Position numbers and translations under genes: made by a program. From assembly GCF_003268595.1 (NCBI RefSeq), contig NZ_CP029797.1, positions 2,377,501 to 2,441,500 of the forward strand: DNA of 64,000 nt. The letters run 5' to 3'. This DNA is from Paraliobacillus zengyii. Its GTDB lineage: Bacteria > Bacillota > Bacilli > Bacillales > Amphibacillaceae. This document shows positions 1 through 64,000 of the stretch, piece after piece; within the stretch, counting starts at the first letter, position 1, and the number at the start of each line of letters is the position of its first letter. A model generated the notes under the pieces. It was not told the DNA's origin. It worked only from the letters and a program-made list of their open reading frames with translations, and made no database searches.

Positions 1-350
1 TCTAGTGCCGCTTGTCGATCTATTTCTTCATGATAATCTAGTTTTTTAGCATGCAGATAAGGTTGCATCGCCCAGTAATACCCAAATCCTTCTAAAAAAA
101 GTCTTTTATTCGGAAATGCAATAAACTTAGTAATAAAGGATTGACTCACTTTCGAAAAAAAATCCCATTGTTTATCGATGATAGAAAATTGTTTGTATCC
201 TTTTATAATATATAGTTGATTCGTTTCTGTCTTTATTTTAAATATTGGATACTTAATGATCTTTATAGAAATTATTTTTAAATCACCCTCTTCTAGTAAA
301 AAAGAAGCGAGACGACTCTTTGCTGAATCGTCTCGTTTACTACTATTCAA
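1..350 (-). CDS. CotS/YutH-like spore coat protein, kinase fold (partial: N-terminal about 116 residues)
   Basis: The frame is open from a TTG at 350-348 to the window edge, so the C-terminal part is missing. The visible protein resembles the N-terminus of the YsxE-type protein at 42683-43702: both have a short first helix, then a KI-x-TE/TS-N-x(3,4)-Y-like segment and a residue run ending in a tryptophan-rich stretch (here KQWDFF near residue 60). The end reads HAKKLDYHEEIDRQA. This suggests the CotS family of coat proteins with a degenerate aminoglycoside-phosphotransferase fold. The TTG overlaps the last codons of safA and follows a GATGAGGG sequence, so translation may be coupled to safA. 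Oddly, the safA terminator hairpin (298-336) lies within the first codons. Family assignment is by pattern only, and the start is uncertain because no ATG is available. Confidence 0.55.
   Translation of the reverse strand, partial: MNSSKRDDSAKSRLASFLLEEGDLKIISIKIIKYPIFKIKTETNQLYIIKGYKQFSIIDKQWDFFSKVSQSFITKFIAFPNKRLFLEGFGYYWAMQPYLHAKKLDYHEEIDRQAAL
298..336 (-). terminator. Rho-independent terminator after safA
   Basis: Perfect 8-bp arms CGAGACGA (308-315) and TCGTCTCG (328-335) are followed, on the minus strand, by CTTC and six T residues. It lies just past the safA stop codon. The hairpin also sits inside the 5' end of the next reading frame, so it may act as a partial terminator. Confidence 0.7.
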
Positions 351-1470
351 TTCCCTCATCATCTTCAGTCATCCGATAAGGATAAGGTGAACCCATCTGT
401 GGCATCGGTTGAAATGGCATATTATAGTCCATTTGTGGTTGCATCATTCCTGGTGCGCCTTGTTGTGTTGGATAAAATGGTTGATCCATTGCATTTTCAA
501 CACCTGTTGGCATCTGCATACCTGGTTGCAATCCTTGTGGCATTTGCATACCCGGTTGTGTCCCTTGGGGCATACCTTGTTGCATTCCATTCGGAGGTGG
601 CGTTTGGTTATATCCATTAGGCGTCATATTATACTGAGGCATCGGAGCATTACCTTGTTGCTCACCTGAATAAATGCCTGGGTTCGTATTCCACTGGCCG
701 CCATTTTGTTGCATTAATGGCATGGTTTGTTGATTCATATACTGGTTTGGCATAGGTGGCATTTCTATGCTGGATGATTCCATTTCATCACCCATGTCAT
801 ATCCTTGATAAACAGGTGGCTGACCATGTATTAAACTTTGTGGTGATTGAAATTGGTGACACGGATCCATTGGAACAGGAGCAAAACTTGGCATCTGTTG
901 TTGTGGGTATTGCATCGGCATCTGCTGCATCGGTGGCATACACGGCATACATGGCTGCTGCATCATATGATGAGATGGTTGCATTGGTTGTGGCATTTGC
1001 TGTTGAATTGGTTGCTGAATTGGTTGTGGTTGTGGCTGCGTTTGGTGTTCCGTATATTGGAAGTTATGTTGATTAATTTCCGTATCGTTATCCTCAATAT
1101 CTACATCAATATTATAATTAGTTGAATAAAAATCAGGTAAATTTGGTAACTGAATTGGTTGTGGCACAGGCATTGGCTCAGCCTTTACTGGCATCTGTTT
1201 TTTTACTGGCGTTGTTTTTTTTGTATCATCTTCGTACATAACTGGTTGGGCTTTCTTTGACACATCTTTGTATGGATGCATCGTTTTGTCATTTACCGGT
1301 TGTTTTTGAACTTGTTTTGTTGAAGTAGGTATTTTAATTTTCATACCTGGCATAATCTGATTTGGATCTGCTAGTTGTGCATTCAATTGCTTCACTTCTT
1401 CAAAGTTAACCCCATATTTCTGTGCAAGATTCCATAACGTATCACCTTTTTGTACAATATGAATTTTCAA
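343..1470 (-). CDS. safA: SafA, spore coat assembly morphogenetic protein
   Basis: SafA is an inner-coat morphogenetic protein that binds the forespore cortex/coat interface and is recruited by SpoVID. The N-terminal LysM domain (about residues 1-50) begins with IHIVQKGDTLW and ends with IMPGMKIKIP, as in B. subtilis SafA. The remainder is a low-complexity Met/Gln/Pro/Tyr-rich tail, the usual SafA C-terminus. I start it at the TTG at 1470-1468 because AAGGAG lies nine bases upstream and the protein then begins exactly at the family start (x-KIHIVQKGD). An ATG 30 bases further upstream lacks a ribosome binding site. Its position beside the nad genes is ancestral. An IS now ends 121 bp upstream, and the remaining intergenic DNA carries a 9-bp inverted repeat (1532-1540 with 1561-1569). 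Spore-specific promoter elements could not be assigned with confidence. Confidence 0.93.
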   Translation of the reverse strand: MKIHIVQKGDTLWNLAQKYGVNFEEVKQLNAQLADPNQIMPGMKIKIPTSTKQVQKQPVNDKTMHPYKDVSKKAQPVMYEDDTKKTTPVKKQMPVKAEPMPVPQPIQLPNLPDFYSTNYNIDVDIEDNDTEINQHNFQYTEHQTQPQPQPIQQPIQQQMPQPMQPSHHMMQQPCMPCMPPMQQMPMQYPQQQMPSFAPVPMDPCHQFQSPQSLIHGQPPVYQGYDMGDEMESSSIEMPPMPNQYMNQQTMPLMQQNGGQWNTNPGIYSGEQQGNAPMPQYNMTPNGYNQTPPPNGMQQGMPQGTQPGMQMPQGLQPGMQMPTGVENAMDQPFYPTQQGAPGMMQPQMDYNMPFQPMPQMGSPYPYRMTEDDEGIE

Positions 1471-1622
1471 CAGTGAAAACTCCTTCCTATATTTTAGCAC
1501 TTAGTGAATTAGGCATATCACATTATAATTCATTATCAACATATGCGATTCACCTAGAAAGTTGATAATAAATTAAAATAAAATTAAAAAAACGAGGCTG
1601 GGACAAAACCCAGATAAACAAT

Positions 1623-1669
1623 AAAAAGTTGCACCTTTCCAAATTTATGGTTGGAGGGTGCAACTTTTT
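1623..1669. terminator. Left-end hairpin of IS copy 1 (bidirectional terminator-like)
   Basis: Arms AAAAAGTTGCACC (1623-1635) and GGTGCAACTTTTT (1657-1669) pair perfectly and are flanked by A and T runs, with further pairing inside. It lies between the IS end and the transposase start, where it would block read-through transcription from outside. Copy 2 keeps the structure with different bases, which supports selection on the fold. Confidence 0.65.
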
Positions 1670-1754
1670 ATAAAATCGAAAATTTTAGTAAGTAAAAAAG
1701 GATACCTTCTGATAAAATTAAAGTGACGAAACAATAACTATCGGAAGTATCCTT

Positions 1755-3472
1755 ATGTTTAAAGATTATAACATGAATCAAGTAATTTTGCCGTTAGATT
1801 TTGAAATGAAATTACAAAAAAATGATATTGCCTATACGATCCATGACTTAGTAGAACAAATACCTGATAAAGCATTTTCTGTTTTCTTACATGAAACAGG
1901 TTGTCCTGCTTATCATCCACGCATGATGATGAAGGTTATTTTATGTGCTTACACGCAATCTGTTTTCTCTGGAAGAAAAATTGAATCATTACTGAAAGAT
2001 AGTGTACGTATGATGTGGTTAGCGCAAGGTTATGAGCCAAGCTATCGAACGATTAATCGTTTTCGAGTCAATGAAGAAGTACAAGAACTGTTACGCCAAT
2101 GTTTTGTACAATTTCGATGCCAGCTGGTGAAAGAAGAACTGATTGATGAAGAAGCGATCTTTATTGATGGCACCAAAATAGAAGCAAATGCCAATAAATT
2201 TACGTTTGTTTGGCGAAAAGCGATTGAAAAATACAGTGCGAATTTGGTGGAGAAATCAAATCAACTGTACGATGAATTATTGGCAAACGAAATTATTCCA
2301 GAAATAGAACGCGAAAGTACGGAAGAACTATCCACTAAAGAACTCGAAAAAGTAGTTGAGAAACTAGAGAAGACCGTTGAAGGATACGACAAACAGATCG
2401 AAGAAAGTAAAGATGCCAGCAAACGGAAGCAGCTTCGCTCTGCAAGGAAAACACCAAAAAAATACCGCAAACAGTTTAAAGATTACGTAGCACGCAAACA
2501 AAAATACGAAAAGGAGGGCTTATATTTGAAGCGCGCAATAGTTATTCAAAGACAGACCATGATGCCACCTTTATGCGCATGAAAGACGATTATATGAATA
2601 ATGGCCAATTAAAAGCAGGTTACAATGTACAAATTGCGACCGAAGGACAATATACACTCGCATATGACGTATTTCCCAATCCAACTGATGTACGCACATT
2701 CACTCCTTTTCTAGATAAAATCGAGGAAAGCTTCTTTGAGCTTCCTAAATATATCGTCGCTGATGCAGGTTATGGAAGTGAACAAAATTACGATGATGTC
2801 CTAATTAATCGGGAGCGCATTCCACTAATTACATACAATATGTATCGAAAAGAGAAGACAAAGAAATATAAGCAAGATCCTTTTAACACAAAGAACTCGG
2901 AGTATGATGAAGCGACTGATTCCTTCCTCTGTCCAAATGACAAAAAAGTAATGTTCCAGTATCTTTCCAACCGGATAGGTAAAGACAACTTCACTCGAGA
3001 GTTTAGAGTCTATGAATGTGAAGATTGTTCGGATTGTCCATTACGCTCACAATGTACAAAAGCAAAGGAAGGAAATAATCGAAAGATATATTACAACGAA
3101 AAATGGGAACAACAAAAAGCATACACAAAACAACAACTTTCAGAAAAAGAAACCGGTAAAATCTATGGTAAACGAAAAATAGATGTGGAACCAGTCTTCG
3201 GATTTTTGAAGGCTAATTTGCGTTTTACTCGCATGTCGGTAAGAGGCAAAAAGAAAGTAGAAAATGAATTAGGATTCGCGTTCATGGCGGTGAACTTGAG
3301 GAAGTACACCGCTAAACATGCGAATGGTACAACAACGCCTGAATATAATCTAACAAAAAAAGGTTCCGACCATCTTTCTATGATGATTGGAACCTTTTTT
3401 CGTTATTTTTGGCTAGTTATGTCCCAGCCTCGTTTTACATGCCTATCAGGCATGACTAAGCATTTGTGCTAA
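1755..3472 (+). pseudogene. IS1182-family transposase, broken by a frameshift near 2515
   Basis: This is a DDE transposase. The first part (1755 to about 2515) matches the other copy through FKDYVARKQKYEK, then the frame shifts; the second part continues from about 2516 in another frame and runs to a stop at 3472, past the IS end. Compared with copy 2 (GGATAGGC), this copy reads GGAGGGC, so one base is missing. The three candidate catalytic acidic residues are seen in FIDGTKIEANA, VADAGYGSEQNY and VEPVFGFLK, but are split over two frames. The N-terminal HPRMMMKVILCAYTQSVF region missing from copy 2 is intact here. The ATG at 1755 follows a GGAAG sequence. Probably inactive. Confidence 0.85.
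3355..3400. terminator. Right-end hairpin of IS copy 1 (bidirectional terminator-like)
   Basis: AAAAAAGGTTCC pairs with GGAACCTTTTTT (3389-3400) around a partly paired loop. The A and T runs on both sides allow termination in either direction. It overlaps the 3' end of the transposase frame and may also end nadA transcription. Confidence 0.6.
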
Positions 3473-4549
3473 AGCACTTTTTGCTGCTCGTGTTGTTTCA
3501 TAATCTACAATAATTTGATTAGTAAACTCACCTTTTTCCACGGATTCAAGCGCCCATAACAGATGTGGTAAATCAATTCGATTCATTGTTAAACAAGGGC
3601 ACATAAAAGGATTTAATGAGGTAATATCCTTATCTGGATTATCCTTTATTAATCGCTTTACTAAGTTCATTTCTGTTCCAATTGCCCATTTACTCTGTGG
3701 CAAGGAATTTGTTATCTTGTCGATAATGTATTTTGTCGATCCAGCATAATCAGCCGCTTGTACAACTTCCCAACTACATTCCGGGTGGACAAGTATTTTT
3801 CGTTCAGCATCGGTTTCTCTACTATTTTTGACATTTGTAAGAGTAAAGTTTTCATGAACAGAACAATGTCCCTTCCATAAAATCACTCTAATCTGTGTGA
3901 AATCACCACCATATTCAAGTTGATTACTAATCGGATTCCAAATAGCCATCGCATCTAATGGTACTCCTAAATCAAAAGCAGTATTTCGACCTAAATGTTG
4001 GTCAGGTAAAAATAATATTCGTTCTTTTTGATTAAAGGCCCACTCCACCATTTTTGTAGCATTTGATGAGGTAACTGTCGCACCACTATTTTTACCGACA
4101 AATGCTTTTATAGCAGCGGTGGAATTCACATATGTTAACGGTACAATTGTATTGCCAAACGTCTGTTGCAAAGATGCCCAACAGTTCTCTGTTTGATCAA
4201 TATTAGCCATATCTGCCATTGAACAACCTGCACGCATATCAGGTAGAATTACTTTTTGGTGATGATTCGTTAACATATCCGCTGTCTCAGCCATAAAATG
4301 CACACCACAAAAAACAATATATTCTGCTTTTGTATTTGCTTGAGCAAGCTGTGCAAGTTGTAGTGAATCACCAGTTACATCTGCAAATTGAATTACTTCG
4401 TCTTTCTGATAATGATGTCCAGGTATAAATAGCCGATCTCCCATTTGGTCTTTGATACGCTTTACTTCCTTAACCATCTCTTCATTTGTTAGCCTTTTAT
4501 ATTTTTCAGGAAGCTGATATGATTCTTTTAAAAAGTCAAGTACTTGCAT
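3446..4549 (-). CDS. nadA: Quinolinate synthase NadA
   Basis: NadA condenses iminoaspartate with dihydroxyacetone phosphate to give quinolinate, using an oxygen-sensitive [4Fe-4S] cluster. At 367 residues it is the long Bacillus type. Cluster ligand candidates are the cysteines in [10 protein letters not shown] (about 109), HPECSWEV (about 230) and FMCPCLTMN (about 318), spaced as in the family. The N-terminus has the [12 protein letters not shown] motif. The gene follows nadC by 3 bp, and the last nadC codons supply its GGGGGAA ribosome binding site, so translation is probably coupled. It ends convergently with the IS transposase frame, overlapping it by 27 bp. Regulation is expected through NiaR at the nadB promoter. 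Confidence 0.97.
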
Positions 4550-4552
4550 GCT

Positions 4553-5398
4553 TTATTCCCCCTTTGATTGAATATCCATGCTAATGTCAACTGCTCGTGC
4601 TGAATGTGTGATAAAACCTAAAGAAATATAATCAATCCCCGTATCGCGGAAACGCGCAATTGTATCAAGCGTAATATTTCCTGAGGCTTCTGTTACGATA
4701 TTGTCTGGAACAATTTTCAATCCTTCTATAATTTCTTCTGGTGATTGATTATCAAACATAATGATATCTGCTTCAACTCTCACCGCTTCTTTTACTTGTG
4801 TAATTGATTCGGTCTCTACTTCAATTTTCACCATGTGTCCAAGTTTACTTTTCACTTGTTTAACTGCATTTTCAATCGATCCATATAAAGCAATGTGATT
4901 ATCTTTAATCATTACACCATCATATAATCCAAAACGATGATTATATCCACCACCACAAGTCACAGCGTATTTCTCAAACATTCTTAATCCTGGTGTTGTT
5001 TTTCTTGTATCTATTATTTTGGTATGTGTACTATCTAATTGTTTAATAGCTTGATTAGTGAGTGTGGCTATACCGCTCATTCGTTGTAATAAATTTAATA
5101 CGACCCGTTCTCCTGTCAATATCGTGCTCATTTTTCCTGTTACCTCTGCAATACGATCACCTTTTTTAAACCAATCACCATCATGCTTATGTTGGATAAC
5201 TTTTACATCATCATCAATTAGTTGATAGGCCATTTTAATTAAATCTACTCCAGCTAAAACACCTGCATCTTTAGCTATTATCCATGCTTGTGCTTTTTCA
5301 TCTCCTGAAAACAGAAGTCGACTTGTCAGGTCACGCTCTCCTATATCTTCTAATAAAAATTCTTTTAACCTTTCTTTCGCTTTTAATTCGTTCATCAT
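4553..5398 (-). CDS. nadC: Nicotinate-nucleotide pyrophosphorylase (quinolinate phosphoribosyltransferase) NadC
   Basis: NadC converts quinolinate and PRPP to nicotinate mononucleotide with CO2 release. The length (281 residues) is typical. Family signatures are IGERDLTSRLL near the start, the DTRKTTPGLR loop around 137, CGGGYNHRFGLYDGVMIKDNH around 160, IEVETES near 195 and the late IMFDN and EASGNI phosphate-binding segments. The ATG overlaps the nadB stop (ATGA), which points to translational coupling in a nadB-nadC-nadA operon. Nothing looks unusual. Confidence 0.97.
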   Translation of the reverse strand: MMNELKAKERLKEFLLEDIGERDLTSRLLFSGDEKAQAWIIAKDAGVLAGVDLIKMAYQLIDDDVKVIQHKHDGDWFKKGDRIAEVTGKMSTILTGERVVLNLLQRMSGIATLTNQAIKQLDSTHTKIIDTRKTTPGLRMFEKYAVTCGGGYNHRFGLYDGVMIKDNHIALYGSIENAVKQVKSKLGHMVKIEVETESITQVKEAVRVEADIIMFDNQSPEEIIEGLKIVPDNIVTEASGNITLDTIARFRDTGIDYISLGFITHSARAVDISMDIQSKGE

Positions 5399-6978
5399 TC
5401 TCCTCCAGTTATTGCTTGATGCAAATCTTTCTCCTTATATCGTTGAATATGTTTATCATTCCAACACTTTCTGCTTTTTGGAAAGTCCATCCGGTAATGC
5501 GCTCCACGACTTTCATTCCGAGTCAAAGCAGAAGAGACTAATAGCCAACTTGCTGTTACTTGATTAAAGAGCGCTTTTTGATGTGGTGGTACATCTGCAA
5601 TCGATTTGTAAATAATAAAACTCTCCAACCAATCTTTTGCTAAATTTAATCCTTGATAGTCACGATGAATACCCGCATATCTCGTCATTAATTGTTTTAT
5701 ATCTGCTAGCTTAGGTAAAATTATCTCTCGAAGTTGCTTTACATCAATATTTTTTTTGTCTTTCCTATGATGTTGCGTCCTATTTGGTAATCTCGAAATA
5801 TGTCTTGCTACTTGATGACCATAAACAAGACCTTCTAATAATGAGTTACTTGCTAAGCGATTCGCACCATGAACACCAGTACAAGCTACTTCACCAACCG
5901 CATATAAGCGGTCTATAGAGGTTCTTCCTTGTTGATCGGTTTTAATGCCACCCATCGAAAAATGCATACCTGGTGCAACAGGTAGTAAACCTCTTCCGAT
6001 ATCTACGTTCGCTTTTTCACATAAATATGTAATCGACGGAAATCGAGTACGAAAATCTTTTATCTGTGAAATATCTAGAAAGACAGCCTTGCCACTGTTT
6101 CGTATTGTTTGAATTGTGCGGGCTACAATGTCACGTGGAGCCAAATCAAGAAGTGGATGTACATCTTCCATTATAAAATCTCCATTTGCTGTAACTAACC
6201 TTGCTCCCTCACCTCTTACTGCTTCTGAAATTAATCCAAAGCTCTGATCATCTTTCCACAATAATGTAGGGTGAAATTGTACAAATTCAAGATCTGTCAA
6301 TACAGCACCTGCTTGATATGCTAACCCTAGACCTTCTCCTAACATACTCGGATGATTAGAAGTTACATCAAATAGGCCTCCACACCCTCCCGTAGCTAGC
6401 ACAACATCTTCAGCATATATAGCTGATACAGTACCTTCCTCATCGATAACCTGGACACCAATACATGTCCTGCCTTCTATGATTAATTCAATAACCGTCA
6501 GATTTGTAATTATTTCAATAGCAGTTGTAATACGTTGATGCAAAAAGGTAATCAGTGCTTTTCCTGTTGCGTCTCCACCTGCATGTAAAATACGTCGATG
6601 ACTATGCGCACCCTCTTTACCAAGTGACAGCGATTTATTTGCATCATAATCAAAAGGAAAACCTTCATCAGCAAGTTTTTGTATATAGCTTGATCCTTTT
6701 CTCACTAAAAGTTCAACTGCTTCTTCATTATTTAAGCTATATCCAGCTTTGATTGTATCTTGTACATGTAACTGCCAACTATCTTCCCGATCAACTACAG
6801 CAGCAATTCCCCCTTGTGCACGAATTGTATTGTTATCTGTAAGACTTCCTTTTGTAAGAAGCAATACGCGTTTTTCTTTTGCTAATTGAAGTGCTGCAGT
6901 GCAAGCCGCTATCCCACTTCCAATTATTAGTACGCGATCTTTTTCGATTATATGTGCACCCCTTTCACTAAAAATCAT
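5395..6978 (-). CDS. nadB: L-aspartate oxidase NadB
   Basis: NadB oxidises L-aspartate to iminoaspartate with FAD, the first step of de novo NAD synthesis. The FAD-binding GSGIAAC motif lies near the N-terminus, followed by the substrate-binding RAQGGIAAV and SHRRILHAGGDATG segments, HPSMLGEG and the late GVHGANRLASNSLLEG motif. The start is unclear. I use the ATG at 6978; the frame is also open to a TTG at 7023. Neither has a good ribosome binding site. The best one, AAAGGGG, precedes an ATA codon about 13 residues into this frame, which would give a protein beginning at the usual family position. Product assignment is firm. It is the first gene of nadB-nadC-nadA and is divergent from nadS. 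Confidence 0.95.
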   Translation of the reverse strand: MIFSERGAHIIEKDRVLIIGSGIAACTAALQLAKEKRVLLLTKGSLTDNNTIRAQGGIAAVVDREDSWQLHVQDTIKAGYSLNNEEAVELLVRKGSSYIQKLADEGFPFDYDANKSLSLGKEGAHSHRRILHAGGDATGKALITFLHQRITTAIEIITNLTVIELIIEGRTCIGVQVIDEEGTVSAIYAEDVVLATGGCGGLFDVTSNHPSMLGEGLGLAYQAGAVLTDLEFVQFHPTLLWKDDQSFGLISEAVRGEGARLVTANGDFIMEDVHPLLDLAPRDIVARTIQTIRNSGKAVFLDISQIKDFRTRFPSITYLCEKANVDIGRGLLPVAPGMHFSMGGIKTDQQGRTSIDRLYAVGEVACTGVHGANRLASNSLLEGLVYGHQVARHISRLPNRTQHHRKDKKNIDVKQLREIILPKLADIKQLMTRYAGIHRDYQGLNLAKDWLESFIIYKSIADVPPHQKALFNQVTASWLLVSSALTRNESRGAHYRMDFPKSRKCWNDKHIQRYKEKDLHQAITGGE

Positions 6979-7018
6979 ATCTGTCTTTACACCTATCTTT
7001 ACATATTTATTTACAGAT
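6979..7018. promoter_or_regulatory. Candidate NiaR operator between nadB and nadS
   Basis: The divergent intergenic region has two near-identical boxes in the same direction, TGTCTTTACA (6982-6991) and TATCTTTACA (6994-7003), 12 bp apart. A third TTTACA lies at 7010-7015, and ATCTGT/ACAGAT form an outer inverted repeat (6979-6984, 7013-7018). NiaR, encoded two genes away, is known to repress nad genes with nicotinate as co-repressor. Assigning this site to NiaR is inference from position and repeat structure. Confidence 0.45.
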
Positions 7019-7078
7019 GACAATACTTATTTTACAATGAATAAGAACAACAATTATGTTCGAGAGGAATAACGCCTG

Positions 7079-8191
7079 ATGATTGATTTAGATAACGCTG
7101 CTACAACGCCAATAAGCATGCATGCATTAGAGGTTTATCAACAAGTTGCCGTCCAATGTTATGGGAATTCAAATAGTTTACATGATATCGGATCATCCGC
7201 TGCAGATGTCTTACAATTTAGTCAAAGTAAAATGGCAACTATTCTACAAGCACCTTCTAGTGGTATATACTTTACGCGCGGAGGAACTGATGCAAACCAA
7301 CTTGCAATAAAATTATTACTACGTTCCACTGAAAAACAAGGGAAGCATATTATTACAACTGCATTTGAGCATACGTCCATCATTAACTATTTAAAAGATT
7401 TACAGAAGTATGACGATTATCAGATAACCTATTTGCCAACTAATCAAAATGGTGAAGTTGAACTAAAGACATTAAAAACTCTTATTAGGAAGGATACTGT
7501 TCTCGTCATCGTTCAACATGTAAATGCTGAAATTGGCAGCATCCAGCCTATTGAAGAGATTGGGGCATGGTTAAAAACACAACATATACTGTTTCATAGT
7601 GATGGTGTCCAAGCATTTGGAAAAATAACTGTTCATATAAAAGATCTTGAAGTGGATAGTTATGCTGTTTCTAGTCATAAAGTACACGGACCAAAAGGAG
7701 TAGGAGCCTTGTATGTAAATCCATCTCTCTCAGACCATAGATCTGTCCTGCATACAGGAACAATGGATATCCCCGCCATTGCAGCATTTGTTACAGCAGC
7801 AAATGAAACAGTATCAACTATTCAACAAGAGGTACATCGTATTAAAAATCTTCGTGATGATTTTGTCAGTGAGTTAAATAAAAGGGGTTTCCCGTTACAG
7901 TCTTTCACCAGTCCAAGACAACTGCCACATATCGTTGGAATTCTTTTTGACACAATACCTGGGGACTATGCTATGTTAGCCTTTAACCAAGCTGGTATTG
8001 CTATCTCAACCGGAAGTGCTTGTAGTGTTGGAAGCCAGGAGCCTTCACGAATGATGCGCGCAATTGGTATACCTACTCAAGAATCAAAGCACTTTGTTCG
8101 ATTCTCCTTCGGTAGTACTACTAAACAAAATGATCTAGAAAAAGCGATAAATGTATGCGAAAATATAGTAAAGCAATGGGGTAGTGTATAG
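7079..8191 (+). CDS. nadS: Cysteine desulfurase NadS (NifS/IscS-like), dedicated to NAD synthesis
   Basis: This is a PLP enzyme taking sulfur from cysteine, here expected to build the NadA [4Fe-4S] cluster; the B. subtilis counterpart is called nifS. The PLP lysine is in SSHKVHGPKGVGAL (about residue 203), and the catalytic cysteine in the STGSACSVG loop (about 323). The N-terminus DLDNAATTPIS is typical. It starts 10 bases after GAGAGG and is followed 14 bp later by niaR in the same direction. The nadBCA/nadS-niaR arrangement matches B. subtilis, so the IS copies on both sides have not inverted the locus. Confidence 0.93.
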   Translation: MIDLDNAATTPISMHALEVYQQVAVQCYGNSNSLHDIGSSAADVLQFSQSKMATILQAPSSGIYFTRGGTDANQLAIKLLLRSTEKQGKHIITTAFEHTSIINYLKDLQKYDDYQITYLPTNQNGEVELKTLKTLIRKDTVLVIVQHVNAEIGSIQPIEEIGAWLKTQHILFHSDGVQAFGKITVHIKDLEVDSYAVSSHKVHGPKGVGALYVNPSLSDHRSVLHTGTMDIPAIAAFVTAANETVSTIQQEVHRIKNLRDDFVSELNKRGFPLQSFTSPRQLPHIVGILFDTIPGDYAMLAFNQAGIAISTGSACSVGSQEPSRMMRAIGIPTQESKHFVRFSFGSTTKQNDLEKAINVCENIVKQWGSV

Positions 8192-8205
8192 AAGGGAATT
8201 TTACA

Positions 8206-8745
8206 ATGGATCAAGCAAAAAAAATGATTGGATCTGAACGAAGAGTAGCTATATTAAACTGGTTAAAAGAAAGTATAGAGGCACTAACAGGAAGTGAGTT
8301 AGCGGAAAAAGCAGGAGTAAGTCGACAAGTTATTGTCCAAGATATTTCTTTATTAAAAGCAAAGAATGAACCGATTATGGCTACTAGCCAAGGATATATT
8401 TATTTAGTTGGAGAGCCTCAAAACAAAGTTTTTAAACGGATTATAGCTTGTGAACATGGACCAGAACAAACACAAGAAGAACTAGAATGTATCGTAGACC
8501 AAGGTGCAACAGTAAGCAATGTTATTATCGAACACCCAGTATACGGTGACTTGAAAGCCTCTATTATGGTAAGTAATAGAAGTGAAGTTGCACAATTTTT
8601 AGATAAAATAAAAGCAACAAATGCACCTTATTTATTGAATCTAACTAACGGGGTTCATTTGCATACAATTGAGGCAGATCAAGAAGAAAAATTAGATGCC
8701 GCCTATCAAAAGTTAAAAACTTTAGGAATCGTTATCGAAAGCTAA
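8206..8745 (+). CDS. niaR: Niacin-responsive transcriptional repressor NiaR (YrxA)
   Basis: The protein has an N-terminal HTH_11-type helix-turn-helix (about residues 8-62, with LTGSELAEKAGVSRQVIVQDI) and a C-terminal 3H domain (about 80-175). The three conserved histidine regions are seen as CEHGP, EHPVYGDL and GVHLHT, which in the family bind metal and nicotinate. NiaR represses nadBCA when niacin is plentiful. It is co-oriented with nadS. Downstream, an inverted IS copy now separates it from the convergent pheA. Confidence 0.94.
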   Translation: MDQAKKMIGSERRVAILNWLKESIEALTGSELAEKAGVSRQVIVQDISLLKAKNEPIMATSQGYIYLVGEPQNKVFKRIIACEHGPEQTQEELECIVDQGATVSNVIIEHPVYGDLKASIMVSNRSEVAQFLDKIKATNAPYLLNLTNGVHLHTIEADQEEKLDAAYQKLKTLGIVIES

Positions 8746-8759
8746 CATTTCTGCACTTC

Positions 8760-10367
8760 TCATAAAAACAACGAGGCTGGGACATAACTAGCCAAAATAA
8801 CGAAAAAGATTCCGATCATCTTAGGAAGATGGTCGGAATCTTTTTTTGTTGGATTATTTTCAGGATTTGTTGCACCATGCGCATGCTTAGCCGTGTACTT
8901 TCTCAAGTTCACCGCCATGAATGCAAATCCTAATTCATTTTCCACTTTCTTCTTGCCTCTTACTGACATACGAGTGAAACGCAAATTAGCCTTCAAAAAT
9001 CCGAAGACTGGTTCTACATCTATTTTTCGTTTGCCATAAATTTTACCGGTTTCTTTTTCTGAAAGCTGCTGTTTTGTGTATGCTTTTTGTTGTTCCCATT
9101 TTTCATTATAATAAATTTTTCGATTATTTCCTTCCTTTGCTTTTGTACAGTGGGAACGCAACGGACAATCCGAACAGTCTTCACATTCATAGACTTTAAA
9201 GGATCGGGTGAAGTTATCTTTACCTGTTCGATTAGATAGATACTGGAAAGCCACTTTTTTATCATTTGGACAACGGAAAGAATCACTCGCTTCATCATAC
9301 GCCCAGTTCATTGTGTTAAAAGGGTCTTGCTTATATTTCTTTGTCTTCTCTTTTCGATACATATTGTATGTAATCAGCGGGATGCGCTCCCGATTAATGC
9401 GGACATCTTCATAATTCTGTTCACTTCCATACCCTGCATCAGCTACGATATATGTGGGAAGTTCAAAGAAGCTTTCCTCGATTTTATCTAGAAAAGGAGT
9501 GAATGTGCGTACATCAGTTGGATTGGGAAATACGTCATATGCGAGTGTATATTGTCCTTCGGTCGCAATTTGTACATTGTAACCTGCTTTTAATTGGCCA
9601 TTCTTCATATAATCGTCTTTCATGCGCATAAAGGTGGCATCATGGTCTGTCTTTGAATAACTATTGCGCGCTTCAAATATAAGCCTATCCTTTTCGTATT
9701 TTTGTTTGCGTGCTACGTAATCTTTAAACTGTTTGCGGTATTTTTTTGGTGTTTTCCTTGCAGAGCGAAGCTGCTTCCGTTTGCTGACATCTTTACTTTC
9801 TTCGATCTGTTTGTCGTATCCTTCAACGGTCTTCTCTAGTTTCTCAACTACTTTTTCGAGTTCTTTAGTGGATAGTTCTTCCGTACTTTCGCGTTCTATT
9901 TCTGGAATAATTTCGTTTGCCAATAATTCATCGTACAGTTGATTTGATTTCTCCACCAAATTCGCACTGTATTTTTCAATCGCTTTTCGCCAAACAAACG
10001 TAAATTTGTTGGCATTTGCTTCTATTTTGGTGCCATCAATAAAGATCGCTTCCTGGTCAATCAGCTCTTCTTTCACCAGTTGGCATCGAAATTGTACAAA
10101 ACATTGGCGTAACAGTTCTTGTACTTCTTGATTGACTCGAAAACGATTAATCGTTCGATAGCTTGGCTCATAACCTTGCGCTAACCACATCATACGTACA
10201 CTATCTTTCAGTAATGATTCAATTTTTCTTCCAGAGAAAACAGAAAATGCTTTATCAGGTATTTGTTCTACTAAGTCATGGATCGTATAGGCAATATCAT
10301 TTTTTTGTAATTTTATTTCAAAATCTAACGGCAAAATTACTTGATTCATGTTATAATCTTTAAACAT
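8760..10367 (-). CDS. IS1182-family transposase, copy 2 (internal 27-residue deletion)
   Basis: The frame is open throughout, starting at the ATG at 10367 after GGAGGTATCCTT-like sequence. The acidic candidates in FIDGTKIEANA, VADAGYGSEQNY and VEPVFGFLK are in one frame, unlike copy 1. After IPDKAFSVF, however, it lacks 27 residues present in copy 1, including the HPRMMMKVILCAYTQ segment. This is an exact 81-bp loss between two copies of a 10-base direct repeat still visible in copy 1 (1878-1887 and 1959-1968). The missing segment is part of the conserved N-terminal domain, so activity is doubtful. The stop lies just outside the element. Confidence 0.82.
   Translation of the reverse strand: MFKDYNMNQVILPLDFEIKLQKNDIAYTIHDLVEQIPDKAFSVFSGRKIESLLKDSVRMMWLAQGYEPSYRTINRFRVNQEVQELLRQCFVQFRCQLVKEELIDQEAIFIDGTKIEANANKFTFVWRKAIEKYSANLVEKSNQLYDELLANEIIPEIERESTEELSTKELEKVVEKLEKTVEGYDKQIEESKDVSKRKQLRSARKTPKKYRKQFKDYVARKQKYEKDRLIFEARNSYSKTDHDATFMRMKDDYMKNGQLKAGYNVQIATEGQYTLAYDVFPNPTDVRTFTPFLDKIEESFFELPTYIVADAGYGSEQNYEDVRINRERIPLITYNMYRKEKTKKYKQDPFNTMNWAYDEASDSFRCPNDKKVAFQYLSNRTGKDNFTRSFKVYECEDCSDCPLRSHCTKAKEGNNRKIYYNEKWEQQKAYTKQQLSEKETGKIYGKRKIDVEPVFGFLKANLRFTRMSVRGKKKVENELGFAFMAVNLRKYTAKHAHGATNPENNPTKKDSDHLPKMIGIFFVILASYVPASLFL
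8803..8847. terminator. Transposase-distal hairpin of IS copy 2
   Basis: AAAAAGATTCCGATCATCTT pairs with the arm at 8826-8846 around a 3-base loop. It corresponds to 3355-3400 of copy 1, but with paired changes (GATTCC/GGAATC here, GGTTCC/GGAACC there). Confidence 0.6.
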
Positions 10368-10452
10368 AAGGATACCTCCGATTGTTATTGTGTGGTACTT
10401 TAATTTTATCAGAAGGTATCCTTTTTTACTTACTAAAATTTTCGATTTTATA

Positions 10453-10496
10453 AAAAAGTTGCATCTTCCAACTACCGTTGGAAGATGCAACTTTTT
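10453..10496. terminator. Transposase-proximal hairpin of IS copy 2
   Basis: A 19-bp perfect stem runs from 10454-10472 (AAAAAGTTGCATC...) to 10478-10496. It corresponds to 1623-1669 of copy 1, with compensating base changes (GCATC/GATGC here, GCACC/GGTGC there). Confidence 0.65.
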
Positions 10497-10540
10497 ATTG
10501 TTTATCTGAGTTTTGTCCCAGCCTCGTTGTTTTTTATTTA

Positions 10541-11410
10541 TTATTTTAATGTATCATCATATAAGAAATATGGATAGCTTCCTAATACTTCAGCTGAACA
10601 ACCTAAGGCTTCCATCTCAGCAATTGTATTCGGGATAAGAATGTCGTCCATCTTTTTTTCTACATCTACTAAAAAGTAATAGTTTCCCAAACCTGTCTTC
10701 ATTGGCCGGGACTCTATCTTAGACAAATTAATTTTTCGCCAAGCAAATGCCGACAATACTTGATGAAGTGCTCCAGGATGGTCTGTTGGTAAAGAAATCA
10801 TTAAAGTTGTCTTATACCCTTTTAATGTAAGATTTTCTGAATGCCATTCCTTATCATTTTTATGTAACACAACAAATCGCGTATGATTATTTTCAAAATC
10901 ATGAATGTTTGCTTGAACAATTTTCAGACCATACTCTTTGGCTGCAAGTTCATTGGCTATAGCCCCAATTTTTAAGTCAGGGTTCTCGCTAACAAATTTT
11001 GCAGCCGCTCCAGTTGAAGTATACGTTTCTGCATTTACATGTTTCATACCATTGTGAAGAAATCGATGACATTGTGCAAGTGCATGTGGATGTGAATAGA
11101 TAGTAGTTATAGATTTCCAATCTTCCTGATGATCTGGATGGACCATTAGGTGTTGCTTAATTGGAACAACAATTTCACTAACAATCTTGAGAGATTTGTA
11201 TTGAATAAGATAGTCTAAAGTTACGTTAACTGTTCCCTCAAGTGCATTTTCTAATGGTAGGACACCATACGTAACATGACCATACTTTACCGCATCAATG
11301 CACTCCGGAATCGTTAGATAGCTCACTTTTTCATCCGTATTAAATAGCGCATCTACAGCAGTCTTAGTAAACGTCCCTTTAGGACCTAAATAACCAATCT
11401 TTGTTGACAC
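10541..11410 (-). CDS. pheA: Prephenate dehydratase PheA
   Basis: PheA converts prephenate to phenylpyruvate in phenylalanine synthesis. The N-terminal catalytic domain begins with KIGYLGPKGTFT and includes the TRF motif (NNHTRFVVL, about residue 185). The C-terminal ACT domain carries ESRPMK (about 235), the phenylalanine-binding signature, so feedback inhibition is likely. I choose the GTG at 11410 because GGGGG lies eight bases upstream; an ATG six bases earlier is too close to that site, and an upstream start at 11437 would overlap pheB. pheB lies directly upstream on the same strand. Confidence 0.95.
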   Translation of the reverse strand: MSTKIGYLGPKGTFTKTAVDALFNTDEKVSYLTIPECIDAVKYGHVTYGVLPLENALEGTVNVTLDYLIQYKSLKIVSEIVVPIKQHLMVHPDHQEDWKSITTIYSHPHALAQCHRFLHNGMKHVNAETYTSTGAAAKFVSENPDLKIGAIANELAAKEYGLKIVQANIHDFENNHTRFVVLHKNDKEWHSENLTLKGYKTTLMISLPTDHPGALHQVLSAFAWRKINLSKIESRPMKTGLGNYYFLVDVEKKMDDILIPNTIAEMEALGCSAEVLGSYPYFLYDDTLK

Positions 11411-11429
11411 AATCATTTCCCCCAGTTCC

Positions 11430-11879
11430 CTATGCACCCGACCCTAAGATTTCTACTTTATCAATAAATTCGAGTTGTTGTAATTGCTCCAATAAATCCT
11501 CAATACCTATCTCTAGGCTTTCCGTATTAAGTGAGATAGTTACATTAGCCTTTCCTTGAATTGGAATGGTTTGATGGATCGTTAATATATTCCCACCCAC
11601 TCCAGAAACAGTAGTTAAAAGATTGGACAACGTTCCTGCACGATCTTCTAAATGAAAAGATAATGTTATAATTCGTTCCTCAAGCATTGCCTGAAAAGGA
11701 TAAACAGCATCTCGATACTTATAGAATGCACTTCTTGAAATACCCACCTGCTTCACTGCTTCAAAAACAGATTCTACCTTTCCACGTTCAATTAATTCTT
11801 TTGCTTCTAATGTTTTACGCATTGACTCTGGAAGAAAATCACCTCTAATTAAGTAAAACTTCCCCTCATTCTCCACCAT
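11430..11879 (-). CDS. pheB: ACT domain-containing protein PheB
   Basis: At 149 residues this is the usual size of the PheB/YszB family. A helical, DNA-binding-like N-terminal half ([38 protein letters not shown], about residues 25-60) precedes an ACT domain (about 70-145) with [11 protein letters not shown] and GGNILTIHQ. It lies between obg and pheA, as in B. subtilis. A regulatory role in aromatic amino acid metabolism is assumed from the family; the precise function is not established. Confidence 0.88.
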
Positions 11880-11941
11880 TTAAAACAATCCCCTTTTTGA
11901 AGAACTACGAGTAGATAGTAGGATTAATGCATTTGTAATGA

Positions 11942-13231
<1,290 letters not shown>

Positions 13232-13765
13232 TCATTCACTTATCCATGTCACGGTAAATATTTCGTGATCATGCTGACTTTTTTCTATTTCAACATTTAA
13301 CAATTCATCAGAGTGTTCTATTTTATTTTTTAACTCATGTGATTTTTCAAAAATACCTGAGAAAGTAAGTTGTATTTTTAATTGTTCGTTATTTAATTGT
13401 TGAACGTTTATTGTACCATGATACATCTCTGTTTTCATACAATACTTAGTAAAATGCACCATTATTCTTTCTAATCGGTCATATAGTTCAAAATCATTAA
13501 CAGTAAGTGCCTCACTTATATTAATAGTATTAGTCAATTGAAAATTATCAAAACGCCAATTAAATTGTGTAAGCCATAGTACCGTTTTCGGTAGTGGCAT
13601 ATTTTGTAAGCTTCGTTCTGATACAGCTCGTTCAACAGAATCCTCAATTTTCTTCTGTACCTTATCTAATTTACCCATTTGTGCATATCCCATAATCAGT
13701 TGTAGCTCATTCATCCAATCATGTCGATAATGACGTAACAGGTCCACAACATCCTCATCTTTCAT
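13232..13765 (-). CDS. spo0B: Spo0B sporulation initiation phosphotransferase
   Basis: Spo0B passes phosphate from Spo0F to Spo0A in the sporulation phosphorelay. The phosphorylated histidine lies in LRHYRHDWMNELQLIMGYAQ (His near residue 16), followed by the second helix of the dimerising four-helix bundle and a degenerate kinase-like C-terminal domain. It is 177 residues, slightly shorter than B. subtilis Spo0B. The ATG follows GAGGCGATGAAAT. It is directly followed by obg. Confidence 0.9.
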   Translation of the reverse strand: MKDEDVVDLLRHYRHDWMNELQLIMGYAQMGKLDKVQKKIEDSVERAVSERSLQNMPLPKTVLWLTQFNWRFDNFQLTNTINISEALTVNDFELYDRLERIMVHFTKYCMKTEMYHGTINVQQLNNEQLKIQLTFSGIFEKSHELKNKIEHSDELLNVEIEKSQHDHEIFTVTWISE

Positions 13766-13927
13766 ATTTCATCGCCTCATTTCATATCATGAAAATTATA
13801 GCAAAAAAAGGCTAACTGTGAAAGGTCATGTCAGTAGTATAGTCTTAATTAAGGTAATTTAATTATAATATAATGCACAATTGATAGAAATTGCGACATA
13901 ACAGAAGATCCCCTTACCCGCTACGTC

Positions 13928-14076
13928 AGCAAATGGATTCCCTTTCCGTGGGCACAGTCTCAGCTAACTCGGATAAGCAAAAGTCGCTTTCCGAGTGGAT
14001 CTTCAACTTGTGGGATTGCGATTACTCATCCCATCGAAAACATTTGCTGTTCCCACAGGAGTGTCATCCATTTGCT
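13928..14076 (+). repeat. Structured palindromic repeat, element A
   Basis: The ends form a 10-bp perfect stem: AGCAAATGGA (13928-13937) with TCCATTTGCT (14067-14076). GTGGG/CCCAC pair further in (13948-13952, 14052-14056). An internal hairpin pairs 13967-13978 with 13986-13996 (ACTCGGA...TCCGAGT, one bulge). A conserved core, GTGGATCTTCA at 13995-14005 and GTGGGATTGCGATTACTCAT from 14010, is shared with element B. Confidence 0.75.
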
Positions 14077-14238
14077 TTCTTCGCTGGACAGAACAAATGT
14101 AATATAAAATAAGCTATCTACTGTCTCCCAAACTTTTATTACGCTTATTACAGCGTTCAGTTAGATAAATAATATCTTAAAAGGCATGGTATCGTTGATA
14201 AAGCAACTTCATCAATAAACATAATACCGACTAGCGAT

Positions 14239-14387
14239 AAAAATACACGACGACTCCTGCAGGAACAGCGTATGTTTTTGATGGGATGAGTAATCGCAAT
14301 CCCACGATCTGAAGATCCACTTCGTAAAGTGTTTTTTCTTTACGAAGTTAGCTGAAGACGTGCCTGCGGAAAGCGTCGTGTATTTTT
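14239..14387 (-). repeat. Structured palindromic repeat, element B
   Basis: A 14-bp perfect outer stem joins AAAAATACACGACG (14239-14252) to CGTCGTGTATTTTT (14374-14387). An internal 11-bp perfect hairpin joins ACTTCGTAAAG (14319-14329) to CTTTACGAAGT (14338-14348). Read on the minus strand it has the same layout and conserved core as element A, but both stems have different bases. It spans 149 bp, as element A does. Confidence 0.75.
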
Positions 14388-14551
14388 AGAGCGGCTATTA
14401 CGTCACAGTTGGTACGAATTCTGACGCAAGGAAGGTTACGTGATAGTTTATAGATAATTCGTAATATAACTTCTTTAAGAAATTGACTAAGAGAATTGGT
14501 ATAACTATATTATGTATTGATAAGAAACTCTCTACTTTTACTAGTATAAAG

Positions 14552-14590
14552 AAAAAAGACTCTAACCTTATTCAGGATAGAGTCTTTCTT
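14552..14590 (-). terminator. Terminator after rpmA
   Basis: AAAGACTCTA (14555-14564) pairs with TAGAGTCTTT (14578-14587). On the minus strand the stem runs into a TTTTTTC tract. It ends the rplU-prp-rpmA transcript. Confidence 0.85.
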
Positions 14591-14599
14591 CTTTTTGTA

Positions 14600-14896
14600 T
14601 TAAGCTTCTTGCGTAACTGGTAATGGATAAACACTTACCTTTTTACGATCGCGTCCTACACGTTCAAAGCGAACAATACCATCAGTTTTAGCGTAAAGCG
14701 TGTCGTCTCCTCCACGTCCTACGTTAGTACCAGGATAGATTTTAGTTCCACGTTGGCGGTAAAGAATTGATCCACCAGTAACCATTTGTCCATCAGCACG
14801 TTTTGAGCCTAGACGTTTTGATTGTGAATCACGGCCGTTTCTTGAACTACCTTGACCTTTTTTAGATGAGAAAAACTGCAAATCTAAACGTAACAT
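14600..14896 (-). CDS. rpmA: 50S ribosomal protein L27
   Basis: This 98-residue L27 carries the Firmicutes N-terminal extension [14 protein letters not shown]. In this group the Prp protease cuts after the two phenylalanines so that the mature N-terminus can enter the peptidyl transferase centre. The prp gene lies directly upstream in the same operon, matching that role. The conserved [19 protein letters not shown] and [15 protein letters not shown] segments confirm the assignment. Confidence 0.97.
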
Positions 14897-14910
14897 TGGT
14901 TTGCACCTCC

Positions 14911-15243
14911 TTACTTTTCAAAGATTCGTATATATTGATTATAGTCACGTTCGACCGTTTCTAATGAAACAAACATTCCTTCTAGCAACAATTCAGCAGC
15001 TTGACGCTTACCTTCATCTAATTGCTCAGGAAGTTGTACATATAGATAACCGCCTTCGCCACCTTGATCAATATTTGGTTCAATTTCACAAAGCTTTATT
15101 ACTGCATTAACGGATCCAAATGAGATAGCAGAAACAGCAGCACAAACTAAATCATGCCCATGTGGTCCACTCTCAGCGTGTCCGCTCAGTTCAAAAGCAT
15201 ATATTTGCTTATTTGATTTACGATAAATTGTTACTTGTATCAT
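14911..15243 (-). CDS. prp: Ribosomal-processing cysteine protease Prp (YsxB)
   Basis: Prp removes the N-terminal extension of ribosomal protein L27. The catalytic histidine is in [10 protein letters not shown] (about residue 22), and the cysteine in [10 protein letters not shown] (about 34), the spacing of the family. The protein is 110 residues and lies between rplU and rpmA, as in other Firmicutes. It ends 14 bp before rpmA begins. Confidence 0.93.
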
Positions 15244-15255
15244 ACTGAAACAACC

Positions 15256-15564
15256 TTACGCGTTGATTTTTGAAATCGTAACTTTCGTAAATGGCTGACG
15301 ATGACCTTGTTTACGGCTATAGTTCTTTTTAGCCTTGAACTTGTAAATTGTAACTTTTTTCTGACGACCTTGTTCTTCAACTTTAGCCGCAACTGTAGCA
15401 CCTTCTACTAATGGAGAACCAACTTTTACGTCGTCACCACCAACAAAAAGAACTTTATCAAATGTTACTTCTTCACCTGCACCAGCTTCTAATTTTTCAA
15501 TGTAGATAGCTTGACCTTCTTCAACTCTAACTTGCTTACCACCAGTTTCAATAATAGCATACAT
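15256..15564 (-). CDS. rplU: 50S ribosomal protein L21
   Basis: L21 is 102 residues with the family start [11 protein letters not shown] and the C-terminal [19 protein letters not shown] that contacts 23S rRNA. It is the first gene of rplU-prp-rpmA. GGAGGTG lies just upstream. A candidate L21 autoregulatory leader precedes it. Confidence 0.97.
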
Positions 15565-15574
15565 ACTGCTTGCA

Positions 15575-15705
15575 CCTCCTTCAAAAACTCAGACTCGCCA
15601 TACAGGTGTCATTTTCATGACTTAGTTAAGAAAATACTAGCTATGTAGCTCTCTTTTCTATTAACCCGATCTGTGCGGTTGTAGCAGCGGGCGCTACAAT
15701 GAATA
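15575..15705 (-). ncRNA. Candidate ribosomal protein L21 leader
   Basis: The 160 bp upstream of rplU contain a strong hairpin with TGTAGC/GCTACA arms around a GC-rich loop (15680-15698) and a conserved-looking GGCGAGTCTGAG box (15586-15597) close to the ribosome binding site. Low-GC Gram-positives have an L21 leader here (the Rfam L21_leader family) that lets L21 control its own operon. The family assignment is from position and partial motif recall; a covariance search would settle it. Confidence 0.6.
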
Positions 15706-15726
15706 ACGTATTGATATTATCATGAA

Positions 15727-17187
15727 TCACAGTACTTTGTCAATGATAGCATGGTGATTTGTCTCTAAGAAGTCTTTTATCAGTGAACTACTTCCAGCTA
15801 ATTTCACCTGATATGACGTAACACCCTTCGTTTGATTCATATAAACAGATTGATGTAGCTGTTTTTTTATTTTATTAAGATCTATGTGTTGCAACCACAA
15901 TTTATAAATCTTTGGATTTACATCTATTATAATGGCATCGACATTTGTATTTAAATAACCATAAAGAACACGCTCTAATGCGTAAACATATGTCATATTT
16001 GAAAAAGTTAGATGGTCTTCTGTTTTATCCGAAATGAGTTTACTATGAGGTGCTGTCGCTCGCTTTCGGGTCATTTCTACTAGACCTAACTGTGTAAATC
16101 CATATACTTCTGAACGGATAGGATCTTCATCAAGTGCTTCTCTTAATACATCTAGCACCTTTTTCTTATCTGATTGGTTTCTCATACTGATGAAATCAAG
16201 AATGATAATGCCAGAAAGATTACGTAATCTAACCTGTGTCGCGATTTCCTTCGCAGCATATATATTTGCCTGTAAATATGTCCGTTCTTTATCATTTCTA
16301 CCTGTAAATCCACCCGAGTTAACATCTATAATAGTCATCGCTTCTGTTTCTTCTATGTATAGACTCACACCGTTTGATGCTTCAACTTTAGGGTGCACAC
16401 ATGCTTTCATCAATTGCTCAATAGTTACAGGCAATTGATCTTCAAGCTGTTTCTCCCATGTAATTGGAGCTTTTAAATGGTTGTAACGTTCTCGAAGTTC
16501 AGTTGCAATAGCTGGATCATCTAAATAAATATGATCAATGCCTTCAGATGCGAATTTTCGAATAAAACGATCTAAAACTGGAGCATCATAATATAAACAG
16601 CTTGGCACTTTTAATTGCTTACTTTGCTTTTCTAGTAGTGCCCAACGATTACGTAAGTGTAAAAAGATTTGTTCCAATTCGGCACTCGTAAGATCAGCAG
16701 CAACCGTACGAACTATAGCGCCTTCTTTTTCTTCGCGTATATTTTCTATGGTAGCTTTTTTCTCTTCTACATGATTGCTAGCAAGTTTTTTTGACAGTGC
16801 TATGTAATTCCCAAAAGGTAAGTAAACGATCGCTTGATCAGCAATGGTTATATTCGCAGTCAATCGTGCGCCTTTTGTATCATAAGCATCCTTTGTAACT
16901 TGTACTATCATACGCTCTCCTTCTGTAATAAGCGATTCCAATTTTTTAGTTGGATTCGCTCTAGCTGCAGGTAATTCTTTTCGTTGTAAAAATCCTAACT
17001 TTTCTGAACCAATATCAACAAATGCAGCTTGTAATCCCTTCTCGATTTTACTAACTTTTCCTACAAAGATAGAATCGACGAGTTGTGGCTGATTGGGGCG
17101 ATCAATAACAAATTCTTTGATCTGATTATTTTCTACTGCAATGGCAATTTTTTCTGTTGGTTGGGTATGAATATATAGCGAAACCAA
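15727..17187 (-). CDS. rng: Ribonuclease E/G-family endoribonuclease
   Basis: RNase E/G cleaves single-stranded, preferably 5'-monophosphorylated RNA. An N-terminal S1 domain (about 35-125, DSIFVGKVSKIEKGLQAAFVDIG) is followed by the catalytic core: the two metal-binding aspartates lie in IIDVNSGGFTG (about 293) and ILDFISM (about 336), and NDKERTYLQANIYAAKEIA is typical. The CPxCxG zinc-link expected just after LVEMTRKR is missing; that stretch reads ATAPHSKLISDKTEDH. B. subtilis has no member of this family, but several relatives do. It lies between spoIVFB and rplU. Confidence 0.9.
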   Translation of the reverse strand: MVSLYIHTQPTEKIAIAVENNQIKEFVIDRPNQPQLVDSIFVGKVSKIEKGLQAAFVDIGSEKLGFLQRKELPAARANPTKKLESLITEGERMIVQVTKDAYDTKGARLTANITIADQAIVYLPFGNYIALSKKLASNHVEEKKATIENIREEKEGAIVRTVAADLTSAELEQIFLHLRNRWALLEKQSKQLKVPSCLYYDAPVLDRFIRKFASEGIDHIYLDDPAIATELRERYNHLKAPITWEKQLEDQLPVTIEQLMKACVHPKVEASNGVSLYIEETEAMTIIDVNSGGFTGRNDKERTYLQANIYAAKEIATQVRLRNLSGIIILDFISMRNQSDKKKVLDVLREALDEDPIRSEVYGFTQLGLVEMTRKRATAPHSKLISDKTEDHLTFSNMTYVYALERVLYGYLNTNVDAIIIDVNPKIYKLWLQHIDLNKIKKQLHQSVYMNQTKGVTSYQVKLAGSSSLIKDFLETNHHAIIDKVL

Positions 17188-17196
17188 ATTACTTCC

Positions 17197-18054
17197 TCAT
17201 TTCTGTGTTCCCTGACTCACTTCTTTTATAGTCGCTTGATGCTGCTTTAATTTAAAATATATATGTAAACATGTAGCTTCATCCATTACATGCCAATCAT
17301 CTTTAATGAAAATATCATGACGATATTGACGATGGAATTTTGAGAACACATCAATTAGTCGCATATCACTCGTAACAACAAGCGGGAAAACTTTTTTAGT
17401 TACTTGCTCCGTTTCAAACCTTTTTAGTAAAAAACGCATAAATACATAAAACCTTTGTTTCCATTCTAATCGATTTTCCCACAAGATAAAAGTAAACAAT
17501 AAAACAGTACTTAATATGAATGAAAAAGAAGTTAATAATACAATTAAAATAATACTTATAAAAAGAATAGAGGATACGATTGTATATGCATGGGCTTTAC
17601 GAAAAGGCAAAAAGGTAGACAATGTTATAAAAGCTAGTTTACCACCGTCTAATGGCCAAATCGGTAATAAATTGAACAATAGGATAGTTGTATTATATTG
17701 AAACCCTAATGCAAGTAGTGAAGGATTTAACCATCCTAACTGCTGTACACTAATTAGTAGTATAAAAATGATAACGTGTTGAAATGGACCTGCAAGTGTA
17801 ATGATACACTCTTCTCTTAATGGTTTACTTACGTGCTCATCGGTTTCCATAACACCACCAAACATCCAAAGCATTATCCTTCTGACTTTCCAACCATAAT
17901 GAACAGCTGCTAGATAATGTCCTAATTCATGAATCAACACGATGGAAAAAATAAGCATCATCTCCACCAAAGTACCTGTAAGAATTGATGCAATAATGCT
18001 AAACCAAAGAGTTGGATGAATTGATAGTGGTGGAAACTTATTACGGATTTTCAT
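17197..18054 (-). CDS. spoIVFB: SpoIVFB intramembrane metalloprotease
   Basis: SpoIVFB is the site-2 protease that releases sigma-K from pro-sigma-K in the mother cell. The zinc motif HELGH is in LIHELGHYLAAVHYG (about residue 43), and the third ligand region LLPIWPLDGGK is near 135. There are about six membrane segments and a soluble CBS-like C-terminal part. The start overlaps the end of spoIVFA by 14 bp, the usual coupled arrangement; SpoIVFA and BofA hold the protease inactive until a forespore signal. Confidence 0.95.
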   Translation of the reverse strand: MKIRNKFPPLSIHPTLWFSIIASILTGTLVEMMLIFSIVLIHELGHYLAAVHYGWKVRRIMLWMFGGVMETDEHVSKPLREECIITLAGPFQHVIIFILLISVQQLGWLNPSLLALGFQYNTTILLFNLLPIWPLDGGKLAFITLSTFLPFRKAHAYTIVSSILFISIILIVLLTSFSFILSTVLLFTFILWENRLEWKQRFYVFMRFLLKRFETEQVTKKVFPLVVTSDMRLIDVFSKFHRQYRHDIFIKDDWHVMDEATCLHIYFKLKQHQATIKEVSQGTQK

Positions 18055-18820
18055 CTACCTTCATCACCTTTACTGGATCAAGGAACGTATTATCTTTTTC
18101 AACGGCAAAGTATAATTTACTCTCATTTGCAACAGAAGGAATAAACTCACCAATAATTTGATTAGTATCTACAAACTGATATTGATTAACAGTAAAGTCT
18201 GATAGGTTTCCATAGATGGATTTACTTTTATCAGGGTGCTGAATGATAATCGTTTTATTTGTTTCTTTATCATTACCAGCAAAAATAACAGTACCTTTTT
18301 CCATTGCGTATACATCGGAAGTACCTTCAGATGTTATCAAAACACTTTCTCCATTCACCTGAAATGATTGACTTATCGTTCCATTAACTGGAAGTACTGG
18401 CGCGCTTCCGGCAGTTTCAATAACACTTTGGTCAGTAAAAGCTAGTGGTGACCCAAAAGTTGTTTGATACCATTGATTTACAGTTGCAAATGGGAATTCT
18501 TCTGTTAAGGCAGAGGTTGTCCACTCTTTTGGTTTAGATAATGATGCGTGATCCACTTGATTAACCAAAGCTAATAAGAAAAAGATGCAAGCTGCAATTA
18601 GTGACTTGAAAACAAAGGAAGAAAAAAAAGCCGGTGAATCTCTTTGTTTCTTTTCTGCAGTGGGATAATATGTCGGCATATATCCATGCTTCTCTTCATC
18701 TTGCAAAACTTGACTTGATAAATTAGGTCGATATACTTTAGGATCGCTTTTGATAGCTGGTAGCTTTTGTTGCTTTCGTCTTGCTATATCTTTTCTAACC
18801 TGCACAATATCCTTTTTCAT
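18041..18820 (-). CDS. spoIVFA: SpoIVFA, inhibitor and anchor of SpoIVFB
   Basis: It has a basic cytoplasmic N-terminus, one membrane segment (about residues 70-92, FVFKSLIAACIFFLLAL) and an outer domain that resembles a degenerate M23 peptidase (GTVIFAGNDKETNKTIIIQH), as in SpoIVFA. SpoIVFA brings SpoIVFB and BofA together in the outer forespore membrane. I prefer the ATG at 18820, 11 bases after AAGGA; a GTG at 18829 is too close to that site. It follows the minD terminator, so the pair should have its own (sigma-E) promoter, which I could not place. Confidence 0.9.
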   Translation of the reverse strand: MKKDIVQVRKDIARRKQQKLPAIKSDPKVYRPNLSSQVLQDEEKHGYMPTYYPTAEKKQRDSPAFFSSFVFKSLIAACIFFLLALVNQVDHASLSKPKEWTTSALTEEFPFATVNQWYQTTFGSPLAFTDQSVIETAGSAPVLPVNGTISQSFQVNGESVLITSEGTSDVYAMEKGTVIFAGNDKETNKTIIIQHPDKSKSIYGNLSDFTVNQYQFVDTNQIIGEFIPSVANESKLYFAVEKDNTFLDPVKVMKVDENP

Positions 18821-18913
18821 TATTTTCACAATCCTTCATTAGCTATTTCTACAAGTCTATGAAGGACTCAAAGTGATTATGCTCGTCTTAAAAAAATCAA
18901 TAATATGATCCTA

Positions 18914-18954
18914 TCAAAAAAAGGCACTTACCAATTAGTTGTAAGTACCTTTTC
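18914..18954 (-). terminator. Terminator after minD
   Basis: On the minus strand an AAAAGGTACTTAC arm pairs with GTAAGTGCCTTTTTTT, followed by further T. It separates the mre-min operon from spoIVFA. Confidence 0.8.
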
Positions 18955-18961
18955 ATCATTA

Positions 18962-19759
18962 TTATGGACGCATACCAAAGAATTTTTTTACTTTTGAAAA
19001 CATACCCTTTTCATCATCAAAAGATAAAAGTGGGACAGATTCACCGAGAATACGTCTAGCTATATTGCGGTAAGCAATAGATGCTCTTGTATTCGGCTGA
19101 AATACAACAGGCTCCCCATGATTAGATGCTTTAATTACTTCATCATCATCTGCAATAATACCTAACAAATCAATCGATAAAATTTGAACAATTTCATCAA
19201 TATCTAGCATATCCCCACTTTTCATCATATGATTACGAATTCTATTAATCACTAAATGCGGCGGTTCGATATCTTCTTTTTCAAGCAAGCCAATAATTCG
19301 ATCTGCATCGCGAACACTTGACTTTTCTGGGGTAGTAACAACAATAGCTTTGTCTGCACCAGCAACAGCATTTTTATAACCTTGTTCAATTCCTGCTGGG
19401 CAATCTATTAAAATATAATCATATTCTTCTTTTAACTCGGCTATCATTTCTATCATACCTTCTGGTGTTAGATCAGATTTATCACTCGTTTGAGCAGCAG
19501 GAAGAAGGTATAAACAGTCAAATCGCTTGTCCTTAATTAAAGCTTGCTTTAATTTACAACGTTTCTGAACAACATCAACAATATCATAGATGATTCGGTT
19601 TTCTAAACCCATAACCACATCTAAATTTCGCAATCCAATATCTGTATCCATTAAACAGACCTTTTTATCCATTAATGCTAGTGCTGTTCCTAAATTAGCT
19701 GTAGTGGTAGTTTTCCCCACACCACCTTTACCGGAAGTGATTACGATTGCCTCACCCAT
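18962..19759 (-). CDS. minD: Septum site-determining ATPase MinD
   Basis: MinD is a ParA-type ATPase that binds the polar membrane and recruits MinC to block FtsZ there. It has the deviant Walker A GKGGVGKTTTTANLG (about 10-24), DTDIGLRNLD, and a C-terminal amphipathic membrane-targeting helix KGMFSKVKKFFG. It is 265 residues, and its ATG overlaps the end of minC by 8 bp. Confidence 0.97.
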   Translation of the reverse strand: MGEAIVITSGKGGVGKTTTTANLGTALALMDKKVCLMDTDIGLRNLDVVMGLENRIIYDIVDVVQKRCKLKQALIKDKRFDCLYLLPAAQTSDKSDLTPEGMIEMIAELKEEYDYILIDCPAGIEQGYKNAVAGADKAIVVTTPEKSSVRDADRIIGLLEKEDIEPPHLVINRIRNHMMKSGDMLDIDEIVQILSIDLLGIIADDDEVIKASNHGEPVVFQPNTRASIAYRNIARRILGESVPLLSFDDEKGMFSKVKKFFGMRP

Positions 19760-20438
19760 TTAAAATTCTCCTCTCAAACCCATTTAAATCAGGTCTTTTT
19801 TGTGTTAGAACTTGAAGGCGGTCTATCACGATTTTTTCTTTTGTTTCATCAATAAAGCCACATTCCATATAAACACCATCTGCTTCATAATCAGGAGAAC
19901 GGCTTATAAAATCAGCAATTCTTAATTGCATTGGTTGCATATAAGAAGAAGCAATAACTGCATTTCTGTTACCTTCACTTCCTGCATGCGCAATACCACG
20001 TAAACTCCCCAATACAAAAATATTGCCTGTTGCAACGATTTTCCCACCCGGGTTTACATCTCCGATTAATAATAGATCACCTGTAATCTCCAATACTTGA
20101 CCAGAACGTACCATTTTCGTTATCGTTTTGATTTCACTTTCTTCTTTCCATTGTAATGCTTCACGCTTTAAAATAACATTAGATTCAACTGATTCAACTA
20201 CTAATTTCTTTTTATTTCGTATTAAATCACGTAGCATCTGTTCTTGTTCAGTATGTAAATAACGATTACCAAGATGAATCGTTACAGTAATCATCGGTTC
20301 GTCATCAGACGTATATTCGGTTGATAGTACTTGTTCCAGTTCATCTAATATCGCCGTGAAAGAACAAGTATCATCGATATATAATGTCAAACCATCTCGT
20401 GTGCCTTTTATCGTCACTAGTTGCTTGTTAGTAATCAC
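19752..20438 (-). CDS. minC: Septum site-determining protein MinC
   Basis: MinC inhibits FtsZ polymerisation. The N-terminal domain (about 1-100) is followed by the C-terminal beta-helix (about 110-205) with ITGDLLLIGDVNPGGKIVATGNIFVLG and LRGIAHAG, which dimerises and binds MinD. The length of 228 fits. It comes 37 bp after mreD in the mreB-mreC-mreD-minC-minD operon. Confidence 0.96.
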   Translation of the reverse strand: MITNKQLVTIKGTRDGLTLYIDDTCSFTAILDELEQVLSTEYTSDDEPMITVTIHLGNRYLHTEQEQMLRDLIRNKKKLVVESVESNVILKREALQWKEESEIKTITKMVRSGQVLEITGDLLLIGDVNPGGKIVATGNIFVLGSLRGIAHAGSEGNRNAVIASSYMQPMQLRIADFISRSPDYEADGVYMECGFIDETKEKIVIDRLQVLTQKRPDLNGFERRILNG

Positions 20439-20475
20439 GGTTTAATCACCTCATTCTACATGTATTCCACTGCAA

Positions 20476-21012
20476 TTAGGAACTATTTGAATCAAATCGC
20501 TCTGCAGCCCATTGTACTAATTTTTTCTTCATCAGAAGATAAAGAACTAAAAAGAAAATCATATTTGCCACAAGTGTTGGCAATAAACGATTGGTTATGT
20601 ACACCATACTATCTATTTGGCTAATCCCAATAAAAGAATAGATTAAATAAATTCCACCATCTACTAAACTAAGGCCAACGGCGGTTAATAAACATGCAAC
20701 TAAGAAGTTTGTATGCAATACTTTTCGCACACCATGTATAAAGTAAATAATAATACCATACATAAACATATAGACACCGATCACATTTGTATAAACGAGA
20801 TCAACCATTAATCCAGAAATAATAGCAAATAAAATAGAATAATACGTATATTCTAGATCATAAAATAACGCAATGAGCACTAGAAAAACAAAAAGCCAAT
20901 GCGCAGCTAATAACCAACCTTTTTCAATAACGATCATTGGTAAAAAGTCAAAAGCCACTCCTTCTATTACTAGTAAGAATAGAAGCAAAAGAGGGAGATA
21001 TAATCGCGACAT
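20476..21012 (-). CDS. mreD: Rod shape-determining protein MreD
   Basis: This is a small, very hydrophobic protein (178 residues, five to six membrane segments) with the MreD pattern, including the middle VNxIGVYMFMYGI-like stretch. MreD links MreB/MreC to the elongation machinery in the membrane. Its ATG shares one base with the mreC stop (TAATG). Confidence 0.93.
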   Translation of the reverse strand: MSRLYLPLLLLFLLVIEGVAFDFLPMIVIEKGWLLAAHWLFVFLVLIALFYDLEYTYYSILFAIISGLMVDLVYTNVIGVYMFMYGIIIYFIHGVRKVLHTNFLVACLLTAVGLSLVDGGIYLIYSFIGISQIDSMVYITNRLLPTLVANMIFFLVLYLLMKKKLVQWAAERFDSNSS

Positions 21013-21893
21013 TATTCTTCCTCCTCTTCTACCACTTCATCATTTGTTGTCATTGTGCGATCCAAAACAATTACATGATTTAAATGATACAAATCGGCTG
21101 ATGGTTCCACATAGGCAACTTGTGTTAAACCATACTGATCTGTTGTCACTTCAAGAATTTCACCGATTTCAAGTCCTTTTGGAAAAACGCCACCTAAACC
21201 TGATGAAAAGACAAACTCACCTTCTGGGATTTCGCCATCATATTCCGTGAATTCAAGTAGTAATGCTTCACGTTCTTCATCAAAACCAAGTATAAAACCA
21301 CTCGCGTCCTCGTCTTCATCCGTTATATTTACATTTACCGAAATCCGATTAGAACGATCAAAGCCATTTAATAACAGGACAGTAGACGTGTATTGTGAAG
21401 CTGATTGAATTTTCCCGATCATACCGTCTCCGGTAATCACAGCCATATTCTTCTCCACACCATCTTGCTTACCCTTATTAAGGGTAACTTGTTTAAACCA
21501 TTGATCTGAACTTCTTGCCGAAATAGAAGCTTGGATCGGCTCATAATCAGAAATAGAATCAGCTTCTGTTTTATCATTAAGCGCCATTAATTCTTCATTT
21601 TCATTTCGAAGTTCTTGAACCTCGTATAATGTTTGTTGATATTGTGCTAGTTCTTCTTTTAATCGCTGATTTTCTTCAAAAATATTTTTGAAATCATCGA
21701 TATTTGTAATTATATTTGTAGTATATGCAACTGGGACGTGGACAACCTGCTGCATCCACCCAACTGCATCTTGAAAAAACTGTTCAACTGCTGATAATTC
21801 CTCACGTTCACGTAGTGAGAAACCAATTAAACCAACCAAAATAATAAAACCAATTAAAATGGTAAAAAGTCGCTTTCTACGAAAAAAAGACAT
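21012..21893 (-). CDS. mreC: Rod shape-determining protein MreC
   Basis: MreC has an N-terminal membrane anchor (about residues 9-27), a coiled coil (about 70-105, rich in EELAQYQQTLYEVQELRN-type heptads) and the extracellular beta-barrel domain (about 115-280) with KGKQDGVEKNMAVI and SGLGGVFPKGLEIG. It organises cell-wall elongation enzymes. The last residues are strongly acidic (DEVVEEEEE). Confidence 0.95.
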   Translation of the reverse strand: MSFFRRKRLFTILIGFIILVGLIGFSLREREELSAVEQFFQDAVGWMQQVVHVPVAYTTNIITNIDDFKNIFEENQRLKEELAQYQQTLYEVQELRNENEELMALNDKTEADSISDYEPIQASISARSSDQWFKQVTLNKGKQDGVEKNMAVITGDGMIGKIQSASQYTSTVLLLNGFDRSNRISVNVNITDEDEDASGFILGFDEEREALLLEFTEYDGEIPEGEFVFSSGLGGVFPKGLEIGEILEVTTDQYGLTQVAYVEPSADLYHLNHVIVLDRTMTTNDEVVEEEEE

Positions 21894-21906
21894 TTAACAC
21901 ACCTAC

Positions 21907-22947
21907 TTAATTCATTCTTGAACGAGAAGAAATACTAGGATGAGACCTGAAATGTTGGATATAGTCTAATGACATTCCAGTACCAATTGCAACACTATCT
22001 AAAGGATTATCTGCTACAAATACAGGCATTTTCGTTTCATCACTAATTACTTGGTCCAATCCTCTTAACAGTGACCCTCCACCAGACAAGACAATACCGC
22101 GATCCATAATATCAGCTGCTAATTCAGGAGGTGTTTTTTCCAATGTGTTTTTGACAGCATCAATAATTGCAGTAACTGCATCATTTAATGAATTTGAAAT
22201 TTCTTCTGCTGTAATAGTTATTGTTTTTGGAAGCCCAGTTAATAAATCTCTACCTCTAATATCCATTTCATCATTTTGGGCAGGTTTCCCTGCATTACCA
22301 ATATCCATTTTAATGGATTCAGATGTTCTTTCACCGATCATTAAATTATACTTTTTACGGACATATTGAACAATAGATTCATCCATATCGTCTCCAGCAG
22401 TACGAATGGATTGGCTTGTAACAATTCCACCGAGTGAGATAATCGCTACTTCAGTGGTACCTCCACCGATATCAACAATCATACTACCTGTTGGTTCCCA
22501 AACTGGTAAACCTGCTCCTATTGCTGCTGCAAAGGGTTCTGCAATTGGATAAGCTTCTTTCGCACCTGCTTGTTTCGTTGCATCAATTACTGCTCGTTCT
22601 TCAACCATTGTAATACCTGATGGTACACAAACCATAACATTCGGTTTTCTGGCAAAAGATGAACGGTTTTTCTGCGCTAAACGAATATAATATTTCATCA
22701 TTGTTGCCGTTGTATCATAATCCGCAATTACTCCGTCTTTCATAGGACGAATAACGGAAATATTACCAGGTGTTCTACCAATCATATTTCGTGCAGAGCC
22801 ACCAACGGCTTCAATTTCACCTGTTGAATTATTGATAGCAACAACTGACGGTTCTCTAACAACAATCCCTTTTCCTTTTACATAAACGAGTGTGTTTGCA
22901 GTTCCTAAATCAATTCCTAAATCTTGCGATAAACTAAACCCAGCCAA
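21907..22947 (-). CDS. mreB: Rod shape-determining protein MreB
   Basis: MreB is an actin homologue guiding lateral wall synthesis. It has the [14 protein letters not shown] phosphate loop, [12 protein letters not shown] (about 160) and [13 protein letters not shown] (about 285). I start it at the TTG at 22947 because GAGAGG lies about nine bases upstream and this places the first residues ([14 protein letters not shown]) at the family position; an upstream GTG at 22971 has no site. It heads the mreBCD-minCD operon, 200 bp after radC. Confidence 0.96.
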
Positions 22948-23082
22948 ATCAATCTTCCTCTCTAATCTCACGATGCTTATTGTTTCATCTCATTAATTTT
23001 TAGTTTCATCATGTAAAATCCAACTTCCATATTGGTATCATAACATGAAAAGTTTGTTATAGCTGTTATTCACCATAACAAT

Positions 23083-23122
23083 AAGCGCCAAATACAAGGA
23101 AATCTTGTAAAGTGGCGCCGAA
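23083..23122 (-). terminator. Terminator-like hairpin after radC
   Basis: GCGCCA (23085-23090) pairs with TGGCGC (23113-23118), with TACAAG/CTTGTA extending the stem inward. The T tract on the minus strand is poor (TTATTGTT), so termination may be partial. Confidence 0.45.
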
Positions 23123-23173
23123 TGTAAACTTCGTCTATACAATTATACGAAAAAAAACAAAAAATAGATAGTC

Positions 23174-23863
23174 TTATACGTATCCTTTTTCTTTTAATGA
23201 TACAAATTTTTGATCACCGATAACTAAATGATCCAAAAGTTCTATGCCAATCATCTTACCACATTCTGCTAAACGTTTCGTGACTTGAATATCTTCCTGG
23301 GAAGGGGAAGGATCACCTGATGGATGATTATGTACACATATAATCGATGCCGCAGAACGTTTAACTGCTTCACGATATACTTCACGAGGATGGACAATAG
23401 AAGCGTTAAGACTCCCAATAAATACGGTCTGCCTATGAATAATTTGGTTCTTAGTATTTAAAAATAAACAAACAAAATGCTCCTGGTTTAATAGGCGCAT
23501 TTCCTCCATGACAAAATTAGCACCATCTTCAGGACTCCGAATAACATACCTTTCTTGCGGCTTTAATTGATTCATACGTTTACCCAGTTCAATAGCCGCT
23601 AAGATCAGCACAGCTTTCACCATACCTATACCTTTAATCGCAGTTAATTCTTCAAATGTTGACTCCCGCAATAAATTTATTCCTTCAAAGTGCATTAGCA
23701 CACGTTGAGCTAGATCCTGAACAGATTCTTCTCTTGTACCAGTACCTAATAATATCGCAAGTAACTCTTGGTTAGAGACATGGCTTGCTCCTAATTCAAT
23801 CAATCTCTCTCGAGGCCGATCTTGTTTGGGTACATCTTTCATCGTTACATGTATACTAGTCAT
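23174..23863 (-). CDS. radC: RadC-family protein
   Basis: The N-terminal helix-hairpin-helix (ELTAIKGIGMVKAV, about 70-83) and C-terminal JAB/MPN-like domain with the HNHPSGDPSPSQED metal motif (about 176) define the family. The length of 229 is normal. Despite the name, a DNA-repair role is not established. In B. subtilis maf lies between spoIIB and radC; here that gap holds no maf. Confidence 0.93.
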   Translation of the reverse strand: MTSIHVTMKDVPKQDRPRERLIELGASHVSNQELLAILLGTGTREESVQDLAQRVLMHFEGINLLRESTFEELTAIKGIGMVKAVLILAAIELGKRMNQLKPQERYVIRSPEDGANFVMEEMRLLNQEHFVCLFLNTKNQIIHRQTVFIGSLNASIVHPREVYREAVKRSAASIICVHNHPSGDPSPSQEDIQVTKRLAECGKMIGIELLDHLVIGDQKFVSLKEKGYV

Positions 23864-24049
23864 CTATTCACCTCAATATGTTTTTTTATACAATTAATAG
23901 TACCGAGTCAATGAATAGAAAACAAATCTGCATTTCTCAAATTCAGGGCTTTCTTTATATGTTAAAGATATAAATTTGGTTAGATAAAAACAAGCATTAT
24001 ACAGTTTAACCATATTAAGAATTACTTTTTATTATGTTCTAACGTTTTT

Positions 24050-24982
24050 TTAAATATTTTGATAAAGTTGCCATACTTCCAATAATTGTAATTGTTTATT
24101 TTCTCTACTTTCCCCTTCAGTAATCATGGTAGTAATTTTTTGAATAGAATCTTTCCATGCCGTAACACTCTCTGGTAATCCTTCTGGAGCTACTTCCAAC
24201 CAATTTGTCCATACCTCAACTTGTTCAGCATCTGAATCTTGATTAACCGCCTGAACTGTATCTGTCCATAGAGTTGGGAAAGTTTGTAACCATTCTATTA
24301 CTTGAGGATTAAAAGCTGCGTTACGTTCTGTTGTTGACCATGCGCGTGCATATGCCTCCAACCCTTTTGCCTCCATATCACTTGCAATGGCTTTTGCTCC
24401 TTCTTCTGTTGGAGTAATCCCGACAAATAATCGAAGTTGATCTCCTTCGTTCCAGACCATTGCATTATAACCAGAAGCTGCTATTTTATCTTGCCATTCA
24501 GTTGCCTTTTCCTTCGTTGAGAATACACCCACCTGAACAACATAAGCTTGTAATGCTTCTAACGTTATACTTTCTCCATCAACAACTTCCGTTTCAGCTC
24601 CCGTATTTGTCGAAGTAGCTTCAGAAGAAATTCTATCATTCGTCGCAAGATTATCTTGGTCATCTATTTCAACAAACATCTTTAAAATAATAAATCCTAA
24701 TATAACACTGATCCCAATCGCACCACATGCAGTAAATATAAAGGCTTTAACAACCGAATTATTATTCTTTTTACTCTTAATCTTTTCAGACGAAGAATCA
24801 TCAGTTAAATGACTGTTTTTTTCAAAAACATCCACCTCTTCGATCTCCTCTTTATCCAAACTAGCCGCTTCCTCAAACCATGTTGGTCTATCAGATAAAT
24901 AATCCCGACTATCATTTTTACTATCTTGCTTATTCTGTTTTTTATTATTTATTTTTACAGTGATTTTGTTATTGTTATCCAC
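24050..24982 (-). CDS. spoIIB: SpoIIB-like septal SPOR-domain protein
   Basis: A basic/acidic cytoplasmic N-terminus, a single membrane segment (about residues 78-102, VVKAFIFTACGAIGISVILGF) and an extracellular SPOR domain (about 145-215, LQAYVVQVGVFSTKEKATEW...) match SpoIIB, which helps peptidoglycan remodelling at the sporulation septum and engulfment. The location next to radC and comC is as in B. subtilis. The region after the SPOR domain is rich in Trp, Glu and Thr and has no recognisable fold. The symbol rests on architecture and position. Confidence 0.8.
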   Translation of the reverse strand: MDNNNKITVKINNKKQNKQDSKNDSRDYLSDRPTWFEEAASLDKEEIEEVDVFEKNSHLTDDSSSEKIKSKKNNNSVVKAFIFTACGAIGISVILGFIILKMFVEIDDQDNLATNDRISSEATSTNTGAETEVVDGESITLEALQAYVVQVGVFSTKEKATEWQDKIAASGYNAMVWNEGDQLRLFVGITPTEEGAKAIASDMEAKGLEAYARAWSTTERNAAFNPQVIEWLQTFPTLWTDTVQAVNQDSDAEQVEVWTNWLEVAPEGLPESVTAWKDSIQKITTMITEGESRENKQLQLLEVWQLYQNI

Positions 24983-25113
24983 CCTAATTACCTCGTTTCC
25001 TATTACGTTTGGTTCACTCTATCATAATCCAAATGAAAAAGTAGACGAGTTTTGTCAGTACGCGATAGCAATTACCAACATAAACTAGCAAATTATTCGT
25101 AATTTCTTTGTAA

Positions 25114-25153
25114 TCAAAAAAACAAGAGGACCATTAATCTTGGTCCTCTTGTT
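25114..25153 (-). terminator. Terminator of the pilus operon
   Basis: ACAAGAGGACC (25122-25132) pairs perfectly with GGTCCTCTTGT (25142-25152), and on the minus strand a run of T follows. The stem includes the last codons of the pilO-like gene, so the pil transcript ends before spoIIB. Confidence 0.9.
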
Positions 25154-25763
25154 GTTGTTCTGCTTCTTGTTCTTCATCATATTCGAATGTTGGTGTTTCT
25201 GTTTGAAGTGCTGTTAGCGTTGGATTGTAAAAGGTAGTTAAACCGACGGAGAGTTCAATACTTCCTTCTTCTACTTGAACAAATTCAATATTATTAATTT
25301 CCACTATGCGATCCATGTTAGTTAACTCTGTTAAAAACTGATTCATCTCATCATAATTTGGTGATAATACTTCCATTTGATAATTTATTTTAGTAAGTTC
25401 AGATGTAGCTTCTCCATCTTGATCACTAGCTACTTGATCTTCACTATTCGTCAATAATGTTATAGTACTGTTCGTTTTCTTCTCTATTTCTTCAACATTC
25501 AAAATTAGTTGATTAATTGCTTTATCTATTGGGATTTGCTTTTGTAAATCCAATGAATTAGCAACTTCATCCTCAAGTTCTTGTTTACTTAAATCCGCAT
25601 TTTCGATCAATTGATCCTGTTCTGCAAGTTCACCTTCTAAGTACCTTACTTTTTGTTGACTAGGATAAATAAATTGATAATAAGAAAAAAAGGCAATTAT
25701 AATAACTAGTAAAACTACACCAATCGATAGCAATGAGTAGATACGTGACCATTTAAATATCAT
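25134..25763 (-). CDS. pilO: Type IV pilus assembly protein PilO-like
   Basis: The protein has one N-terminal membrane segment (about 8-30), a coiled coil (about 35-75) and a small C-terminal domain (about 95-190), the PilO layout. PilM, PilN and PilO form the inner-membrane alignment complex joining the motor to the pilus base. It follows the pilN-like gene by one base. The C-terminus is a Glu/Gln tail (EYDEEQEAEQQQEDQD). Sequence identity within this family is low, so the assignment rests on architecture and order. Confidence 0.75.
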   Translation of the reverse strand: MIFKWSRIYSLLSIGVVLLVIIIAFFSYYQFIYPSQQKVRYLEGELAEQDQLIENADLSKQELEDEVANSLDLQKQIPIDKAINQLILNVEEIEKKTNSTITLLTNSEDQVASDQDGEATSELTKINYQMEVLSPNYDEMNQFLTELTNMDRIVEINNIEFVQVEEGSIELSVGLTTFYNPTLTALQTETPTFEYDEEQEAEQQQEDQD

Positions 25764-25764
25764 T

Positions 25765-26292
25765 TTAATCAGCCTCTTCCACTAAATAATCTGCATTAAT
25801 ACCAAAATTAAATGTTGCAACATAGTAATCATCTATTTTTTCTAAATTTATTAAATTTACATTATCTGCATATGTCGACCCATTAATATTTTGACTAAAG
25901 TTGGCAGCTTCTGATAATGCATTTAAATGAATACCTATTGTTACACCATTCGTGATAGTAAATGAATAGTTTTCAATAAACGTATCGTTTGGCAAATCAG
26001 CTTGGATATCGTCTAATAAAAATAAAGAAGGATAAACAGCAGTTTCTAATTGCTCAATTTGTGCTTTCAATGTCTGTTTTTGTTGTTCGACCATGTTAAG
26101 TGTATTAATTTCTGCTATAATTTCAGATTTATCTATTCTTTCTTGTTGTAGAGAAACATATTTATTCTCCAAACTTGTATGGAGAATGAAGAAACTAATA
26201 CTAATAATAAGTAAACTGACCATAAATATAGCAAGTAGCAAATATAGGGCGGTATTTATCTTCTTTTTTTCAACAAAATTTATTTCTATCAT
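25765..26292 (-). CDS. pilN: Type IV pilus assembly protein PilN-like
   Basis: It starts with MIEINFVEKKK, close to the INLLP/INLxP motif by which PilN binds PilM, then one membrane segment (about 13-36) and a coiled coil (about 40-75), ending in a small alpha/beta domain. It sits between pilM-like and pilO-like genes. Assigned by layout and order. Confidence 0.75.
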   Translation of the reverse strand: MIEINFVEKKKINTALYLLLAIFMVSLLIISISFFILHTSLENKYVSLQQERIDKSEIIAEINTLNMVEQQKQTLKAQIEQLETAVYPSLFLLDDIQADLPNDTFIENYSFTITNGVTIGIHLNALSEAANFSQNINGSTYADNVNLINLEKIDDYYVATFNFGINADYLVEEAD

Positions 26293-26332
26293 AAGGTGAT
26301 CCCCTTACTATGAAGTTTAAATAGTCTTTTCT

Positions 26333-27274
26333 TCACTTTCTTTGTGTTAGTCCATATACAGTAGCATATTCTGGTGGTAAGTCACTAGGAAATAAAATGG
26401 TTTTAATTGGTAAATTGAAACGAGATGCCAGTGATTCATTTATTGACGACTGCGCTGGAAAATCACCGATTAATAATAAATGAGAAACTTGGGCCTCGCC
26501 TGACATAATAGAATATTGATAGAAATCCATAAAACGTTCTATGGTTATTAACTGTTCATCAATCAGCTCTCTCCACATATCTTCATTTGAATGCATGGAA
26601 TCTTCAACTAGCTTATTATTAAAAATCATATCATTATTATTTAAATGAATATGGCGATTGAAGATTGGTTTTTGATCATGAAAGACCGTGAGCACTAAGT
26701 CCGTTTTAGACCACTGAATCATAAGTAAATGCTCTTCTTTGTTAGCAAGATCCAAATTATAATAAGTCCGATATACCGATAGAAAAGACAAGTCAGCTAC
26801 CATCAGTTTTACATTCGCTCGTTCAAACACTTCTATGTAAGCATTTAACCGTTCTTTTGGGTATGCAAATAAAAGAATTTTATTGGTTTGTTCTTCTTCT
26901 GCAATAACCTCAAAATCTATAACTGGATTTTGAAAAGGCAGTCGAATACTACCTTCTAATTCTAATTCAATATATTTTTTTACTTCATCTTTAGTTAATT
27001 GTTTAGGTACTGATTCTTCTCTCATCGTAACAAAAGCATCTGGAACGCAAAATACGAGGTGCTTATTCCTCCATTTTTTATCTTTAACAACATTTTTAAT
27101 GATAGTCGTTAACTTTTGTTGATCTAAAATTTTTCCATCTTCAACAATGCCTTGTTCCAATGGTATTTCCCCATAGTCTTTATTAGCTGTAACGTTTTTT
27201 TTAGTGGAAACAAGATATCGAATCATCGTATCATTTATTGCGATGTTTATTCTATCTTTGTTAAATAAACTCAT
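26333..27274 (-). CDS. pilM: Type IV pilus assembly protein PilM
   Basis: PilM is a cytoplasmic, actin/FtsA-like protein that binds PilN and the assembly ATPase. The N-terminus (NIAINDTMIRYLVS), VFCPDAFVTMREESVPKQL-like middle segment and late HLLLIGDFPAQSSINESLASR match the family pattern. The length is 313. It lies between comC/pilD and pilN. Confidence 0.8.
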   Translation of the reverse strand: MSLFNKDRINIAINDTMIRYLVSTKKNVTANKDYGEIPLEQGIVEDGKILDQQKLTTIIKNVVKDKKWRNKHLVFCVPDAFVTMREESVPKQLTKDEVKKYIELELEGSIRLPFQNPVIDFEVIAEEEQTNKILLFAYPKERLNAYIEVFERANVKLMVADLSFLSVYRTYYNLDLANKEEHLLMIQWSKTDLVLTVFHDQKPIFNRHIHLNNNDMIFNNKLVEDSMHSNEDMWRELIDEQLITIERFMDFYQYSIMSGEAQVSHLLLIGDFPAQSSINESLASRFNLPIKTILFPSDLPPEYATVYGLTQRK

Positions 27275-27287
27275 TTGTGTTCATCCT

Positions 27288-28043
27288 TTAAAAAAATGAT
27301 GTAATGTACCAATTGATTATCTGACTACCAAAAAAATAAGTAGTTAACGCAGCGATGCAAATAGAAGGGCCGAATGGTACCGGACTTTTACGATTGATTC
27401 TTCTAGTAGCCAATAATAGCAATGTGATAATTGTGCCGAAGATAGTTGCTAGAAAAAAAGTTAGTAGAATTCCTTTATATCCTAACACAATTCCTAGTAT
27501 AGTGAATAACTTCATATCACCCGCACCCATACCACCTTTACTAACAAGTATGATCAGCGTTAATAATATAAATCCGACTGCTGCACCAGCAATTGAAGAC
27601 CACCATGGTTCTAACGGATCTATGATGCGTAAGATAATTAAAAACGGTAGAAAAAACAATAAGATTTTGTTAGGTATTAGCATATAAGTGATGTCTGAAA
27701 CAACGATAATCACACATAAAGAAGTGAGTATTAGTGCCATTACTAACTCTAATTGAAACCCCAAAAAATAATAGCTAAAACTGAAAAGGAAAGCTGTAGA
27801 TAATTCTATTGTAGGATAAAGAGGGGAAATCTTTTCTTTACAGTTTCTGCATTTACCAGCTTGAAACAGATATGAAATAATCGGAATCAGCTCATACCAA
27901 TGCAATGTTTTATCACAACGAGGGCAATAAGAACGTTCAGATTCTAAGAAATTATTATTCGGTACACGCAAACCAACAACATTATAGAATGAACCAAATA
28001 CACTTCCAAAAATAAAAAAGATAACGATATAATAGACTTCCAT
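27288..28043 (-). CDS. comC: Prepilin peptidase ComC/PilD
   Basis: This bifunctional membrane enzyme cleaves after the glycine of prepilin leaders and methylates the new N-terminus. Both catalytic aspartates are present: the first in VVSDITYMLIPNK (about 123) and the second in GGMGAGDMKLF (about 178). The two CxxC pairs of the methylase zinc site are in CPRCDKTLHW and CRNCKEKISP. There are about seven or eight membrane segments. In B. subtilis comC sits between folC and spoIIB; here the whole pilus locus occupies that position. Confidence 0.95.
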   Translation of the reverse strand: MEVYYIVIFFIFGSVFGSFYNVVGLRVPNNNFLESERSYCPRCDKTLHWYELIPIISYLFQAGKCRNCKEKISPLYPTIELSTAFLFSFSYYFLGFQLELVMALILTSLCVIIVVSDITYMLIPNKILLFFLPFLIILRIIDPLEPWWSSIAGAAVGFILLTLIILVSKGGMGAGDMKLFTILGIVLGYKGILLTFFLATIFGTIITLLLLATRRINRKSPVPFGPSICIAALTTYFFGSQIINWYITSFF

Positions 28044-28066
28044 ATTTTTTATCTCCTAATTATGTA

Positions 28067-28096
28067 TAAAAGACCCCTTTGGGAAGGGATCTTTTT
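28067..28096 (-). terminator. Terminator between pilA and comC
   Basis: A short hairpin (GACCCC/GGGATC-type arms, 28071-28091) flanked by A and T runs directly follows the pilin stop. It probably lets only part of the transcripts continue into comC-pilMNO, giving more pilin than assembly protein. Confidence 0.7.
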
Positions 28097-28105
28097 AAAA
28101 TATTA

Positions 28106-28438
28106 TTACTCAGTGTATTCGTATTGATTCGTATCTTCATCAAAAGTAACTGTGCCATCTGGTAGATCATCACTACCCTCAAGATAACCTGCTGTTACAA
28201 GTTCAGCAGCAGTCATACCAGTTTCGTCAAATTCACCTTCTACATCTGCTAATCTTGCAGCATCAAGTACCAATTCAATTTGAGCATCATCAGAATCTTC
28301 CTGTGCTCCCTCAATTATATTCCCAATTGCAGGAACGGCAATTGCTACAATAATACCCAAAATAACAATAACTGCTAAAAGCTCTACTAATGTAAAACCT
28401 TTCTCATTGCGTAACATTTTTTTCATTCTAGTTAACAT
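28106..28438 (-). CDS. pilA: Type IV major pilin PilA-like
   Basis: The class III signal ends NEKG followed by FTLVELLAVIVILG, with glutamate at position 5 of the mature protein; ComC should cut after that glycine, giving a 14-residue leader and about 96 mature residues. The start is the ATG at 28438, six bases after AGGAGG; the frame's earlier ATG forms part of that ribosome site. The globular part is extremely acidic: about 23 Asp/Glu and a single Arg, with no Lys, in the mature chain. Its own promoter and a c-di-GMP-II riboswitch precede it and a terminator follows it, as expected for the most abundant subunit. Confidence 0.9.
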   Translation of the reverse strand: MLTRMKKMLRNEKGFTLVELLAVIVILGIIVAIAVPAIGNIIEGAQEDSDDAQIELVLDAARLADVEGEFDETGMTAAELVTAGYLEGSDDLPDGTVTFDEDTNQYEYTE

Positions 28439-28467
28439 ATTATTCCTCCTCATTTAATTTCTCTTAT

Positions 28468-28503
28468 AAAAAAAGACTCACAGCATAAAAAATGGTGTCA
28501 GTC
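28468..28503 (-). terminator. Riboswitch expression platform: intrinsic terminator before pilA
   Basis: On the minus strand GACTGACA (28503-28496) pairs with TGTGAGTC (28482-28475), one internal mismatch, followed by seven T (28474-28468). The 5' arm begins inside the last bases of the aptamer (ACTG), so ligand-bound aptamer and terminator cannot both form fully. Confidence 0.75.
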
Positions 28504-28572
28504 GGTTGCACTACTAGCTCAAATTTATCCAAGTGCCCAGATACAGATAAACCTTCATTGCTTCTACTATTC
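28498..28572 (-). ncRNA. Cyclic-di-GMP-II riboswitch aptamer controlling pilA
   Basis: On the minus strand the leader contains AAGCAATG, then a GGTTTATC arm, CTGGGCACTTG, a GATAAATT arm, and TTTGAGCTAGTAGTGCAACC followed by GAC. This order matches the class-II c-di-GMP riboswitch of Clostridium acetobutylicum as I recall it (AAACAATG, GGGCACTTG, TTTTGAGTTAGTAGTGCAAC). The P2 arms differ from that sequence but still pair (GGTTTATC with GATAAATT), and GCAC pairs with GTGC as in the pseudoknot. P1 is short (TAGT with ACTG). An ON switch is inferred, because a stable P1 would withhold bases from the terminator. Confidence 0.88.
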
Positions 28573-28591
28573 GTTTTATACTAATAGTTCT

Positions 28592-28619
28592 ATTATACTA
28601 CATTTTTATAACCTGTCTA
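28592..28619 (-). promoter_or_regulatory. Vegetative-type promoter of pilA
   Basis: On the minus strand, TAGACA (28619-28614) and TATAAT (28597-28592) are separated by 16 bases. Transcription would begin near 28585, about 15 bases before the aptamer. Confidence 0.65.
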
Positions 28620-28624
28620 CACTT

Positions 28625-29827
28625 TTAGATATTTTCAAACAAGCTAAACATAGGTATAACGATCGCTAAAACAATTGCACCTACGATTACAGCTAAAAAT
28701 AGAATCATTATCGGTTCAATTAACGACTTTAACTTTTCCGATGATTCATCTAATTCTTGTTCATAAAAATCAGAAACTTTTTTCAACATCGCATCAATTG
28801 AACCTGTTCGTTCGCCTACAACAATCATTTGTGTAATTAATTTAGGGAAAACCCAATGTTTTTCCATAGGCGTGGCTAGTGACTCTCCCTTTTCAAGAGA
28901 ATCTCTACTTTCACGCAAAACTTGTTTAATTACTTTATTATCTATAACCCGCTCCGTTATCGTAACAGCTTGTAAGATTGGTACAGAACTATTTAACAAA
29001 GAACTTAATGTTTGCGTCATTCTAGCAAGTAAAGACTTTTGAATAAACATACCGAATATTGGAATTCGAAGTTTGATGACATCAAATAAATAAGAAATGT
29101 TTGGGCGACGATTTAATAATCTAATCGTCACACCTAACACTAGTATTAGTATCATCATAATCCACCAATAAGACTGAACCATATCGCTAATACTTAATAT
29201 CGCCGCTGTATATGGTGGTATTTCTTGGTCAAAAGATAGGAACATGTCCGTGAAAATCGGTACAATAAATGCAAGTAAAAAAATAGTGATAAATACGGCA
29301 ACAATACCAACCACAACAGGATAGGTTAATGCAGTTATGATCTTTTGTTTTAACTGGTATTGTTTCTCATAATAAGTAGCCATTCTATCAAGGATTTCAT
29401 CTAAATTACCACTAATTTCTCCAGCATGGATCATACTGATTAATAATTCAGGGAAAAGACGAGGAAATTCTGCTAATGCATCAGATAGGCCAATTCCTTC
29501 TTCTAGATCGTTTTGAATTTGTTGTAGCGCTTTTTTTAGTGGTTTACTTTGTGTTTGATCTTCTAGAATAGAAGTTGTTTCTACTAATGTTATACCGGCA
29601 TCTATTAACGTCGAAAATTGACGGAGAAAAATAACAAAATCCTTATTCTTTATTGGATTACCTATATAAATATCTTTGTATAAAAATGAGTTCAATTCAT
29701 TTATCTCAAATAAAATTAGTCCTTGAGACTTTAATTGTTTGATCGCTTCTTTTTCATTCTCGCTACTAATTTTCCCTTTTTTTATCTTGCCATCGACAGA
29801 TTTCGCTTTATACGCATAATAGTTCAT
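28625..29827 (-). CDS. pilC: Type IV pilus inner-membrane platform protein PilC
   Basis: The protein has 400 residues with two GspF-type domains (about 65-190 and 265-390), each ending in membrane segments. Signatures are FLRQFSTLIDAGITLVETTSIL and the repeated MIHAGEISGNLDEILDRMATYY / MIVVGERTGSIDAMLKKVSDFYEQ. PilC turns ATPase motion into pilin extraction. It follows pilT on the same strand. It is a full-length, ordinary member. Confidence 0.95.
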   Translation of the reverse strand: MNYYAYKAKSVDGKIKKGKISSENEKEAIKQLKSQGLILFEINELNSFLYKDIYIGNPIKNKDFVIFLRQFSTLIDAGITLVETTSILEDQTQSKPLKKALQQIQNDLEEGIGLSDALAEFPRLFPELLISMIHAGEISGNLDEILDRMATYYEKQYQLKQKIITALTYPVVVGIVAVFITIFLLAFIVPIFTDMFLSFDQEIPPYTAAILSISDMVQSYWWIMMILILVLGVTIRLLNRRPNISYLFDVIKLRIPIFGMFIQKSLLARMTQTLSSLLNSSVPILQAVTITERVIDNKVIKQVLRESRDSLEKGESLATPMEKHWVFPKLITQMIVVGERTGSIDAMLKKVSDFYEQELDESSEKLKSLIEPIMILFLAVIVGAIVLAIVIPMFSLFENI

Positions 29828-29860
29828 AAAATTCCACCTCTTCCCCCATCATAACTTGAA

Positions 29861-30901
29861 CTAAAAAGTCATATCTTTTAAATACGGAGATGCATGTTTT
29901 TGCGTTATAATTCCTTGTTGTAACATCCGTTTTATATCCATCGTCATGGTATGCATACCATACTCTTTAGACGTTTGCATGGTGTTAGGAATCTGATGCA
30001 TTTTTTCTGATCGAATTAAGTTTTTTACTGCAGGTGTGTTAATTAAAATTTCAGTTGCTGCTGCTCGTCCAAATCCTTTTGCCAAAGGAAACAAGCGCTG
30101 CGATACAATGGCCTCTAACACATTAGCAAGTTGAATTCTTATTTGACTCTTTTGGTGGGCAGGAAAAACATCAATAATTCGATCCATCGTTGAGGACGCA
30201 TCAGTTGTGTGCAGTGTTCCTAGAACTAAATGTCCCGTTTCTGCAGCAGTTATTGCTGTAGAAATTGTTTCTAAGTCGCGCATCTCACCAACTAGTATCA
30301 CATCTGGATCTTGACGCAAACACGCACGTAACCCTTTTTGAAAACTACTCGTATCGAAACCTACTTCTCTTTGATCGATAATGCATTTGTTATGCTGATA
30401 CAGATATTCGATTGGATCCTCTAACGTAATAATATGTCGGTTCATTGTTTTGTTCATATAATCAATCATCGCTGCCAAAGAAGTACTTTTTCCACTTCCA
30501 GTTGGACCTGTTACCAATACTAACCCTTGTGGTAACCCTGCTATTTCTTTCAATACGTTAGGTAAATCTAAATCTTCAATAGATGGAATCGTAGTTGGAA
30601 TCGTTCGAATAGCTAAAGAGATACAATTTCGTTGAAAGAAAATATTCATTCGAAAACGTGATACCCCTGCAATTCCATGTGATAAATCTAGTTCTCTTTC
30701 ATCTAGTAATTTAGACCACATCTCTTCGTTAAGAATCGATTTAGCCATTTGTTCCGTATCGGTTGGTTCTAATTTATTCTGTCCATGAAGTTGTAACCGA
30801 CCGTCCACACGAAAAATCGGCTGTGATCCTACAGTTAAATGGACATCTGACGCTTTTTTATGAAATGCTGTAGTTAATAATTCCTCTAGTCTATTTTCCA
30901 T
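29861..30901 (-). CDS. pilT: Pilus retraction ATPase PilT
   Basis: Walker A is GPTGSGKSTS (about 131), Walker B DPDVILVGEMRD (about 199), and the Asp and His boxes (HIITLEDPIEY, GHLVLGTLHT) are present. It has the short N-terminal PAS-like domain with SDVHLT, typical of PilT (346 residues), and lacks the MshEN domain seen in PilB. Its presence beside PilB implies pili that can retract. Confidence 0.93.
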   Translation of the reverse strand: MENRLEELLTTAFHKKASDVHLTVGSQPIFRVDGRLQLHGQNKLEPTDTEQMAKSILNEEMWSKLLDERELDLSHGIAGVSRFRMNIFFQRNCISLAIRTIPTTIPSIEDLDLPNVLKEIAGLPQGLVLVTGPTGSGKSTSLAAMIDYMNKTMNRHIITLEDPIEYLYQHNKCIIDQREVGFDTSSFQKGLRACLRQDPDVILVGEMRDLETISTAITAAETGHLVLGTLHTTDASSTMDRIIDVFPAHQKSQIRIQLANVLEAIVSQRLFPLAKGFGRAAATEILINTPAVKNLIRSEKMHQIPNTMQTSKEYGMHTMTMDIKRMLQQGIITQKHASPYLKDMTF

Positions 30902-30914
30902 GTTTGCTCACCAC

Positions 30915-32540
30915 CTACTCTTCCGTTGCCACACGTAATACTTCATCAAATGTGGTAATACCCTGCTGTACTTTAATTAGACCATCCACTAACAAAAATC
31001 GCATGCCATTTTGCTTTACATATTCTTTAATATCTGTCATATCAGACTGATTCATCATCATTTTTTTGACTTTATCATCGATTACTAAAAGCTCATGAAT
31101 TGCTGATCTACCACGATAACCTGTTGATCTGCAACTATCACAACCAACACCCTCGACCACTTCCGTTAAATCTATATTATGACGACTAAAAATTTCCTTT
31201 TCCATTTTAGTTACGGGTCGTGATTGTTTACAATCGACACAAACTTTTTTAACTAAACGTTGGGCCATTACTGCCGATAAAGCAGAAACGACAAGATAAG
31301 GTTCAACATCCATATCAAATAGACGAGGAATCGCTGCAATAGCACTGTTTGTGTGTAGTGTACTAAATACTAAGTGCCCAGTTAATGCTGAACGTATTGC
31401 TATTTCAGCAGTTTCGCGGTCACGAATTTCACCAACCATTATTATATTTGGATCTTGGCGTAAAATTGATCGTAAACCTTTTGCAAAAGTAAGACCTACC
31501 GCAGTATTTACTTGGACCTGATTGATACCTTCCAATTGATATTCAACTGGGTCTTCTATTGTGACGATATTAACATCTTCCTGGTTCAATTCATTGATTG
31601 ATCCATAAAGTGTTGTTGTTTTACCAGAACCTGTTGGACCTGTTAATAAAATTAATCCTGAAGGTTGTTCGATTATTTTTTGATATTTATCTAAAGTGTC
31701 TTTTGAAAAATCAAGTTCTGTCAATGTTTTAAATATATTACTTAAATCTAAAATACGAATAACTATTTTTTCACCAAAAACCGTTGGTAAGGTTGAAATC
31801 CGTAAATCGACTGGTTTCGCATCAATGATTAAACGAATTCTACCGTCTTGTGGCAAACGTGTATCCGTGATATTTAATTCCGATAATATTTTCACTCGGG
31901 CAATTAAAGCATTTTGTAATCGCTTTGGTATTGTTTTTTCTGTTCGTAACATACCATCAACTCTATATCGAATCATAACCTTCGACTCTGAAGGATCAAT
32001 ATGTACATCACTCGCTTTTAACGTTACACCTGTTTGTAATATTTGATCTAATATCCGAATGGCAGGCGCTTCCTCATTTTCAGATTCCTCATCTGTATAA
32101 GCGGCTTCCATGTCATAATATTTATTTATCGCTTGTAAAATATCATCTTTTGTTGCGATTACAGGTTTGATCGTAAACCCTGTTGATAGTTCTAAATCAT
32201 CAATTGCATAATAATCAAGCGGGTCATTCATTGCAACAGTTAAAATATTCTCTTGTTGTTGTATAGGTAAAAGCGTATTTTCACGTGCTGTTTCTTTTCG
32301 AACAAGATCCATTAAACCTTCATCAATTGGAAAACGATATAAAGAAACGCTTGGAATTTTCAAATGTACTTCTAAAACTTCTAATAATTGTTTTTCCGTG
32401 ATATAGCCCTGTTCAACAAGTGCATCCCCTAGTTTTTGTTTCTCCCATTTTTGTGCTATTGCCTCAACTATTTGTTGTTCGGTAATTAAGCCATTTTCTT
32501 TAAGGACGTCACCAAGTTTCCGTTTATTTCGTATCGCCAT
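30915..32540 (-). CDS. pilB: Pilus assembly ATPase PilB with MshEN c-di-GMP-binding domain
   Basis: The order is an N-terminal MshEN (GspE-N) domain, a linker, the N2 domain and a RecA-like ATPase. Walker A is [13 protein letters not shown] (about 297), Walker B NIIMVGEIRDRETAE (about 365), and the CVDC...CDSC zinc tetracysteine is near 440. Two tandem copies of the (R/K)LGxxLxxxGxIxxxQ(I/L)xxxL motif lie at residues 8-28 and 36-56, the arrangement shown to bind c-di-GMP in MshE. PilB powers pilus extension. The sequence suggests that extension needs or senses c-di-GMP, matching the riboswitch on pilA and the GGDEF protein at the head of the locus. Confidence 0.93.
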   Translation of the reverse strand: MAIRNKRKLGDVLKENGLITEQQIVEAIAQKWEKQKLGDALVEQGYITEKQLLEVLEVHLKIPSVSLYRFPIDEGLMDLVRKETARENTLLPIQQQENILTVAMNDPLDYYAIDDLELSTGFTIKPVIATKDDILQAINKYYDMEAAYTDEESENEEAPAIRILDQILQTGVTLKASDVHIDPSESKVMIRYRVDGMLRTEKTIPKRLQNALIARVKILSELNITDTRLPQDGRIRLIIDAKPVDLRISTLPTVFGEKIVIRILDLSNIFKTLTELDFSKDTLDKYQKIIEQPSGLILLTGPTGSGKTTTLYGSINELNQEDVNIVTIEDPVEYQLEGINQVQVNTAVGLTFAKGLRSILRQDPNIIMVGEIRDRETAEIAIRSALTGHLVFSTLHTNSAIAAIPRLFDMDVEPYLVVSALSAVMAQRLVKKVCVDCKQSRPVTKMEKEIFSRHNIDLTEVVEGVGCDSCRSTGYRGRSAIHELLVIDDKVKKMMMNQSDMTDIKEYVKQNGMRFLLVDGLIKVQQGITTFDEVLRVATEE

Positions 32541-32575
32541 TTGACCCCTCTTTTCGTAACAATATAATTAAAACT

Positions 32576-34075
32576 CTAATCTGACTCTACTGTTGGCTGC
32601 TTTTTAATTAAGTCGTCCGTTGATGGAGAACTGTTAGTGCCGAAAGGGAAGTCATCAAGATTCATTGACTTGAATTTAATGAATCCTCCACCAGTACCTG
32701 TTATTGAGTTAGTAATTACTGTACCATTTATCGATCCACTTCCTGAAAAAACTAAATCTGCATTAGGCGCGATAACAAACGCAGAAGAATATGTACCTCC
32801 TTCGAATACTACACTATTACCCCCACTTACTATAAAGCCTTGAAAATCCCCGCCACCTGTCAGTTTTACATCAGCTTTTTCAACAAATATTGAACCATTA
32901 ATATATTGTGCATTGGAAACTTCTATCCTTGAAGTTCCTTGATAATACATATTTAATTGGTTAGTATTCCCTGTATCATTGATAGTACTACTTCCTCCAA
33001 TATTAAACGAATCTTGAATATAAATATTTACCTTACCACTGCCAATTATATTAATATGACCTTGACTTAAATCTAAATCTTTTACTACAATATCATGATC
33101 TTCATTATTCGTATTAATATTCAATGTATTGTTACTTGCAAATGTTATTCGATTGAACTGAAGGTTTTTATCTAAGTTTAAAGTGTAGCCATTCGCTTGA
33201 TAACTATTAATATTTAAATTGCCTCCTTCAATTACTTTGAATCGTTCATACTCTCCTCCTATTGTTTCGTCAATAGGAGGAGAGTATGTTGGATATGTTG
33301 GATGATTATCAATAATTGTTTGATAGTCTTCCCAAGGTATTGAAGTTAAGTTTGATTTAACTTCCGGTATAGTACCCTTAAAATTTTCAGGCTCATGAAT
33401 TTTCAAGGCATTTTCCACTGCGTTTTCAGGAACATATGCAATACCATAAACATGAGTTGTTCCATCCATTTTAATTAAGTTAGGAAGAGTTGAATCAACA
33501 TACAAATCTCCGTTTAGAGACACACTTCCTACCAGTGAAATACTATTCTTAACAATTGCTACTGCATTATCGGGTATCTCAATCGAACCACCACTCCCAG
33601 ACTTCCAATTCACTTGAAATGGTTTTGTTACTGTGCGTGTTCGCTTTCCAATAATGCCTTCTGATACAATTTGATAAGAGCGAGGGTTGCCATCTGTTAC
33701 TTGTTCCACTTTAACTTTAGCACTTGGTTGTTCAGTAAAACTCTCTTCAAAGTCTGAAATACTAGTACCATCCAATTGTTGTTCTATGCGGGAATTAAGA
33801 TCAGAATAAAAAGAAGCTTCTGTGTTCGTGGTTTCGTATATCGATTCAACAAGTGTTTCTATCTCTGCGTATGTTTGATTTGCTCCACCCTCAGCTACAT
33901 AATAGGTAGCCTGATAATCTCGATCAACAGTAGTTAATTTGATATTAGCAAATGAAGCAGTGGCTAATGCCAAACCTAATAAAGATAATACTGTTAAGGC
34001 CATCATTACGATAACTAAGATAGCACCATCTTGATTATTTTTTATATATTTGTAATGTTTTTGCATAAACTTCAC
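32576..34075 (-). CDS. PilX-like minor pilin with large beta-helix-like C-terminal domain
   Basis: The N-terminus (NNQDG followed by AILVIVMMALTVLSLLGLA) is a PilX-type prepilin signal and transmembrane helix; ComC may cut after the glycine. Residues about 40-150 form a pilin-like helix and linker. Residues about 165-480 are rich in short glycine/asparagine-turned beta repeats (GSVSLNGDLYVDS, GSGKVNIYIQDSFNIGGSST, GSGSINGTVITNS), like the polymer-forming beta-helix domains of DUF7305-type proteins. At 499 residues it is far larger than a core pilin, which fits a tip subunit that caps the fibre or binds a surface. It contains a perfect 18-bp inverted repeat at 33247-33288. Adhesin function is inference. 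Confidence 0.72.
   Translation of the reverse strand: MKFMQKHYKYIKNNQDGAILVIVMMALTVLSLLGLALATASFANIKLTTVDRDYQATYYVAEGGANQTYAEIETLVESIYETTNTEASFYSDLNSRIEQQLDGTSISDFEESFTEQPSAKVKVEQVTDGNPRSYQIVSEGIIGKRTRTVTKPFQVNWKSGSGGSIEIPDNAVAIVKNSISLVGSVSLNGDLYVDSTLPNLIKMDGTTHVYGIAYVPENAVENALKIHEPENFKGTIPEVKSNLTSIPWEDYQTIIDNHPTYPTYSPPIDETIGGEYERFKVIEGGNLNINSYQANGYTLNLDKNLQFNRITFASNNTLNINTNNEDHDIVVKDLDLSQGHINIIGSGKVNIYIQDSFNIGGSSTINDTGNTNQLNMYYQGTSRIEVSNAQYINGSIFVEKADVKLTGGGDFQGFIVSGGNSVVFEGGTYSSAFVIAPNADLVFSGSGSINGTVITNSITGTGGGFIKFKSMNLDDFPFGTNSSPSTDDLIKKQPTVESD
33247..33288. repeat. Perfect 18-bp inverted repeat inside the PilX-like gene
   Basis: CATACTCTCCTCCTATTG (33247-33264) and CAATAGGAGGAGAGTATG (33271-33288) are exact complements around TTTCGT. 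The repeat encodes YSPPIDETIGGEY at the junction before the beta-rich domain. Confidence 0.95.
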
Positions 34076-34501
34076 CTACTCTCGCAAATAAATTACTGTA
34101 GATAGTGTTTCTATTTTTCCATTCCGATTTGGGAGACTACTAATCGATATTTCTATTTTTCCATCCTCTTTATCAATATTAAAACTTGATATTTGGTCAC
34201 TAATTACGGTGCTATTTTCATAAAAATTTGGTTGTTCTAGTTCGTAACTATTTGTACCAATGGTTATTTCGTTTGTATCACTTGTAACACTTACTAGATC
34301 AGCTTCTGTTGATCGTATTTCCTTGGTAATAGTCGCCATAACATAACGCACTTGTTCCTGATAATTGATTTCTTCCGTTTGATTTCGATATTGTTTTTGG
34401 CCGAATATATGCGCAGATCCAATTAAAGCAATTATGATTGACATTAAAGCAAGTGCGGCTAATAATTCAATTAATGTCATACCTTTTTCATTTTTGAACA
34501 C
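34076..34501 (-). CDS. Minor pilin, PilW/GspJ-like
   Basis: The prepilin signal is FKNEKG followed by MTLIELLAALALMSIIIAL. The remaining about 110 residues form a small soluble domain with a strand-rich end. I start at the GTG at 34501, seven bases after AGAAGG; the longer frame from 34525 lacks a ribosome site and would overlap the preceding gene. It sits between the PilV-like and PilX-like genes, as in other minor-pilin sets that prime pilus assembly. Confidence 0.78.
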   Translation of the reverse strand: MFKNEKGMTLIELLAALALMSIIIALIGSAHIFGQKQYRNQTEEINYQEQVRYVMATITKEIRSTEADLVSVTSDTNEITIGTNSYELEQPNFYENSTVISDQISSFNIDKEDGKIEISISSLPNRNGKIETLSTVIYLRE

Positions 34502-34512
34502 TAGCACACCTT

Positions 34513-34956
34513 CTAACTTTCCCACAATAGTTTTGTTTCCAACTGTGCTTCTAGTTTATTTGCATCATTATATACCTTTACAACCACGTCTTTTACATCG
34601 TCGTTAGTAGTAAATGTAATACTAATATTATAAATATTAGTGTCTTCCATTTGCTTCGTGAGTATATACTCATAATTACTATCTGAACTGTTTACATGAT
34701 ACGTATTTGATAAATAGGTAATTGTATCCACGTAACTCATCGTATCACTCAAATGATATATTTCTTCCATTTCTGATTGTGCAACATATGACGAATCAGT
34801 GATATCCTTTGATACATTGTTTACTTTGGTTGATTGAATAAAAAAAGTTAAAAAAGTAACAATTATGATCGAAAGTATAGCAATAGAAACAATTATCTCT
34901 ACTAAAGTCATACCATTTTGATTATTCATCTGCGAAAAACTTTTCGTCATCATCAT
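34513..34956 (-). CDS. Minor pilin, PilV/GspI-like
   Basis: The prepilin signal is NNQNG followed by MTLVEIIVSIAILSIIIVT, then a short helix and a soluble domain of about 100 residues. Three ATG codons in a row begin the frame; AAGG lies just upstream, best placed for the second or third. It is the first of three minor pilin genes and follows the GGDEF gene by 69 bp. Confidence 0.78.
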   Translation of the reverse strand: MMMTKSFSQMNNQNGMTLVEIIVSIAILSIIIVTFLTFFIQSTKVNNVSKDITDSSYVAQSEMEEIYHLSDTMSYVDTITYLSNTYHVNSSDSNYEYILTKQMEDTNIYNISITFTTNDDVKDVVVKVYNDANKLEAQLETKLLWES

Positions 34957-35025
34957 CTCAGCCTTTTTAACTATATTCTTATCTTAAATATAGTACAATT
35001 TAAACTACTTGTATATGTTTTTCAA

Positions 35026-36747
35026 TTATGATTGATAGACCGCAACTCGATTTCTACCTTTTTGCTTAGCTCCTACATACATCGCACGATCTGCTAACCT
35101 GACCAATTCGAATGGGTCTTCACAATGCTCCGGATAACTAGCAACTCCTACACTAATGGTGACCGTAATATCAATACACTTTTCATTTTCTTGTATATGT
35201 GTATAGGTTCTTATTGTTTTATTTGTAATAACTTGGCGTAATTCTTCTGCGCGTTGCTGACTGTCTTCTGCATTCCTTCCAGGTAAAAACACGACAAATT
35301 CTTCGCCACCATAACGTGCTACTAAGCCTTCATCTCCAATAAATGTTTTGACTCTTTCTGCTATAGCTTTCAGAATTTCATTGCCACATTCATGTCCATA
35401 CGTATCGTTTATCTTTTTAAAATGGTCTAAATCGAATAAAATAAGTGAACAAATTTTTGATTTGTTGGATTCTTTGATTTGAGTACTATAATTTTGCATA
35501 TAAGCTTCAAAATAACGAAAATTATATAAACCTGTTAATTGATCTGTTTCACTTTGTATTTTCCTATCTTCGTAATTTTTTGCGTTTTCTAACGCAATTC
35601 CCAAGAAATTATTTAGTATATTTAATATTGTAAATAAGTGCTCCGTAAAGGCTTGTTTATATTTCGATACGAAAACGATAATCGCAACAATTTCATTATT
35701 CCGTTTTACAGGCATAACAACAAGACTTTCCCCATCTTCGGGTATGGCACTATCACGTATATAATCCCATGCTTTCTTATGTTTATAATGCAGCATTTCT
35801 TCTTGTCTCCACGCTTGTTGGATAATAGTATTTCCTTCTTCAATACAAATAGAATCACGATAAACAAGACCTTCTAATTTAGTATAAGAACGAATTAATT
35901 TTAATTGTCTATTATCTACCACATCATAAGCAAAGGCATAATCTACAGCAAAGATTTCTGTAATATGGGTTAAAAAAACCGAAATAACATCATTCCGTTC
36001 TAACTTCCCTGTTAACGCCTGTCCTATTTCATTTGTTTGTTTTAAATAATAATTTACTGTTCTACTAGAATAGAATAGTTTCATAATAATAGAAATACTA
36101 ATAAACGGTATGCCAACTACGTAAATACCAATAACACCAAATTTTTCATACATTAAATAGAGTATAAAACCAATTGGTAAAACAATTAAAGTCGTAATCA
36201 TTTCCCACAAAAAACCTTCATCAAAGAATTTTGTTTCTTGTTCATAAAAAAAGCGTTTAACGAAGTGGAGGAAAATTTGATTAGAAAGAAAAACTGTTAC
36301 CACATAACCAATTAATTGCAATTGTTGGGTGAAAGAATCTAAAACAATCGCTTCGTGTAAACCACCTATCCATTTATATACACTTGCCGATAAGACGGAT
36401 ATGAATAAAAACATAAGTAGATTAAGCGGAATTCGAAATGCCTGACTTTTATCTATTTTAAGTTTAATTAAAACAACAACTAATGCAATTTGCGTTAGTA
36501 ATACTTCAATAAATAATCCGAATATTAAAAAGACTGCAAACCCAATACAATTCACCAAAAAAATCGGTGTTTTATTAACAATTATAGGAAAAAAGGAAAC
36601 TGTGGCCATAATGATCGCAAATGACACGACACTTAACAACTGATCTTCATAATAAATTGGCCATGCAACATATGTCCAAACGATAGATAATGGCCAAATA
36701 ATTAACCAAATTATCCAAAGTAACATTCTTTTTGATTTTAAGACCAT
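35026..36747 (-). CDS. Membrane-bound diguanylate cyclase (GAF-GGDEF)
   Basis: The N-terminal half (about 1-225) has some seven to eight membrane segments. A GAF-like sensor domain (about 245-385) and a GGDEF domain (about 395-570) follow. The active site is intact: ARYGGEEFVVF, with DLDHFKKINDTYGH upstream. The inhibitory RxxD site expected five residues before GGEEF reads GDEG, so product inhibition through that site should be absent. It would make c-di-GMP from two GTP. It is first in the pilus locus, 69 bp before the minor pilin genes, and starts after AAAGGAGG. What the membrane part senses is unknown. Confidence 0.9.
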   Translation of the reverse strand: MVLKSKRMLLWIIWLIIWPLSIVWTYVAWPIYYEDQLLSVVSFAIIMATVSFFPIIVNKTPIFLVNCIGFAVFLIFGLFIEVLLTQIALVVVLIKLKIDKSQAFRIPLNLLMFLFISVLSASVYKWIGGLHEAIVLDSFTQQLQLIGYVVTVFLSNQIFLHFVKRFFYEQETKFFDEGFLWEMITTLIVLPIGFILYLMYEKFGVIGIYVVGIPFISISIIMKLFYSSRTVNYYLKQTNEIGQALTGKLERNDVISVFLTHITEIFAVDYAFAYDVVDNRQLKLIRSYTKLEGLVYRDSICIEEGNTIIQQAWRQEEMLHYKHKKAWDYIRDSAIPEDGESLVVMPVKRNNEIVAIIVFVSKYKQAFTEHLFTILNILNNFLGIALENAKNYEDRKIQSETDQLTGLYNFRYFEAYMQNYSTQIKESNKSKICSLILFDLDHFKKINDTYGHECGNEILKAIAERVKTFIGDEGLVARYGGEEFVVFLPGRNAEDSQQRAEELRQVITNKTIRTYTHIQENEKCIDITVTISVGVASYPEHCEDPFELVRLADRAMYVGAKQKGRNRVAVYQS

Positions 36748-36843
36748 CTAGTTTCCTCCTTTTACTGGTTCAGTCATTTAGTCATACATAAGTACTTCAT
36801 TCAAAGTTTTCAGAATATATTAAAGATACCATAATAATTCTAA

Positions 36844-38121
36844 TTACTCAAAAAAATCCCTAACTTTTCCAATAAAATCTAATGAACCTGTTATAAAAGT
36901 AATCTTATCCTTATCCTCATTTAAAATCTTTTGTAATGCCTGCTGCCAATCAGCTTCTTCTATTTTACCGTGGTTTTCAACTTGTTCATATAATTCTGAT
37001 GCTTTTGCTGCCCTTTGATGGTCAAAACTTGTAAATGTAATAGTATCAAAATAACTCTCAAGCAAGCCAACCATTTGCTTTATTGGCTTATCAACGAATG
37101 CTGCGAAAAGTAATTGTTTTTCTTCTGTTGGGAAATACCGCTGCACCGTTTTTATAAACGCTGTAATTCCTTCTACATTATGGGCTCCATCAACAATTAC
37201 TATTGGTTGATTTGATATTTGTTCAAACCGACCGAAAAGCGTTGCCTGACTCATGCCAGTTTCAACCGCATTTAATGCTTTAGAGAATCCACGATCACGT
37301 AGTTGCAACAATGCCATTACAGCAAGTGTAGCGTTATGAATTTGGTGTGTACCTCTCATTCTTAAAGTGATTGGATACGATACTTCTTTTGTTTGAAAAG
37401 TAAATGCCTCTCGTTTATTATCATCTATCCGCACATTCTGATAGTTAAAATCTTCACCGATTTGCACTAATTCAGCTTGATTATGTTCTGCGACATTTCT
37501 GATAACTTTCTCAGCAACTTTAGGCATTTCACCTAGTATTATGGGAACATAGCGTTTGATAATTCCAGCTTTGTGATGTGCTATTTCTTGATAAGTTTCT
37601 CCTAAAAATGTTCGGTGATCAATACCGATGGTTGTAATAATTGATAGAATAGGATTAATTGCGTTGGTTGCATCCTCCAGTCCTCCCATCCCTGTTTCAA
37701 TAATTGCCAAATCAATATTTCCAGCAAAATAACCATAAGCAATAGCTACAATAATTTCAAAAGAACTTGGTGGATTATCTTGCAACTCAAGTATATGAAT
37801 CGCTGGTAGTAACTGATTAAAAATTTCCATGAAAGATTGATCAGATATGGCTTGATGGTTAATTTGAATCATATCGTTTCGCTTCGCTATACTTGGCGAG
37901 GTGAATGTACCTATTTTATAATCACTTAAAACCATACAAGTAGAAATATATGTTAGTGTTGATCCTTTGCCGTTAGTCCCTGCTATATGTACAGATTCAA
38001 ATTTCCTTTCTGGATGATCAAGTGCTTCTAATAAAATGTTCACTCTTTCTAATCCAGGCTTTATTCCACCACGTGTTCGGGCATTTAAAAATTCATCTAC
38101 TTCTTCTATTGTATAAATCAA
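36844..38121 (-). CDS. folC: Bifunctional folylpolyglutamate/dihydrofolate synthase FolC
   Basis: FolC adds glutamates to folates and, in many bacteria, to dihydropteroate. It has a Mur-ligase layout with the P-loop HIAGTNGKGST (about 47), IETGMGGLEDATN (about 143), IGIDHRTFLG and VIVDGAHNVEG (about 310). The length of 425 is typical. It lies next to comC and the pilus genes on one side and valS on the other, as folC-comC does in B. subtilis. It is divergent from the RimK-like gene. Confidence 0.95.
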   Translation of the reverse strand: MIYTIEEVDEFLNARTRGGIKPGLERVNILLEALDHPERKFESVHIAGTNGKGSTLTYISTCMVLSDYKIGTFTSPSIAKRNDMIQINHQAISDQSFMEIFNQLLPAIHILELQDNPPSSFEIIVAIAYGYFAGNIDLAIIETGMGGLEDATNAINPILSIITTIGIDHRTFLGETYQEIAHHKAGIIKRYVPIILGEMPKVAEKVIRNVAEHNQAELVQIGEDFNYQNVRIDDNKREAFTFQTKEVSYPITLRMRGTHQIHNATLAVMALLQLRDRGFSKALNAVETGMSQATLFGRFEQISNQPIVIVDGAHNVEGITAFIKTVQRYFPTEEKQLLFAAFVDKPIKQMVGLLESYFDTITFTSFDHQRAAKASELYEQVENHGKIEEADWQQALQKILNEDKDKITFITGSLDFIGKVRDFFE

Positions 38122-38220
38122 ATCTTTAACCTACTTTCCTAAAGATACTTTTTCATTCATAATAAGATAGATATTACATCAAATAATAAGTTATTAGAGG
38201 TTTGAGAGAGGATTTTTTAT

Positions 38221-39117
38221 ATGTATGGTTGGGTTATTTATAATGGCAATTTGTCGAGTGATAAATTCATTAGTTTTTCAACATGGATACAGAATGCAGG
38301 TAACAAAGAAGGAATGACTATTGAGCAAGTTAAGAATGATCAAGTTCTTTCTATTGTAGATTCTACTGGATTAAACTTACTTCAGTCAATTAAACAAGAC
38401 CATCTACCAGAATTCGTTGTATTTATTGATAAAGACATTCCATTAGCACGCCAGTTAGAATTAATGGGGATACGGGTCTTTAATTCTGCTGATGCGATTG
38501 AGTTATGTGATAATAAGGTATTAATGTACCAAGCTTTAGCACAAAAGAAAGTTACCATTCCCAAAACAATTATTGCACCAAAAGTTTTCTCAGATGTTAC
38601 TAAACTGACGATGGAAAACTTTTATGAAATTGAAAAAGCATTAACATACCCACTGATTATCAAAGAAGGCTACGGTTCATATGGCGAACAAGTTTTTCTA
38701 ATTAATGATCGTATCCAATTAATAGAGAGAATAAAACTACTTACTAATCGACCATTTCTATTTCAAGAATTTATTAAATCAAGCTATGGACGCGATGTTC
38801 GAATTAATGTTGTAGGAAATGAAGTTGTAGCAGCAGTAAAACGCTTTGCCACTGATGATTTCCGAGCAAATGTCCAATTAGGCAGTACAATGGAAACTTA
38901 TCAACCTTCCGAGAAAGAAAAAGCTCTAGCTATCCAAGCAACGAAGGCTGTTGGAGCTGATTTTGCTGGTCTAGATTTATTGTTTGGTGAAAATGATCAA
39001 CCTATTATTTGTGAAGTAAATACAAACGCCCATATAGAAAATATTTTTCATTATACAGGCGTAAATATTGCAGATCACATCATTGCATTTATTAAAAAGC
39101 AAGTTAATGAAAGATAA
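38221..39117 (+). CDS. RimK-like ATP-grasp ligase
   Basis: This 298-residue ATP-grasp protein has PLIIKEGYGSYGEQVFLI (ATP-binding lysine and glycine-rich loop, about 148-165), PFLFQEFIKSSYGRDVRINVVG and the metal-binding end EVNTNAHIENIFHYTGVN. It is closest to the RimK/LysX group, which join amino acids, often glutamate, to a protein or small-molecule carboxylate. No partner gene adjoins it, so the substrate is unknown. It is one of few plus-strand genes here and begins after AGAGAGG. Confidence 0.8.
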   Translation: MYGWVIYNGNLSSDKFISFSTWIQNAGNKEGMTIEQVKNDQVLSIVDSTGLNLLQSIKQDHLPEFVVFIDKDIPLARQLELMGIRVFNSADAIELCDNKVLMYQALAQKKVTIPKTIIAPKVFSDVTKLTMENFYEIEKALTYPLIIKEGYGSYGEQVFLINDRIQLIERIKLLTNRPFLFQEFIKSSYGRDVRINVVGNEVVAAVKRFATDDFRANVQLGSTMETYQPSEKEKALAIQATKAVGADFAGLDLLFGENDQPIICEVNTNAHIENIFHYTGVNIADHIIAFIKKQVNER

Positions 39118-39144
39118 ATGAATGTCGGATCTGGATTCTGCTTG

Positions 39145-39345
39145 TGTTTCGCCCGATTATGCTCGCGTTCGCTTGATTAATTGAATTATCGCCCGATTAT
39201 GCCTGCGTTCGCCTGATTAATTGAATTATTGCCCGATTATACTCGCGTTCGCCTGATTTTCAAGTTTTTCGCCCGATTAAGCTTACTTTCGCCCAATTAT
39301 TCCAGCTATCGCCCGATGCCAACTGATAGATAGAGCCCGATATAC
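39145..39345. repeat. Tandem array of 40-bp units built from 20-bp half-units
   Basis: GCCCGATTA recurs at 39151, 39191, 39231 and 39271, exactly 40 bp apart, then GCCCAATTA at 39291 and GCCCGAT at 39311 and 39335. Within each unit a second half begins GCYTGATTA 20 bp later, so the basic unit is 20 bp. The first three units are the best conserved and decay rightwards. The array sits in the convergent gap between the RimK-like gene and valS, with no reading frame. Confidence 0.85.
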
Positions 39346-39368
39346 GAGAAAGCCTTCCACATATCCAC

Positions 39369-39413
39369 ATAAAAACAGCTAAAGTACGTAGCACCGCACT
39401 TTAGCTGTTTTCA
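39369..39413. terminator. Bidirectional terminator between RimK-like gene and valS
   Basis: AAAACAGCTAAAGT (39372-39385) pairs with ACTTTAGCTGTTTT (39398-39411), with A and T runs on both sides. It ends valS and may also end the convergent ligase gene. Confidence 0.85.
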
Positions 39414-39419
39414 ATATAA

Positions 39420-42068
39420 TTATCCTTGTAATTCTTTTATACGTTCTTCTACTTTCGCTCTTTTTTCTAAATAATCTTTTTCTTTTCCTTTTTCTTCAGC
39501 AACTACTTTTTCTGGTGCTTTACTAATAAAGCTTTCGTTGCCTAATTTTTTCTGAACACGTTCTACTTCTTTATTTAACTTATCAAATTCTGCTTGTAAT
39601 CGCGCAATTTCTTTTTCAGCATCAATCAAACCTTCTAATGGTAAATAAAGATCTGCACCTGTTACTACAGCAGACATTGCTTTTTCTGGTACATCCACGT
39701 TTATTGAAATTGTTAATTCACTTGTGTTACAAAAGCGCTCGAGATAATGTCGATTCGCTTCTAGCTGTGCTTCTATCTCTGCACTATTTGCTTGAACAAA
39801 CAAGACAATCTGTTTCGACATTGGTGTATCTACTTCGGCACGAATGTTTCGAACAGAACGAATAATGGCAACAAGACGTTTCATTTCTTCTGCTGCACTT
39901 TCGTCATGCAATTCATTACGGACTTCTGGCCAAGCTGCACGCGTAATTGATTCGCCTTGATGCGGTAAGTGCTGCCAGATTTCCTCTGTAACAAATGGCA
40001 TAAATGGATGAAGCATACGCATCGTATTATCTAAAACATAAGCAAGTACAGAGCGTGTCGTGTGCTTTTGTTCTTCGTCCTCACCGTACAATGGAAGTTT
40101 CGCCATTTCAATGTACCAATCACAGAATTCATCCCAGATGAAATTATAAAGGTAACGTCCAGCTTCACCAAAATCATAGCGTTCAACATTTTTATTAACA
40201 TGCTCAATCGTTTCATTTAAGCGAGTTAAAATCCATTTATCTGCAACAGACTTTTCACCAGTCAGATCAATCTCTTCGTACTTCAATTCTTCCATGTTCA
40301 TTAGTACGAATCGTGATGCATTCCAAATCTTATTAATGAAGTTCCATGTTGACTCTACCTTTTCCCATTGGAAACGTAAATCTTGACCTGGAGTTGACCC
40401 TGTTGCTAAGAAATAACGTAGCGCGTCTGCCCCATACTTTTCGATTACTTCCATTGGATCAACACCATTGCCTAATGATTTACTCATTTTTCGACCATCA
40501 GCATCACGTACTAGTCCATGAATTAAGACATCCTCAAAAGGACGCTCATCATTAAATTCTTTCGATTGGAAAATCATTCGAGCAACCCAGAAGAAAATAA
40601 TATCATAACCAGTTACAAGCGTATTAGTCGGAAAGAAGTGTTTAAAGTCTTCATCCTCTGTATTCGGCCAGTTTAATGTTGAAAAAGGCCATAATGCAGA
40701 AGAGAACCAGGTATCTAACACATCATTATCTTGATCCCAATTTTCAATGTCTTTTGGTGCTTCTTTGCCTACGTATATTTCTCCTGTTTCCTTATGGTAC
40801 CAAGCTGGAATTCTGTGTCCCCACCATAATTGGCGCGAAATACACCAGTCGCGAATATTCTCCATCCAGTGTAAATAAGTTCCTTCAAAACGTTTTGGTA
40901 CAAAATTAACTTTTTCATCTTCAGATTTATTTTGTAAGTCTACCGCTTCATCTGCTAGTGGTTGCATATTAACAAACCATTGTGTTGATAAATACGGTTC
41001 GACAACAGCCCCGCTGCGCTCCGAATGACCAACAGAATGCATGTGTTCTTCAATCTTGAATAAAACGCCTGCTTCTTGAAGATCAGCAACTATCTGTTTT
41101 CGACAATCAAAACGATCCATTCCTTGATATTTTAAAGCCTTATCATTCATAGTTCCATCTTCATTCATAACCAAAATACGCTCTAGATTGTGACGATTAC
41201 CAACTTCGAAATCATTCGGATCATGTGCAGGTGTTATTTTTACTACCCCAGATCCGAAGTCCATCTCTACATAATCGTCCGCAATAATTTCAATTTCACG
41301 TCCAACTATTGGTAGCACAACCTTCTTACCAATTAAATGTTGATAACGTTCATCTTTTGGGTGAACGGCAACAGCAGTATCACCAAGCATTGTTTCGGGT
41401 CGAGTTGTGGCAATCTCGATGTAACCTTCTTCATCTTTTAGTGGATAACGCATGTGATAAAAATGACCTTGAACCTCTTCATGAATAACTTCTATATCTG
41501 ATAAAGCTGTTTTTGTTGCTGGATCCCAGTTAATAATATATTCACCGCGATAGATTAAGTTTTTTTCATATAAGGTAACAAAAACTTCTTTTACAGCCTC
41601 AGATAAACCTTGATCTAATGTGAAACGTTCACGAGAATAATCTAAACCAAGTCCTAGCATTGCCCATTGGTCCCGAATAAAGGAAGCATATTCATCTTTC
41701 CATTCCCAAGCTTTATCTAGAAACTTTTCGCGACCAAGGTCATATTTGCTTATCCCCTCTTCACGAAGTTTAGTTTCCACTTTCGCTTGTGTTGCAATAC
41801 CAGCATGATCCATACCTGGTAAATACAAAACATCATAGCCCTGCATACGTTTTATTCTGGTAATCATATCTTGTAGAGTTGTATCCCATGCATGACCAAT
41901 ATGCAGTTTGCCTGTTACATTTGGTGGAGGTATTACAATTGTGTACGGCTTTTTCTTCTTATCTCCATCAGCTTCAAAAAACTTTCCGTCAACCCAATAT
42001 TTGTAACGTCCTTTTTCAACTGCAGTAGCATCATATTTTGGTGGTAAATTTTGATTCTTTTCACTCAT
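39420..42068 (-). CDS. valS: Valyl-tRNA synthetase
   Basis: This class I synthetase charges tRNA-Val. Signatures are [15 protein letters not shown] (HIGH, about 47), the KMSKS loop [11 protein letters not shown] (about 523), the editing domain between them, and the C-terminal coiled coil (about 810-880), which is typical of ValRS. The length of 882 is normal. A T-box leader lies directly upstream. Confidence 0.98.
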
Positions 42069-42094
42069 AACGTCTTTTCCTCCTTATTAACATC

Positions 42095-42388
42095 CAATCG
42101 GTTCCGAAAACATAAAAAACCCTTTACATCCAATAAAGGACGAAAAGGGCTAGATTCCGTGGTACCACCTTTGTTTACATTTTCCTAAAAAAATGCACAC
42201 TCAATTAGGATATAACGGTTCTTCACCGGCTCCTTCTACTATACATTCAAAGTAGCTGCATCCAAGGCGACATTCCAAAACAGATAATCCTAAGAAATCT
42301 TTCAGCAAATGATTTCTCTCTCTATTGGCATCTCTTCTGTACTCTTCCTCTTCTTCGCATTTCAATTTCATTTATTCTTATATCAGCT
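42095..42388 (-). ncRNA. T-box leader of valS
   Basis: On the minus strand the leader has the T-box sequence AGGTGGTACCACGG (about 42150-42163), then a terminator hairpin with GCCCTTTTCGTCC and GTAAAGGG arms and a T run (about 42110-42145). A long stem I region begins near 42385; GAATGTCGCC offers a GTC valine codon at 42271-42269 as the likely specifier. Uncharged tRNA-Val should stabilise the antiterminator and turn valS on. Confidence 0.9.
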
Positions 42389-42390
42389 AT

Positions 42391-42418
42391 TTTATACAAT
42401 TTCTTAGTGAAAAGTCAA
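42391..42418 (-). promoter_or_regulatory. valS promoter
   Basis: On the minus strand, TTGACT (42418-42413) and TATAAA (42396-42391) are 16 bases apart, placed so that transcription begins at the start of the T-box leader. Confidence 0.65.
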
Positions 42419-42497
42419 TAAGCAACTCAAAAAGACAGGCACTATTCGTTTTACCTGTCATAGAATACACCAAAAGAATCAGAGAGGAGTAACCTAA

Positions 42498-42686
42498 ATG
42501 AGTCGCTTTTATCGTTTTCGTTTGCCTCCATGGTGTCAACAGTGGTTACTTATAATTGAACGTTGCATGATGCCTATCTTAATCGTGCAATGTGTAAGAA
42601 CTTTATTTTTTCCAACCACATTTGATGTGCTATTACTAGGTGTTTTTATGGGGATATATATTTCATTCTATTTTAAATGGATTTAA
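42498..42686 (+). CDS. Small membrane protein of unknown function
   Basis: It is 62 residues with an aromatic, basic N-terminus (SRFYRFRLPPW) and two predicted hydrophobic segments (about 16-38 and 42-58). A strong ribosome site (GAGAGGAGTAA) eight bases before the ATG argues for a real gene. It ends overlapping the ysxE stop by 4 bp, tail to tail. I recognise no family. Its position between the valS T-box promoter and ysxE gives no functional clue. Confidence 0.6.
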   Translation: MSRFYRFRLPPWCQQWLLIIERCMMPILIVQCVRTLFFPTTFDVLLLGVFMGIYISFYFKWI

Positions 42687-43702
42687 TCACTATTTTCTTT
42701 CGTTTGATTTTCAATTACTATGTTCCGATTATGTTCAAGCATCTCTTGAAACATTACACCAGCTAACAATCGACGATAATTTTGCAACAGGTTTCTTATT
42801 TGAAAAGGCTGTGCTTGAACTTGATCGAAATCTTGGATGACTTTTAAATATCGATAAGGTTGTAATAAATGAATAGCTAATAAACTACGCTCACTATTTG
42901 TTAACGGATTTTGTTTTTCATAATATGAAAAGTCGTCTATTATTTTAGTAATGTTTGTATCATGTTGAAAACAGGCTCTATGTAAATAGTTTTGCAGGTC
43001 CAACATACTATCACCAAAATGAGCATGCTCCCAGTTAATTAAAACTGCTTGATCTGATGTAAAAATATGATGTGTTGCAGATAAATAACCATGGCAGATT
43101 GATTGATAAGTTGTTTGCTCTTCCTTTATATCAGTTAAGTAATTGTCATGCCATTTAGAAAGTTGTTTCAAGGCATTTAGTATATCTCGAAATTGTGTAC
43201 AAACTTCTAAACCAAACGGTGGCATGTAACGCATCTGTTCAAAATGACCTATGTATTGAAGAAGTAAGGATTTGGCCTCTTCATGCTTTTTCTTTTCATC
43301 CTCAATTTTCTCTTCTATTGTCTGCACTTCAATGGAGTAGCCTTGTTTTGTGCTACCATGCAGTCGACCAACAGTTGCAAATAATCCCTGTTGGTGATCT
43401 ATTGTATGATCGCCATTTTCACTTTCAAACCAAGGGGATAAATAATAAATATTATTTTGATAAGTACAATAAATGCTTCCTTCAGTAGTTCGATAAACAG
43501 GTGAAATAACGGAAAGATCTCTAACAGCTTTTAATTGATATAATTCTTGCCACTGCTCAATATTGGCTTCTTCCAATCTTGCGTGTTTTAATGCAAAATT
43601 ATAGTTATTACTTGTGATCTTCCAAAGTCTCGGAGTTACGCTTGTTACATTAAATAAATCAATTCCATAAGCGCGCAAAATCTCTGTTATAATTTCCACC
43701 AT
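42683..43702 (-). CDS. ysxE: YsxE, CotS-family spore coat-associated protein
   Basis: The 339-residue protein has an aminoglycoside-phosphotransferase-like fold. The usual HGDLHxxN catalytic loop is seen as CHGYLSATHHIF, and the metal loop as LINWEHAHFGDSMLD, so the catalytic aspartate is lost (HGYLS) and kinase activity is doubtful. The start is the ATG at 43702 after GGAGG; the frame's earlier ATG has no site. It follows spoVID, as in B. subtilis, where the pair belongs to the mother-cell programme. Confidence 0.87.
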   Translation of the reverse strand: MVEIITEILRAYGIDLFNVTSVTPRLWKITSNNYNFALKHARLEEANIEQWQELYQLKAVRDLSVISPVYRTTEGSIYCTYQNNIYYLSPWFESENGDHTIDHQQGLFATVGRLHGSTKQGYSIEVQTIEEKIEDEKKKHEEAKSLLLQYIGHFEQMRYMPPFGLEVCTQFRDILNALKQLSKWHDNYLTDIKEEQTTYQSICHGYLSATHHIFTSDQAVLINWEHAHFGDSMLDLQNYLHRACFQHDTNITKIIDDFSYYEKQNPLTNSERSLLAIHLLQPYRYLKVIQDFDQVQAQPFQIRNLLQNYRRLLAGVMFQEMLEHNRNIVIENQTKENSD

Positions 43703-43780
43703 TAAACACCTCCATCTTGTATAGAAAAAAAGAAACGATAACACCCACATGGTTAGAAGTGAATGTTACCGTATAACCAC

Positions 43781-44920
43781 TTATTTCTTCTCTTTTTTAC
43801 GTTTTTCAGGAATATACAAAATCTGACCAATCTTCAAATTATCGTTTGCTAGATCATTTGTTTGTGACAGTTGAATAGGTGATAGATCATAACGATCAGC
43901 TAACGTCTGCAACGTATCTGTGTCTTGCACAATACACATGCGAAGCCTTGTATATGCTTGCTCCTCTTCTTCTTCATTAAAAATATCTAATAAATAGGTT
44001 GCTTCTTGTTGGTCATCGTCATCACGTTTTGAATCCTTTGTTTTGACCTCTATTCGATTTACTTCTACTTGTTCATCATTATTTACTTCAAATAATTCTT
44101 CTGATTCGATGGCTTCGATCGATTCAACTGATGCAACAGATTCAACAGATTCAATTGATTCGATTGATTCTTCTAGATCCTCATGATCAAAAAAGGTCGC
44201 AAAAGACTGTGGCTTTTTAGTAGGCCAACGTTCCTTGCTTTCTTCCGTTTCCTCTTGTGATACCGCTTCAACTAAATTAGGTTCTTCACTACGGTTATCC
44301 TGACTTTCATTTTCCTCTGCTGCTTCTTTTAGATCAAAAGTAAATGTATCCTCCTTATTAATCCAAGGATCCTCTACATCACTATCCGTTTCTGTTACTT
44401 CTTCTTCATATTGCTTTATTTCTTCTAGTTCCTCTAGTTCTTCTAGTTCTTCTCTTTCCTTCACTTCATCGCCATTCACCCCATGAATTGCGATGGAGGC
44501 GCGTATTTTTAATTGACTACTTTCAGGTAATTCATAATCAAACGCTTCAATTCCGACCATTATCTCATCTAAATTGGTGACTCTATGCAAAGGAATGGAA
44601 ACCTCGACAGGAAAGTGATGAGAAAATTGATTTACACCATCATCTTGTGGTTTAACTTCCTCCATATAACGATGCGCTGGGTAGTCGATACTGTCGATAT
44701 CTTCTCTATTAGCAACAGCTTCGAGATCTAAGTTTTGATCTTCAAAAAAATACTCACCTTTTAATTCCATAACACCCCGGATCGACACGTACTCTCGATA
44801 TTCTTGAATGGAAATTTCCGGTTCTAAGGAAATTCCAATCATTTCCTTAACTTCCTGTCCGTTTTTAAAGCTTAGTACTTCATTTAAATCAAACGTAAAG
44901 ACAGAATCATCATAGGACAT
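43781..44920 (-). CDS. spoVID: SpoVID, spore coat encasement protein
   Basis: SpoVID is needed for the coat to encase the spore and binds SpoIVA and SafA. The N-terminal beta-rich domain (about 1-160) begins FTFDLNEVLSFKNGQEV. A long, very acidic and repetitive middle follows (about 160-320), with ELEELEELEE and a run of ESIES/ESVES repeats encoded by near-tandem GATTCNAC-type units (44105-44175). A C-terminal LysM domain (about 328-375, CIVQDTDTLQTLADRY...IGQILYIPE) ends it. At 379 residues it is shorter than the B. subtilis protein, mostly in the middle. Its partner SafA is encoded at the other end of the window. Confidence 0.9.
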   Translation of the reverse strand: MSYDDSVFTFDLNEVLSFKNGQEVKEMIGISLEPEISIQEYREYVSIRGVMELKGEYFFEDQNLDLEAVANREDIDSIDYPAHRYMEEVKPQDDGVNQFSHHFPVEVSIPLHRVTNLDEIMVGIEAFDYELPESSQLKIRASIAIHGVNGDEVKEREELEELEELEEIKQYEEEVTETDSDVEDPWINKEDTFTFDLKEAAEENESQDNRSEEPNLVEAVSQEETEESKERWPTKKPQSFATFFDHEDLEESIESIESVESVASVESIEAIESEELFEVNNDEQVEVNRIEVKTKDSKRDDDDQQEATYLLDIFNEEEEEQAYTRLRMCIVQDTDTLQTLADRYDLSPIQLSQTNDLANDNLKIGQILYIPEKRKKEKK

Positions 44921-45071
44921 TGCTACTCCTCCTTCCTAAATAAAACAACGTACCTTCCTTTTACAGATATATGTACCAACTAAAAATATATGCAAAAAAA
45001 TATTGCGTGAATAAACAACATCTAACCTACTTTAATTATATGATCGATAATAAATTTGATTACCAAAAAGC

Positions 45072-45115
45072 AAAAAAAAGTGTAGCTTTTAAATTAATCT
45101 CAGCTACACTTTTTC
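45072..45115 (-). terminator. Terminator after hemL
   Basis: AAAGTGTAGCT (45078-45088) pairs with AGCTACACTTT (45102-45112), followed on the minus strand by a T run. It ends the hem operon. Confidence 0.9.
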
Positions 45116-45117
45116 AT

Positions 45118-46410
45118 TTATTGATTCGCTATTTTTTTAAATGCAACGCGAGCCGCTGCAATTGTCTTGTCAATGTCTTCATCCGTATGCGCAGTAGATA
45201 AAAAGATACCTTCAAACTGAGAAGGTGGTAAAAAGATGCCTTCTTCAATCATTGCGCGATAATAACTAGCAAAATAATCTACATTAGATTTACTTGCTGT
45301 TTCATAATTAGTCACTGGCTCTGCATTAAAGAAAAATCCAACCATTGAACCTGCACGATTGACTTGTAAGTCTATCTCAAAGTCTGCTGCAGCTTTTCTA
45401 TATCCATCAACTAGACGATCAACTTTCGCATTTAGTTTTACATATGCGTCTTGATCCATCGCCTTTAATGTTTGATAACCTGCTGTCATTGCTAATGGAT
45501 TACCAGATAACGTCCCTGCTTGATAGATATCGCCAGTAGGAGCAATCTTCTCCATGATTTCTCTTTTTCCACCGTAAGCACCAACAGGAAGTCCTCCACC
45601 AATTACTTTGCCTAGACAAGTTAAGTCTGGAGTTACATCAAAGTGGCCCTGTGCACAATTATAACCAACACGAAAACCTGTCATCACTTCATCAAAAATA
45701 AGAAGCGAGCCATTTTTTTCGGTAATATCTCGTAAATTTTGTAAAAAACCAGCTTGCGGCGGTACAACACCCATATTGCCTGAAACTGGTTCTATAATAA
45801 CCGCAGCAATATCATCACCAAATTGGTCAAATGCATACTGAACGCTTTCAAAATCGTTATATGGCACCGTAATGGTATGCTGTGCAACAGAACTTGGTAC
45901 ACCGGGGCTATCAGGTAATCCTAAAGTTGCCACTCCAGAACCAGCTTTAATTAGCAATGAGTCACCATGTCCATGGTAGTTTCCTACAAATTTAAGAATT
46001 TTGTCGCGACCAGTATATCCTCTAGCAAGTCTTAATGCACTCATTGTCGCTTCTGTCCCCGAATTCACCATTCGCACCATTTCAATTGATGGTACTCGTT
46101 CAATAACAAGTTTTGCTAATTGGTTTTCCAATAATGTTGGAGCGCCAAAACTCGTTCCTTTTTCGACTATCTCTTTTAATTTTCCAACCACTCTTGGATC
46201 GGCATGCCCTAAAATTAAAGGTCCCCAACTCAAAACGTAATCAATGTAATGATTTCCGTCAATATCCGTAATCCTTGAACCTTTTCCGCTTTCCATAAAA
46301 ATCGGATTCATTCCTACTGATTTAAATGCTCGAACCGGTGAGTTAACCCCACCAGGTAGAAGATCAACCGCTTCTTTGTAAGCATCAATTGATTTATCGA
46401 AATTCCTCAT
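45118..46410 (-). CDS. hemL: Glutamate-1-semialdehyde 2,1-aminomutase HemL
   Basis: HemL is a PLP enzyme that makes 5-aminolevulinate from glutamate-1-semialdehyde. The PLP lysine is in [17 protein letters not shown] (about 268), and [10 protein letters not shown] is near the start. I take the ATG at 46410, preceded by AGAGGTG; the longer frame has a Cys/Lys-rich extension with no site. It is 430 residues and last in the hemA-C-D-B-L operon. Confidence 0.97.
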
Positions 46411-46429
46411 TGTATTGCACCTCTTCCTG

Positions 46430-47407
46430 CTATTCTTGCAACCACTTAGCAACGTCTTTCGCATGATAGGTCATAATTAAATTTGCACCTGCACGTTTCA
46501 TTGATGTTAACTTTTCTAGAACAATAGCTCTTTCATTTATCCAGCCATTTTGAGCGGCAGCTTTCACCATTGAATATTCTCCACTAACATTATAAGCTAC
46601 AATTGGTACATCATGTCGGTCGCGAACATCACGAATGATATCCATATATGATAATGCTGGTTTCACGATTAAGAAATCTGCACCCTCTTCTACATCACTT
46701 GCAGCCTCCCGAAGTGCTTCCAATCGATTAGCAGGATCCATCTGATATGTTTTACGATCTCCAAACTGTGGTGCACTTTGCGCAGCATCTCGAAAAGGAC
46801 CATAAAAAGCCGATGCATATTTTACTGCATAGGACATAATTGGCGTATTTTCAAAACCAGCTTTATCTAACCCTTGACGAATTCCAGCAACAAAGCCATC
46901 CATCATATTAGATGGTGCAATAATATCTGCGCCTGCTTTCGCTTGAGAAATAGCTGTTTCTATAATTAATTGTAACGATTGATCATTTTCAACGTCACCG
47001 TTATGTATCACACCACAATGTCCATGTGACGTATATTCACATAAACAAGTATCTGCAATCGTCAACATGTCTGGGAAGTTCTTTTTAATTTGACGCAATG
47101 CTTGCTGCACTATACCTGTTTCACAATAAGCCTGCGTACCTACTTCATCTTTCTCTTTTGGAATACCAAATAATAGTACACCATGAATGCCTAGACGCTC
47201 CAACTCATTTATTTCTTCATCTAAATTGTCTAACGATACCTGAAAACTACCAGGCATAGAAGAAATCTCATGCTTAATATCCTCACCCTCAACAACAAAC
47301 ATAGGATAAATGAGATCATCTGTTGATAATACCGTTTCTCTCACCAAAGCTCTCATATTGACAGAAGACCTTAACCGTCTATGTCTTTTAAAGTTATGTT
47401 CTTTCAT
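46430..47407 (-). CDS. hemB: Delta-aminolevulinic acid dehydratase HemB
   Basis: HemB condenses two 5-aminolevulinates to porphobilinogen. The zinc cysteines are in [16 protein letters not shown] (about 118-130), and the two active-site lysines in [15 protein letters not shown] (about 195) and [12 protein letters not shown] (about 248). I start at the ATG at 47407, eight bases after AGAAGG; it overlaps the end of hemD. The length of 325 fits. Confidence 0.97.
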
Positions 47408-48203
47408 TACGTTCACCTTCTCTTTCTTGTGAAAAAAAATTGATCATCTCTATTACCATCTTTTCTGTGGTGAATTCTTGTGGTATGCGTATTTTATTAA
47501 AACCATTAACTTTTGCTGTCTCAGCGGTGGTTGTGCCAATACATACACATAAACGATGCTGTTTTATCCTCTCAAGGTCTGTTTGAACAGCTTCTAATTG
47601 TTGATTAAATGCCTCAATAGTTGACGGACTTGTAAAGGTATAACCGTCAATTTCATCCTGTTTAATAAGCTTTATTAATTCAGTTTGATTGTCTTTGTTG
47701 ACTACTGTTTCATAAGCAATCAAATAATCTATGTAGACCTGATGGGCCTTTAATACATCTTTCACTTCTAATGGAGATCGATTTCCTACCACCAACAAAA
47801 CTTTTTCAGCTGAACCAAAATGGGCAACAAACTCTTCAGCCATTGCCTCACTTTGATAATTTGTAGGATGAAAGTCTACTTCATATCCATATGATTGTAG
47901 CATTTGCTTCGTCTTTTTACCAATAACAGCAAACTGTAGCCCTTTTAAGACAGATGCATTAATTTCATATCGAACCAGTTGCTCAAAAAAGTAAATAACA
48001 CCATTCGCACTTGTGAAAAAAATCCACCCATAATCTTTGATGCCATTTAATAATTGATGATGATTTGATTTGTGCAGTCGAAAAGTTAATAACGGAATGT
48101 GAATAACTGTCGCACCAACATTCTCTAATTGATTTGAGAATATCTCTCCTTGTTCTTTTGCACGTGTTACAAGAATTGTTTTTCCTTGTAATGGCGAAAT
48201 CAT
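47394..48203 (-). CDS. hemD: Uroporphyrinogen-III synthase HemD
   Basis: HemD closes hydroxymethylbilane to uroporphyrinogen III with inversion of ring D. The family diverges strongly; the two-lobed pattern, [25 protein letters not shown] and [14 protein letters not shown] support it. It overlaps hemC by 4 bp and hemB by 14 bp. The product is the branch point to heme and to siroheme, whose genes lie at 60926-63172. Confidence 0.93.
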
Positions 48204-49132
48204 TCGTTTTCTAACTCCTCTTTCACTTTCCGAACAATTTCATCAGCGCCCTGTTCTTTTAGACGTTTTGCTGCCTCTTGACCAACTGCAACTGGATCTT
48301 TACCGCGGATAATTTCATGCAAAATTGTCTTTCCATCGGGTGTAGAGACAAGTGCTGATAATATAATGTCATCCTCATCTAAATAGGCATAACCTGCTAT
48401 AGGGACTTGACATCCACCTTCTAATAAATGTAAAAATGTGCGCTCTGCAGTTACTGTCCGAGTTGTTTCTTCATCACGAATTTTCTCAAGCCAATAGATT
48501 AGTTCTGTATCTGTTTCACGGCATTCAATCGCTAGCGCACCTTGACCAACAGCCGGTACACTTATAGTTGGATCAAGATATTCTGTTACCACTTCTTGAC
48601 TCCATCCCATTCTACTAAGTCCTGCTGCCGCTAAAATTATCGCGTCAAAATCTTCTTCTTCTAACTTTCGTAGACGTGTATTAATATTACCACGAATCCA
48701 TTTAATCTCTATATCAGGACGAATTGCTAAAATTTGCGAACTTCTACGTAAACTACTCGTTCCTACGATCGCACCCTTAGGTAAATCTTTGAATAACACA
48801 TGATTGTTAGATATAAATGCATCACGATGATCTTCCCTTGATGGAATCGTTCCAATAAGTAAACCTGAAGCAACTTTTGAAGGCATATCCTTCATGCTGT
48901 GAACAGCTAAATCAATTTCTTCATTATACATTGCCTGCTCAATTTCTTTAACAAACAATCCTTTGCCTCCAACTTTAGACAGGGTTACATCTAAAATTCT
49001 ATCCCCTTTAGTTGAGATTTTCTTGATCTCGAAAGTAAATGGTGCATTCACTTTTTTTAATTGTTCTATTGCCCATTCAGTTTGCGTTATAGCCAAAGGA
49101 CTTTTTCGTGAACCAATGATAATGTTCCGCAT
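48200..49132 (-). CDS. hemC: Porphobilinogen deaminase HemC
   Basis: HemC joins four porphobilinogens on a dipyrromethane cofactor held by the cysteine in [14 protein letters not shown] (about 240). [14 protein letters not shown] and the arginine-rich [11 protein letters not shown] and [13 protein letters not shown] segments are typical. The length is 310. It begins 85 bp after hemA; the hemX gene usually found between them is absent. Confidence 0.96.
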
Positions 49133-49178
49133 TCTTAATCATTCCTCTCCAGTTTAAACATGTACATACTTCATTTTA

Positions 49179-49217
49179 ACAATACCCCACCAATAATTAC
49201 AAAGGGTGGGGTATTGT
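49179..49217 (-). terminator. Strong hairpin between hemA and hemC
   Basis: AATACCCCACC (49181-49191) pairs perfectly with GGTGGGGTATT (49205-49215). On the minus strand it is followed by GTTAAAAT, a poor T tract, so it may be an attenuator or an mRNA stability element, not a full terminator. Confidence 0.5.
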
Positions 49218-50588
49218 TTAGCGCATTAGAGCTGGTTCCAATTTAAGATTGGCTGTTTTATTAACAGTCCTCAATGCGATCACATTATTATCTTCTACTT
49301 GTTCAGCTATTTTTTCTTTCACTAAATCTTCAATTCCAAAAATCTTTGTTAATAGCTGTAGAGAATCATCTGCCTCAGGACCTACTGATAGTTCTTTGGC
49401 CTGTAAGATAGGTTGTTTCAATAACTGATTAATAATACTTTTCGTATGCTTACTAATCACTTTACGCTCACGTTCTGTTAATCCAGGGATTTTCCGTTCT
49501 ATACTATTCATAGTGTCCGCTTGAATACTTAAGGCATGTTCGCGTAATGAAGATATGATTGGCACAACACCTAATGTTTTTACCCAATCATTAAATTCAA
49601 CAATTTCTTCTTCTATCAACATTTCAATTTGTTCTGAAGCAATTTTTCTTGAATAATTATTATGATCTACAACACCTTGTAGATCATCTATATCATTTAA
49701 ATTAATACCTTCCAACGTTGCAATATCAGGATCAATATCACGTGGCAAGGCAATATCTACAATGAATAGTGGTCTGCCTTGTCGATGTTCTACAATTGGT
49801 TTAAGCATATCCTTTGTCAAAACAAAATCTTGAGAATCTGTAGAACTAATAAAAATATCAGCTTCTAACAACGCATCATCAAATTCTTGTGCCGAACGCG
49901 CTTGTCCTCGGAATTGTTTTGCTAATGCTTGAGCCTTTTCAAATGTACGATTTATAACAGTTATATTCTCAACACCTGAACCCTGTAAATTTTTCGCAGC
50001 TAACTCTCCCATTTTACCAGCACCTAGAATTACAATATGCTTATTCGCTAAATTAGGAAACATCTTTTTGGCTAATGTAACTGCAGCATAACTAACAGAG
50101 ACAGCATTCTCTCCAATTGCAGTTTCTTTATGGGCACGTTTTGCAAGGGTAATTGACTGCTTAAATAATTGGTTAAACATCGTCCCTGTAATACTGTTTC
50201 GTTGCGCAAGTAAAAATGCATGTTTCATTTGTCCTAATATTTGTGTTTCTCCAACAACCATTGAATCAAGTCCAGCTGTCACGCGAAACAAATGCTCTTT
50301 TGCACCATCATTTTCATAAACAACTAAATGAGAAGTAAAACTTTCTTTATCTAAACCGAACCAACTTGCTAAGAATTGTTTTAAATAATAACGTCCCGTG
50401 TGTAATTGATCCACAACAGCATATACCTCTGTACGATTACATGTAGAAACAATCACATTCTCCAAGACACTTTTTTGTTTATTTAACGTCTGCATTGCTT
50501 CAACAAGTTCATCCGCTTGAAACGTTAATTTTTCTCTGATATCAATTGGAGCAGTTCTATAATTGACACCAACCATCAGGATATGCAC
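49218..50588 (-). CDS. hemA: Glutamyl-tRNA reductase HemA
   Basis: HemA reduces glutamyl-tRNA to glutamate-1-semialdehyde, the first committed step. The catalytic cysteine is in [12 protein letters not shown] (about 49). [12 protein letters not shown], the NADPH loop [12 protein letters not shown] (about 190) and the C-terminal dimer helix are present. I take the GTG at 50588, eight bases after GGGGG, which places [13 protein letters not shown] at the normal start. In Bacillus, HemA amount is lowered by HemX; that gene is missing here. Confidence 0.96.
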
Positions 50589-50632
50589 ACTATCTACCCC
50601 CAAGTTTTCCGTAACACAAGGTTACATATCTT

Positions 50633-50660
50633 ATTATATCATTTTTTATATGAATCAAAC
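50633..50660 (-). promoter_or_regulatory. Candidate hemA promoter (extended -10)
   Basis: On the minus strand TGATATAAT (TATAAT at 50638-50633) is a good extended -10 box. The -35 is weak: GTTTGA 16 bases, or TTGATT 14 bases, upstream. Transcription would start about 40 bases before the GTG. Confidence 0.45.
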
Positions 50661-50836
50661 GTTTTTAAATAGGGCAATTTTCTTACAATATATTCTCAAA
50701 ATTAAAAACATCACTTTGTTATCTTTCCCTACCAACATTATGGTAAGATAAGTAATGTTGTTTCTTTAATTATTAATTTCATTTACCTACATACTTTAAC
50801 ATATTTAATAGCTACAATCAACAAATTAATACTACT

Positions 50837-50851
50837 TAATAATTATTATAA
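50837..50851 (+). promoter_or_regulatory. Possible PerR-type box before the LiaI-like gene
   Basis: TAATAATTATTATAA matches the PerR consensus TTATAATNATTATAA at 14 of 15 positions and lies just before the ribosome site of the gene at 50865. The region is very AT-rich, so chance similarity is possible. Confidence 0.3.
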
Positions 50852-50864
50852 AAAGGAGTTACTA

Positions 50865-51347
50865 ATGCGCAAAAAACATACGCTAACGGCTTTTCTGTTA
50901 ATTGGAATTGGAACTTATTTTTTATTAAAACAATTAAGATTCCCAATTATTACTGATTTTTACTCATGGCCAACGTTATTGATCATTCTTGGAGTTGCTT
51001 TTCTTTTACACAGTTATATCGCGAGAGATTATGATAAATTGTTTCCTGGCGTGATTTTATTAGGAATTGGAAGCCACCACCATGGCTTAAACAACTATTC
51101 TTTTTGGATTGATCATTGGGGCATTTATACTATTATTATTGGATTGGCTTTCTTAATTCGTTATCAAAAGACAAAGGCTGGGTTAATACCAGGTTTAATT
51201 TTGTTAGCTTTATCATTTATAGCCATCTTTGCGTCTAATCAACCTGGATGGTTTCACTGGATAAATGAATTTATGGCTTTATTAGAAACATTTTGGCCAC
51301 TTGCTCTTGTATTGTTTGGTGCTTATTTATTATTTAATAAAAAATAG
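50865..51347 (+). CDS. LiaI-LiaF-like membrane protein (DUF5668 type)
   Basis: It has 160 residues and about six hydrophobic segments in three similar pairs, with repeated short blocks such as FLLIGIGTYFLL, PTLLIILGVAFLL and WPLALVLFGAYLLF, the pattern of the LiaI-LiaF-like transmembrane region. Members are often linked to envelope stress, but this one has no LiaF, kinase or regulator nearby. It starts eight bases after AAAAGGAG. Function unknown. Confidence 0.75.
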   Translation: MRKKHTLTAFLLIGIGTYFLLKQLRFPIITDFYSWPTLLIILGVAFLLHSYIARDYDKLFPGVILLGIGSHHHGLNNYSFWIDHWGIYTIIIGLAFLIRYQKTKAGLIPGLILLALSFIAIFASNQPGWFHWINEFMALLETFWPLALVLFGAYLLFNKK

Positions 51348-51384
51348 CAAGTCCGCATAACATTATGCAGACTTGCTATTTTTC
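51341..51384. terminator. Bidirectional terminator between the LiaI-like gene and ysxC
   Basis: AAATAGCAAGTC (51342-51353) pairs with GACTTGCTATTT (51370-51381), and inner GCATAA/TTATGC extends the stem. A and T runs flank it on both sides. Confidence 0.9.
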
Positions 51385-51390
51385 TGTTAG

Positions 51391-51978
51391 TTATTTTGCT
51401 AGAAAAGAATCAATTGTTCTCCATGCGTCTTCTTTTCCTTGTGCTGTTTCAGAAGAGAATGGAATGATCGTATCAGTTCCTTCAAGTGTCAATGTCTCTT
51501 TTATTCTTTTAACATGCTTTGCAACTTGATTCTTTTTAATTTTATCTAACTTTGTAGCGACTACTATAACCGGAATATCATGATGTTTTAAAAATTCATA
51601 CATAGAAACATCATCCACACTAGGCTGATGACGAATATCTACAACTTGAACAGCAGCACGTAAGTTTTCACGTTCCAAAAAATACTCTTCAATCATGTTT
51701 CCCCATGCTTCTCGTTCTGTTTTTGAAACTTTTGCATAACCATACCCAGGTACATCTACAAAGTGGAAAAAGTCGTTAATTTTATAAAAATTAAGTGTTT
51801 GTGTTTTTCCTGGCTTTGAAGATGTTCGGGCTAATGCCTTTCGATTAATTAATTTATTAATAAATGAAGACTTGCCAACATTGGATCTACCAGCTAAAGC
51901 GATCTCTGGAAGACCTCCAGTTGGATATTGCTTTTGTGATACAGCGCTAATAATTATTTCAGCTTTTGTTACTTTCAT
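51391..51978 (-). CDS. ysxC: Ribosome biogenesis GTPase YsxC (EngB)
   Basis: This essential GTPase acts in 50S assembly. G1 is [13 protein letters not shown] (about 30), G3 [10 protein letters not shown] (about 78), and G4 ATKLDKIKK (about 143). The length of 195 is normal. It starts one base after the lonA stop, so the two are co-transcribed and probably translationally coupled, as in B. subtilis. Confidence 0.97.
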
Positions 51979-51979
51979 A

Positions 51980-54298
51980 TTAATCCCCCACTAAAGCATG
52001 TTCTAATACTGTGTCTAAATGTTGCACAGCTATAAATGTTAACTCCTCACGTACACTTTTAGGTATATCGTCTAAGTCTTTCTCATTATCTTTCGGAATA
52101 ATGATTGTTGTTATTCCAGCTCTATGCGCACTCAAAGCTTTTTCTTTTAGACCACCGATAGGTAACACACGACCACGTAATGTAATTTCACCAGTCATAC
52201 CAACCTCTTTTTTCACAGCTCGATTAGTAAGTGCTGATACCAATGCAGTTGCTATTGTAATACCGGCAGAAGGACCATCTTTTGGTGTTCCTCCCTCTGG
52301 TACGTGAATGTGAATATCATTTTTTTGATAAAAATCAGGATCCACGTTTAGCACTTCAGCACGCGAGCGGATATAACTAAAGGCAGCCTGCGCGGATTCC
52401 TTCATAACGTCTCCTAGCTTTCCAGTTAACGTTAACTTACCTTTTCCAGGTACAATACTAACTTCAATTGCAAGTATATCACCACCAGCAGAAGTATAAG
52501 CAAGTCCAGTTGCCGTACCAATCTGATCTACTTCCTCCATCATACCGTACTGAAACAATGGTTTGCCCAATAAGCTCTCCAACTGCTTCTCCGTCACAAT
52601 AACTTTCTTTTTATCTTCTGAAATAATAATTTTAGCAGCCTTTCGACTGATAGATGCTAACTGACGTTCTAAACCACGAACACCAGCTTCTCTCGTATAA
52701 CGACGAATTAATTTCAGTAATGCTTCATCTCTTAATTGAAGTTGTCCTTTTTGAAGCCCATTTTCTTCTATCTGTTTAGATAGTAAGTGTTCTTTGGCTA
52801 TGTGTTGTTTCTCTAACTCTGTATACCCTGCTATCGAAATAATTTCCATCCTATCTAATAAAGGACGTGGAATAGTTTGTAAGGTGTTAGCTGTCGCAAC
52901 AAACATAACTTGACTTAGATCGTATGTTTCTTCAATAAAGTGATCACTAAAGTTACTGTTTTGTTCAGGATCCAATACCTCTAACATTGCTGAAGATGGA
53001 TCACCCCTGAAATCACTAGCCATTTTATCAATTTCATCTAGTAAGAAAACGGGATTAACCGTTTCCGCCTTTTTCATGCCTTGCATTATTCTTCCTGGCA
53101 TTGCACCAATGTATGTTCTTCGATGTCCTCTTATCTCAGCTTCATCACGAACACCACCCAAAGAAATGCGAACAAATTTTCGATTTATTGCCCGGGCAAT
53201 TGATTTTGCGAGAGAGGTTTTACCTACCCCTGGTGGACCGACTAAACATAGAATTGGCCCTTTTAATGATTTTGTTAAGTGTTGCACCGCTAAGTATTCC
53301 AATACTCTTTCTTTAACTTTTTCCAATCCATAATGATCTTCATCTAAAATCGTTTCTGCATGATGGATATCTAGATTATCATCTGTTACATTAGTCCACG
53401 GTAACGCTATTAACCATTCAATATAATTTCGTATCACGGAACTTTCTGCTGACGTTTGAGGTACTTTCTCAAATCTATCCAATTCTTTATTAGCAATTTT
53501 TAATATACGTTCTGGCATATCAGAAGCAAGTATCTTTTCTTTAAGATCTGCAACATCTCCTGTTTTACCATCTTTATCGCCTAATTCTTTTTGGATAGCC
53601 TTCATTTGTTCCCGTAAGTAGTACTCTTTTTGCGTTTTTTCCATTGATTTCTTTACATGAATTCCTATCTTCTTTTCTAAATCTAGTACTTCTCTTTCAT
53701 TAGAAATATATTGGATCAATGTTTTTAATCGTTTCTTTATGTCGTTTGTTTCTAATAATTCTTGTTTTACTTTTATCTTCAGCGATAAATGAGAAGCTAC
53801 AATATCAGCTAAACGGCCTGCTTCTTCTATATCTTTTACTGTTTCATAGGTTTCTTTATTAAGTTTTGTTGAGATCTTTATGTACTGTTCAAATTGTTCT
53901 AACAAAGAACGCAGTAGAGCTGTTTCTTCATTTTTATCAGCATGTTCATCTTTAACGGATTCAATTTCTACAATGAATTGATCTTTATCTTCTATAAATT
54001 GAACAATCTGACCTCTACTTAATCCTTCTACTAGAACACGAAATGTACCATTAGGTAACTTCAACATCTGTTTCACTTTTGCAATTGTACCAATTCGATG
54101 TAAATCTGTTTCACTTGGATCATCTATTGAACTGTCCTTTTGCGCTACAAGAAAAATGGTGTTCTCTTCTACCATTGCTCGTTCTAACGCATGTACAGAG
54201 CGCTCTCTACCTACATCTAAATGCAAAACCATTGTAGGAAATACGAGAATACCTCGTAAAGGAAGGAGTGGTATTTGAATGTTGCTTGTTTCAGTCAT
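51980..54298 (-). CDS. lonA: ATP-dependent protease LonA
   Basis: LonA degrades misfolded and regulatory proteins. The layout is an N-terminal substrate domain (about 1-300), AAA+ with [13 protein letters not shown] (about 348) and [11 protein letters not shown], and a C-terminal protease with the catalytic serine in [12 protein letters not shown] (about 672) and lysine about 43 residues later. The ATG at 54298, seven bases after GGAGG, is preferred over one 21 bases upstream. It follows lonB by 24 bp. Confidence 0.97.
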
Positions 54299-54322
54299 TT
54301 CTGTACCTCCGAATCGCATAAA

Positions 54323-55978
54323 TTAACTTGATTTCTTATTATCATTATACATCTTTTCAGTTGATGTAGTATTTGCTTCTAATACATAGGGTAATGCCTC
54401 TTGAAAAGTCTCAATTGGAATCACATTAATCCCTTTAATCTTCTGCGTCAGTGCTTGGTGATTTGCCTTAGGTATTAGTACTGTTTTAGCACCCGCATCT
54501 TTAGCTGCTTTTATTTTTATTGTAACGCCACCAATAGGTAAAACTTGTCCGTAAAGGCCTAATTCACCAGTCATTGCAACATTACAACTAATAGGAACCT
54601 TTTTCATACAGGAGTATATCCCCATTGCGATAGCTAAACCTGCAGACGGGCCATCCACTGGCGTACCACCAGGGAAATTAACATGAATATCATATTGATG
54701 TGCTGGTATCCCAATTGATTTTAAAAAGGTGACCACAGTTTCTACTGAAGCTTTGGCCATACTTTTTCGTTTAATTGACTTTGATTGCGTTCCTATCGTT
54801 TCTTCCTCTGCTATGCCTGTAATTATTATTTTAGAATCTTTTAATGCTGGCAACAATAAAACTTCCAGTGGTAACAAATAACCTGTACTAGGACCTAGCA
54901 AGGCCAATCCATTTACTTTACCAATTTTACTTTCTAATGGTATTTGACTAATAGGACGTGGAGTTAACCTACTTATTTCAGTAACCCATTCCATGTCAGC
55001 TAGTTCAATTGATTGTCTGCTTTCTTTCATTGCAACACTTGCAGCGATTTGAATTAGATTAACTGCTTCACGACCATTTTGTGCATAAATAGCTAACATA
55101 TTTAATGCTTCATTTGATAAAGGAACAGCTACCTTATCACTGGCACGTTTTGCAATTGTCATCATATCTTCTTTCTCTAAATCACGGAAATATATCTCCA
55201 AACAACGAGATCGGATCGCAGGTGGGATTTCCTCTGGCATTCGTGTTGTTGCTCCAATTAAACGAAAATCAGCAGGTAATCCTTCTGTAAATATCCGATG
55301 AATATGTCGCGGAATATTTTGATTTTCCTCACTGTAATAAGCACTCTCATAGTGGACAACGCCATCTTCTAGCACTTTTAATAATTTATTCATTTGAATT
55401 GGGTGTAATTCACCAATCTCATCAATAAATAAAATTCCACCATGTGCATTTGAAACTGCTCCACGTTTTGGTTGAGGAATTCCAGCTTGTCCCATTGCTC
55501 CTGCACCTTGATAAATAGGATCGTGTACAGAACCTATCAATGGATCAGCTATACCACGTTCATCAAATCGAGCAGTTGTTGCATCCAATTCAATAAATGG
55601 TGCACTCATAACAAAAGGAGAATCTTTATTTTTTCTTGCTTCCTCTAATACTAATCTTGCTGCAGCGGTTTTTCCAATACCAGGTGGTCCATATATAAGG
55701 ACATGCTGTGGGTTACTGTTACATATTGCAGCTCGCAACGCTTCAATTCCATCTTCTTGTCCAACCACATCTGATAAAACTTTTGGTCTAACTTTTTCTG
55801 ATAAAGGTTTGGTTAAGCGAATGTTTTTCATGGCTCGTAATGATTCAAGTTCTTTTTTTGACTCTTTTTCTATAACATTTTTACTAGCTCGTTGGCTCTT
55901 TAACATATTCCAAAAATAAAGCCCAATCACAATCCCAAAAAACAGTTGAATAATCATTACAATACTAACAAGATCCAT
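54323..55978 (-). CDS. lonB: ATP-dependent protease LonB (sporulation type)
   Basis: LonB is membrane-anchored by an N-terminal segment (about 4-22), lacks the large LonA substrate domain, and has AAA+ with YGPPGIGKTAAAR (about 97) and a protease domain with PVDGPSAGLAIAMG (about 438). In B. subtilis it is made in the forespore under sigma-F and helps limit sigma-H. It lies between clpX and lonA as expected. It is 551 residues, full length. Confidence 0.96.
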   Translation of the reverse strand: MDLVSIVMIIQLFFGIVIGLYFWNMLKSQRASKNVIEKESKKELESLRAMKNIRLTKPLSEKVRPKVLSDVVGQEDGIEALRAAICNSNPQHVLIYGPPGIGKTAAARLVLEEARKNKDSPFVMSAPFIELDATTARFDERGIADPLIGSVHDPIYQGAGAMGQAGIPQPKRGAVSNAHGGILFIDEIGELHPIQMNKLLKVLEDGVVHYESAYYSEENQNIPRHIHRIFTEGLPADFRLIGATTRMPEEIPPAIRSRCLEIYFRDLEKEDMMTIAKRASDKVAVPLSNEALNMLAIYAQNGREAVNLIQIAASVAMKESRQSIELADMEWVTEISRLTPRPISQIPLESKIGKVNGLALLGPSTGYLLPLEVLLLPALKDSKIIITGIAEEETIGTQSKSIKRKSMAKASVETVVTFLKSIGIPAHQYDIHVNFPGGTPVDGPSAGLAIAMGIYSCMKKVPISCNVAMTGELGLYGQVLPIGGVTIKIKAAKDAGAKTVLIPKANHQALTQKIKGINVIPIETFQEALPYVLEANTTSTEKMYNDNKKSS

Positions 55979-56118
55979 ATGCTACCTCCGAAATTTAAGA
56001 TACATGTTAGTATTTCCCCAAATCCAATACCTAAACAAAAAAACAACGAATTAACTTATATGTATAGTGAAATCCCTTGCTATTAGATAACAAGGGATTT
56101 CTATCAAATTATAATACT

Positions 56119-57396
56119 TTACGCACTTTCTTTAGGTGTCTCTTTATTTTCATCTTGTACCGTTCCATCTTCTAGGATCAATTTCGGACGACCATTTTCC
56201 AATGTAACAGTTTCCTTCGTAATAACACATTTAACAATATCATCTCGTGAAGGTAGTTCGAACATCACATCTAACATGATACTCTCAAGGATAGAGCGAA
56301 GTCCACGTGCACCAGTTTTTCGTTCGATTGCTTTTTTAGCAACTTCTATTAACGCTTCCTCTTCAAATTCTAATTCAACATTATCAATTTGGAACAATCG
56401 TTCATATTGTTTAACTAATGCATTTTTAGGTTTTGTTAGAATTTCTATTAGCGCCGCTTCATCTAATGGCTCTAAACTACCGATGATTGGTAAACGACCA
56501 ATAAATTCAGGAATTAGACCAAACTTCAATAAATCTTCTGGTAATACTTTTTGAAGAAGTTCACCTTTGTCCATTTCGTTATTCTCTGTATCAGCACCAA
56601 AGCCAATTACCTTTTTACCTAAGCGACTTTTAATAATCTGGTCAATACCATCAAATGCACCGCCACAAATAAATAGAACATTTGTTGTATCTATTTGAAT
56701 GAATTCTTGATGCGGATGCTTACGTCCACCTTGAGGTGGCACACTAGCAGTAGTTCCTTCAAGAATTTTAAGTAACGCTTGTTGAACACCTTCACCAGAA
56801 ACATCACGTGTAATCGACGGATTCTCAGATTTACGAGCAACTTTATCAATTTCATCTATATAGATAATACCTTTTTCAGCTTTTTCTACATCGTAATCTG
56901 CTGCCTGAATTAACTTCAATAAGATATTCTCTACATCTTCACCAACATACCCTGCCTCTGTTAATGATGTTGCATCAGCAATTGCAAATGGTACATTTAA
57001 TATTCGTGCTAATGTTTGTGCTAAAAGAGTTTTACCACTACCAGTTGGACCAATCATTGCAATGTTACTCTTTGAAAGTTCTACATCATCAGTACCTCTT
57101 GTTGCATTAATACGTTTATAGTGATTGTATACGGCTACAGATAGATTCTTCTTCGCTTTGTCTTGACCAATTACATAGTCACTTAGAATATCACGTATTT
57201 CTTGTGGTTTTGGAACGTCCTTAAATTCTACTTCTTCGTCTGTTCCTAACTCTTCTTCCACAATTTCTGTACATAATTCAATACATTCATCACATATATA
57301 AACTCCTGGACCAGCGACAAGCTTTCTTACCTGATCTTGGCTTTTTCCGCAAAACGAACACTTTAATTGTCCTTTTTCTTCATTAAATTTATACAA
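56119..57396 (-). CDS. clpX: ATP-dependent Clp protease ATP-binding subunit ClpX
   Basis: ClpX unfolds substrates for ClpP. The N-terminal zinc domain has CSFCGKS...CDEC (about 12-38). Walker A is [13 protein letters not shown] (about 117), Walker [10 protein letters not shown], and the pore loop GYVGED and the [10 protein letters not shown] sensor region are present. The TTG at 57396 gives the exact family start ([15 protein letters not shown]), eight bases after GAGGGG; an ATG 9 bases upstream is too close to that site. Confidence 0.97.
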
Positions 57397-57698
57397 CCAT
57401 TTCACCCCTCAAGTGTAAAAATATCTATTTGATAGGAAGAAGCATCTACATCCCTATATCTTATAGCCTCTCTTCAACATGATATCAGATAAAAGCATGA
57501 TTACAAAGTAATACACTTTTAATTCTAAAAACAGTCTTTCCTATCTTGCTTGTTACTAAACAAACGTTGAATTAAAATTGTCTACAACATTTGTTAAATT
57601 CAAACTAATTTGTCCACTTTATTATGTATACTATTTGGTAAATGTCAAATAATTTGCTGTATGTAATGTTATGTATGTCATCTATTTGTTTCATTATA
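57397..57698. other. Intergenic region upstream of clpX
   Basis: AT-rich and without a gene. On the minus strand TTGACA (57648-57643) and CATAAT (57626-57621), 16 bases apart, are the best clpX promoter candidate, implying a leader of over 200 bases. No CIRCE or CtsR box was recognised. Confidence 0.45.
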
Positions 57699-57740
57699 GA
57701 AGAGAAAACAAGGCACGTTTTTGATGTACCTCGTTTTCTA
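57699..57740 (-). terminator. Terminator after tig
   Basis: An AGAAAAC-AGG-AC arm pairs with GT-CCT-GTTTTCT (57702-57739, two mismatches). Further pyrimidines follow on the minus strand. Confidence 0.7.
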
Positions 57741-57768
57741 ATTACTATAATCTTGTTAAATAAACTTC

Positions 57769-59058
57769 TTATTTCGTTTTACTATTTTCAGCAAGAAAGT
57801 CGATTGATTTTTTGAATTTAAGATCGTCTTTAATTGCATCTGTATTTCCACCAAGCATTTGTGTAAGTTGTTCTACATCAACTTGGTACATACCTGCCAT
57901 TGATTCTAACTCTTGATTTACATCTTCATCAGTTGCTTCAATGTTTTCAGCAATCGCTATAGCATCAAGTGTAAGGTTTGTTTTTACACGTTTTGCAGCA
58001 TCTTCTTTCATTTGTTCTTTAAGTGCATCGGCATCTTGACCAGAGAATTGGTAGTACATGTCTAGTGTCATACCTTGCTGTTGTAATTTCTGTTCAAATT
58101 CACGTAACATGCGATCTAATTCAGTTGTTACCATTACTTCTGGAATGTCAACTACCGCATTATCAGACGCTTGCTGAATAAGTGACTCACGTTTATTGTT
58201 CTCAGCTTCTGTTTTCTTTTGCTCTTCTAAACGATTCTTAATCTTTTCTTTTAATTCTGCTAAAGTTTCTACTTCTTCATCAACGTCCTTAGCAAATTCA
58301 TCATCCAACTCTGGTAATTCTTTTCCTTTAACTTCATGAATTTTAACTTTGAAAGTAGCTTCTTTACCAGCTAATTCCTCAGCATGATACTCTTCAGGGA
58401 AAGTCACTGTAACTTCTGATTCTTCACCAGCCTTCTTACCAACTAGCTGTTCTTCAAAACCAGGAATGAAAGAACCTGAACCGATTTCTAATGAATGATT
58501 TTCTGCAGATCCACCTTCAAAAGCTTCTCCATTTACAAAACCATCAAAGTCCATCACAACAGTGTCACCTTCTTCTATTGCAGAACCTTCGTCTTTAACA
58601 ACAAGCTCAGCTTGGTGTCCTCTTTGATGCTCTAAGTCACTCTCAACATCTTCATCTGTAACTTCTACAGCTTCTTCTTCAACTTCTAATCCTTTATAAT
58701 CACCTAATGTTACTTCTGGCTTAACCGTAACATTTGCTGTGAAAATAAGATTACTTCCCTTTTCAATCTGCGCAATATCAATTTCAGGTTGGTCGATTGG
58801 TTCAATACCAGTCTCCTCAATAGCCTGTGTGTAAGATTCAGGTAGAATGATATCTACTGCATCTTGATAAAGTGATTCAGCTCCAAAACGTTGTTCAAAT
58901 AATCCACGTGGTACTTTACCTTTACGGAATCCAGGTAGTTGTACATCTTTCACTACTTTTTTGAAAGCTTGATCTAATGCTTCGTTGAATTTTTCAGCTT
59001 CCACTTCAACTGTTAAAAGGCCTTTATTACCTTCTTGTTTTTCCCATTTTGCTGTCAT
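57769..59058 (-). CDS. tig: Trigger factor (ribosome-bound chaperone)
   Basis: Trigger factor has an N-terminal ribosome-binding domain with the [18 protein letters not shown] signature (about 42-59), a middle FKBP-like prolyl isomerase domain (about 150-240, [22 protein letters not shown]) and the C-terminal chaperone arms. The length of 429 is normal. It precedes clpX in the same direction with its own terminator in between. Confidence 0.97.
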
Positions 59059-59220
59059 ACTATTCCCTCCAAAAATCTATAAGTAATTCTATTTGCCGTT
59101 CATTCATTGTACGATGCTTCTTATACGAGACCGAACGCAAATTGCGACCATCTTATTATAACATAAACGTCCGGCCTTTCAAGATTTAGAATCAAGATCC
59201 ACTGTTATTTCCAATTCTGA

Positions 59221-60204
59221 TTATTCTTCCATTATGGAGAAATAGATTTTCTCACAATATAATATTTCATCTATGTATTGCCCAATTTCTTCATCTTTCA
59301 TTGTTTCCGCTACTTTTGGTTCATCTATAAATGATGATGTAACAAGATGAACTAAAGCTTTTTTCATCATATCAGCTTCTGATTTATCCACAATAAAAGG
59401 GTACCTAACATACAAGTATCTATACAATAATTGATCTGCTAGTTCAAATAGGGTTGGATTATCTTGTTCAAGCTTTTCTAAACTTTTTCTTATGTCATTA
59501 CGAAAAGGGTGATCCATAATAAAAGGGTATGTACTTGGATTAATTACCATTACTTTTGAAAACTTTTCAATGTTTATGTCTTGGTCAATTGATTCTGCTT
59601 GTAATAAACCTAAAATGGAGGTTTTAATTACTGGATGCACAATTTTATTTAAGAGTATTTCTTCAAAAAGATTCAGATAAGCAGATAAGTCGCTTTGATG
59701 TAAGTGATTAACTAAATGCCATTGTAATACTGTGTCATCTCGTTCAACAGCGTCTTCTAATTCTTTTAATGTTGACATGGCCTGTTTTTCTTGTTGCTCT
59801 TCTCGTAGCCTTTCATTTAAATGATAAAGCGTTTCTAATTGCGTTCTAAAAGGATCAGGAAGTTTTTCATGAATAACATCCTCTAACAATTCAGACACCT
59901 CTTGATACTTACTCGCTTGAAACAATAACGTAGCATATATATGTATGTATGAGAAGTAATTAGCATCCTTATTTGCAAGTAGTGATTCACATAATTCTTC
60001 TGCCTCTTCTTGCATTCCAAGTTCCATTAAACACGTTAACTTGCCAACAGATATTTCTTGGTTGTTAATTTGATAAGAAAGCAACGTGTTAAATCCATCT
60101 AAAGCTTCATGAAATCTTTTTTCACGTAAAGCTTGGTATGCTTCACTTTCCAAATCCTTCTTCCATTTTGGGAAAAGGACGACTTTTTGATCATTATGCT
60201 GCAT
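59221..60204 (-). CDS. ysoA: TPR-repeat protein YsoA-like
   Basis: It is a 327-residue helical protein with tetratricopeptide-like repeats in the N-terminal half (RFHEALDGFNTLLSYQ, MEEAEELCESLL-like and KYQEVSELLEDVI units, about residues 28-130). The position directly upstream of tig, the length and the fold match B. subtilis YsoA. Function unknown; probably a scaffold. The start is either the ATG at 60204 or a GTG at 60216; neither ribosome site is strong. Confidence 0.75.
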   Translation of the reverse strand: MQHNDQKVVLFPKWKKDLESEAYQALREKRFHEALDGFNTLLSYQINNQEISVGKLTCLMELGMQEEAEELCESLLANKDANYFSYIHIYATLLFQASKYQEVSELLEDVIHEKLPDPFRTQLETLYHLNERLREEQQEKQAMSTLKELEDAVERDDTVLQWHLVNHLHQSDLSAYLNLFEEILLNKIVHPVIKTSILGLLQAESIDQDINIEKFSKVMVINPSTYPFIMDHPFRNDIRKSLEKLEQDNPTLFELADQLLYRYLYVRYPFIVDKSEADMMKKALVHLVTSSFIDEPKVAETMKDEEIGQYIDEILYCEKIYFSIMEE

Positions 60205-60540
60205 GAGACATCCCACTCTCAGATAATAGTTTATATGCCCATATTAATGGAAATAATAACCTTAGGCAATATTATTCTATTTTTACTATTTGTTTTAATA
60301 AATCATTCCCTTTTTAAAATTAATTCAAACTAGACAGTTTCACAGATATAGTTTGCAAATATAATGAACACTGGTTTTAAATGAACTTTTTTATGAAACA
60401 CACTTATATTAATTCCTATTACAAATTTAACGATCCTCCTTACTACTTATTATAATACTACTTTTACTTCAAAATTAAAAACCTAGATTTTATTTATTTG
60501 AAAATTCTGTTATCATTATACTACTTATTTGTTTATTACC
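60205..60540. other. Divergent intergenic region
   Basis: A very AT-rich region between the YsoA-like gene and the siroheme cluster. It must hold divergent promoters, but no box pair with good spacing stands out. No gene, RNA or repeat was recognised. Confidence 0.5.
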
Positions 60541-60555
60541 CCACTATTATAGTGG
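60541..60555. promoter_or_regulatory. Perfect 15-bp palindrome before the siroheme cluster
   Basis: CCACTATTATAGTGG is symmetric around its central base and lies 13 bp before the AGGAGG of the first gene. It could be a repressor site or a small hairpin; no regulator is known to me for this sequence. Confidence 0.4.
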
Positions 60556-60581
60556 TACTATGTCCTATAGGAGGTGTACTT

Positions 60582-60902
60582 ATGATGAATGAACAAAATG
60601 CGATAAAGTTAGAAATTGTTGCTAGGAGAGCATTAAATATAAAACATAAAGACGGAATGGCAGGCACTATTTCCAAAGACTTTATATTACATAATAATGG
60701 TGCTTTTACAATTATATGTGCCTCTCTTGCTCCTTATTATCTTCACGCAACAAGTGAGCAAAGAATCATCTTAGACTCCATGATAGAAAACTACCGAATA
60801 TTAAATGATTGCGATAAACAAACCTACTTTAAAATGATCGCCCTTGTTGCTGAAGAATTACGTAACTTTTTAAACGAACTGGGAGTTCAAGATGCAGATT
60901 AA
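60582..60902 (+). CDS. Conserved-looking hypothetical protein upstream of sirC
   Basis: It is 106 residues, mostly helical, with a mixed composition (NAIKLEIVARRALNIKHKDG at the start, AEELRNFLNELGVQ at the end). I start at the ATG at 60582, seven bases after AGGAGG; the longer open frame upstream is a hydrophobic, site-less extension. It ends 23 bp before sirC and is probably in the same transcript. Not a family I recognise; a link to siroheme or nitrite metabolism is only positional. Confidence 0.65.
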   Translation: MMNEQNAIKLEIVARRALNIKHKDGMAGTISKDFILHNNGAFTIICASLAPYYLHATSEQRIILDSMIENYRILNDCDKQTYFKMIALVAEELRNFLNELGVQDAD

Positions 60903-60925
60903 TACTAACAAAGGATAGTGATATA

Positions 60926-61555
60926 ATGGCTCCTATTCCAATAATGATAGATTTAAAAGGACAAAAGGTTGTAGTAATTGGTGGAGGAAAGGTAGCACAA
61001 AGAAGAATTGATACCTTGCTTGATCATGCTGCTATTATTACCGTAATAAGTCCAACCGCAACGAAAACTATCGAATCTTTACATAAACAAAAAAAAATAC
61101 GATGGCATGAAAAGGTAGTAGAAGAATGTGATCTAGATAATGCTTTTCTTATCATTGTTGCAACGAATAACTCTGCGGTTAATCACTCGGTAATTAAATC
61201 GGCACCAAAGAGCGCATTAATTAATGCGGTTGAAGATGCTAAACAAGGAAATGTGCAATTTCCGATTCATTTGAAGCGTGGAAAACTATCCATTGCTATC
61301 TCTACAAACGGAGCAAGCCCTGCATTTGCAAAAAAAGTAAAACATGAATTAGAAAATAAATATGATGAACAGTATCAGGCGTATATGGATTTTTTATTTG
61401 ATGCACGTCAATTAGTGAAAAATGCAAATCTAGATAGAGACGAGAAGAAAAAAATATTACATTCACTAATTAATGAAGAATTACTTGATATAAACCTCCA
61501 AAAACAAACACTCGATTCTTTAAAATTAGAATTACATAAAAAAGCTAGCGAATGA
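60926..61555 (+). CDS. sirC: Precorrin-2 dehydrogenase SirC (YlnF)
   Basis: SirC oxidises precorrin-2 to sirohydrochlorin with NAD. The Rossmann loop is VVVIGGGKVAQRRIDTLL (about 15-32), followed by TVISPTATKTI and the family segment KLSIAISTNGASPAFAKKVKHELE (about 118-141). The length of 209 is the stand-alone form. It is convergent with sirB and cobA, which complete the pathway. Confidence 0.92.
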   Translation: MAPIPIMIDLKGQKVVVIGGGKVAQRRIDTLLDHAAIITVISPTATKTIESLHKQKKIRWHEKVVEECDLDNAFLIIVATNNSAVNHSVIKSAPKSALINAVEDAKQGNVQFPIHLKRGKLSIAISTNGASPAFAKKVKHELENKYDEQYQAYMDFLFDARQLVKNANLDRDEKKKILHSLINEELLDINLQKQTLDSLKLELHKKASE

Positions 61556-61588
61556 TCTATTAATAAATCACTTGCTAGCTTCTTTATT
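61540..61588. terminator. Bidirectional terminator between sirC and sirB
   Basis: AAGCTAGC (61542-61549) pairs with GCTAGCTT (61574-61581). The minus strand has a strong T run after the stem, the plus strand a CTTTATTGTT tail. Confidence 0.75.
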
Positions 61589-61589
61589 G

Positions 61590-62357
61590 TTAAATTAATG
61601 TTGGAATAGGTTCTTCATTCCTAATCGCTTCTACTACTCTATTTTTTAATTGCTCACAAACATGATCATGGTCACCAAGGTAATCACAAATAATGACTTC
61701 TTGCTCTGGGTTCAAACTCAGTTCATCTACAAATTCTCTTATTTCCTTCATTAAAATACCCGTGAAAAGCAAATAAGGAAGGATAACGATATGTTCTGCA
61801 CCAGTTGAGACAGTCGCTTTGAGTTTGTCTTTGAATTTAGGTGTGGCTGCAGCGAGGAAACATTTTTCAACTGAGGATACATGCACTCTTCCTTGTAAGG
61901 AATCTGCAATTGATTGTATATCATTTACAGCGTCTTGATCACTACTACCTCTTCCAACAAGTAAGATATTTGTTTGAGGAGTTAAGACTGTTCGCTCTTC
62001 TAATCTCTCAACTAAAACATCATTCATCTTCTCCTGAACACCGATGGGTTTCCCATAACTAAATTGTACATCTTGATACTTGTTTTGAGCATGTTCTAAT
62101 TCTTCTGGTATATCTTTCTTAGCGTGACCAGCTGTTAGTAACAACACAGGCACAACAGCAATTTTAGTTGCCCCTTGTTTAATACATTGATCGACACCCT
62201 CTATAATAGACGGACTTGCCAATTCCAAAAAACAATATTCTTGAATTTCCGTATCAACTAATTTCATTGTCTTCTCAATGAAATTAATTGCTTCTTGTGC
62301 AGCTTTTTTTACACGACTACCATGACAAACATATAATACAGCTTGAATGTTAATCAC
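61590..62357 (-). CDS. sirB: Sirohydrochlorin ferrochelatase SirB (CbiX family)
   Basis: SirB inserts iron into sirohydrochlorin to form siroheme. It has two CbiX repeats: the first starts LYVCHGSRVKKAAQEA with the metal-binding histidine, the second at LLVGRGSSDQDA. The length is 255. The start is uncertain: the frame opens with a GTG (62357) that lies against the AAAGGAG sequence, while that site is best spaced for an ATT three codons in, which would match the usual start position. It is co-directional with cobA and the nir genes. Confidence 0.9.
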   Translation of the reverse strand: MINIQAVLYVCHGSRVKKAAQEAINFIEKTMKLVDTEIQEYCFLELASPSIIEGVDQCIKQGATKIAVVPVLLLTAGHAKKDIPEELEHAQNKYQDVQFSYGKPIGVQEKMNDVLVERLEERTVLTPQTNILLVGRGSSDQDAVNDIQSIADSLQGRVHVSSVEKCFLAAATPKFKDKLKATVSTGAEHIVILPYLLFTGILMKEIREFVDELSLNPEQEVIICDYLGDHDHVCEQLKNRVVEAIRNEEPIPTLI

Positions 62358-62389
62358 TCCTTTTTAATATAGCAGGTATAAGTTCGATT

Positions 62390-63172
62390 CTAAAAGGCTT
62401 CCTTTAATTCAAAATCAGATTTACTAGAATTAATTTGTTTCAATCTGTTAATTCTTTCTCGGAAAGTAACAATTTCTCCTATAACAATCATTGCTGGATT
62501 TTGAATTCCTTCTTCCTCAACAATAGAAACAATTGATTCAAGTGTTCCAATTACTGTCTTTTGCTCATCGGTTGTTCCTTGCTGGATGATTGCTACAGGA
62601 GTTTCTTTACTTTTTCCATATTTTAAAAGTTGATCACAAATATAAGGTAAATTTCCGATCCCCATATAGATAGCCAAAGTATCCACTGCATGAGCAAGAC
62701 TCTCCCATTTAATATCATGAGGCTTACCTTTCTTACAATGACCGGTAACGACGGCAAAAGAATTACCTAATTCACGGTGTGTTAAAGGAATATCCGCATA
62801 TGCAGGGGCCGCGATACCTGCAGTAATTCCTGGAACAACTTGATAATCTATTCCATTTTCCGCTAACACTTCCACCTCTTCAGCACCACGACCATATATA
62901 AAGGGATCTCCACCTTTAAGTCTTACTACCATTTTACCTTGCGATGCATATTTAACTAACAAGTCATTAATTGTCTCTTGTATCATCATATGATACTTTG
63001 GTAGTTTTCCGCAATAGATTAAATTCGCATTTTCCTTAGCTTCTGTAAGTAACGCTTTATTAACAAGGCGATCATATAATATAACGTCCGCTTGTCTAAT
63101 CAATTTTAACGCTTTTACAGTTATTAAGTCGGGATCACCTGGACCTGCTCCAACAATATACACTTTTCCCAC
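62390..63172 (-). CDS. cobA: Uroporphyrinogen-III C-methyltransferase (SUMT, CobA/SirA)
   Basis: The enzyme methylates uroporphyrinogen III twice, with SAM, to give precorrin-2. It has VYIVGAGPGDPDLITVKALK (about 4-23), LYDRLV, VVRLKGGDPFIYGRGAEE (about 80) and VVPGITAGIAAPAYADIPLTHR. It starts with GTG six bases after AGGAGGG. The length of 260 is the stand-alone SUMT. It supplies siroheme for NirB encoded just upstream. Confidence 0.95.
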   Translation of the reverse strand: MGKVYIVGAGPGDPDLITVKALKLIRQADVILYDRLVNKALLTEAKENANLIYCGKLPKYHMMIQETINDLLVKYASQGKMVVRLKGGDPFIYGRGAEEVEVLAENGIDYQVVPGITAGIAAPAYADIPLTHRELGNSFAVVTGHCKKGKPHDIKWESLAHAVDTLAIYMGIGNLPYICDQLLKYGKSKETPVAIIQQGTTDEQKTVIGTLESIVSIVEEEGIQNPAMIVIGEIVTFRERINRLKQINSSKSDFELKEAF

Positions 63173-63230
63173 AATGAACCCTCCTCTTTAGACTTAAGAG
63201 CTTCCTTATTCACGTAAAACTTTTTATCTA

Positions 63231-63554
63231 TTACTTTTCCATTAAAACATATACTTGATCTTCTGTAACCTCAGTAGTATATGTTTGGACACAACCCTCA
63301 TCTGGTGCTTGTGCTTTTCCATCAACCATACTTATTTTCCAATCATGCATTGGGCAAAAAACATGGTCACCACTTACCATTCCTTCTGCCAGTACGCCAC
63401 CCTTGTGTGGACAACGGTTTTCAATAGCTCGGATATCTCCACTAGCTAATTTAAAAACCGCCACCTCTTGATCACCAATTATAACTGTTTTTCCAAGCTT
63501 TTTCGGCAATTCAGAATAGTTGCCAACGAAAATCCGTCGTTGTGTTTTTTCCAT
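63231..63554 (-). CDS. nirD: Nitrite reductase small subunit NirD
   Basis: This is a Rieske-type protein of 107 residues. The [2Fe-2S] ligands are in ENRCPHKGG (about 45) and [10 protein letters not shown] (about 68), with the CxH and CxxH pattern intact. It partners NirB in NADH-dependent nitrite reduction to ammonium. The ATG at 63554 follows GGGGGG; the longer frame overlaps nirB and has no site. Confidence 0.95.
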
Positions 63555-63573
63555 GTAGATCCCCCCGATTTTT

Positions 63574-64000
63574 TTATTTAGAAGTTGATGTAACATTTAC
63601 TTTTTCATAAAGTTCTCTTAACGTTTCTTCATTATTAATCACTTCACTCCAAGGTTCCTGAATAGCAGATAAGGCAATATCCATTCTTTCATTTAGCTCA
63701 TCACGAGTCTCTTTGACTGCTAATATTTCTTTAACATGGTCAATACCTAAGCGATCGACCCAGCTAGAAGTTCTTTCTAAATAATTGCCAGTTTCTCTAT
63801 AATATTGCAAGTATGCTCCAACCCATTCCATTACTTCATCCTCTGTTTTCACCTTACATAATAGGTCACCTTGTCTAAGTTCTGTACCTCCGTTACCACC
63901 AACATGTAACTCCCAGACACCATCTAGACCAACGATACCGACATCTTTAATTCCACCTTCTGCACAATTCCTTGGGCAAGCAGATACAGCCATTTTTAAT
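63574..64000 (-). CDS. nirB: Nitrite reductase large subunit NirB (partial: C-terminal about 141 residues)
   Basis: The frame is open to the window edge (reading [12 protein letters not shown]), so only the C-terminus is present. [18 protein letters not shown] is the second half of the siroheme/[4Fe-4S] binding site of the nitrite/sulfite reductase family (the CxxxC pair). The end shows the usual helical tail. It is followed by nirD, then cobA and sirB, so nitrite reductase and its siroheme cofactor are made from one direction of transcription. Confidence 0.93.

Follow-up and report, generated by a model that had tools for sequence, protein, structure and literature searches.

The closest described counterparts of the leader analysed here are the class II c-di-GMP riboswitches of Clostridioides difficile, which are reported to be ON switches; at Cdi-2-4, pilA1 is described as transcribed with c-di-GMP and terminated without it (PMC6366702). 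Cdi2_4 has been placed upstream of the pilin gene CD3513, for which the available text gives type II control as positive and one figure legend as negative (PMC3649979). Another element, Cdi2_1, is reported to act on translation initiation, and both transcriptional and translational platforms are therefore known in class II (PMC11477304). Two reviews describe the class as predominantly Clostridioides (PMC12564702) and as typical of clostridia and deinococcus (PMC9495176).

Outside this group, a pil operon was reported in Bacillus sp. NRRL B-14911, in what ‘may be the first report’ in a Bacillus, and the word riboswitch is absent from the accessible part of that article (PMC3244431). In Paenibacillus thiaminolyticus, a pilus cluster has been reported whose MshEN motif is perfect (PMC9765702); in the portions available of that paper and of PMC6916266, riboswitch occurs solely in a reference title. 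Judged by title and the start of the abstract, no open-licence paper on pilin genes of Bacillaceae under class II control was found among the matches listed.

The window, a 64,000-nucleotide stretch of the genome of Paraliobacillus zengyii, a member of the Bacillaceae, contains what is very probably a c-di-GMP-II riboswitch that works as a transcriptional ON switch; it has a promoter of its own and sits in a type IV pilus cluster, with pilC on one side and the pilin gene on the other. The features concerned all lie on the minus strand and are given below from upstream to downstream.

35026..36747 (-), GAF-GGDEF diguanylate cyclase gene with GGEEF intact, at the head of the cluster (Pfam, sequence)
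30915..32540 (-), pilB ATPase gene with an MshEN domain, PF05157 (Pfam)
29861..30901 (-), pilT-type ATPase gene, T2SSE, named from position and size (Pfam)
28625..29827 (-), pilC, T2SSF, directly upstream of the switch (Pfam)
28614..28619 (-), -35 hexamer TAGACA (promoter scan)
28592..28597 (-), -10 hexamer TATAAT, 16-nt spacer (promoter scan; recurrence in syntenic loci)
28491..28571 (-), c-di-GMP-II aptamer, RF01786 (cmscan, 68.5 bits)
28522..28553 (-), long helix GGTTTATC/GATAAATT with loop TGTATCTGGGCACTTG, 8/8 standard pairs
28508..28536 (-), pseudoknot, GCAC 28536-28533 with GTGC 28511-28508 (model alignment)
28475..28503 (-), intrinsic terminator GACTGACACCAT/ATGCTGTGAGTC, starting at aptamer position 72 (folding)
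28468..28474 (-), T7 run of the terminator (sequence search)
28445..28450 (-), Shine-Dalgarno sequence AGGAGG (sequence search)
28106..28438 (-), type IV pilin gene, N_methyl PF07963, probable start ATG 28438 (Pfam)
28074..28088 (-), terminator-like hairpin 3' of the pilin gene, -13.8 kcal/mol with flanks
27288..28043 (-), pilD prepilin peptidase gene (Pfam)
25134..27274 (-), pilM, pilN (below the Pfam cut-off) and pilO genes (Pfam)

The initial annotation had assigned the leader to class II from the motifs AAGCAATG, GGGCACTTG and GAGCTAGTAGTGCAACC, which are indeed present in that order, and the Rfam covariance model bears this out. An Rfam cmscan of the whole window, in which three families reach their gathering scores, c-di-GMP-II being one of them, matches RF01786 at 28571-28491 on the minus strand over model positions 1-84, with 68.5 bits and an E value of 3.1e-13 against a gathering score of 53.5; in the full 3.73 Mb genome this is the sole RF01786 match. 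The arms annotated earlier as a P2 that still pairs, GGTTTATC (28553-28546) and GATAAATT (28529-28522), are the model helix 22-29/46-53 and do pair at all 8 of 8 positions, two of them as G.U. The pseudoknot GCAC/GUGC and the conserved GUGCAACC are both present, and pocket bases, pseudoknot and long helix are all intact. On this sequence evidence the RNA is a c-di-GMP-II aptamer and should sense c-di-GMP. The departure from the family model is in P1, where a 3-nt deletion and one A.C mismatch leave 7 of the 11 model pairs standard, three being deleted, and P1 comes to 2-3 contiguous pairs.

Read along the minus strand, the leader runs from the promoter through about 20 bases to the aptamer, the terminator, the T7 run, AGGAGG and ATG 28438. 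The pilin identity proposed earlier is upheld by the N_methyl match (PF07963, with E 1e-8 when the longer frame of 115 aa is taken), and the start is probably ATG 28438, behind AGGAGG at 28450-28445 (110 aa), rather than the ATG 28453 of the open reading frame list. Upstream on the same strand, beyond pilC, lie the pilT-type and pilB genes, a PilX_N gene, two further N_methyl genes and the GAF-GGDEF gene; downstream come pilD, pilM, pilN and pilO, then a SPOR-domain gene, radC and a MreB-family gene. Past the GGDEF gene are a Mur-ligase (folC-like) gene, a RimK-like gene on the opposite strand and valS. Within 21907-42068 the pilus cluster is thus flanked by valS/folC-like and SPOR-domain/radC/mreB genes. 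At this place Bacillus subtilis has folC-comC-spoIIB, with comC only, and its comC may be a remnant of such a pilus cluster. The window also holds two other Rfam leaders, a T-box ahead of valS (42133-42364, 120.5 bits) and an L21 ribosomal leader (15581-15690, 43.5 bits).

A copy of this RNA in the pilus locus of a sporulating member of the Bacillaceae had been called unusual, a view that the relatives do not support. Among the 150 nearest genomes, the window's own included, RF01786 occurs at E <= 0.001 in 83 (81 of them over the cut-off), which together carry 103 aptamers, and in 61 of the 150, again counting its own, an aptamer lies between pilC and the pilin gene. Synteny was defined by pilC on the same strand 200-1300 bases upstream, giving 61 aptamers from 61 genomes, 46 in the window's family and 15 in other families of the order. 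The pilin motif follows the aptamer at 60 of these 61 loci: a regular expression named 53 of the 103 aptamers and missed eight syntenic loci, of which a frame scan recovered seven and G056 was the exception. None of the 103 aptamers has a pilin call outside the place next to pilC. The order pilB-pilT-pilC-switch-pilD-pilM on one strand is found in 56 of 60 relatives. The window switch is genuine, but it is no exotic case of its known kind, since the arrangement recurs in many relatives; among the 150 genomes, G001 alone is marked as belonging to the same genus. As a marker for the pilus cluster the PilM family was discarded, having matched 148 of the 150 genomes, including long proteins that are clearly not PilM.

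The RNA itself extends further, to 67 of 299 genomes sampled in the class and 108 of 398 in the phylum. At the 55 class and phylum loci surveyed (L161-L215), of which the core regular expression recognised 27 and the other 28 were left out, the pilin motif follows 1 of the 27 aptamers. A downstream reading frame was found for 38 of 42 non-pilin aptamers (36 distinct, cut at 600 aa); Pfam assigns G5 to 6 of the 36, VanW to 6, EAL to 4 and MCP signal to 2, and one each to T2SSE, MshEN, A24 peptidase, GGDEF and collagen-binding, with others, among the 25 families listed of 31. Several relatives have c-di-GMP-II aptamers near pilB or pilD and outside the pilC-pilin gap (L095, L098, L117, L123, L127), and divergent or tandem aptamer pairs were seen at L045 (G033), L053 (G094) and L107 (G122).

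The syntenic loci also bear on the promoter. The initial annotation had a promoter before the leader, and a sigma-70-type one, TAGACA-16-TATAAT, is present at 28619-28592 with 11 of 12 matches. The promoter scan is at chance level, with 7 such sites per 1501 bases against 8.2 expected from shuffles, and is therefore by itself no evidence; a -10-like hexamer within 45 nt upstream of the aptamer is found, however, at 56 of the 61 syntenic loci, against a mean of 35.2 and a maximum of 45 in mononucleotide shuffles, and this recurrence supports the predicted -10.

It had been noted that the aptamer's end overlaps an intrinsic terminator closing on seven T, and this overlap is present: the stem of the 28503-28475 hairpin starts at G 28503, aptamer position 72, directly after AACC, and the T run extends to 28468. 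The hairpin has two internal mismatches and, with its T7, a computed energy of -10.3 kcal/mol; a terminator scan did not list it. In the computed ligand-free ensemble its 10 pairs have probabilities of 0.96-0.99. Two folding results tell against the switch: the long helix of the aptamer, computed without ligand and pseudoknot, has a probability of 0.04, and the leader, when simply folded, gains no stability over shuffled sequences (z 0.02). Blocking bases 72-76 weakens the terminator from -10.3 to -2.2 kcal/mol.

This register is common among relatives. Hairpins followed by a T run, at -5 kcal/mol or better, accompany 65 of the 103 aptamers, 30 of the 53 leaders with a pilin call and 35 of the 50 others, and overlap the aptamer in 25 of those 30 and 31 of those 35. 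In the 56 of the 65 hairpins that could be placed in register (nine were missed by the core regular expression), the first terminator pair falls on the base right after AACC in 32 and at most 4 bases off in 46; holding bases 72-76 takes the median of these 46 from -13.8 to -5.3 kcal/mol.

Since the terminator starts at position 72, the bound aptamer and the full terminator compete for the same bases, and an ON switch is therefore predicted, like Cdi2_4/pilA1 of C. difficile. Without ligand, the leader would fold into the terminator, with aptamer bases 72-75 engaged in its lowest pairs, and the polymerase would halt at the T7 run; once c-di-GMP is bound, the aptamer, through its pseudoknot, AACC pocket and short P1, would hold bases 72-76, the terminator would lose the pairs adjoining the T run and the polymerase would enter the pilin gene. 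The hairpin 3' of that gene may confine most of the effect to pilin; a terminator-like hairpin past the pilin stop occurs at 19 of 60 loci, the window included, against 5 of 60 when each was shuffled once. Binding, the direction and strength of the response and any pilus phenotype are what we infer from this arrangement. The opposite direction, in which c-di-GMP would promote termination ahead of the pilin gene, has a precedent in the functional class I switches of C. difficile, reported to be OFF (PMC6366702), and is nonetheless very improbable, as aptamer sequence makes up the first terminator arm both here and in 46 of the 56 scored hairpins, so that a bound aptamer opposes termination, and the computed folds of the leader contain no separate anti-terminator.

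For the predicted ON switch, the initial annotation had c-di-GMP stabilise P1, break the terminator and turn pilin on. The ON logic is what the overlap predicts; the part given to P1 calls for revision. Its arms form a duplex of -0.4 kcal/mol, those of the terminator one of -9.1 kcal/mol, and with the deletion and the A.C mismatch this weakens the case for P1 as the main anti-terminator. Because P1 has only 2-3 contiguous pairs, the whole ligand-bound aptamer must hold the terminator base, and it is more apt to see the anti-terminator in this bound aptamer, with its grip on bases 72-76.

Conservation points the same way. In 48 aptamers, namely the 47 of the 103 that are 84 long and the window's with its deletion, the long helix is paired at 92.4% of positions against 58.0% (maximum 64.8%) when arms are dealt among sequences, the pseudoknot at 97.9% against 89.3%, the 13-15/57-59 helix at 84.0% against 70.8%, and P1 at 60.6% against 50.0% (maximum 54.9%). 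In 56 of 56 overlapping terminators, including all 27 in pilin clusters, the arms match each other better than they match arms from other genomes; for P1 arms the counts are 43 of 56 and 17 of 27, with mean energies of -3.5 and -3.1 kcal/mol respectively. By these sequence comparisons, the conserved elements are the terminator and the aptamer core, and P1 is a minor partner.

P1 arms also have -0.4 kcal/mol in the congener G001, and since P1 is very weak in both species the switch could be a poor one. Such weakness, together with the P1 pairing across the 48 aptamers given above, would fit an aptamer kept by descent whose P1 has decayed, with fixed termination or leak whatever the ligand. We regard this as improbable: nothing is lost from the pocket bases, the pseudoknot or the long helix, the score clears the cut-off by a wide margin, the weak P1 is common to two species, and P1 is weak in terminator-bearing pilin leaders generally, where swapped arms average -2.7 kcal/mol against the -3.1 of the true ones.

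The expression platform varies. With a strict terminator defined by 6 T in 8 and G056 left out (n=60), an overlapping terminator is present in 27 of 60 pilin leaders, near-terminators, for example in G036, G097, G098, G117 and G142, being counted among the 33 without. Holding the 3' end of the aptamer makes the Shine-Dalgarno region freer by at least 0.2 in 7 of these 33 against 1 of the 27, and in 4 of the 7 (G020, G039, G068, G069) CCGGCC faces GGCGG. Some leaders without a strict terminator may, tentatively and by these folding models, hide the ribosome-binding site instead. That the window's leader, too, acts on translation start and not on termination, as some short-leader relatives suggest, is extremely unlikely, as it contains a terminator followed by T7, and the Shine-Dalgarno sequence comes only after these; moreover, mean access in the 27 leaders with a terminator shifts little (0.49 to 0.46) when the aptamer is held. 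Platform exchange in relatives is a lead, not a result.

In favour of the switch, the genome has 20 GGDEF and 10 EAL places. Of the 59 syntenic loci with at least 7.9 kb of upstream sequence, 17 have there, in the same orientation, a gene for a relative of the window's GGDEF protein; in the congener G001 none was found in the corresponding upstream stretch. Class I c-di-GMP aptamers number 7 in the genome and zero in the window. Taking the first downstream reading frame only, a neighbour was found for 6 of the 7, up to 682 nt off (L138-L140, L154-L160); these include a pectate lyase with CBM77, GGDEF-EAL, HD and DUF5667 proteins and a PTS enzyme.

A broader scenario is possible, though doubtful: in this order of Bacilli one ancestral aptamer would have become fixed between pilC and pilin and stayed there, its platform changing between nested terminator and Shine-Dalgarno masking, with a conserved competition through the pocket-flanking bases 72-75 rather than P1, and with the cluster-encoded diguanylate cyclase it would form a local c-di-GMP-to-pilin circuit.

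A second route to c-di-GMP control of the pilus would be PilB itself. The c-di-GMP motif of MshEN is given as two copies of RLGxx(L/V/I)(L/V/I)xxG(L/V/I)(L/V/I)xxxxLxxxLxxQ (PMC5013675). The window PilB shares the MshEN domain of such pilus control and differs in that both of its motif copies begin with KLG and lack the Gln at the last place, so that the motif is imperfect and c-di-GMP binding by PilB is therefore uncertain. None of the 54 PilB recovered from the 61 loci has the strict motif, and the residue before the first LG is R in 27, K in 26 and A in 1; a narrower first survey, which recovered 17 of the 61, had none either.

As a member of its Rfam family, the window aptamer is a full-length match over the gathering score that differs by the 3-nt deletion and A.C mismatch in P1. 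Among described switches, Bc2 of Bacillus thuringiensis, ahead of cap, is likewise reported as an ON switch of a surface protein in the Bacillaceae (PMC6366702, PMC4933901), but it is class I, a different RNA family (RF01051), and the gene behind it is not a pilin gene. The nearest system is Cdi2_4 of C. difficile pilA1/CD3513, which as reported shares with the window a class II aptamer before a pilin gene and has the antitermination ON logic (PMC6366702, PMC3649979); the likeness is drawn from the descriptions, and the window's host belongs to the Bacillaceae. The window's switch also sits inside the cluster, after pilB-pilT-pilC, whereas in C. difficile the pilB operon is described as following pilA1. 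The window thus holds a well-conserved c-di-GMP-II riboswitch before a pilin gene, a kind of switch already known, and its interest lies in conservation across an order: c-di-GMP-II control of type IV pilin is extended from C. difficile to one order of Bacilli, where it recurs and where about 60 natural leaders on one gene make transcriptional and possibly translational platforms comparable.
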